From: a virus
Strand: one strand, 5' to 3'
Virus record (IMG/VR): IMGVR_UViG_3300042691_004428
Coordinates: 1 to 32,247 of that record
Length of the DNA stretch: 32,247 bases
The notes beneath the pieces were generated by a model. The model was not told the origin of the DNA. It was given only the letters and a program-made list of their open reading frames with translations, and made no database searches. Both the position numbers and the translations under genes were made by a program. Every line of letters begins with the position of its first letter. The stretch's first letter is position 1. Below are positions 1 through 32,247 of the stretch, piece by piece.

Positions 1-874
1 GACGCTTTTCTTGATTTAGAGGTGTCAATAGCTCTTCCAACTGCGCCTGGCGCTCATTGGATTCGCGGATTATACGTATTTCCTGTTCTTTCTTCTTGAC
101 TGCAACCTTTGCAGATTCAGCCAAGTCGATCGCTTTTTTCAACTGCTCATTTTTATCCTGAACCAGTTGACTTAGTTTACGGATCTCAGCACTTTCGTTG
201 AGATAGGTAGCACCAAATTCAGCAGCGTATGCTTCAAAGATACGACGGCCAAAATTGTTTTGTTTAGCGATCTGAATGTCTTCTTTGAGTTGGTTAAGCT
301 CAGACTTAAGATGTGTGCTAACTGCCTGACTGAGTTTGTCGGAACTCTCTTTGACAAATTTTGCCTTGAGTGCTTCCAGTTTTGCACGAGCTTCGCTCAT
401 TAGACGTACCTTGGTAGCGATAACGTCTTTCTTGTCTTGTTGGAACTCTTTGATTTCGTTTCCAAGTGCTCGTACAACAAACTCTTCAAGTTTAGCAATT
501 GCTGTGTGATGATTACGACGATCAGTACGTAGTTCGCGTAGTTCTTCAGCTAGTTTGCTAACCATGAAGTTGTCAAATTTCTCTGCGCTTTCTTTGATAC
601 GCTGTTGAAACTTGACACGATCTTCAGCTAGAGCCTGTTTTTCAGCGGCCAATGATTCGACTTCTGATTGTAGGCTTTCTGTTACCATCTTGTCTAGGGC
701 TTCGACCATTACTGTTTTATCATGCTCGTAACGTTGTGCGAACTCTTCACGAAGTTCTGCCCTTACTTGCTCACGAGTTTCGTTCAGCTTGGCTTCCCAT
801 GCTTCTGAAATCTCCTGGCGGGTTTCTTCGTTGATGAGATCGCTGTTTAGCAATGGTTTGATAGCATCTAACAT
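1..874 (-). CDS. gp22: Prohead core scaffolding protein, gp22-like (3' end beyond window)
   Basis: This frame is open from an ATG at 874 through the left edge, giving 291 residues; the stop lies outside the window. The start has a clear ribosome binding site (AGGAG, about 6 bases upstream). The translation is almost entirely charged helix, rich in E, K, Q, R and A with few aromatic residues, as expected for the coiled-coil scaffold on which T4-type proheads assemble. T4 gp22 is about 270 residues, so the gene is probably nearly complete. Assignment rests on composition plus position: it directly follows the gp21 protease gene with a 9-base gap, the T4 order being 20-67-68-21-22-23. The major capsid gene 23 would be expected just beyond the left edge. 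In T4 this scaffold is degraded by gp21 during maturation. Confidence 0.85.
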   Translation of the reverse strand, partial: MLDAIKPLLNSDLINEETRQEISEAWEAKLNETREQVRAELREEFAQRYEHDKTVMVEALDKMVTESLQSEVESLAAEKQALAEDRVKFQQRIKESAEKFDNFMVSKLAEELRELRTDRRNHHTAIAKLEEFVVRALGNEIKEFQQDKKDVIATKVRLMSEARAKLEALKAKFVKESSDKLSQAVSTHLKSELNQLKEDIQIAKQNNFGRRIFEAYAAEFGATYLNESAEIRKLSQLVQDKNEQLKKAIDLAESAKVAVKKKEQEIRIIRESNERQAQLEELLTPLNQEKR

Positions 875-883
875 GCGATTCTC

Positions 884-1504
884 CTAGATCTTAAGATCCT
901 TGATGAGGCGTTTTACTTCCTCTTTCACGAATCTTTGGACTTTGTGGTTACCACCGTTTTCCTTAGCCATTTCCAAGACCTTATGACCGTACTTCATATT
1001 CATGAGTCCTTCATAGATTGCCTTGGGATAGGCGTTAGGTGCGCTTGGCTGTGCCACAATGTCTACAGTGACTATTTCAAAGTCACTTACTTGTCCGTCG
1101 GCTTCGTTAACATTACCACTACCTCGACTAGACACTCCTAGCTTTACACCAGACTCCAACATGGTTTTAATCAGTTGGCCCATTGGTGTAGGCAGGATCT
1201 TTAGTTTACCAAAACCGTTAGGGCCATCCATCCACATATTGACGATGATATGGCTGACGCGGTCTAGGTTAATTTTAAGGTCATCAGGGTGATCTACTTC
1301 ACCCATAACGCTGTATCCGGATTGAATTTGTTCATTGAGCGTGTTTACGGCACGCTCAATTTCCTTGACTGGATACACACGTTCGTTGGCGTTTTTGACA
1401 CCACCTTGAATGCAGATACCTTTCATGTAAAGATCCTTACCTTCGCCGACACCTTCGACAACAATGCCAGCTTGATTAAAAGTAAGATGTTCTCTCAGAT
1501 ACAT
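884..1504 (-). CDS. gp21: Prohead core protease, gp21-like
   Basis: A 206-residue protein matching the T4 gp21 / HK97-type serine protease family that cleaves scaffold and capsid proteins inside the prohead. Visible family features are the N-terminal beta region ending in GEVDHPD (likely catalytic His72), the GVSSRGSG motif (likely catalytic Ser125 or Ser126), and the following DFEIVTVDIVAQPSAPNA stretch that closes the protease core. The C-terminal 40 residues are basic helix. The length agrees with T4 gp21 (about 212 residues). The ATG at 1504 follows the gp67-like gene by 17 bases with an AAGGG ribosome binding site. It is flanked by its expected substrates, gp67 upstream and gp22 downstream. 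Confidence 0.93.
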   Translation of the reverse strand: MYLREHLTFNQAGIVVEGVGEGKDLYMKGICIQGGVKNANERVYPVKEIERAVNTLNEQIQSGYSVMGEVDHPDDLKINLDRVSHIIVNMWMDGPNGFGKLKILPTPMGQLIKTMLESGVKLGVSSRGSGNVNEADGQVSDFEIVTVDIVAQPSAPNAYPKAIYEGLMNMKYGHKVLEMAKENGGNHKVQRFVKEEVKRLIKDLKI

Positions 1505-1521
1505 GTGGATCTGCCCTTAGA

Positions 1522-2337
1522 TTACAGTGTACTCTTGTTGTTAACGCCTGATGCCTGGCTCAAAGTTGGCTTAGGTGCAGGGGTTAATTTCTGAGTGGAT
1601 TGTGCAGGAGTGTTACCTACCTTGCCAATCTGATCTTTTACAGCATTCTTGTATGCAGCAGAGTCGTGCTTGCCGCCACCGTCTTGACCGGTTTTCACTG
1701 GACTAGATGCCATGCCTTTTTGACCGCTGTTAGCAGCTACAACAGATTTCTTGTTGATGCCGCCTTCTTCACTGGTAGTTGGCTTGGGTGCAGCTTTTAG
1801 CGAAATTGCTTCTGCAATTTCCATTTCTTCATCGTCCATTTCTTCAGCGTCCATGTCCATGTCCATGTCAGCTGCCATGTCGTCGCCGCCCATGTCGCCC
1901 ATGTCATCCATGTCGCTTTCGCCGCCCATTAGGGCTTCAAATTCGGCCATGAGTTCGTCCAGTTTATCTTCTAGATCTACCACACGATCTTCTAGGTCGC
2001 CTTCGTCGGCTAGTCCTTCTTCGTCGTCGATTTCCATATCCATTTCGTCATCAGCTTCCATGGATACGCCTTCTTCTTCACTTTCGATTTCGTCGATAAG
2101 GTCGTCGCTTTGGTCGCCACCCATCATGCCTTCGGTCATTTCTTCATCGTCCTCGGCTGCTTCGGTGACTTCTTCTTCGTCGTCCTCTTCATGTTTGGCT
2201 TCGTCGAGGTCTTCCTCGGCCATTAATTCTTCATAGATGTTACGGCTTTTTTCGACTACAATCTCGTGGAAGAGTTCACGAGCTTTATCTTCTTCATCAT
2301 TGATAACGTACTCAATGAGTTGTTCAAATTTGTTCAT
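1522..2337 (-). CDS. gp67: Acidic prohead core protein, gp67-like (enlarged)
   Basis: A 271-residue protein. Its first 40 residues (MNKFEQLIEYVINDEEDKAR onward) resemble the start of T4 gp67, an internal prohead peptide precursor of only about 80 residues. Residues about 40-175 are dominated by D, E and M, and the last 90 residues are low-complexity, rich in K, S, A, G and P. It also fills the place of T4 gp68, which is not seen as a separate gene, so it may cover both roles. Short (I/L)-x-E sequences such as LIE near residue 9 and IAE just before the basic tail fit the T4 gp21 cleavage rule, so the protein is probably cut into internal peptides. A strong ribosome binding site (GGAGG, 6 bases before ATG 2337) and a TAAATA box upstream point to high late expression. 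Confidence 0.85.
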   Translation of the reverse strand: MNKFEQLIEYVINDEEDKARELFHEIVVEKSRNIYEELMAEEDLDEAKHEEDDEEEVTEAAEDDEEMTEGMMGGDQSDDLIDEIESEEEGVSMEADDEMDMEIDDEEGLADEGDLEDRVVDLEDKLDELMAEFEALMGGESDMDDMGDMGGDDMAADMDMDMDAEEMDDEEMEIAEAISLKAAPKPTTSEEGGINKKSVVAANSGQKGMASSPVKTGQDGGGKHDSAAYKNAVKDQIGKVGNTPAQSTQKLTPAPKPTLSQASGVNNKSTL

Positions 2338-2366
2338 AGATATCCTCCGGGGGAAAAAACATACTT

Positions 2367-2376
2367 TTATTTACTA
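2367..2376 (-). promoter_or_regulatory. Candidate gp55-type late promoter for gp67-21-22
   Basis: The minus strand reads TAGTAAATAA, matching the TAAATA core of T4 late promoters (TATAAATA). It lies in the 103-base gap between the 72-residue gene and the gp67-like gene, about 30 bases before the ATG. That leaves room for a short leader carrying the strong GGAGG ribosome binding site. Assignment is by motif and position only. Confidence 0.55.
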
Positions 2377-2440
2377 TAGAGGAGAAAAGATGGCGTATTA
2401 CAGGCGTTTTTTTGACTGTAATTGCAGATTTTTGGCAGTA

Positions 2441-2659
2441 TTAGAGTGCAGGAGCTGCACTCATACCGTATTGATTTTGTACTTTTTCTAGCTTTTCTTT
2501 GAATTCAAACTTGCGTAGATCGTGCATTTTTCTAAGTTGATTGATCTGTTTCAAGGTCAGTTTGGTTTTGCGCAGGTCATGCAACTGCGGCTGCGAGTTG
2601 TCCTGCGCAACGTCTTGATAACCGTCTCGTTCTGTGTCAAACATCTCAAATATCAACAT
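2441..2659 (-). CDS. Small conserved T4-like protein between gp20 and gp67
   Basis: A 72-residue protein beginning MLIFEMFDTERDG. I chose the ATG at 2659, 11 bases after the portal stop, because the longer upstream reading runs inside the portal gene and does not look like protein. The middle and C-terminal part is basic and helical (LTLKQINQLRKMHDLRKFEF and onward), ending in YGMSAAPAL. Small helical proteins of this kind occur at this position in aquatic T4-like phages, but I know of no assigned function; T4 itself has nothing between 20 and 67. Its place among prohead genes suggests a head-core component, which is inference. No close ribosome binding site is visible. A CATAAATAC box sits 6 bases before the start codon. 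Confidence 0.65.
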   Translation of the reverse strand: MLIFEMFDTERDGYQDVAQDNSQPQLHDLRKTKLTLKQINQLRKMHDLRKFEFKEKLEKVQNQYGMSAAPAL

Positions 2660-2665
2660 AGTTGT

Positions 2666-2675
2666 GTATTTATGC
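2666..2675 (-). promoter_or_regulatory. Late-promoter-like box abutting the start of the 72-residue gene
   Basis: The minus strand reads GCATAAATAC, one base from the T4 TATAAATA consensus. It overlaps the portal stop codon. Only 6 bases separate it from ATG 2659. In T4 late promoters transcription begins about 6 bases after the box, so a transcript from here would start at or next to the start codon. Confidence 0.45.
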
Positions 2676-4427
2676 TCCGGGCGGTGTGCCACCAGGCTGT
2701 ACCGGAGGTGCTGGAGTTCCAATTGTACCTGGAGCAGGAGCACCAGGAACAACACCAGGCAATTCGCCTGTTGGCGCGGCCAGTTCCTGCCCGGTAGTGA
2801 TGTCAGTTTCCATGTCACCGGGCATTACGCCTACACTACGCAGATCTTGTCCGGCCAGTTCAGTGTCAGGCGCTGTGCCTTTTTCTTCGTTCCACAGCTC
2901 TTCGTTTTCGGCAATTTCTACGTCAGTCAAGCCCAAGAAGCGTTTCAGCAGGAATCGTTTACTTAGATAAGGCACTGCTTCTAGGCTGGTAAAACTGCCA
3001 ATTCTGGCAGTGTCTAACTCGGTCTGACGATAAGCAGCAAAGTTCTGCGGTGGATTGAATTCTATGTCAAACAGTCCTGAATCAATGTTAAACCCGCGCC
3101 AACGCAGGAACATCTTGAATTCACTGTCTAATTTTTGCACAATTAAACGTTGCAAACGTTCACAGTACTGGTTGAATCTGTATTCTTGAATCAATGCATT
3201 TCCCACACGACCGTCGTTCAAGGCACGATCGCTGTCGTCTGGACCAGTGGGCAGGTAGCTGCTAGGCACACGCAGACCACGCATCATTTTGTTATTGAAA
3301 TATTTTAGGTCGTCGATCTGTCCAAGATTTTCACCGCCGGGCAGTGTTTCAACCTTGCTGCCACGACCTTCAGCTGTCTGTGGGAAAAAGTAATCTTCGT
3401 TGATACTGAGTGGATTATAACTGGCGTCCATCATGTTGGTGCCACCACCAGTCACAGTTGGTATTCTACGCTGATGAATTTCGTTTTTCACACGCTCAAC
3501 AAAAGCCATGGCCAAGTGGCTAGGCATGTTGCCCACATCAATATAGAACACGCGACGCTCAGGCGCACGTTGCACACGATAGATCAATATAGCATCTTCC
3601 AGCAGCTCTTTCTGCTTGAATACCTTGTAGATCATTTCCAAGATACTCTGCCCAAATGGCCAGTAAACGTCTAGCCCTTCGCTCAGGCTCAGATGCACCA
3701 CGTGTTCGGCATCAATCACAGTTTCGTTCATGGCATTTTGAAAACGCCCTGTATTTGTTGGTGGTGCATTGGGCAGCGTGTAGTTGAACGGTGCCACGTA
3801 GCCTGCGCTAGGCGGATTGATCTGATAATCGCTGGTAGTTTTAGGAGCAATTGCTAGGTTTTGAAAGTTAGGATTGATGTCACGAATCACGTACTGTTCA
3901 GGACGCTTGCCTTCACTTTCGTTGACAATGACCTTGATTACTTTGGTCATGTCCACCCAGTACAGCTCAAAAGTTTCAGGATCACGTATGAAAACCTGAT
4001 CGCCGTACTTGACTGTGTTTCTAAAAATTCTAAAGATACGCTCGTCTAACTTGTTGAGCTTGACCCACTGTTTTAGCTGTGTTTCCAGAATTTTGATTTC
4101 GTTATCCGTGGGTTTGTCTTTGAAATCTAGCGAAAACGGAGTAGTGTTATTTTCATTGAACTGGGTGCTAAACTCGCTGATAATGTCCAAACAGGCATTG
4201 ATTTCCGAATCCATATCCATGTTTTCGTACTGATTATAACGTTCAATACGATTAGGATGTCCGCTGTAAACTTCGGGTAAACGGCTAGCATAGTTACGAT
4301 AGGCCATGTTGGCATGACTGTCGGCACCACCGGTGGCTCTGGGATAACCCGGTAGGCCATCAGCACCTCTGCCCGAAATAGGACTTAAACTACCATCTGC
4401 TACTTTGAAATATTTTTTCCAGCTCAT
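2670..4427 (-). CDS. gp20: Portal vertex protein, gp20
   Basis: A 585-residue portal protein of the T4 type, which forms the dodecameric ring at one capsid vertex through which DNA is packaged and to which the neck attaches. It is recognisable along its length: ENMDMDSEINACLDIISEFS near the N-terminus, the KYGDQVFIRDP region, the VVHLSLSEGLDVYWPFGQS stretch, the family hallmark LIYRVQRAPERRVFYIDVGN, and YLPTGPDDSDRALNDGRVGN. The C-terminal 80 residues are Pro/Gly-rich. T4 gp20 is 524 residues, so the excess lies in that tail. I chose ATG 4427 (MSWKKYFKV) over an in-frame TTG at 4445 because the family begins near this W-K-K-F sequence. The gene follows the tape measure stop by 14 bases. Confidence 0.97.
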   Translation of the reverse strand: MSWKKYFKVADGSLSPISGRGADGLPGYPRATGGADSHANMAYRNYASRLPEVYSGHPNRIERYNQYENMDMDSEINACLDIISEFSTQFNENNTTPFSLDFKDKPTDNEIKILETQLKQWVKLNKLDERIFRIFRNTVKYGDQVFIRDPETFELYWVDMTKVIKVIVNESEGKRPEQYVIRDINPNFQNLAIAPKTTSDYQINPPSAGYVAPFNYTLPNAPPTNTGRFQNAMNETVIDAEHVVHLSLSEGLDVYWPFGQSILEMIYKVFKQKELLEDAILIYRVQRAPERRVFYIDVGNMPSHLAMAFVERVKNEIHQRRIPTVTGGGTNMMDASYNPLSINEDYFFPQTAEGRGSKVETLPGGENLGQIDDLKYFNNKMMRGLRVPSSYLPTGPDDSDRALNDGRVGNALIQEYRFNQYCERLQRLIVQKLDSEFKMFLRWRGFNIDSGLFDIEFNPPQNFAAYRQTELDTARIGSFTSLEAVPYLSKRFLLKRFLGLTDVEIAENEELWNEEKGTAPDTELAGQDLRSVGVMPGDMETDITTGQELAAPTGELPGVVPGAPAPGTIGTPAPPVQPGGTPPGA

Positions 4428-4431
4428 AAGT

Positions 4432-4441
4432 GTATTTAAGC
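4432..4441 (-). promoter_or_regulatory. Late-promoter-like box abutting the gp20 start
   Basis: The minus strand reads GCTTAAATAC, sharing GC-x-TAAATACAC with the box before the 72-residue gene. It lies only 4 bases before ATG 4427 in the 14-base gap after the tape measure stop. If used, it would give a nearly leaderless transcript; gp20 may otherwise be read from the promoter upstream of the tape measure gene. Confidence 0.35.
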
Positions 4442-7414
4442 TCAAGCCCTAGATACTTGCAGTATCTTTTCCGAAGTTTGATTCTGTCTACGCATGAGAT
4501 CTATTAGATCATCCAGGCTCTGTTTGAGTCCAACCATTTCTACCGGAATCACTCGTCCGCCACTCAATGGCACTACAGCTTCTGGACCAGCTTCGCCGGC
4601 TATGCTGGGACCATCTGTGATGCCACCTTCGGCCATTTTAGGTTTGTCAAGACCGTCTTTGATGTTTTTTAATTCTTGCAGCACCTGTTCGTTGATCACT
4701 GCCAAACGTGGACCACCACCAGCGCCAGTCTGAAAGTCGCCCATGCCGCTGGCTATACGATCTGTCTGTCTGCGTATGTAATCTGTGCTCAGCACCTCCA
4801 TACGGCTTAGTGGATCTTCCAAGGCAGCGCCTACATTTTTGCCCACGTTAGCTGCGGCTATGTTTTGTAGGCGTATCTCTTCGGTTATTCTAGTGTACTG
4901 TTCACGAAGTCGTTGGCTTTCAGGACTGTCCATGCCCTTGGCATCAACTCCAATGTAATTTTCTGCGCCCCACACCTTGCCCTCGGGCGTAGTCAACATC
5001 ATGCGCACAAAGTCATAGAAATCACGTTTTTCACCTGGCTTCAGAGCATATCTAGGATCTGTTCCGTTCTTGGTCATTTCCTGCACAGCCATGGTCAACT
5101 TGTGAGCAATGGATCCACTTTCTATAGCCCAGCCATACTGACTAGATGGTTTAAGCCCAGGAATCAATTCCAATTGCTGTTGAATCAGATCGCCGTGCGC
5201 ACGTAGCAGTTGATCTCTAGTGGGTGCCTGATAGTTGGCGTTGGTAATTTCTACAGGTATGGTACGACCATCAGGCAGTGGCACCACGGCTTCTGGTCCG
5301 GCTTCACCGGCTATGCTTATACCGTCAGTGATACCACCTTTGGCCATGGCCTGAACGTGAAAGTGTGGTGCCGTGGACTTGCTGCTAGGATTGTTGTACT
5401 CGTCAATGACCATGCGAGCACCCATGCTACCAATAAAGTTGGCAATTTCTTTGCCTTGTTCAGGAGTAGGTCTGTAGTTCAGTACAAAGTCAAAGGCGTT
5501 GCCCTGCGTGTGTTGGCTGCTAGGTGCTTTTTCTTGATGGAACTTGTCATTGAAACCAGAAAAGTAGGCAAAACCTTTTACACCTTCTTGTACACGTTTA
5601 GCCAGCTCAAGTGTTTTATTTTGTATGACCGAACCGTCGGCCTGTACATCACCTTGTTTCAGTATCAGCCCCATGTCTTTGAGCTGCTGTGTGCTGGTCT
5701 GCTTGCCTGGTCCAAGCGGTGCCGGAGGTGCACCACTGCCACGTCCGCCCATGCCCGGGCTAGGCGGGGCTGCTGGTTTGCCTTCAGCGGCCTGTTTCTG
5801 ACCAGGTGAAGGAGCCATACCTAGCTTTTCGCCCAGTTTGTTCATGGTAGACGCTAGCCCTGGCGCTAGGCTTGTGACTGCACTTTCTAATCCAGCAGCA
5901 GCCTTGTCTAATAGATTACCTTCAGCACCAGCTGCATCGTCTAAGGCTTTGGCCGCAGCGTTTTGTGCTTTGGCCAGTGCCAATGCTGCCTGTGTAGCTG
6001 GCAGTACACCTTTTTGTATAAAGCTCTGTAGTGAGTCTCTAGCTGCACGTTGTTCACGTCTTAGATCTACTTGCGCTTCAACTAATGGATCTGTAGCTTT
6101 AACCTGCCCGTTGATCTGCTTTTCAGCGTCTTTGACTGCTTGATTCAAATCAGTCTGCGCTCTTACACCCAGGTTGCTAAGTTCAGCATAGTCACCAATA
6201 GCATCCATAGCACCGGCTTTGGCCAGTGGTCTAAAGTTTTCCGCTGTTTGCCCTGCTGCTTGATATACTTGTTGTAAGGCCTGAGTCGCTTGAATGTTAC
6301 CTGCGGTCAACTGCGATAGTGTCTGAGTGCCTTTACCTTGAGTTGACAGATAGAATTTTTGTGCAGCTTCACTGCTGATATACCCTGCACTGGCATCTCG
6401 AAAGCCTTGTGCTAACTGCGGTGCTTGTTTGGCCAATACAGCATTGGCACGTTCTAGTTGATCGGCAGCGGCTATCTGACGTTTGTCGCCGCTGGCTCGC
6501 ATTTCATCTAACTTGGCACGGAATCTTTGCTCACTGCGAGCACGATCCATTTCTGCTTCCATGTCCTTGCGCTGTATACCAGTGACCTTGGACAAGGCAT
6601 CCATTTCTTTTAGATATGCAGCGGCACTTTGACTTAGCTGCTCGTTGCTCATCTTTTGAGCGCGACCAATCTGTGTCTGTAGAGCTACGTAACCAGCAAT
6701 GCCTTCATTGATGTCTTTTATGCTGAAGCCCATCAATTCTAGATTGCGACCTAGCTGAGAACGTACAATACCTTTGCTGATGTCAGCTAATGCGTTACGA
6801 CCTTGTCCTACTGTACCAGCAAACTGTGCTAGTGTCTTGCTGTTATTATTGATTAATTCTACAAATTGATCTAGCTCTTCGATGCCCATGCCAAACTTCT
6901 GCATGTCTCTGAATATGCCCTGCATGCCATCAGAAGCAGCAGCGCCACTGGCGGCTAGACCTTGATAACTTTTGTAAAGTGCATCACTCTGCTTCATTGC
7001 AGCTTCGGCACTCTTACTCATTAAATTGATAGCAGTAGCAGCTACTTTGGCTGCTATACCCAGACCTGGAATTAACAAAATAATCAGATTCAGAGCATCG
7101 GCCATGGCGCGAATAGATTCATTGAACACAGCCGCGCCCTGCTTGCCTTCGTACATGGCAGCAGTGTTACTGGTAATGGCCTTTTCAAAGATGTCAAATA
7201 GACGGCCACCGGCTTCCAATCGAGCCATGGCTTTTTCAACTTCCTCGCTGTGTTCTCTTAGAGCCTTGCGATTTGCTGCTATTTCTTTTGGAGTAAGTTC
7301 TGCTTCTTTCTGCAATTTAAGCAGATTGTTGGCAGTTTTGTTTGAGACCGCGCCGAGCTTTTCGTACTCCTCGCGCATCTTCTCCATTAACTCTTCGAAT
7401 TCTTGTTGGGTCAT
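4442..7414 (-). CDS. Tape-measure-like tail protein with an M15-type peptidase domain
   Basis: A 990-residue protein, alanine-rich and helical over residues 1-530, with a hydrophobic stretch around 104-131 (including LIILLIPGLGIAAKVAA). A Pro/Gly-rich linker covers about 535-575. Residues about 575-690 look like a zinc D,L/D,D-peptidase of family M15: SQHTQGNAFD (His635, Asp642), an acidic pair in VIDEYN near 671, and PHFHVQ (His686). Two copies of a GGITDG-x-SIAGEAGPEAVV segment follow, at about 693-713 and 930-950; such GEAGPEA segments are typical of tail tape measure C-termini. The likely role is length determination of the tail tube plus cell-wall cutting at injection. It could fill the role of T4 gp29 (590 residues), with which I see no clear sequence match. 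No good ribosome binding site precedes ATG 7414. Confidence 0.8.
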   Translation of the reverse strand: MTQQEFEELMEKMREEYEKLGAVSNKTANNLLKLQKEAELTPKEIAANRKALREHSEEVEKAMARLEAGGRLFDIFEKAITSNTAAMYEGKQGAAVFNESIRAMADALNLIILLIPGLGIAAKVAATAINLMSKSAEAAMKQSDALYKSYQGLAASGAAASDGMQGIFRDMQKFGMGIEELDQFVELINNNSKTLAQFAGTVGQGRNALADISKGIVRSQLGRNLELMGFSIKDINEGIAGYVALQTQIGRAQKMSNEQLSQSAAAYLKEMDALSKVTGIQRKDMEAEMDRARSEQRFRAKLDEMRASGDKRQIAAADQLERANAVLAKQAPQLAQGFRDASAGYISSEAAQKFYLSTQGKGTQTLSQLTAGNIQATQALQQVYQAAGQTAENFRPLAKAGAMDAIGDYAELSNLGVRAQTDLNQAVKDAEKQINGQVKATDPLVEAQVDLRREQRAARDSLQSFIQKGVLPATQAALALAKAQNAAAKALDDAAGAEGNLLDKAAAGLESAVTSLAPGLASTMNKLGEKLGMAPSPGQKQAAEGKPAAPPSPGMGGRGSGAPPAPLGPGKQTSTQQLKDMGLILKQGDVQADGSVIQNKTLELAKRVQEGVKGFAYFSGFNDKFHQEKAPSSQHTQGNAFDFVLNYRPTPEQGKEIANFIGSMGARMVIDEYNNPSSKSTAPHFHVQAMAKGGITDGISIAGEAGPEAVVPLPDGRTIPVEITNANYQAPTRDQLLRAHGDLIQQQLELIPGLKPSSQYGWAIESGSIAHKLTMAVQEMTKNGTDPRYALKPGEKRDFYDFVRMMLTTPEGKVWGAENYIGVDAKGMDSPESQRLREQYTRITEEIRLQNIAAANVGKNVGAALEDPLSRMEVLSTDYIRRQTDRIASGMGDFQTGAGGGPRLAVINEQVLQELKNIKDGLDKPKMAEGGITDGPSIAGEAGPEAVVPLSGGRVIPVEMVGLKQSLDDLIDLMRRQNQTSEKILQVSRA

Positions 7415-7459
7415 TTTAGGGGTTATAAGTAGTTTACATATTTACCGAAGGCAAAATCC
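7415..7459. promoter_or_regulatory. Divergent late promoter region, tape measure / gp26
   Basis: A 45-base gap between divergent genes. The minus strand reads CGGTAAATAT at 7438-7447, matching nine of ten bases of the boxes before the tube cap and gp6 genes, 23 bases before the tape measure ATG. The plus strand reads TATAAGTA at 7424-7431, one base from T4's TATAAATA, 28 bases before the gp26-like ATG, with a GAAGG sequence between. The first box is well supported by recurrence; the second is weaker. Confidence 0.5.
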
Positions 7460-8305
7460 ATGTCAGAACCATCCAAAAACCCACTTAGCGGGTATTTCCG
7501 CCAACCTGCAATCTATGTTAAATTGCCCAGTGACGGAAAATTCTATCCCACTGGCTCATTGGACATGCCGCCAAATCATGAACTACCGGTGTATCCAATG
7601 ACTGCGGTAGATGAAATTACCTATCGTACACCAGATGCACTGTTTAACGGCACTGCTGTTACCAGCGTGATTCAAAGCTGTGTGCCCAACATCAAAGACG
7701 CCTGGGTCATTCCCAGCGTAGATCTTGATCTGTTACTGGTAGCTATACGTATTGCCAGTTTTGGACACAGCATGGAAATTGGTGCTGTCTGTCCAGCCTG
7801 CCAACACGAAAACGAGTACGGCGTTGATCTTAGAACCATCATCGACAAACTGCGCTGCCCAGATTACAGCGAAGCACTGGACCAAGGTGATCTAAAGATC
7901 TATTTTAGACCGTTAGACTATCGTCAGATGCAGGAAATCAGTAACTTGCAGTTTGAAGAACAACGACTGCTCAGAGCTATTCCTGATTCTGATCTTGACG
8001 AAAGAGAAAAACTACAGCGTCTTAATGATGCATTCAAGCAGCTCACCGAACTGACAATTACCAGCATGGCACGCAGTATTGCGGCTGTGGCCACACCAAC
8101 AGCACAGGTAACTGAAATGGAAATGATACGCGAGTGGCTGGCCAACTGTGATCGCGAAGTGTTCAACACAGTGAGAGATTACATAGGAACCATGCGCAAA
8201 AACAGCGAACTACAGCCGTTGAATCTGCGCTGCCGCGACTGTAACCACGACTACACACAACCGTTTACTCTGGATCAAGCAAGTTTTTTCGGCAACGCCT
8301 CCTGA
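7460..8305 (+). CDS. gp26: Baseplate hub / tail assembly protein, gp26-like
   Basis: A 281-residue protein of the T4-like baseplate family that includes gp26. Family features are the N-terminal IYVKLPSDGKFYP sequence, the PMTAVDEI-x-YRTPDAL-x-NG segment, and a later acidic helical region. There are four cysteines in two CxxC pairs, CPACQHENEY (Cys111, Cys114) and CRDCNHDYTQPF (Cys258, Cys261), suggesting a zinc-binding fold. In T4, gp26 is needed for baseplate hub assembly. The frame ends at TGA 8303-8305, only 4 codons after a T TTT TTC heptamer, and the gp51-like frame continues in the -1 register. It may therefore also be the N-terminal part of a longer fusion. It starts a plus-strand unit divergent from the tape measure gene, the same neighbourhood in which lambda-type tail chaperones lie. 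Confidence 0.85.
   Translation: MSEPSKNPLSGYFRQPAIYVKLPSDGKFYPTGSLDMPPNHELPVYPMTAVDEITYRTPDALFNGTAVTSVIQSCVPNIKDAWVIPSVDLDLLLVAIRIASFGHSMEIGAVCPACQHENEYGVDLRTIIDKLRCPDYSEALDQGDLKIYFRPLDYRQMQEISNLQFEEQRLLRAIPDSDLDEREKLQRLNDAFKQLTELTITSMARSIAAVATPTAQVTEMEMIREWLANCDREVFNTVRDYIGTMRKNSELQPLNLRCRDCNHDYTQPFTLDQASFFGNAS
8284..8290 (+). promoter_or_regulatory. Probable -1 ribosomal frameshift site (T TTT TTC)
   Basis: In the gp26-like frame the codons read AGT TTT TTC GGC, so bases 8284-8290 form a canonical X XXY YYZ slippery heptamer. Slipping one base back resumes at CGG 8290 and leads without a stop through RQRLLTKNPEEIAV into the gp51-like protein. The in-frame stop follows 12 bases after the heptamer. 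I see no strong downstream hairpin (only GGC/GCC around 8291-8299) and no upstream Shine-Dalgarno stimulator. Confidence 0.6.
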
Positions 8306-8331
8306 CCAAGAACCCTGAAGAAATTGCGGTC

Positions 8332-8520
8332 ATGATTGACGGCATGGAAAAGGAGGCCGATACAATCAGAGAAGAAATTCTAAGACTGTGTTGGCACATG
8401 CGCGGTGGTATAAACTATGAGCAGGCCATGATGTTGAGTTGGAATGAGCGCAAGGCAATCAATGCCATAGTTAAAGAAAACATGGAAACAACTAAGAAAA
8501 CTGGACTACCTTATTTCTAA
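8332..8520 (+). CDS. gp51: gp51-like hub assembly protein; probably the C-terminal part of a -1 frameshift fusion
   Basis: Read from ATG 8332 this is a 62-residue helical protein with the sequence MRGGINYEQAMMLSWNERKA and the ending METTKKTGLPYF. It resembles the short proteins annotated as gp51, baseplate hub assembly catalyst, in aquatic T4-like phages; T4 gp51 is much longer (about 250 residues). The ATG has no convincing ribosome binding site. The same frame stays open and protein-like upstream (LLTKNPEEIAVMIDGM) back to 8290, where it meets the slippery heptamer at the end of the gp26-like gene. A frameshifted product would be about 353 residues. The stop overlaps the next start as TAATG. 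Independent initiation at 8332 or ATG 8344 cannot be excluded. Confidence 0.7.
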   Translation: MIDGMEKEADTIREEILRLCWHMRGGINYEQAMMLSWNERKAINAIVKENMETTKKTGLPYF

Positions 8521-9017
8521 TGAATTTTGATCAGGCAAAAGCAGATATAGTCACCTGGGTGGCGCAGTTTGTTGAACAACCAAACCCAAAGCTAGGTAAC
8601 TGGCCACCGTGTCCGTATGCTCGTCGTGCAAGACTAGAAAACAAACTGGACATTAGGCCTGGCAGTGTAGATCCATATACCGACTGTAGAACTGTGGTCA
8701 TGCATGAGTATGATGTTATTGCCTATGTATATGATCCAAACACCGTGACCGCGCCGGCATTTAACAGTCAGGTGGCAGCACTCAACCGAGGCTTCCTGGT
8801 ACCTAGAGGACTGTTGGCCTTGGCTGATCATCCGGACTATCCCGAAGAAGTTTTGGGTGTAACCATGAATCAAGGCACCTGGGCTATATGTTTTATACAA
8901 GACTTAGAAAAATTAAATGCTCACGCTCGCATGCTGGCCGATCGTGGTTATTATAAACACTGGCCCGAAGAATATCTTGCGGAACTGTTTGATCAACGTG
9001 AGGATCCTAGAAAGTGA
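8520..9017 (+). CDS. Conserved hypothetical protein with a CPYARRA motif
   Basis: A 165-residue soluble protein of unknown function. The N-terminus (MNFDQAKADIVTWVAQFVEQ) is helical and is followed by NWPPCPYARRARLE, which looks like a conserved functional segment. The C-terminal half, including DHPDYPEEVLGVTMNQGTWA and a final helix-rich WPEEYLAELFDQR, suggests an alpha/beta fold. I have a vague memory of similar proteins in marine phages and bacteria but cannot assign a family. No signal peptide or membrane segment is seen. The start overlaps the gp51-like stop (TAATG), and its stop overlaps the next start (GTGA), so it is translationally coupled on both sides. It lies between baseplate genes and accessory genes and need not be structural. 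Confidence 0.7.
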   Translation: MNFDQAKADIVTWVAQFVEQPNPKLGNWPPCPYARRARLENKLDIRPGSVDPYTDCRTVVMHEYDVIAYVYDPNTVTAPAFNSQVAALNRGFLVPRGLLALADHPDYPEEVLGVTMNQGTWAICFIQDLEKLNAHARMLADRGYYKHWPEEYLAELFDQREDPRK

Positions 9018-9445
9018 TCTATGCTAGAATTCAACTGTCAGCCACAAACTACAACACTGACTTGACAGACTGGGCCTATATTAAAAATCCTGACATCACT
9101 GAACTCAACGAAATCTATCGTGCCTATTGTAGGCACAAAAGTTTTCCCAGTGTGATGCCAATCTTTGACAGCGAATATCGTGACCCCAGGAATGACATTA
9201 TTGGCTATTACGACCACAACAACTTGGTTGCATTCAGTCTTATAAGAAGATTTGACCAGCACAACGCCGAGGCCTTGCAATTTGCATGGACTTACTCAAA
9301 TCCTCGCTTGCGTCTGGGTATCAACAGTTTGAAAACCGAATGTGCCATCTACCGGCAACGAGGGTTTGAATATCTTTACCTAGATCAGGCCGACGACTAC
9401 AAACGCGAAATTGACGGCTTTGAAACACTAGGTCCTTTGGAGTAA
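9014..9445 (+). CDS. Putative GNAT-fold acyltransferase-like protein
   Basis: A 143-residue protein starting with GTG in a GTGA overlap with the previous stop. The central part runs from IIGYYDHNNLVAFSLIRRF through LQFAWTYSNPRLRLGINSLK to QRGFEYLYLDQADDYK. That strand-helix order, with a substrate-binding-type middle and a late Y-L-Y-L strand, resembles GNAT-like N-acyltransferases and the C-terminal part of aminoacyl-tRNA-protein transferases. This is a fold guess; no acetyl-CoA binding loop (Q/RxxGxG/A) is evident, so enzymatic activity is uncertain. It could work with the preceding CPYARRA protein, to which it is tightly coupled. Neither belongs to the T4 core set. Confidence 0.6.
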   Translation: MIYARIQLSATNYNTDLTDWAYIKNPDITELNEIYRAYCRHKSFPSVMPIFDSEYRDPRNDIIGYYDHNNLVAFSLIRRFDQHNAEALQFAWTYSNPRLRLGINSLKTECAIYRQRGFEYLYLDQADDYKREIDGFETLGPLE

Positions 9446-9450
9446 ACATT

Positions 9451-9786
9451 ATGGCAGACTTATACACAATCTGGGCCGACAAAGAAGGCGACATATCCGA
9501 CATTGACTGGGTCAATAACATGCGATCATTTTTTGATCACTTGGTAGGCGAAGGCAAGATGATGAGTTATAGAATCACCCGTTGCAAAATGGGCTTTCGT
9601 AGCATTGCAGACATGCCCGAATGGATGATACTGATGGAATTCCAAGATATGGCTCAGATGGAACAGGCATTCAAACGAGTGGCACCAAAACAAGGCGAAC
9701 TCGAAGAGAAACATCAAAGTTTCAATCAATTCGTTGGCGACAATATTCAACATGCACTATTTCGTGATTGGCCAGATCAGTTTTAA
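9451..9786 (+). CDS. DUF6614-like small protein
   Basis: A 111-residue protein with MADLYTIWADKEGDISDIDW at its start, a helix ending in HLVGEGKMMSYRITRCKMGF, then WMILMEFQDMAQMEQAFKRV and the ending FRDWPDQF. This matches my memory of the DUF6614 family of small ferredoxin-like (dimeric alpha/beta barrel) proteins in aquatic bacteria; no function is known to me. The ATG has a good GGAG ribosome binding site 8 bases upstream. It is the last gene of the plus-strand unit and ends 423 bases before the convergent minus-strand operon. It is not a T4 core gene and looks like cargo of bacterial origin. Confidence 0.7.
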   Translation: MADLYTIWADKEGDISDIDWVNNMRSFFDHLVGEGKMMSYRITRCKMGFRSIADMPEWMILMEFQDMAQMEQAFKRVAPKQGELEEKHQSFNQFVGDNIQHALFRDWPDQF

Positions 9787-10209
9787 TCACTATTCAAGAT
9801 CAGCTTCGCTGATCTATTGATTCGCTCGCGCTCATCAATCATATTCATCGAGCGAAGCGAGATATCAGTTATCATCTAGATTTTTTGGTCATACTTGCCC
9901 GTTTCCGGGCAAGTAATGAGCTGTCATCATCTGAGTTCGAACAGTCATCTTGTATTAGGAGATTTGTTGCTGTAGCAACAGCGGAGGTGGTTGTGCTGTA
10001 CCCCCTACTCCAGCCTTGACTCACAACGGAACGCAGTTGACCCTATACAAGCAAAGTCACACACGCTAGAGTTGCATCTGTTTCGCAGAGCTCTAATCAT
10101 TTAGGCCTAAGTTAACCTTTTTCTTCGACGCCCAAGATCTGCCGGCAACGGGCCTTACCCCGGCTGGCTCAATGGGTCCACTCAAACAGTGGAGCAGAGT
10201 CTGTAGTGT
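9787..10209. other. 423-base gene-free region with many inverted repeats (candidate structured RNA)
   Basis: No plausible protein gene is seen on either strand between the convergent genes ending at 9786 and 10210. Inverted repeats include AGATCAGC-TTC-GCTGATCT (9797-9815), TTCGCTCG with CGAGCGAA (9821-9828, 9849-9856), a 10-pair hairpin with a TTTC loop (9892-9915), TGTTGC-TGTA-GCAACA (9965-9980), GTTGTG with CACAAC (9990-9995, 10022-10027), long-range CTTGTAT with ATACAAG (9949-9955, 10045-10051), TAGAG/CTCTA around TCTG/CAGA (10067-10095), GCCGG/CCGGC (10141-10164) and TCCACT-CAAAC-AGTGGA (10177-10193). None is followed by a T-run in either direction. It may act as a transcription barrier or encode a noncoding RNA. 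Confidence 0.55.
9892..9915. other. Ten-base-pair hairpin with a four-base loop
   Basis: TACTTGCCCG and CGGGCAAGTA pair perfectly around TTTC, making this the strongest hairpin in the convergent gap. A run of six T lies about 6 bases before it on the plus strand, which is the wrong side for an intrinsic terminator in either direction. It may still slow polymerase or protect the 3' ends of transcripts from the plus-strand unit or the minus-strand operon. Confidence 0.7.
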
Positions 10210-11013
10210 TTAATTTGTGAAGTGCCTAAGTACTAGATTGGCGTAGCTAATATTACTAAGAATGCCAGGATGTTGATGATCTAAGTTAGTGTCTTGCTGT
10301 AGATTTTTGAAACTTTGATAGAGATTGATCCAATTTTCTGCTTGAATTGTGCCTAGGTGTGTGTAGTTATCATGGATGCGATCATAGAGCCTAAATATCT
10401 GTTCATCTGTTCTAGATTCTGTGTTTAATATGCTGTCTTGTGTAAATTTGGTAAGATCTTTTGGTTGCCTGTGTGTGTCTATGCGATGTGTAAAGTAATC
10501 CTGATCCCAAGGACATAGTCCGTTTACGTAATAGATCTCCGCACTGATCAGACCGGCTAATTTGGTCAGCGTGTTAATCATTGCTATGAGATCACAGATT
10601 TCATAGTGAAGATTATGCAGAGCTAGAAAACTATCAATGATGCTGTCAATCTTGTGTCTAGGCACAAGCAGTCCGGCAAGGCCCACATCATCTGTGCGAT
10701 TTCTATTTTGTAAGGTTTCGTGTGTGGGCCAATCTTCGATGCCTAGTTCAAATCTATATCTAGGCATGCTAGTCCACTGCACGATGATTCTGTCTATCTG
10801 TGAACCATGTTCGGCCACGGCTGCTACTGTATTTCTAAATATATCTCTGTTACTACCGCCGCCTTGCCCGTAGTTTTTTGCCTGTAGACCCAACGCTTTG
10901 GCTACTATGTTACACCATAGATCTGGATGATTGGTGCAGGACAAGCCAGCATCATCGTGCCATCCATGTCCAGCAGTATAGCTACAGCCAGCAAACACTA
11001 TCACCGGGCGCAT
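10210..11013 (-). CDS. SGNH/GDSL-type hydrolase
   Basis: A 267-residue protein with the block order of the SGNH hydrolase family, whose members hydrolyse esters on lipids, sugars or polysaccharides. Visible are FAGCSYTAG (nucleophile Ser11), YGQGGGSNRD (Gly and oxyanion-hole Asn55), and near the end LDHQHPG (likely Asp245 and His248 of the triad). No signal peptide is seen, so it acts in the infected cell or is packaged by another route. It is the last gene of the minus-strand operon and overlaps the nuclease gene by 13 bases. Proteins of this kind occur in aquatic T4-like phages; the substrate is unknown. Being co-transcribed with radical SAM and dehydrogenase genes suggests small-molecule or glycan work, which is inference. 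Confidence 0.82.
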   Translation of the reverse strand: MRPVIVFAGCSYTAGHGWHDDAGLSCTNHPDLWCNIVAKALGLQAKNYGQGGGSNRDIFRNTVAAVAEHGSQIDRIIVQWTSMPRYRFELGIEDWPTHETLQNRNRTDDVGLAGLLVPRHKIDSIIDSFLALHNLHYEICDLIAMINTLTKLAGLISAEIYYVNGLCPWDQDYFTHRIDTHRQPKDLTKFTQDSILNTESRTDEQIFRLYDRIHDNYTHLGTIQAENWINLYQSFKNLQQDTNLDHQHPGILSNISYANLVLRHFTN

Positions 11014-11519
11014 AAATCCTTGACTTGATCAGCGTTTAGTTCAAAGAACAGGTCTAGTTCCATAATCATCCAATGACCGTTAAGTCCACTGGTGTAATTA
11101 AAGTGTCTAGTAAAAATCAATTGGCCAGTGTTAGGCTGTGCATGTACAGCAACATATTGACCTTTACGATTGAACTTCATAAAAATAATATTAAAGTCAC
11201 CGTCGTCGGCCACGTCCATACACTGTGCAATCCAACTGTCTAGTATTTTTACTGTGCCGGAGAATAGTTGATGAAACGGAAAGTCTTTGTAGCTTTTACA
11301 TTCGGCATTGAGTCTTGCGAAACTTTCGCCCGGCACTATGTCGCCTTTGAAACTGCGAATTTGACCTTCGTGTAACATTTCTTTGCGATGACTGTTCTTG
11401 CCGCCTACATAGGCGCCAGAGCCCGGCGCACGTATAAACTTCTCTCCATATAGCGCAGTTAGATAGTCAGCTATCTGACGTTCAAAACTGTTGCCTTTTT
11501 GTTTGCTAGGGCTGGGCAT
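11001..11519 (-). CDS. PD-(D/E)XK nuclease, possible Holliday junction resolvase
   Basis: A 172-residue protein. KQKGNSFERQIADYL (Glu13), FKGDIV (Asp60) and NAECKSY (Glu73, Lys75) give the E...GD...ExK layout of archaeal Hjc-like and related PD-(D/E)XK nucleases. The segment RAPGSGAYVGGKN between them fits the DNA-contacting Ser/Gly loop of that family. T4 resolves branched DNA with the unrelated endonuclease VII (gp49), so this could be its functional replacement in recombination with gp46/47. A restriction-like or repair role is also possible. ATG 11519 shares a base with the previous stop (TGATG); an in-frame TTG at 11522 adds one residue and is less likely. Confidence 0.72.
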   Translation of the reverse strand: MPSPSKQKGNSFERQIADYLTALYGEKFIRAPGSGAYVGGKNSHRKEMLHEGQIRSFKGDIVPGESFARLNAECKSYKDFPFHQLFSGTVKILDSWIAQCMDVADDGDFNIIFMKFNRKGQYVAVHAQPNTGQLIFTRHFNYTSGLNGHWMIMELDLFFELNADQVKDLCAR

Positions 11520-13117
11520 CAATGATCCTTTTCATGCCAACCAATTATAGGTATTGTTCTACGAGTGCGCTGCGACTGTCCTTTGAACTCGCTGAGAATT
11601 TTTTTAATAATGGTCAGCTCTTCTTTAACCTTGGGCTGTATGTAGCCAAGTTTACAGCTGATTTCGTGAATCTCCAATCGACGACGCATGCGTTCTTCCA
11701 AGGTCAGTGTAGGATTGTCCAGGTTTATCCAGTTACGACCGTAGACCCAGTTACGGTCACTGTCCACTAAGTGACTGAGATTCAAATCGGGATCCTGCTG
11801 AACAATACGCAGATCGGTAGTGGCCTCGGCCAATGGACTGCCAATGTCAAGACTGCCGGTGAATCCCCAGCGTACCATCCAGATAGTACCAGACAGCATG
11901 TATTTTCTGTATTTGTATAAAAACTCTATGTTCTTTTGATGATCTTCCAGAGTCTCTGTTGGATATCCAACAAACATCAATATCATGTTGGTATGACCGT
12001 ACTTGGCACTCATGGCCAAGTGAAAGTCAATGTCGTCATTACTGATACCTTTGCGCATGTGCTCACGCACACGTTCACTGTAACTTTCAACACCGCAGAA
12101 AAATGTAAAGCGACCAACTTCGCCCATTAGACGCCAACTTTCTTCGGACATGTCTTTTTTGCGTCGTATAACACCTAGACCCAAGATCTTTAGACCAGTG
12201 AACTCAGGATCCGCAGCTCGATGTTCTAACAGTCTACGATTCATTCTATCCCATTGACGTATGTTACCGTTCATGGTGCTGTCGCTGATTTGAAACAGTT
12301 TGACACCCCACTTTTTGTACATCATGTACATTTCGTCGGCTACCTTGACACCGTCTCTGTAGGCAAACTTGGGCCAGCGCCAGGGCACATCACAGAAAGT
12401 GCATTTTCTAAAACAGCCACGACTGGTGTTTACATATACACCAATACCGCCGGTGGGATAGTAGATGGTAGGCGGATTGTCTTCGTAGTTGGGAAACGGG
12501 TGCTCGTCTAGATTTCTAATCTGTACGTAATCTCTGTTGTCTATTCCAGGAAAGTCATAGTTGTCAGCCAAGAATTCTTTCCAGCTATCCTCAGCGTCGC
12601 CCATGATAAAATGATCTACCAGTCCAAGATTACGCAAGTATTCGCCAAACATGCTGGTAGTTTTGACCTGCTGTCGGCCTCGGTCATCGATAAAACTTTC
12701 AGTGTCGTAAGGAGTAGTCAATCCGCTGCCGCCAACCACTGTGATTCCTTTCCAGGGCAAACGTTTGAGTGTGCGGAAAAATACCAGTGTGCTTCGTGTG
12801 CTGTAGTTGCTGAACACACTGGCTCCAATGATATCAAAATTTTCAGGTAAAATTAGATCTCTTAGAAACTTTTCAAACAGCGCACTAATTTCTTTTTCAG
12901 TCTGCACATCCTGTTCGGTCAACGCATCTGTTTTGAAAAACATATCGTAACGCCAGAAGGTTTCGGCATTAACACGCTCATACAACCACAGGTTAAAATC
13001 AAACACACGGCACTGATGTCCTTGTTGTAACGCAATTGATTTTAGTATAGCAGGACCAGCAGGTGGCCGTTCTACTTCCTGTACTGGCAATATAATCAGT
13101 GCTACATTATGTGCCAT
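11519..13117 (-). CDS. Radical SAM protein with an N-terminal B12-binding-type domain
   Basis: A 532-residue protein. Residues about 1-190 resemble the Rossmann-like cobalamin-binding domain that often precedes radical SAM cores (GPAILKSIALQQGH, IIGASVFSNYSTRS, ITVVGGSGLT), but the DxHxxG cobalamin-ligand motif is absent. The radical SAM core carries RGCFRKCTFC (Cys235, Cys239, Cys242), which would bind the 4Fe-4S cluster and SAM, followed by DSTMNGN, GVESYSERVREHMRKG and a helical C-terminus. Relatives of this architecture perform methylations, methylthiolations and ring rearrangements; the substrate cannot be predicted here. It overlaps the preceding 191-residue gene by 11 bases. T4 has no counterpart, so this is accessory metabolism carried in an early operon. 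Confidence 0.88.
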   Translation of the reverse strand: MAHNVALIILPVQEVERPPAGPAILKSIALQQGHQCRVFDFNLWLYERVNAETFWRYDMFFKTDALTEQDVQTEKEISALFEKFLRDLILPENFDIIGASVFSNYSTRSTLVFFRTLKRLPWKGITVVGGSGLTTPYDTESFIDDRGRQQVKTTSMFGEYLRNLGLVDHFIMGDAEDSWKEFLADNYDFPGIDNRDYVQIRNLDEHPFPNYEDNPPTIYYPTGGIGVYVNTSRGCFRKCTFCDVPWRWPKFAYRDGVKVADEMYMMYKKWGVKLFQISDSTMNGNIRQWDRMNRRLLEHRAADPEFTGLKILGLGVIRRKKDMSEESWRLMGEVGRFTFFCGVESYSERVREHMRKGISNDDIDFHLAMSAKYGHTNMILMFVGYPTETLEDHQKNIEFLYKYRKYMLSGTIWMVRWGFTGSLDIGSPLAEATTDLRIVQQDPDLNLSHLVDSDRNWVYGRNWINLDNPTLTLEERMRRRLEIHEISCKLGYIQPKVKEELTIIKKILSEFKGQSQRTRRTIPIIGWHEKDH

Positions 13118-13682
13118 TGATCAACTCCTTGATCTCGGCCACCAGTTCAGGATACAGTTCTGGACTGCCTACAAATTTCTCCCAGCGATGTAGATCAATG
13201 TCCATGTTTTCCAAGTGCATACGACTGGTGCGCTCTATACGATACCAGTCCCAAAGATCTTTGGGAAATTCTGCAAAGATAAATTCGCCAGGAAAGTGCC
13301 AGCGTCTTAGACTGTAAATGCGTTCTGGCAGTTCGATGTGCTGACGTTTGTAGCTGGCAAAGTATCTGGGCACGTAATAACCATCATCAACGAACCAACT
13401 TTCTAACAATATGTCGTCAAATCTTACATCGTGTATTTCTATCCACATGTCTGCAACAATTTTGCCTTGGCTGTCAGTTTTAGTATGGTAGTCGCGTTTG
13501 TTGTAAAAGTCCAGGCTAAGCCGATTGGCATCTAGTTGATTGACCGAAAAGTCTAACCATTGCTGCGATCCAGTCACAGTGAAGTCACCAACATAGTGTT
13601 GATTGTGTTTACAGTATACTCTAGGCGATTCGTCGGTACTATAACCGGTCAAGCATACACTGACTTTTAGTTGGTCAACCAC
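13107..13682 (-). CDS. Unknown protein, possible beta-sandwich (carbohydrate-binding-like) domain
   Basis: A 191-residue protein with no assigned family. The first 110 residues look all-beta, with alternating strands including DFTVTGSQQWLDFSVNQL, LSLDFYNKRDYHTKTDSQGK and IVADMWIEIHDVRFDDILLE. The NK...D-x-x-T...D-x-x-G-K-I pattern reminds me of carbohydrate-binding-module-like domains. The rest is rich in aromatic and charged residues (WHFPGEFIFAEFPKDLWDWY). I take GTG 13682, 11 bases after an AAGGAG ribosome binding site and overlapping the preceding stop by 16 bases; no in-frame ATG is near. It sits between two radical SAM genes and overlaps both, so it may be their partner or bring them to a substrate. 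That is inference. Confidence 0.6.
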   Translation of the reverse strand: MVDQLKVSVCLTGYSTDESPRVYCKHNQHYVGDFTVTGSQQWLDFSVNQLDANRLSLDFYNKRDYHTKTDSQGKIVADMWIEIHDVRFDDILLESWFVDDGYYVPRYFASYKRQHIELPERIYSLRRWHFPGEFIFAEFPKDLWDWYRIERTSRMHLENMDIDLHRWEKFVGSPELYPELVAEIKELINGT

Positions 13683-14764
13683 TGTACTGCATACTCCTTG
13701 TTTACTAGATCTCTACTGCATTTTTGCGAACACTCTACCCAGGTGTGCTCTGTGTCTTTCCAACCACAGGACAATTTTGACCATAGCTGATCTGTGGTAA
13801 TCTCTTCTAGACTGCGTGTGTGTAAATTCAATCTATCTCGATATCGCTGATGAAAACTGTCTTGGTATTTTATAGTTTTGGTGCCATGAGTCAATGTTGT
13901 ATACGGAAAACTGACCCAACTGCAAGGATGCAGCACACCGTCAGCACTGACATACAACCCGCGATTGCCAATTTCGCACATAGGAACTATAGGATCTTGA
14001 CCTTTACTGTCAATTATATCTTGATATCTAGCTAGATTATACGCTAGATAGTCGCCGTTGTCTTGCCTACGATGACTCAATGGTTTATAGATTCTGTGAT
14101 ATCGATGTGTGTCACTGACAAATTCTGGCCTTGGTTCCAAAGGATCCTGTTCGGCTTGATACGCTTGACCGTATTTACTGCCAAATTTGGTACTATGTGT
14201 CAGCTGTAAACCGTCGCAGCCCTGCTCACGTGCCAAATGTTCTATCAGGTCAAGGTGATCCTGATTGAAGCTGAACACGATAGTGGCCCAATTGATAAAG
14301 GCCTGACTTTCGCGACACATTGTCTGCATGCCTTGCATGATACTGTCCCAGTCGCTGTTACGGCGATATAGGTTATTGGTTTGTTGATCGTATCCGTCGA
14401 TGCTGAAGTTGACTGTGTCTCTGTCATTGAGAGTGAGAGCCAGTCGTTGCCACCATGCCAGTTTACGATAACTGCCGTTGGTTACTATGAACAGATGTAC
14501 ATCGGGATTGGTTTCTTTTAGATACTCCACTATGTCGTGAAACTGGCTGGCATAGATTGGATCGCCAACGTCGCCACACAATGTGATACGTTGAACTTGA
14601 CTGCGTAAAAAGTTCTGCGGAAAAAGTCGTTTAACAAAATCCAAGTCTAGTTCTTTGTTGATCCAGGGTGTGTCAGGCAATTCTGTGCGCGGACAACGGG
14701 GACATTGCAGTGTACACTTGCCACTGATTTCCAAATGCCAATGATAGTACTGCCAGTTAATCAT
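13667..14764 (-). CDS. Radical SAM protein with a SPASM/Twitch-like C-terminus
   Basis: A 365-residue protein. HLEISGKCTLQCPRCPR holds the CxxxCxxC cluster site (Cys17, Cys21, Cys24). The core continues with ITLCGDVGDPIYASQFHDIV, LFIVTNGSYRK and VNFSIDGYDQQTNNLYRRN, all typical of AdoMet radical enzymes. The C-terminal third has further cysteines (263, 281, 333, 345, 349), including VSADGVLHPCSWVSF and CSQKC, consistent with an auxiliary Fe-S cluster domain. SPASM enzymes modify peptides, proteins or carbohydrates; the substrate is unknown. I prefer ATG 14764, with GGAGA about 9 bases upstream and an 8-base overlap (ATGATTAA) with the dehydrogenase stop, over the TTG at 14800 with a 36-base extension. 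It is coupled to the dehydrogenase and the 191-residue gene. Confidence 0.88.
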   Translation of the reverse strand: MINWQYYHWHLEISGKCTLQCPRCPRTELPDTPWINKELDLDFVKRLFPQNFLRSQVQRITLCGDVGDPIYASQFHDIVEYLKETNPDVHLFIVTNGSYRKLAWWQRLALTLNDRDTVNFSIDGYDQQTNNLYRRNSDWDSIMQGMQTMCRESQAFINWATIVFSFNQDHLDLIEHLAREQGCDGLQLTHSTKFGSKYGQAYQAEQDPLEPRPEFVSDTHRYHRIYKPLSHRRQDNGDYLAYNLARYQDIIDSKGQDPIVPMCEIGNRGLYVSADGVLHPCSWVSFPYTTLTHGTKTIKYQDSFHQRYRDRLNLHTRSLEEITTDQLWSKLSCGWKDTEHTWVECSQKCSRDLVNKEYAVQWLTN

Positions 14765-15398
14765 GTGCCAGTCTCCAAAAGCTGCAATCAGTATCCGCAA
14801 CTGCTGCCAGTATACCTGTGGCAGCTTGTTCTGCAGTCAAACAGGGTTGATTGTAAAAATCAGGCTGGAATAGATCTGGTCGATCACGAAAACGATTGGC
14901 GTTGAAATTAGTGCGTGTAAGTCCAAGACAGACTTCTAGTATACGAGCATCAGGATAATCGCGAGCCAGTAGCTCGCCAAATGAACTCAATGCACGTTTA
15001 GTTAGACTGTAGGTTAGATCGTGTCCAGGATAGGCCTGATTGTTAGTGCTGGTAATATTTACCACACAGGCCCGTGGGTCGTTGGCCAGCAACTTTTGTA
15101 CCAGCAGCATGGGTGCTAGTAAATTGCAATTTACAATATCAATGACACTGTCGGCATCGTGTTTATCAAATGGTTGTTTGCCGTTGACATCGTGTGCCGC
15201 ACAGTTGATTAGACAATCAATCCCAGTAGGCATTTGATAGTTCTTGACAAACAAAGGAAAATCCAAGTCAAGTTCGGCGCGACTTGGAGCATGGTGTTGA
15301 ATACCTAGACCTGTCAACAACAAGCTGATCATTTGTCCCACACCACTGCTGGCACCGGTTAAAAATATATTTTTATACGGTATCTGTATCGGTGGCAT
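14757..15398 (-). CDS. Short-chain dehydrogenase/reductase
   Basis: A 213-residue SDR-family oxidoreductase. FLTGASSGVGQ (residues 12-22) is the TGxxxGxG nucleotide-binding loop, LINCAAHD is the NxA(A/G) element, and NITSTNNQAYPGHDLTYSLTK gives the catalytic Ser117, Tyr130 and Lys134. The arginine after the second strand (PSRAELD) hints at NADP(H) rather than NAD(H). It is somewhat shorter than the usual 250 residues, with a reduced substrate-binding loop. The substrate is unknown. It overlaps gp46 by 26 bases and the downstream radical SAM gene by 8. Coupling to radical SAM enzymes suggests a shared biosynthetic or modification pathway. Confidence 0.9.
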   Translation of the reverse strand: MPPIQIPYKNIFLTGASSGVGQMISLLLTGLGIQHHAPSRAELDLDFPLFVKNYQMPTGIDCLINCAAHDVNGKQPFDKHDADSVIDIVNCNLLAPMLLVQKLLANDPRACVVNITSTNNQAYPGHDLTYSLTKRALSSFGELLARDYPDARILEVCLGLTRTNFNANRFRDRPDLFQPDFYNQPCLTAEQAATGILAAVADTDCSFWRLAHD

Positions 15399-17142
15399 AG
15401 GATGTAAATCCGTTTTCTTTAATAACTTTTAGTATGTTATTGACGCGACCCATTAGTTCGTCTCTGTGGCTGACCAACCATACACTCTTGCGTCGATCTC
15501 TGGCTAGCTTTTTCAACAGTGCCAGGCTGTTTTCCACACCCGAACTATCCATGCCAGAATCAATCAGTTCGTCAATGAATAGTAGATTGATAGGATGATA
15601 CAGGCTTTCCCAAACATCACGGAATGCCCAACTCATACTTAGAATCAATCGGTTACGTTCACCACGACTGAGATTGTCAAAGTCCAGTTCGCGACCTAGT
15701 TCGGTAATTTCTACTGTGAGATCGTTCTGGAACACTACCTGATGCGGTAAGCCAATACGATCAAGATAGTGTGTGAGCCTACTGTTAAGATAACTTAGGT
15801 TCTGATCTATGATCTTTTTACGTATAAAACTGTCTTTGTTGGTCAACAGTTTGAGCAAAAACTCCTGATGATCCTGCAATCTAGTCAACTCGTTGATTAG
15901 ATCGTAGCTGATTTCGGCAATGGCTTCGGTTTCCATTTCGGCGATCTGATCAGTGTAAGGATCTACTTCGGAACGGCGTGACTCTAGATCTTTGCGCAGT
16001 GTTTCCAGGCTGTTTCTGTGATTCAATGCCTGTTCAAGATTGTCGTAGAACACACTGGGTGCGGTACCAAGCTCGCCTTGATCGTCCAGTTCATTCTGAT
16101 GCTCGCTGCGCTGTGTGTCATTGGTCAGCAGTTGCAGTGCAATTTCTTGCAGATCTTTTTGCTTTTTGTCTTTGACTGCATCAAGACTGTTATCGTGTAT
16201 TTCAGTGCCGCAGGCAAAACAACGATGTGACTGTATGTCTTCAATTTCTTTCTCTAGTTGTTTGCGCTGCTTGTCCAACTTGATGTCGTCTTGATTGATC
16301 TGTCTAATCCAACGATTACATTCATCTATGATGGCTTTCTTGGCATGAAACGCTTCGAGATCTCGGTGCGCTTGTATTTCTTGATCGATATCAATGTGTT
16401 CTAGGCTTTCTATGGCCTTGGTCAGTGCGTCACAATCTTCAGTTTGTTTCTTCTTCCACAGTGTTTGACGTTTTTTAATAGAGTCAATCTGTTCTTTGAT
16501 ACGCTGATTTGCATCCTGTGTGGCACGAATTCTAAATTCTTCTTGTGTGATTGCATCCTTGGTCTGTTTGTTTAGTTCTTTGATCTTTTCAGCACGTTCA
16601 CTGAGCATGGTTATGCCCAACAACTGTTCAATGATAGCACGTTGATCATTACTTTTCAAACTCAAGAACGGCTCTGTATAAGTGTTCAAGGCCAGAATAT
16701 GTTTGAACATATCGTGACTCAATCCTAGCACACGTTCTATAGCATCTTGGGTTTCTCTACTGTCACCTTGACTGTCGTCGGTGGCTTCTTGTTCGTGATT
16801 GTCTACGTAGAACTTTAGAGTGTTTGGTTTACGTCCGCGCTCGATTCGATAAGCACGACTGTCTACGTCAAACTCCAAACTGACCATCATCTGTTTGTTG
16901 TTGGTCTTGTTGATTAGATTGTCTTTGCGTATGTTGGTCAGTGCCTGGCCATAAAGTGCATAACTCAATGCATTGATAATGGTAGTCTTGCCTGTGCCGT
17001 TACGTGCGCCAGTATCGTCCCCGCCCAGGTCCAGATTTTGGCCTAGTACCAAAGTTAGGTCGTTACGTTGGAAGTCAATGCCCTGTGTGGCATTGCCCAC
17101 GCTCATAAAGTTTCTTACAGTTAGTTTTTTAATCGATATCAA
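15373..17142 (-). CDS. gp46: Recombination endonuclease subunit gp46 (SbcC/Rad50-like)
   Basis: A 589-residue SMC-like ATPase, partner of gp47 in end resection for recombination-dependent replication and host DNA breakdown. Walker A is GARNGTGKTT (45-54), the zinc hook is CFAC (308-311) in the middle of long coiled coils, the ABC signature is LSRGERNR (491-498), Walker B is LLFIDE (520-525), and the H-loop is WLVSHRDEL. Length is close to T4 gp46 (560). The only start before the conserved N-terminus is TTG 17142 (ISIKKLTVRNFMS), 9 bases after GGAG and overlapping the preceding stop by 14 bases. That weak start may hold its level down relative to gp47. Confidence 0.96.
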   Translation of the reverse strand: MISIKKLTVRNFMSVGNATQGIDFQRNDLTLVLGQNLDLGGDDTGARNGTGKTTIINALSYALYGQALTNIRKDNLINKTNNKQMMVSLEFDVDSRAYRIERGRKPNTLKFYVDNHEQEATDDSQGDSRETQDAIERVLGLSHDMFKHILALNTYTEPFLSLKSNDQRAIIEQLLGITMLSERAEKIKELNKQTKDAITQEEFRIRATQDANQRIKEQIDSIKKRQTLWKKKQTEDCDALTKAIESLEHIDIDQEIQAHRDLEAFHAKKAIIDECNRWIRQINQDDIKLDKQRKQLEKEIEDIQSHRCFACGTEIHDNSLDAVKDKKQKDLQEIALQLLTNDTQRSEHQNELDDQGELGTAPSVFYDNLEQALNHRNSLETLRKDLESRRSEVDPYTDQIAEMETEAIAEISYDLINELTRLQDHQEFLLKLLTNKDSFIRKKIIDQNLSYLNSRLTHYLDRIGLPHQVVFQNDLTVEITELGRELDFDNLSRGERNRLILSMSWAFRDVWESLYHPINLLFIDELIDSGMDSSGVENSLALLKKLARDRRKSVWLVSHRDELMGRVNNILKVIKENGFTSYATDTDTV

Positions 17143-17986
17143 ATCGTTTTACTCCATGTTGCTGCAATAGTGTAACAATTTCTTTGGTATTTGTAAACCA
17201 GTTAGCATAATCGTTTGCTGGTATTTCTACCTCTGTGAGCTGCCAGATGCTGTAGTTTACCACAGCCTGTGTCCATAAATCCGTGTACTCGGTTAGATCA
17301 ATATTGGAACCGTTGAACAAGGCCAATTTAATATTTCTGGCCACATCTAATGGTTCAAAATATTTGGCATTAGCAGCCCACCAGGTCTGATATAGGTCGT
17401 CAAAATCAGCAACTTCGTAACCATTCAAGAAAAACCAGCTGCGCAATAATCCATAATCTTCAAAGTAGTCAAGTCCTATATTCTGGCAGTAGTGTTTGCT
17501 ACGCCATGCATGTCTAAGCGGATGGTCACGCAGGTATAAAAAATACTTTTCTCGTCTGGCCCAGTCTGCATCAACAGGCCAGTCTGCGTCACCCAACGGC
17601 AATTGATCGTCTAGGCTTTGACGCATGGCTTTCACTATCAAAGTTTGTGCTATTATCGGCCAAGTGTACTCATCGTAGGTTACTCGTATAATGCTAGCGG
17701 TATTAAAATACTGTTGGAAACGTTCGCCTTCGTTGTTGATACCGTTGTCTATCAACACACAGTAGCGTTCTGGCCCGGTAAAATCAAATGCGTATTGTTC
17801 GGGATCGTGGAACCATTTGGGTGCCACTAAATCAAGACTGTGACTGTCGCCAGTGTCGCTGAGTTTGTAATTGGTGTTGTTGGGCCTGCAGAAATTTTGG
17901 CCATACACAGTGAGAATAGCATTTATGAAATGGCCAAAGCCGCCACTGGGATACCATACACAGGTAATAAGAGGATCATTAGTCAA
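17129..17986 (-). CDS. Hypothetical protein, possible sulfotransferase-like fold (paralogue A)
   Basis: A 285-residue protein starting TTG (no in-frame ATG nearby), 7 bases after the gp47 stop. Its N-terminus, ITCVWYPSGGFGHFINAILT, is a strand, a Gly-rich turn and a helix resembling the phosphate-binding start of sulfotransferases, although the canonical P-loop is not present. The rest is rich in W, Y and F (RREKYFLYLRDHPLRHAWRS, LLRSWFFLNGYEVADFDDLY). It shares this layout with the gene at 18994-19872 on the other side of gp47, so the two are probably ancient duplicates. Function is unknown; transfer of a group onto a phage or host molecule is a guess. Its stop overlaps the gp46 start. Confidence 0.6.
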   Translation of the reverse strand: MTNDPLITCVWYPSGGFGHFINAILTVYGQNFCRPNNTNYKLSDTGDSHSLDLVAPKWFHDPEQYAFDFTGPERYCVLIDNGINNEGERFQQYFNTASIIRVTYDEYTWPIIAQTLIVKAMRQSLDDQLPLGDADWPVDADWARREKYFLYLRDHPLRHAWRSKHYCQNIGLDYFEDYGLLRSWFFLNGYEVADFDDLYQTWWAANAKYFEPLDVARNIKLALFNGSNIDLTEYTDLWTQAVVNYSIWQLTEVEIPANDYANWFTNTKEIVTLLQQHGVKRFDID

Positions 17987-17993
17987 TGCTGTC

Positions 17994-19007
17994 TCATAGC
18001 GTTTGATATATTTTTAGCAGTAGATTGGGGTCATAGTGCTCGCTGTCAATTTTGCTGATTTGATCTGTGACAATTTGATCAACACTTTCAAATTTTATTT
18101 CTCCAGGTGCTAGATCTTCACCTACTTCAGCAGGCTTGCTAGGTATCAAAGCCATTTCTCTCAGCTTGTACTGCTGATAAAAAGTTTCTTTGATAAAATT
18201 AGCTTCTTCATAGCTGATATCGATGTCTAGTTCTACTCGCACATGCATCTTAGGGCGCAGCAATTCTGCATGATTATCAATGATATCACCCAGCTTGAGT
18301 ATGCGATAGAGTGGTTGATCTGGCCATGCATGAAACTCGGGCGGTTTGCCCCATTCGAGTATCATGCAGCCGCGTTTGTCATCGCCAGCATCGGCAAAGT
18401 TGTGCGGAAAGCAGTTGCCTATGTATGTGATATTTTTCTTCTGCTGTCTTAGATGGAAGTGACCGGAAAATACTGCATCAAAGTTGCCAAAGTGATCTAG
18501 TTTGAGTTCGCCATGGTCAGGCATTTCTACCATGGCATTCATGTAGAAATGTGGCAATTCAAAGTGCCCAAACATGTATTTGGCATTCAGTTTTGGTATG
18601 CGTTTATGATCGTCACCTACTAACCAAGGGGCCACAACAACATCACCGCTGTGTAGCCAATCATTACAAATGACCACATTCGGTAAATGTTTAGCCCACT
18701 CAACACTTTGCACATCACGCTTGTCGCGATAATATAAGTCGTGATTGCCAGGAATAAAAAACACACGATCGAAGTTGTCGTTGAGATGTTCCAAAGCACG
18801 GAGACTATAGTTAAGAGTGACAATATTGATACTAGCCCGATGGTTATGCCAATCTCCAAGAAAAAACGCTGTTTCACAGCCCTGTTCCTTTGCAAGTGAA
18901 GTTGCCCATTTAACAAAATCCAAACAGTCGTCATTGTGTAACTGACTGTTTGACTTTAGACCAAAATGGATGTCAGTAAAGATAACTGCTTTATTAAATA
19001 GGTTCAT
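17994..19007 (-). CDS. gp47: Recombination endonuclease subunit gp47 (SbcD/Mre11-like)
   Basis: A 337-residue metallophosphoesterase, essentially the length of T4 gp47 (339). All nuclease motifs are present: FTDIHFG (Asp12, His14), FLGDWHNHR (Asp52), FIPGNHDLY (Asn88, His89, Asp90), MFGHFELP (His148) and FSGHFHLR (His183, His185), which bind the two metal ions. The C-terminal 120 residues form the region that contacts gp46. It starts at ATG 19007, overlapping the upstream unknown gene by 14 bases. It is separated from its partner gp46 by one unknown gene. Together they act in DNA end processing for recombination-dependent replication. Confidence 0.96.
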   Translation of the reverse strand: MNLFNKAVIFTDIHFGLKSNSQLHNDDCLDFVKWATSLAKEQGCETAFFLGDWHNHRASINIVTLNYSLRALEHLNDNFDRVFFIPGNHDLYYRDKRDVQSVEWAKHLPNVVICNDWLHSGDVVVAPWLVGDDHKRIPKLNAKYMFGHFELPHFYMNAMVEMPDHGELKLDHFGNFDAVFSGHFHLRQQKKNITYIGNCFPHNFADAGDDKRGCMILEWGKPPEFHAWPDQPLYRILKLGDIIDNHAELLRPKMHVRVELDIDISYEEANFIKETFYQQYKLREMALIPSKPAEVGEDLAPGEIKFESVDQIVTDQISKIDSEHYDPNLLLKIYQTL

Positions 19008-19872
19008 GGTGTTTGTACGTTAAAGTTCTTAATGTTACACTATCTGTGGGGAACAAGTCAAGCCCATCACACCTTAGGTGATAGCCTTTCTGTCTCAATT
19101 GGTCTTGTATGTAGGCTTCGCTTACCAAACTCAACGGAGACCAGTGGTATACTCGATCGTTAACCACTGCTTCCACAATTGATTTACAAACATGATCGTG
19201 CTCTAGGAACTGCTGTTTGGACAGCATGATCTGGTGATAGTCTACCAAATCTGTTACAGGCCGCTGTGTGGACATTTTGGTAAAGGCAACTATGTTGGCC
19301 ACGGTATCGGTAAAATTGTACAACAGATCCCATACACTGACTGTCAGGCATTTGTCGTGCTGCCATCGATCTGGATGATACCATTCTACCTGAGATCGCC
19401 AGCTACCAAAAAGATAATAACTCATAAACTCTCGTTTGATCCATACAGCCACTTGGTCAATATCGGCATCAAGCTCGACCGGCCACGACTGTCGTAGTGT
19501 GTGCGCCAACTCGGTCTTGGTAACATGAGTATGCCACCAGTCGGTCCAGATCTTGCTGGTATAGTTGTTGATTACCAGCAGTTCACTGTCTGAGTCAGGG
19601 TAGAGATAGATCACACTATCAGCATGCTCACAGATTTTATTCATCTGCTGACTGAGACTGTCGGTACTGTGATCTTTGGGATGTACTCTTACCAAGCCAC
19701 TATTGGTATCCAACAGTTGTTTTACGGTAAGACTGATCTGGCGTGAAAACTGGTGGCTGCTACCTGTACTGGTAAATGGACTCACAATATCTTGACGGTG
19801 TGACAGTGTATCTAACACCCAGTTAAGATATGTGCCATAGCAGCCACCGCTATAGGCTATAGCAATCAGCAT
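18994..19872 (-). CDS. Hypothetical protein, possible sulfotransferase-like fold (paralogue B)
   Basis: A 292-residue protein starting MLIAIAYSGGCYGTYLNWVL, a strand-glycine-turn-helix motif equivalent to that of the gene at 17129-17986. Other shared features are a basic-aromatic central segment (WIKREFMSYYLFGSWRSQVEW) and a following DLLYNFTDTVANI helix. The N-terminal arrangement is reminiscent of P-loop sulfotransferases, but the PAPS-binding residues cannot be placed with confidence. There are no membrane segments. The start shares one base with the gp55 stop (TGATG), so translation is coupled to the sigma factor, and its end overlaps gp47. Function is unknown. Confidence 0.6.
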   Translation of the reverse strand: MLIAIAYSGGCYGTYLNWVLDTLSHRQDIVSPFTSTGSSHQFSRQISLTVKQLLDTNSGLVRVHPKDHSTDSLSQQMNKICEHADSVIYLYPDSDSELLVINNYTSKIWTDWWHTHVTKTELAHTLRQSWPVELDADIDQVAVWIKREFMSYYLFGSWRSQVEWYHPDRWQHDKCLTVSVWDLLYNFTDTVANIVAFTKMSTQRPVTDLVDYHQIMLSKQQFLEHDHVCKSIVEAVVNDRVYHWSPLSLVSEAYIQDQLRQKGYHLRCDGLDLFPTDSVTLRTLTYKHHEPI

Positions 19873-20753
19873 CAGTCACTGGGGTAGGTGATTGAAGCTG
19901 CACCTGGATCTTGATTCTTGTTGCTGTACTGTCTGGTCCAACTTGGATTCAACCCGTTCATTTCTAGTATGTCATCACGTATGTTTTGCATTTTCTTTTC
20001 AATGTTAAGAATACGTGTAAAACTGTTGGTAATAGCTGCGGTATAATATGCAAACGGATTTTGACTTTTTGATTCGTCAAATTGCAGACCAATTTGACTG
20101 AGTTGCAACAGAGCCTGCCCACGCATTTCTTCGTTGTAGGTGTAGCCACGCCAGTTTGAACGAGTTGCATAACGCTCGCACAACTTCATAAACATCTGTG
20201 CTAGATTACGTGTCATAGTACCGTGTTCTCGGCTGTAATGACCGCTTTCTAAATCGCCCTTCCAGTGACTGCGCCCTACGATAAATGGGTTTTTGTCTGC
20301 GTCAAGACGATAGTGTTCAAATGGCGGAAAGTTCACACGCACATGTGTGGAGTCCAACAACGGTTCCATGTCAACTGCTTCGTCAACTTCAACAATGTCT
20401 ACGTCCAATAGATCTCCCAATTGACTCTGTTGTTTTTTGCTCTTGGCAGTTTTTTTGGGTGCTTTGGGTATGTGGTCCCAGCAGGTAATTCTAAACACTA
20501 GTTCAGTGTGTGATATGTGTTTTTCATTGACTTCTTTGCCGGTTTCTTTGGTCAGTCTGGCTGCTCGATTGCGTCTGGCCTGTGCCACAGTACGCTGGTT
20601 AATCTTGCTTAGACCGGGTAAAATGATGTCGTATTCGTGATCGGTTTTACGATCTAGATACCAGCAATAGGTGTTCTTGCTTAGGTGTATTTCTTTTAGT
20701 ATGTCGCGGTTGTTTAGATAATTGGTTTTCTTTGCAGGTATGGGTTGATCCAT
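19872..20753 (-). CDS. gp55: Late transcription sigma factor gp55 with a long N-terminal region
   Basis: A 293-residue protein whose C-terminal part is plainly gp55, the phage sigma factor that directs host RNA polymerase to late promoters. Key segments are NLAQMFMKLCERYATRSNWR, GYTYNEEMRGQALLQLSQIG and the sigma-region-2-like QNPFAYYTAAITNSFTRILN, with EKKMQNIRDDIL after it. T4 gp55 is 185 residues. Here about 178 residues precede the core, with a helical N-terminus (NNRDILKEIHLSKNTYCWYL), a lysine-rich stretch (KAPKKTAKSKKQQ) and an acidic stretch (LDVDIVEVDEAVDMEP). ATG 20753 has a GGAG ribosome binding site 7 bases upstream. It is the first gene after a strong sigma70-type promoter. Confidence 0.93.
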   Translation of the reverse strand: MDQPIPAKKTNYLNNRDILKEIHLSKNTYCWYLDRKTDHEYDIILPGLSKINQRTVAQARRNRAARLTKETGKEVNEKHISHTELVFRITCWDHIPKAPKKTAKSKKQQSQLGDLLDVDIVEVDEAVDMEPLLDSTHVRVNFPPFEHYRLDADKNPFIVGRSHWKGDLESGHYSREHGTMTRNLAQMFMKLCERYATRSNWRGYTYNEEMRGQALLQLSQIGLQFDESKSQNPFAYYTAAITNSFTRILNIEKKMQNIRDDILEMNGLNPSWTRQYSNKNQDPGAASITYPSD

Positions 20754-20776
20754 TAATTTCTCCAGGAAGTCTATTT

Positions 20777-20804
20777 AGTATAGCAAGTTTTACAAGATTG
20801 TCAA
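20777..20804 (-). promoter_or_regulatory. Sigma70-type promoter for the gp55 operon
   Basis: On the minus strand, TTGACA (20804-20799) and TATACT (20782-20777) are separated by 16 bases, a perfect -35 and a one-mismatch -10 element. The predicted start is near 20770, about 17 bases before the gp55 ATG and just ahead of its ribosome binding site. It needs only host polymerase, as expected for an early promoter. No other promoter is evident within the next 10.5 kb of tightly packed genes. Confidence 0.75.
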
Positions 20805-20835
20805 CCTTTTACATAAACTAGGGCTATAATTTTTT

Positions 20836-20845
20836 CGGTAAATAC
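20836..20845 (+). promoter_or_regulatory. gp55-type late promoter for the baseplate genes
   Basis: CGGTAAATAC lies 17 bases before the tube cap ATG, with an AGGA ribosome binding site between. The identical ten bases recur before gp6, and nine of the ten before the tape measure gene. The TAAATA core matches the T4 late promoter. Confidence 0.7.
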
Positions 20846-20862
20846 AAGATACAGGAACTAAT

Positions 20863-22734
20863 ATGACCAGCACAGTTGATGTTTACAAACGACAGGCACG
20901 TAGCTATCTTCGTAGGTACGAATCTGTAGTAGAGCAGGGCAAAAGAGCCAATCAAGAACTCATGGCCACTCAGCTTGCGTATGAACAGGCCAGGACCAAG
21001 CTGCGTCAATCTCAGGTTGGGTCTGCTGCCTATGATGCTGCGCTGGCCGAATCCAGAAGAATCAAGTCTATTGAAACAGAATTGATAGACAAAATTGGCA
21101 CCTTGAACGAGGAAGCCGATAGACTACAAGCTGCCTACGAACAAGCACAGTCTGATGCTGATCGGGTAGCCAGAGGCGAAGAAGCCAACCAACCTGCAGA
21201 ATCTACAGCACCTGTGGTCAATCCTGCTGCTGAACCACAGGCACAGCAAGCAGACCGCCCACTGACACCTGTTGTACCGGCACCTTCCACAGTGTCGCCC
21301 ACACCGCCGGCTGATGACCCAATTGGTCAAGTAATTGATCAGAAACAAAAAGAGCGAGCAGCCGCAGCAGCGGCAGCGGCAGCAGTGGCCACCCGACCAG
21401 ATACCTCTACTGCGGCAGGAGCATTAGCTGCTGCCGATCAGCGCGGTGCGAACCCTGCACCAGTTAGCAACGCGGATCCACAAAGCAGTCAAACCGCAGA
21501 ACAGTTTAATGCACAGACCAATGCCAGTGTGATCAGTGCCATATCAAAAGGCCCACAAGCACCTGTTACACCAGGTTATGATGTCAAGTATGATGCCAGT
21601 CGCGGCACCTATGATGTGGTTGATCGTCAGACTAATCAGCCTGTGGCCACCGGACTCACACAAGGTGCGGCGCAAGTTAACGCCAAAATTCTCAACGATC
21701 AAGGCGCTGCTTACCAATCTCCGCCAGCACTGCCAGCGGCCACCGACATCAAACTTGCTCCAGCACCGGTGTCTGGTCCTACAGCTGGTAACATTATTGC
21801 TGCTAACCAGTTCAATCAATCAACCAATGCCAACATACTGGCCGCTATTCAAACGCCTACTAACAATCGTAACACCAGTGGAGCAGCTCCGGGTGATGGC
21901 AGTGTGGGTGTGGAAGTTGGTGCCGAGCAGGCCAGAAACCAACCAGCACTGCAAGCACAACAGAGATTTGTCAACAACGGAGATTGGCGTTTCCGTGTTA
22001 GCCTGGCAGCTGGTGCAAGTTATCTTTACAAATTGCCACAGGGCGACCGCGGCATACTTGATCCGTTGTTTACCACAGACGGTGTAATCTATCCTTATAC
22101 ACCGCAGGTTAACACCGTATACTCGGCCAATTATACGCCCTACGATCTCACACACAGCAACTACAAAGGTTACTGGTACAAGAATTCAAACGTGCAAGAA
22201 ATACAGATTACTGGAACTTTTACAGCACAAGACACCGACGAAGCCAATTATCTATTGGCAGTGATACATTTTTATCGTAGCGTGACCAAGATGTTTTATG
22301 GACAAGACCCTCTGCGAGGATCGCCCCCACCACTGTGTTATCTTACAGGATTTGGTGAATACCAGTTTAATGGCCACCCGGTAGTGATCAGTCAGTTCCA
22401 GTACAGTCTACCCAATGATGTAGACTACATTAGAGCCTATAGCCGTAACGTGGACGGTACCAACTTTATTCTTGAACGCAAGGTTCAAAGCGTACCAAAA
22501 AATACAATCAGCAACGTGATGAACCGACTGAGAACTGCCGGCTTACCCAAAGGCGGTTACAGAGATGTTCCACCGGCGCCGCCCACGCTGGGATTGAATT
22601 CACCAACCTATGTGCCAACCAAGATGCAAATGACCATCACCTGCTTGCCAATACAAACACGTCAGCAGGTCAGCAGTCAATTCAGTGTGCAGGAATTTGG
22701 CAACGGTAATCTACAACGAGGAGGATTCTGGTAA
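20863..22734 (+). CDS. gp48: Baseplate tail tube cap / initiator protein, gp48/gp54-like, with an extended N-terminus
   Basis: A 623-residue protein. Residues about 373-623 match the T4-like tail tube cap family: GDWRFRVSLAAGASYLYKLP, DGVIYPYTPQVNTVYSANYT, NYLLAVIHFYRSVTKMFYGQ, YQFNGHPVVISQFQYSLPND and the ending FGNGNLQRGGFW. In T4, gp48 and gp54 sit on the baseplate hub and start tube growth; which of the two this equals is not certain. Residues 10-105 are a charged coiled coil, and about 106-370 a low-complexity Ala/Pro/Gln/Thr region with a run of nine alanines. Two related 14-residue repeats, QFNAQTNASVISAI (214-227) and QFNQSTNANILAAI (316-329), flank a small possible domain. The stop overlaps the next start as TAATG. 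Confidence 0.82.
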   Translation: MTSTVDVYKRQARSYLRRYESVVEQGKRANQELMATQLAYEQARTKLRQSQVGSAAYDAALAESRRIKSIETELIDKIGTLNEEADRLQAAYEQAQSDADRVARGEEANQPAESTAPVVNPAAEPQAQQADRPLTPVVPAPSTVSPTPPADDPIGQVIDQKQKERAAAAAAAAAVATRPDTSTAAGALAAADQRGANPAPVSNADPQSSQTAEQFNAQTNASVISAISKGPQAPVTPGYDVKYDASRGTYDVVDRQTNQPVATGLTQGAAQVNAKILNDQGAAYQSPPALPAATDIKLAPAPVSGPTAGNIIAANQFNQSTNANILAAIQTPTNNRNTSGAAPGDGSVGVEVGAEQARNQPALQAQQRFVNNGDWRFRVSLAAGASYLYKLPQGDRGILDPLFTTDGVIYPYTPQVNTVYSANYTPYDLTHSNYKGYWYKNSNVQEIQITGTFTAQDTDEANYLLAVIHFYRSVTKMFYGQDPLRGSPPPLCYLTGFGEYQFNGHPVVISQFQYSLPNDVDYIRAYSRNVDGTNFILERKVQSVPKNTISNVMNRLRTAGLPKGGYRDVPPAPPTLGLNSPTYVPTKMQMTITCLPIQTRQQVSSQFSVQEFGNGNLQRGGFW

Positions 22735-23033
22735 TGGCCAGCTATGATGCAATGAGTCCTTACTATACTACTCCGTATAGTGGATTTTTTCTTGACATAA
22801 TGAACAATCGTGCTTTGCCTAAGCAAGGCGACGACACTATCTTTATTATAAATCAAACCTATCAGTATCGTCCTGATCTTCTGGCATTTGATTTGTACGA
22901 TGAAAGTAAACTTTGGTGGGTGTTTTATCAACGCAATCCTAATACCTTGACGGAACCTCCTTTTGATTTTGTCATAGGTAAACAGATCTATATTCCTAAA
23001 CTATCTACCTTGAAATCAGTGTTAGGATTCTAA
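22734..23033 (+). CDS. gp53: Baseplate wedge protein, gp53-like
   Basis: A 99-residue protein containing TYQYRPDLLAFDLYDESKLW, WVFYQRNPNTLTEPPFDFV and IGKQIYIPKLSTLKSVLGF. This arrangement is typical of the T4-like gp53 wedge family, which has a LysM-like fold: the double tryptophan helix is followed by N, then a G-x-x-I-x-I-P strand. T4 gp53 is 196 residues; aquatic relatives are often shorter. It sits between the tube cap and the large structural protein, coupled to the former by a TAATG overlap and to the latter by a one-base gap. A different small LysM-like baseplate component is the alternative. Confidence 0.78.
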   Translation: MASYDAMSPYYTTPYSGFFLDIMNNRALPKQGDDTIFIINQTYQYRPDLLAFDLYDESKLWWVFYQRNPNTLTEPPFDFVIGKQIYIPKLSTLKSVLGF

Positions 23034-23034
23034 C

Positions 23035-26000
23035 ATGGCCACACAACAAGAGATAGCCTCACTTGAAGCTCGTTTGGCCCAGATTGCGGCAAGAATAAGC
23101 ACTCTACAGGCCGATGCCAGTAGAATCAAAAACGAAGTTGATCGCAGTATCGCCCGAGAAGATTTCAGTCTAGCTCGCAGTCAAAGCAACACATTAGATC
23201 AAATCAATGCCGAGTTATCAGGGCTGATAACCACACAGCAACAGCTAGAACAAGAACTTCGGGCACTACGCAGTCAACCGGCCCCAACACCGGCACCCAG
23301 TGCCGGTGCTCAGGTGCAAGGCGCACAAACAGCCAAAGACGATGGCGCCAACACACAAGAACCAGAAAAACAACCTCCACAGGTATTGAATCCTAATGGC
23401 CGCATAACAAATGCACCCGTGGTTAGACCTACCAATACCACACCGCCTAGCACTCAAACCAACGACCAGAACACCAACCCCCAGCCGCCCAAGCCGTTGT
23501 CTACCACACAGGCTCCCAATGCCAATCAACGCCCGGGTCCAGTTCCCAGCAGTCCGGCCGCGGAAAGAAACAATGTGGTCGTTCCAGCAGCCAAAGGACA
23601 AGGCAGTCGCAGCGACGACAACATCGACAATGTCAACGGATCTACAAACAATGCCACAGTACAGGAAGTCAATTCGGTATTTGGCAATCAGTATATTGAA
23701 CCGCAGCCTAATGAATTAAAGAAATATGGCAGCTATACCTATAATCTGGCCTGGTATCTGTTGTCACCAGACGATTACAAATCGTTGGTGGACACCGGCA
23801 AGGCCGATCCTTACGATGTACAACTGCTGATGCAAAGCGGGGGCATACCTGACACAGGCAGCGTGACTGTAAGCATAGGTGGACAATCTGCCACAGCCGG
23901 TAGTCGTAATCCCAACTTCTATCAAGATTATTACATTGATGACTTGGAAATGCGCAGCTTGTTTGCTGGCAAAGGTACCAATGCCGGGCACAATGTAACT
24001 GATTTCACATTCACAGTTAGAGAGCCCAATGGGTTGACTTTGTTAGACAATTTGTACAATGCCATTGTGGAATTCAATCGCACCGGTGGCAATGCCAACA
24101 ACAATTATGCAGCACAACAGTATCTTATGGTTATCAAGTTCTGGGGCTATGACGAGAATGGCATACCGCAGATAGCGTCAGGCAGTGCAGCTGGCGGCGC
24201 AGTGGGAGCAGCGGCCAATGTTCAGATCAAAAAGTACATTCCGTTTATTATCAAGAACATCACTTTCAATCTACAAGATGCCGCAGTGACCTACCGAGTA
24301 GAGTGTGCTGCTGTGCCTTATGAAATTGCTGCTGCCAGTGTGCGTGGGTCAATTCCATTCAGCGTAGAACTCAGCGGCGACGATGTAAAAACAATTTTAG
24401 GCGGCGGTGGCAATATCACTGTTGGCACTGGTACTGCTGTAGGATCTGACGGCAGAGAAACAGTGGCAGCACCACCAAGAAATCCTGGAACCGGAGCTTC
24501 GGGCTTTCCTATCAACAGTACAATAGCTGCCAATCAAGGACCAGCCAAGGCCAACTCGGCACCTAAGAAAACTCTCAAACGTGGTCTGATGGAAGCACTG
24601 AATGGATTTCAGCAAGAGCTGGTCAAACGCGGTGTGTATAACGTGGCCGATGTTTACAAAATTGAATTCGCCAACCCTAGTCTAGCCGATGCCAAGATCA
24701 GAAAGAAAGGCCAACTGAACAAAAATGCTGTGCCATTTACTGCCAACGGTACTACTGCACAGGGCAAATTGCCCGACAAGGTCACGCCAGATGTGGAAAA
24801 CAGAATTTTCAATATCACACAAGGAACACAGATAGTACAGGTCATTGATCAGGTTGTTAGAATGAGTCAGTTCATTGATGATCAAGCCAAATTTGTAGTC
24901 GATGAAGAAACAGGACAACTGAAAGAAAACACTGGCACACAGACACCTTCATGGTACAAGATCAGTTTCAAAACCAAACCGTTGGCCTATGACAAAAAAC
25001 GCAATGACTATGCCTATGAAATCACTTTTGTGATCAGTCTATACGGTTTACAGAATCTACAGAGCGTGTATTTTCAAAGTCCCACGTTCAGAGGCGTACA
25101 CAAACGATATGCCTATTGGTTCACCGGCGAGAATACCGAAGTATTAAAGTTTGAACAGGCCTACAACAAACTGTGGGTGCAGGTATTAGAAGGCAACAAA
25201 ATACTAGACACACAGACTAGCAGTGCAGCCAACATGCGAGAAATGCCCAAGCGAGCATTTTTTACTGCCAGTGCGCAAAGCAGTCAAGGTGCTGCCAGAG
25301 GTGCCAACGAACCTGGTGCCAATGCCGCAGACTATCTGTACAGTCCTGCTGATCAAGGGTCGGTTAGAATGTCCATTGTAGGTGATCCAGCCTGGATACA
25401 ACAGGGTGAATTTGTCAAAGGTTCCAGTGCTCGGGCCTATGACTTCAATCCATTCTTGCCAGATGGTACTATCAACGTTGATGCACAACAGGTGCTGTTT
25501 GAAATTGTGTTCAAAAGACCTGGTGACTACAATATCAATACAGGTCTGTTGAAACCGGTGGGCAGTGAACAGAGTTTTGTGTATTTTTGTAAGTCAGTGG
25601 TCAGCAGATTCAGTGGCGGAGCATTCACACAAGAACTAGAAGGCGCCTTGGTCATTGAAAACATACCTGCACTACAGCGAGCACCACAGACTGAAACACA
25701 GCGTACACCGGCTAGAACTACCACTAACAATTCGGCCAGACAGCCTGCGTTGTCCAGTGATAACAGTCAGAATCTTGACGCACTAAGTTTTGGACAGGCG
25801 TTCAAACAAGCTCGCTCAGATTACGGCGGAGCAGGTGGTGTGTTTGATTGGCGCGGTAAACAGTATCAGACCAATCTCAAAGGCGAAGCCTACGTGGCAA
25901 ATCCGGTACCTGTGTACGGTGCGCAAACACAGGCCGAGGCACTGAGATTACGCAATGCCGACAACAGTACAGCCAGCAGTGCAGGTGCAGTGGTAGGACA

Positions 26001-26271
26001 AAGCGGATCAGAAACCGGAACCACACAAGACGGTGCAGTAGTGACCGGACAGACCAATCCAGTGGGCCAAACTTCTCAGGGCGGGGTACAAGTTGTATTA
26101 AGTACAGGCGAAGAGGTCACAATGTTTACTCCGCAACAGGCGCAACTGGCCGTGGCAGCTGGACTATTGACGCAAACGCAGGCCAACACTGTAAAAGTAC
26201 AGTTACAGGCCAAACAACAAGCGCCAAGACCTATTACCAGACCTTATCAGACTGTAGGAGATGATGCCTAA
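23035..26271 (+). CDS. Large baseplate structural protein, possible hub (gp27-like role)
   Basis: A 1078-residue protein. Residues 1-85 are a coiled coil and about 86-210 a Pro/Thr/Gln/Asn-rich linker. From about 220 the protein is a beta-rich body: YTYNLAWYLLSPDDYKSLVD, DFTFTVREPNGLTLLDNLYN, QYLMVIKFWGYDENG and YRVECAAVPYEIAAASVRG, then WYKISFKTKPLAYDKKRNDY and KRYAYWFTGENTEVLKFEQA. The last 200 residues are again low-complexity (Gln/Thr/Ser/Gly). Similar large proteins occur between gp53 and gp5 in aquatic T4-like phages. No separate gp27 hub gene is seen in the window, and this protein directly precedes the gp5 spike that gp27 holds in T4, so it may be the hub. That role is inference. The stop overlaps the gp5 start as TAATG. 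Confidence 0.7.
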   Translation: MATQQEIASLEARLAQIAARISTLQADASRIKNEVDRSIAREDFSLARSQSNTLDQINAELSGLITTQQQLEQELRALRSQPAPTPAPSAGAQVQGAQTAKDDGANTQEPEKQPPQVLNPNGRITNAPVVRPTNTTPPSTQTNDQNTNPQPPKPLSTTQAPNANQRPGPVPSSPAAERNNVVVPAAKGQGSRSDDNIDNVNGSTNNATVQEVNSVFGNQYIEPQPNELKKYGSYTYNLAWYLLSPDDYKSLVDTGKADPYDVQLLMQSGGIPDTGSVTVSIGGQSATAGSRNPNFYQDYYIDDLEMRSLFAGKGTNAGHNVTDFTFTVREPNGLTLLDNLYNAIVEFNRTGGNANNNYAAQQYLMVIKFWGYDENGIPQIASGSAAGGAVGAAANVQIKKYIPFIIKNITFNLQDAAVTYRVECAAVPYEIAAASVRGSIPFSVELSGDDVKTILGGGGNITVGTGTAVGSDGRETVAAPPRNPGTGASGFPINSTIAANQGPAKANSAPKKTLKRGLMEALNGFQQELVKRGVYNVADVYKIEFANPSLADAKIRKKGQLNKNAVPFTANGTTAQGKLPDKVTPDVENRIFNITQGTQIVQVIDQVVRMSQFIDDQAKFVVDEETGQLKENTGTQTPSWYKISFKTKPLAYDKKRNDYAYEITFVISLYGLQNLQSVYFQSPTFRGVHKRYAYWFTGENTEVLKFEQAYNKLWVQVLEGNKILDTQTSSAANMREMPKRAFFTASAQSSQGAARGANEPGANAADYLYSPADQGSVRMSIVGDPAWIQQGEFVKGSSARAYDFNPFLPDGTINVDAQQVLFEIVFKRPGDYNINTGLLKPVGSEQSFVYFCKSVVSRFSGGAFTQELEGALVIENIPALQRAPQTETQRTPARTTTNNSARQPALSSDNSQNLDALSFGQAFKQARSDYGGAGGVFDWRGKQYQTNLKGEAYVANPVPVYGAQTQAEALRLRNADNSTASSAGAVVGQSGSETGTTQDGAVVTGQTNPVGQTSQGGVQVVLSTGEEVTMFTPQQAQLAVAAGLLTQTQANTVKVQLQAKQQAPRPITRPYQTVGDDA

Positions 26272-27764
26272 TGGCAGAGAATATACAAAGAAGTACCGGA
26301 CGTGACAGTAACTACAAATATGACCGTGGTGGTATGCCTACGGACTTTGGTCCGTTCATTGGTATAGTAAAAAACAATGTTGACCCAATTCGTGCAGGTA
26401 GACTACAGGTCTACATAGAAGAATTTGGTGGCGACAACCCTGAAGATTCCAATCTTTGGCGCACTGTAAGTTATCTGAGTCCATTTTATGGACAGACTCC
26501 TAGCTACGCAGACGGCACCAGTCCAGGTGCATATCTAGGCAATCCGCACAGTTATGGCATGTGGTTTACACCGCCGGACATAGGCGTCAGGGTCATGTGC
26601 TTTTTTGTGGGCGGCGATCCCAGTCAAGGCTGGTACATAGGTTGTTTGCCCAATCCAGGCATACTGCACATGATACCGGCCGTGGGCAGCAGTGAAAAGT
26701 GGACCACAGACCTACCCACTCAGGACACCTTTCTGGAAGTGGCAAAAAGTTTGCCCGTGGCCGAACTCAATGAAAACAACACTTCGGTAGCTGAGAATCC
26801 TCAGTTTTTCTATTCTGAACGTCCGGTGCATGCTTACGCTGCCTTGACCTACTTTCAACAGGGCTTGCTGACCGACACAGTGCGTGGCCCTATTGCCAGT
26901 ACCAGTCAACGCGAAAGTCCCAGCACAGTGTATGGTATCAGCACACCCGGACAGCCGATCTACGAAGGCGGTTACAATCAACGTGATATTCGCAAGCAGA
27001 TCGAAGCCGGATCTGCCACACCAGAATCAGTCAAGGTTGTGGGTCGTCAAGGCGGTCACACTTTTGTCATGGACGATGGTGATCTAGAAGGCGAAGATGC
27101 TTTGCTTAGACTGCGAACCAGTAAAGGACATCAGATCACTCTTAGCGATTCTGGTAGCTGTATCTACATCATACATGCCAATGGGCAAGCCTGGATTGAA
27201 ATTGGTGCCGAAGGCACTCTAGATGTGTTTGCAACCAATTCTGTCAATATACGAACACAAGGCACAATCAATATGCATGCTGACAAAGACATCAACATGT
27301 ATGCTGGCGGCAATGTCAGCGTCAAGGCCAACGTGGCCATACAAACTGAAAGTGTAGGCAAAACCACCATACGCAGCAAAGATCAAATCAATGTTTACAG
27401 TGAAAGTCCTATCACAGTGCTCAGTGATGGCACTTTGGCCTGCAAAGGCAGCAGTGGTGCCAGCTTTGATGGCGGTCCTGTGGCCAAGGTCAATGGCGGC
27501 ACCGTGGAACTAAACACTTCGGGCAGCTTTGCCACACAGCCGGTCAAGATTCTCACCAAAACCAACATGCCTGAAGTGAAATTTGACGGCAAAGAATGGA
27601 AGCAAGACGGCACTTTTGAAAGCATAGTTACTCGGGCGCCCACGCATGAACCATGGCCTAATCACAATGCTGGCGTTTCAGTAGAAGTGACCTATGGACA
27701 AGGTGCTAGTACGCCGGCAGGAACGCCGGCACCTCGTGGATGGAATGTACAAAGGACTTTATAA
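26271..27764 (+). CDS. gp5: Central baseplate spike protein, gp5-like, without a lysozyme domain
   Basis: A 497-residue VgrG/gp5-type spike. Residues about 22-130 form the OB-fold domain (FGPFIGIVKNNVDPIRAGRL, MWFTPPDIGVRVMCFFVGGD, GWYIGCLPNPGI). A linker includes RGPIASTSQRESPSTVYGIS and QGGHTFVMDDGD (260-271). About 275-400 is a series of short repeats (GTLDVFATNSVNIRTQGTIN, MYAGGNVSVKANVAIQTESV) that would form the triple-stranded beta-helix needle, and the C-terminus has APTHEPWPNHNAGVS. T4 gp5 carries a lysozyme domain between OB fold and helix; here no such domain or its Glu/Asp/Thr motif is present. Cell-wall cutting must come from elsewhere, probably the M15 domain of the tape measure protein. 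Confidence 0.9.
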   Translation: MAENIQRSTGRDSNYKYDRGGMPTDFGPFIGIVKNNVDPIRAGRLQVYIEEFGGDNPEDSNLWRTVSYLSPFYGQTPSYADGTSPGAYLGNPHSYGMWFTPPDIGVRVMCFFVGGDPSQGWYIGCLPNPGILHMIPAVGSSEKWTTDLPTQDTFLEVAKSLPVAELNENNTSVAENPQFFYSERPVHAYAALTYFQQGLLTDTVRGPIASTSQRESPSTVYGISTPGQPIYEGGYNQRDIRKQIEAGSATPESVKVVGRQGGHTFVMDDGDLEGEDALLRLRTSKGHQITLSDSGSCIYIIHANGQAWIEIGAEGTLDVFATNSVNIRTQGTINMHADKDINMYAGGNVSVKANVAIQTESVGKTTIRSKDQINVYSESPITVLSDGTLACKGSSGASFDGGPVAKVNGGTVELNTSGSFATQPVKILTKTNMPEVKFDGKEWKQDGTFESIVTRAPTHEPWPNHNAGVSVEVTYGQGASTPAGTPAPRGWNVQRTL

Positions 27765-28939
27765 TGCCATCGTTTACATTTAACGTACCTGAATTTGTTA
27801 ACGTAGCAATCACCGAAGCAGACATTGCTGAAGCACTGCGAGTAAACACCTCAGGCGGCAATGTGACCGCACAACAGATAGCCAACCAACGTAGTCAATC
27901 GTCAGGTGGCTCGCGTGTAAAAACCTATGTGATTGAAGGGCCTCCGGGTTCAACCAAAGAACAAGCAGAAAAAATATTTCAGCAGCAGTTGGCCTTGGGA
28001 CAGTTGAAAAGTCTCAACATTGGAGAAACAGTCAACCAACAGATTGCCAAGGTAGCTACAGCGTTGCCCAAGGTTGACACTTCGACTATTATCAAAGGCA
28101 CAGCTTCATTGGCTGACACAGCCAAGATGCAGCTAGGAGACTTTGCTAGACAAACACAGGCCAAAGGGTCAATAGCCGGTCTTGATATTGATCAGGTTAC
28201 TGGCATGATGGCTCAGACTTCTAAAATTTCCGGACAGGCAGCTACCACTGTCAGTAGTAAAGGACTGGTGGGCAAATATGCTATCAGCCCACAGCAGTTG
28301 GAAGAAGCAGGTTTACTCAAACCTGGCACTGTACAAAGATTTGGCACCAATCCCAATCAACTGGTTGCCATGTTGCAGAGTCCCAAAGTCTGGACTGGCA
28401 AAAATGGTGCCAGCAGTCTTGATGCAGTGCTAGGCGACAGCAAGATTCAGGATCTGGCGCAGCAAAATCTATTTGCTGGTACCTTGGACAAACTCAAGGC
28501 CAGTGGACAGATCACCGGCACAGAGTCTGCCGCACAATTGGCTGGATTGGCCACTGCGGGAGCCAAATTTGGAACTGATGCGGCTGCTCAACTGGCCAAA
28601 GGAGTGGTGCCACCCAATCTTGGTGCCGAAGCGCAGAAGTTGTTGGCTGCTGGTCAGTTTGCTGTGGATGCAGTGGCATCCAAGATACCGTCTGCCATGA
28701 AAGGTGTGCAAAGTGCAGCCAAGGCCATTGGCACTGTAAATCGTCAGGCCTTAAATACTGCTATGACCAGCATATTGCCTAGTGGCAAAATACCAGTGCC
28801 CAGCTATGAAAATCCTGCTGCTATCATTGGTGCTGCAACTGGTACGCCGGTAAATGCCAATGCCTTGCAACAGATAGCGCAAAATGCACAGGGCATTGTA
28901 CAACAGGTAACACAGCAGGTGCAGAATACTTTAGGATAA
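27764..28939 (+). CDS. Tail/baseplate structural protein of unknown role
   Basis: A 391-residue protein. I chose ATG 27764 (MPSFTFNVPEF), which shares a base with the gp5 stop (TAATG); an earlier in-frame ATG lies inside gp5. It has a short N-terminal beta region, a segment KTYVIEGPPGSTKEQAEKIF with a following helix, and a central LVGKYAISPQQLEEAGLLKP ... SPKVWTGKNGASSLDAVLGD block. That block recalls domains near the lysozyme-like or peptidoglycan-related parts of phage tail proteins. The C-terminal half is Ala/Gln-rich helix ending in QGIVQQVTQQVQNTLG. No catalytic residues can be named. Position between gp5 and gp25 suggests a hub or spike-associated component, possibly one that acts at the cell wall. 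Confidence 0.65.
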   Translation: MPSFTFNVPEFVNVAITEADIAEALRVNTSGGNVTAQQIANQRSQSSGGSRVKTYVIEGPPGSTKEQAEKIFQQQLALGQLKSLNIGETVNQQIAKVATALPKVDTSTIIKGTASLADTAKMQLGDFARQTQAKGSIAGLDIDQVTGMMAQTSKISGQAATTVSSKGLVGKYAISPQQLEEAGLLKPGTVQRFGTNPNQLVAMLQSPKVWTGKNGASSLDAVLGDSKIQDLAQQNLFAGTLDKLKASGQITGTESAAQLAGLATAGAKFGTDAAAQLAKGVVPPNLGAEAQKLLAAGQFAVDAVASKIPSAMKGVQSAAKAIGTVNRQALNTAMTSILPSGKIPVPSYENPAAIIGAATGTPVNANALQQIAQNAQGIVQQVTQQVQNTLG

Positions 28940-28942
28940 ACA

Positions 28943-29317
28943 ATGGCCACATTTATTGGTTTCAACACAATTGGACAGTGGAAAAAGTTTACCTTGACCG
29001 ACTTTGAGTTAATCAAGCGTGATCTGTTAAACGCTTTCAATATTCGTCAGGGCGAACTGGTAGGACGCCCAAGTTACGGTACTAACCTATGGGATTTCAT
29101 ATTTGAAAACCAATTGGAAGCCACTCAAACTCAAATACTCAAAGAAGTTGAACGTGTGGTAGGCGGCGATCCTAGACTGTACGTGGCCAGCATCAATGCG
29201 TATCCGCAGAACAACGGTATCCTGCTAGAACTAGAAGTCAGTGTGGTGCCTAGCACCGATACTGAACGGCTCAACATTTTCTTCGATCGCGATAGCCGAT
29301 CAGCCAGCTACATTTGA
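28943..29317 (+). CDS. gp25: Baseplate wedge protein gp25
   Basis: A 124-residue member of the gp25/GpW family that forms the core of baseplate wedges in contractile tails and related injection systems. Family features are the helical start (FELIKRDLLNAFNIRQGE), the turn LVGRPSYGTNLWDFIFEN in place of the common E-x-R-P-x-x-G, the helix QTQILKEVERVVGGDPRLYV and the final beta strands. T4 gp25 is 132 residues. It starts 3 bases after the preceding stop and is followed, after a 55-base gap holding a late promoter, by gp6, its direct partner in the wedge. Confidence 0.93.
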   Translation: MATFIGFNTIGQWKKFTLTDFELIKRDLLNAFNIRQGELVGRPSYGTNLWDFIFENQLEATQTQILKEVERVVGGDPRLYVASINAYPQNNGILLELEVSVVPSTDTERLNIFFDRDSRSASYI

Positions 29318-29345
29318 TCATCTAAAACTACGCTGTTTTTCAATC

Positions 29346-29355
29346 CGGTAAATAC
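29346..29355 (+). promoter_or_regulatory. gp55-type late promoter for gp6
   Basis: CGGTAAATAC, identical to the box before the tube cap gene, lies in the 55-base gap between gp25 and gp6. The gp6 ATG follows 17 bases later, the same spacing as at 20836-20863, with an AGGAAG ribosome binding site. Just upstream, AAAAC and GTTTTT (about 29326-29340) could form a weak terminator-like hairpin. Confidence 0.72.
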
Positions 29356-29372
29356 GTGATAGGAAGATAGCT

Positions 29373-32247
29373 ATGGCCATAACCACCAGACAAACAGTAA
29401 TTTTTGGTATCGAGGACTGGAAAAAACTATACCAGACCTATAGAGAAGCGGACTTTCAAAGCTATGATTTTGAAAGTTTACGCAAGAGTTTTATTGATTA
29501 TCTGCGTGTATACTACCCAGAAACCTTTAACGACTACATTGAAAGTTCGGAATTTATTGCGCTTTTAGACGTAATAGCATTCATGGGACAAAGCCTGGCG
29601 TTTAGATCAGATCTAAATGCTAGAGAAAACTATATTGACACTGCTGAACGTAGAGACAGCGTGATCAAACTGGCCAATTTGGTTGGTTATTCGCCCAAAC
29701 GCAATACCGCATCACAGGGCTATCTCAAGATTCTCAGCGTCAGTACCACAGAAAATGTGGTTGATTTCAATGGTATTAACCTTAGCAACAGCACTATCAA
29801 TTGGAACGACCCTACCAATGCCAACTGGCAGGAACAGTTTGGAGCCATTATAAATGCAGCTCTAGCAGACCCGCAGCGTATCGGACGGCCAGGCAATCGC
29901 CAGATTATTCTCGGGGTTGAAACCAGCGAATATGCAGTAAATCTAGTGCCAGGCTTTCTGCCAATTATTCCGTTTACCAGCACCGTTGACGGCATTGTCA
30001 TGCCTTTTGAAGCGGTGAGTGCCAGCAGTCTGGGCGAAGACTTTGTGTACGAGCTGCCGCCACAACCAAACGGTCTGTTTAATATCTTGTTCCGTAATGA
30101 TCGACTGGGTTTTGCTAGTCCCAACACCGGATACTTTGTGCTGTTCAAGCAGGGTACCATACAGAACCAAGACTTTAATCTTACCGAGCGTTTGACCAAC
30201 CGCACAGTGAATATCAACATTGAAGGTATCAACAACGAAGATGTATGGTTGTATCAACTGAACGATCTGGCACAAATTGATCGTCAATGGCGCAGAGTTG
30301 ACAGTGTGTACGCTGGTGCAGTCGAACAGCTGGCACCCGATGAGCGTAACATTTATTCTGTTACCAGTCGTACCAACGATCAGATTACCTTGGTCTTTGG
30401 CGACGGTGTGTTCAGCGAAATCCCAGTAGGCACATTCAGAAACTATGTGCGTGCCAGCAACGGCCTACAGTACACAATCAATCCAGAAGAAATACAGTCA
30501 GTGGTACTGCCTATCAGCTATGTCAGTCGTAACGGACGTCTTGAAACTCTGACCATGACTGTGGGTCTGCAAAGTCCAGTGACCAATGCGCAAGCTCGTG
30601 AAACTATTAATCAGATCAAGACTAGAGCACCAGCCAGATACTACACTCAGAATCGCATGGTCAACGGCGAAGATTACACTAACTTTCCGTTCACACAGTT
30701 TCCGTCAATTATTAAAAGTAAAGCAGTCAACCGTACCAGTATTGGTGTTAGCCGCTATCTAGATTTGATTGATCCCACAGGAAAATATTCAAGTATCAAC
30801 ACATTCAGCACAGATGGCGTGCTGTATCAAGAAGAAGATGATGGCACGTTCTATTTTACCATAGCCAGCATCAATGATATCAGCGACATGATATTCCGTC
30901 AGTTGGAGCCGAGCCTGCAGAGTCTTGGCATGCAGCACTTTTACTACAGCTATTTTCCTCGAGTTACTTTTACTGGACTAGGCATAGGTTGGAATCAGAC
31001 CACAGTGTCAACTAACCAAACTACCGGCTACTTTATAAATGCAGCCGGCGCCCCACAGCAGATTGGCAGCTATGCCAGCGACAACAAAGAGTACATTGTG
31101 CGTGGTGCTCTGGTAAAATTTATTGCACCTACCGGACAATACTTTGATGTCAACGGTAGACTAATCACTGGCACTGTGATTCCACCAGGTGGTCGTGTTG
31201 AACTGTGGACCACTGTTACCAACGTGGTGTTAGATGGCACTAATTTTGGTACAGGCAATCTAGACAATGGTCTAGGACCAGTGACCTTGAATGAACCAGT
31301 GCCAACTGGTGCCTTGGTCGACTCTGTGATTCCGCTGTTTATCAGCGATCTACCACAGAGTCTGCAAGCTGAGATCACCAACCAGGTAGAGCTCAACAGA
31401 GATTTTGGTCTAGGTTTTGACAACCTGGCTCAGGAATGGTATTTGATCAATTCTACAAACCTAGACATTGATGCTGCATTCAGTTTTGCCAATGCGCGAG
31501 ATAATTCAGGTACCGGCTTAGATGCCAGTTGGCTTGTACAATACATCACAAATGGACAGCAGTACACAGTCAATTTCAGACGATTGGAATATGTGTTTGC
31601 CAGCGTGTTAGAAAATAGATTTTTCTATGACGGCAGCACTCCAATCTATGACAGTCGCACAGGTTTAGTAATTGCTGACTATGTCAATGTGTTAAAGGTC
31701 AATACTTTACCAGATACCAGTTTGCCATTGAACATTGATTATCGACTACGCATTGTAGGACAGCCCATTGAAAGTGACGGCTACGTCGACGACTTTAGAG
31801 TGCTTGTCAGCTATGACGACACCGATGGTGACGGCGTGCCCGATGATCCTGATTTTTTCAAAACTCTAGTGCAGCCTTCGGTAAATGCCAGTCAGAAACT
31901 GGTGTTCCTACAGCTGACCGTGGACTTTGACAATCTTGAGCGTTACCTACCAGTTAACCAAGGAGTGGTCAATACACAGTTTCCTACCAAGGCCAGCATT
32001 GAACTGGCCAAGTCGGCATACATCCCTGGACAGATATTCTATGCCTACAACGAAAATACCTTTTACGAACTGGTAATAAATGCCCAGGCCGTGCGCAGTC
32101 TCAATGTGCGTACAGACTTTATCAGCCGAGTAGGACGCCAAGGTTTTAGCTTTCAGTACCGCCACAACACACCACTGAGTCGCAGACTGGATCCTAGTGT
32201 CACTAACATTATTGATATCTATGTAGTGACCAACTCATACTACACTT
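29373..32247 (+). CDS. gp6: Baseplate wedge protein gp6 (3' end beyond window)
   Basis: At least 958 residues are visible, open to the right edge. The N-terminus carries the gp6 / J-like wedge features: WKKLYQTYREADFQSYDFES, LRVYYPETFNDYIESSEFIA, LLDVIAFMGQSLAFRSDLNA and ENYIDTAERRDSVIKLANLV, then the GYSPKRN turn. Later parts include FGDGVFSEIPVGTFRNYVRA and APARYYTQNRMVNGEDYTNF, which match T4-like gp6. T4 gp6 is 660 residues, so this protein is markedly longer, mainly by beta-rich sequence in the C-terminal half, such as DYVDVL-type strands and the DDTDGDGVPDDPDFF acidic loop (a possible Ca-binding turn). gp6 dimers form the ring that reorganises during sheath contraction. Confidence 0.92.
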   Translation, partial: MAITTRQTVIFGIEDWKKLYQTYREADFQSYDFESLRKSFIDYLRVYYPETFNDYIESSEFIALLDVIAFMGQSLAFRSDLNARENYIDTAERRDSVIKLANLVGYSPKRNTASQGYLKILSVSTTENVVDFNGINLSNSTINWNDPTNANWQEQFGAIINAALADPQRIGRPGNRQIILGVETSEYAVNLVPGFLPIIPFTSTVDGIVMPFEAVSASSLGEDFVYELPPQPNGLFNILFRNDRLGFASPNTGYFVLFKQGTIQNQDFNLTERLTNRTVNINIEGINNEDVWLYQLNDLAQIDRQWRRVDSVYAGAVEQLAPDERNIYSVTSRTNDQITLVFGDGVFSEIPVGTFRNYVRASNGLQYTINPEEIQSVVLPISYVSRNGRLETLTMTVGLQSPVTNAQARETINQIKTRAPARYYTQNRMVNGEDYTNFPFTQFPSIIKSKAVNRTSIGVSRYLDLIDPTGKYSSINTFSTDGVLYQEEDDGTFYFTIASINDISDMIFRQLEPSLQSLGMQHFYYSYFPRVTFTGLGIGWNQTTVSTNQTTGYFINAAGAPQQIGSYASDNKEYIVRGALVKFIAPTGQYFDVNGRLITGTVIPPGGRVELWTTVTNVVLDGTNFGTGNLDNGLGPVTLNEPVPTGALVDSVIPLFISDLPQSLQAEITNQVELNRDFGLGFDNLAQEWYLINSTNLDIDAAFSFANARDNSGTGLDASWLVQYITNGQQYTVNFRRLEYVFASVLENRFFYDGSTPIYDSRTGLVIADYVNVLKVNTLPDTSLPLNIDYRLRIVGQPIESDGYVDDFRVLVSYDDTDGDGVPDDPDFFKTLVQPSVNASQKLVFLQLTVDFDNLERYLPVNQGVVNTQFPTKASIELAKSAYIPGQIFYAYNENTFYELVINAQAVRSLNVRTDFISRVGRQGFSFQYRHNTPLSRRLDPSVTNIIDIYVVTNSYYT

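Follow-up and report, generated by a model that had tools for sequence, protein, structure and literature searches.

The closest described counterparts of the locus reported here are the tail assembly chaperones (TACs) of the lambda G/G-T type and the gp26 and gp51 proteins of T4-like phages. Lambda slips on the heptamer G GGA AAG, and its gpG and gpG-T, together with other frameshifted tail assembly chaperones, are reportedly the subject of a study by Xu, Hendrix and Duda from 2004. The TAC genes of T4-like phages are said to have been identified by Vladimirov, Gautam and Davidson in 2022 (Virology 566:9-15), with arguments reportedly made for a mechanism other than frameshifting. A 2016 review describes the G-T frameshift as conserved widely among long-tailed phages, T4 being the exception (PMC5009743). 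T4 gp26 and gp51 appear in the literature as chaperones of hub assembly (PMC3004832), and the gp51 of cyanophages and of marine vibriophage has been described as lacking approximately the first 200 amino acids, in a paper that leaves frameshifting unmentioned (Sullivan et al. 2010, PMC3037559). Passages in two later papers cite Vladimirov et al. 2022, the one for poly-T slip signals in the TAC-N genes of T4-like phages (PMC12846349), the other for the presence, in certain T4-like phages, of a short gene and a fused long gene as separate genes (PMC10885494); going by these passages, the view of gp26 and gp51 as a G/G-T-type pair was largely anticipated there. The word “frameshift” is absent from the papers on Atu_ph07, CBB, and PA5oct, and we did not find the extension to RaK2-, PA5oct-, and Atu_ph07-like jumbophages in print.

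The stretch of viral DNA analyzed here, called the window throughout, is 32,247 nucleotides long. We consider it very likely that it carries a tail assembly chaperone pair of the lambda G/G-T type made from T4-type parts, consisting of TAC-N and a frameshifted TAC-NC (Table 1). Like lambda, the window has an in-register heptamer near the end of ORF 1, an ORF 2 that is open in the -1 frame, predicted N and N + C products, and a location beside a probable tape measure gene. It differs in three respects: the pair and the tape measure gene diverge, whereas lambda-type phages have the order tube-G-T-tape; the protein family is PF12322, with no lambda-type TAC match; and the slip sequence is T TTT TTC in place of the lambda heptamer.

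Table 1. Features of the window at and around the gp26-like gene
Feature	Position	Strand	Remarks
T4-type portal protein gp20	2670..4445	-	PF07230, E 1e-102
Probable tape measure protein, 990 aa	4442..7414	-	Divergent; length, position, repeated GEAGPEAVVPL motif
gp26-like gene, TAC-N	7460..8305	+	281 aa by standard decoding; stop TGA 8303-8305
Predicted fusion, TAC-NC	join(7460..8290,8290..8520)	+	353 aa
Slippery heptamer T TTT TTC	8284..8290	+	In register X XXY YYZ, 4 sense codons upstream of TGA 8303-8305
-1 extension, TAC-C domain	8290..8520	+	76 aa and stop TAA 8518-8520; homologous extensions in relatives, pN/pS, helical model
5' arm of 7-bp stem	8297..8303	+	Minimum free energy fold; begins 6 nt 3' of heptamer
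First ATG of -1 extension	8332..8334	+	Codon 15 of extension; unlikely independent start
3' arm of same 7-bp stem	8351..8357	+	Minimum free energy fold

The gp26-like gene and its -1 extension

The gp26-like protein matched the curated profile PF12322 (T4_baseplate) with 62.9 bits against a cutoff of 24.5 bits (E 4.4e-17), and phrog_150 matched it as well (E 3.2e-16). PF12322 was the sole Pfam match at E values up to 1, and no membership in a lambda-like TAC family was found. An AlphaFold model of the protein (7460-8302) had a pLDDT of 90, and a Foldseek search with it recovered viral baseplate hub and assembly proteins, with E values down to 5e-25; a PDB fold search with this model and with that of the C-domain gave nothing significant. 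The Foldseek matches extend to proteins of 450 to 690 aa from the large phages Special G, phiEaH2, and RSF1, a likeness between models which suggests that a gp26 fold may be hidden inside larger proteins of other jumbophages.

The 3' end of the gene reads GCA AGT TTT TTC GGC AAC GCC TCC TGA, with the heptamer in the register and at the distance from the stop that had been noted when the letters were first read. The -1 frame has no stop from 8245 up to the TAA at 8518-8520, so that the open frame predicted to join the gp26-like protein to a downstream domain is present in full, and reading after a slip would add 76 residues beginning RQRLLTKNPEEIAVMIDGM. The C-domain was modeled as helical with a pLDDT of 91, and its long helix begins upstream of the first ATG. 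That ATG, at 8332, had been described as lacking a ribosome binding site, and indeed no Shine-Dalgarno match of 4 nt or longer was found for it. The label “gp51-like” given to the downstream protein holds for the C-terminal domain of T4 gp51, and not for the whole of gp51, which is itself a gp26 paralogue with that domain added. The gp51 C-domain profile, phrog_634, did not match window positions 8290-8517, and an hhalign comparison of the window C-domain with the gp51 C-domain gave a weak match (probability 30, E 5.5e-4 over 34 columns).

Conservation of the heptamer among relatives

Relatives were gathered by gp26 protein similarity alone, never by the heptamer; since they were chosen on the gp26 part only, conservation of the heptamer is not built into the sample. 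The 186 relatives comprise 80 close, 80 cyanophage-like, and 26 jumbo-like loci (14 RaK2-type and 12 Atu_ph07/PA5oct-type). Seven further matches were set aside: two belong to a +1 sister branch, four are approximately 20% identical and have no site, and one is incomplete.

T TTT TTC stands in register in 80/80 close relatives from IMG/VR, at a distance of four codons from the stop in 73 and of one codon in 7, and it is kept in all 80 cyanophage-type, all 14 RaK2-type, and all 12 Atu_ph07/PA5oct-type loci with a readable gene end. All 80 close relatives have a homologous -1 extension as far as the contig runs, and a homologous downstream domain lies in the -1 frame in each of the 186. Among isolate genomes, T TTT TTC is found in Phosso, Atu_ph07, SCTP-2, PBECO4, PA5oct, RaK2, and Vibrio phage 2.275.O, and XacN1 has T TTT TTT at the slip position. 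The 0-frame tail 3' of the invariant site varies, being 1, 3, 4, 6, 10, or 11 codons long. The alignment check proposed along with the original prediction has thereby been run: homologues keep the slip site and the open -1 frame while the 0-frame tail drifts. By these counts, the combination of heptamer and open -1 frame is beyond chance. Homopolymer runs are common and indel errors do occur in metagenome contigs, and on that account one might see here a chance heptamer with a chance open frame in one contig, or a sequencing indel that split a single gene; this is scarcely credible, since the site and the frame recur in 186 further environmental contigs and in the genomes of isolates from laboratories working independently.

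Codon-level selection at and after the slip site

Codon tests were made on 56 nonredundant close relatives and 80 conserved codon columns. The two slip-site Phe codons are TTT TTC in 56/56, sequences that share ancestry and whose counts are thus not independent events, yet in which synonymous change is close to saturated (pS about 0.8). These are the sole two of the 80 columns without synonymous variation: the next column has a synonymous identity of 0.78, the median is 0.49, and the four other conserved Phe columns range from 0.52 to 0.68. The base 5' of TTT TTC is T in all 56, reached by way of AGT, AAT, ACT, or CGT codons.

The same fusion could arise by transcriptional slippage, with a base added to or removed from the T run in some mRNAs. 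The run has six T, and seven or eight in Cr30, phiM12, and HTVC008M. Six T are few for slippage by RNA polymerase, however, and the fixed C limits the run to that length while allowing re-pairing in both sites, as is characteristic of tandem tRNA slippage; the register is kept in all groups. We regard slippage of the polymerase as very improbable and slippage of the ribosome as the preferred reading.

Past the 0-frame stop and, in nearly all sequences, upstream of any ATG lie extension codons 5-13, for which pN/pS is 0.59 in the -1 frame versus 0.94 and 1.33 in the other frames; for codons 14-76 the values are 0.33 versus 1.12 and 1.44. Judged by these ratios, the -1 frame is under protein-level selection upstream of any ATG, and the joining stretch behaves as the real protein that it had been taken for. 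Loss of conservation in this part of the -1 frame was among the outcomes named beforehand as speaking against a fusion; neither it nor the others occurred in the conservation test.

These results bear on a further alternative, translational coupling, in which reinitiation near the gp26 TGA would produce the C-domain alone, as a short gp51 in the manner of the cyanophages. Some relatives have an ATG that overlaps or lies near the gp26 stop (TAATG in PBECO4; ATGA in Phosso and Atu_ph07), in 77/80 cyanophage-type loci the first 12 codons include an ATG, and the deposited annotations of several phages list the C-domain as a separate gene. Reinitiation nevertheless leaves the invariant heptamer and its absence of synonymous change unexplained. 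Among the 56 close relatives, the first 12 extension codons, though selected, contain no ATG in 54 and no ATG, GTG, or TTG in 36, and a candidate start with a 4-nt Shine-Dalgarno match is absent in 49. The modeled long helix begins 5' of the first ATG, and the PA5oct extension has no ATG at all. We judge coupling to be improbable, and we continue with a -1 slip as the more satisfactory reading.

Possible stimulatory elements

In the predicted fold of the window, GCCTCCT pairs with AGGAGGC to form a 7-bp stem downstream of the heptamer, which is a possible frameshift stimulator. We treat it as a candidate because the window's close-relative group has no consensus structure by RNAalifold and pairs at chance level (mean longest helix, 5.30 versus 5.12 in shuffled sequences, with no excess pairing). 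An upstream Shine-Dalgarno-like stimulator is absent in 53/56 of this group. Raised synonymous conservation was observed at two places in the -1 frame, at CGC CTC (codons 3-4; window positions 8297-8303), with values of 0.85 and 0.83, and at TCT (codon 9), with 0.93; neither place has a conserved stem, and CGC CTC and TCT could possibly belong to the frameshift signal as another element downstream.

In the cyanophage group, a stem of 11 bp begins 5 nt 3' of the heptamer, with 93.5% of cells paired over 80 loci. In one of its pairs, both partners have changed repeatedly (UA 16, GC 10, AU 9), and the covariation score is 0.183 versus 0.099 for shuffled alignments, with 0/500 shuffles scoring as high. 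GGAGG lies 10 nt 5' of the heptamer in 38 of the 80 cyanophage-type loci, and a GGAGG-like upstream stimulator is known from dnaX. The covarying stem and the GGAGG are likely to be frameshift stimulators, to go by their sequence, although the GGAGG also encodes conserved residues, and protein constraint may account for it.

Comparison with T4, KVP40, cyanophages, and jumbophages

T4 gp51 matches PF12322 (3.9e-52, residues 1-201) and phrog_150 (residues 3-248) and carries the phrog_634 C-domain at residues 147-246; by these matches, gp51 is a paralogue of gp26 to which a C-domain has been added. When the predicted fusions were aligned with the natural proteins, gp51 of T4, RB49, and 44RR was collinear with the fusions across the junction, which reads DFFRIMLGRYSLEEYYKENF in KVP40, SFFRISMAHEDLESYYKINF in P-SSM2, and SFFRQRLLTKNPEEIAVM in the window. 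As aligned, T4 gp51 is a natural hard-wired version of the frameshift fusion. This agreement through the junction, together with the invariant site and the conserved -1 frame, supports the predicted reading of gp26 and gp51 as a frameshifted pair of the G/G-T type. The N-terminal family, PF12322 and phrog_150, is common to the T4 proteins and the window. T4, in which genes 26 and 51 are divergent neighbors, and likewise RB49 and 44RR have two divergent genes and no slip site, whereas the window has one gene and a slip site, and the window C-domain is about 17 residues longer than that of T4-type gp51. In T4 gp26 the Phe-Phe pair is kept but is written TTC TTT, which is nonslippery, and the -1 frame is closed.

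KVP40, a member of the Straboviridae, has a single gp26 gene, which ends GAT TTT TTC GTA TAA, with the gp51 C-domain in the -1 frame. Set against the duplicated state of T4, RB49, and 44RR, this would place the switch to two genes within the Straboviridae. A FastTree phylogeny of the N domain, with midpoint rooting and few sequences, puts the gp26 and gp51 proteins of T4, RB49, and 44RR together, adjoining KVP40. The simplest history would start from an ancestral frameshift, the T4 lineage having later duplicated the gene and lost its slip site.

T TTT TTC combined with a gp51 C-domain in the -1 frame is also found in P-SSM2, S-PM2, and W-14. The cyanophages and KVP40 share with the window this arrangement of site and frame, with the heptamer one codon before their gp26 stop; the covarying stem-loop and the frequent GGAGG of the cyanophages are both absent from the window's group. 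The missing first 200 or so residues of gp51 in cyanophages and vibriophages would be accounted for by the frameshift, which joins the C-domain to gp26.

The nearest isolates are the RaK2-like phages, PA5oct, Atu_ph07/Phosso, and SCTP-2, all jumbophages, with a gp26 that is about 30% identical, the same heptamer, and the same C-domain in the -1 frame. In RaK2, PA5oct, PBECO4, SCTP-2, and Phosso, as in the window, portal and tape-measure-like genes lie on the other side. The jumbophage isolates differ from the window in their 0-frame tails, which run from 1 to 11 codons. No annotation covers the C-domain in the records of RaK2 (L009, about 4822-5040) and PA5oct (L008, about 4831-5060), and in the record of Atu_ph07 its last 40 codons are annotated and the rest is missed.

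A sister branch with the C-domain in the +1 frame

When two distant PF12322 proteins were used as queries, 80 loci from IMG/VR were obtained in which the gene ends differently. Their site is TTT TTT TGG in 74/80 and TTC TTT TGG in 6/80. The C-domain (GGWSF.EAYNLP...R.WF) lies in the +1 frame, which is open for at least 45 codons in 79/80, and the -1 frame is closed in 80/80. RM378 and the Microcystis phage Mel-JY01 fit this pattern, immuto has CTT TGG, and in SP-15, LIS04, and GXN1 the +1 extension comes after GCC CGA, ACC CGA, or CCC CGA. A search based on RM378 returned RM378 itself alone. Since TTC TTT TGG and CTT TGG re-pair for a +1 and not for a -2 shift, a +1 slip is the better reading, and the sister branch probably uses +1 programmed frameshifting for the same gene pair, as far as its sequences can tell.

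We think it rather likely that the long form of PF12322 proteins is made in three ways: by a -1 slip on T TTT TTC in the cyanophages, KVP40, the jumbophages, and the window; by a probable +1 slip on TTT TGG, also on CTT TGG, and on CCC CGA-like sites in phages of Gram-positive hosts; and by gene duplication in T4, RB49, and 44RR. If this holds, a single protein pair would offer a clean series of recoding switches made by nature.

Neighboring genes and proposed chaperone role

The adjacent divergent gene had been called a tape measure gene, and its position, length, and repeated motif agree with that; no curated family confirms it. The motif is matched by phrog_27648, a family of unknown function, and the RaK2 counterpart of the gene carries a tape-measure note. 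No homology was detectable between the window candidate and the neighboring gene of Phosso. The probable tape measure protein of the window contains, at about 5240-5560 (minus strand), the motif SQHTQGNAFDF...HFHVQ, which resembles that of D-Ala-D-Ala (M15-type) peptidases. Elsewhere in the window, within a region of structural and recombination genes, the minus-strand ORFs 11519-13117 and 13667-14800 have the cysteine motifs GCFRKCTFCDVP and GKCTLQCPRC and resemble radical SAM enzymes.

In LIS04, SP-15, and immuto, the distant PF12322 members stand in the order tail sheath, tail tube, gp26-like gene, tape measure, the second gene being annotated in immuto as a tail completion protein. This is the classic place of G/G-T, and it lends support to a chaperone role. 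Of the jumbophage CBB, neither the gp26 homologue (CBB_250) nor CBB_249, a small ORF downstream, appears in a virion mass spectrometry table of 55 proteins, in which the adjoining CBB_251 is represented by 29 peptides (PMC5259590); the PA5oct gp26 homologue lacks the mass spectrometry note that its neighbor gene bears. These absences fit an assembly factor that leaves the particle, non-detection being weak evidence. Homology to T4 gp26 and gp51, the gene order in distant relatives, and the absence from the CBB virion table speak for the proposed chaperone role.

Proposed mechanism and implications

Under the proposed mechanism, the majority of ribosomes would read the gp26-like gene to its TGA and produce TAC-N (281 aa). 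Some would pause on T TTT TTC, where the two Phe tRNAs would slip back by one base; these ribosomes would carry on in the -1 frame, and the result would be TAC-NC (353 aa), longer by a helical domain at the C terminus. If the roles are like those in lambda, the more abundant N part would cover the tape measure protein, the scarcer NC form would recruit tail tube subunits, and neither would stay in the virion. For the window, we infer the occurrence and the efficiency of frameshifting, as well as the chaperone action.

On this reading, jumbophages and large freshwater phages would join those that make tail chaperones by frameshifting, and the “missing” or misannotated gene in genomes of the RaK2, PA5oct, and Atu_ph07 types would be the end of a fusion protein. 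The truncated look of cyanophage gp51 would be explained, and the gp26 and gp51 of T4 would be treated as a derived, duplicated state. With -1, probable +1, and duplicated versions within the one PF12322 family, the need for a fixed ratio of short to long forms becomes testable.
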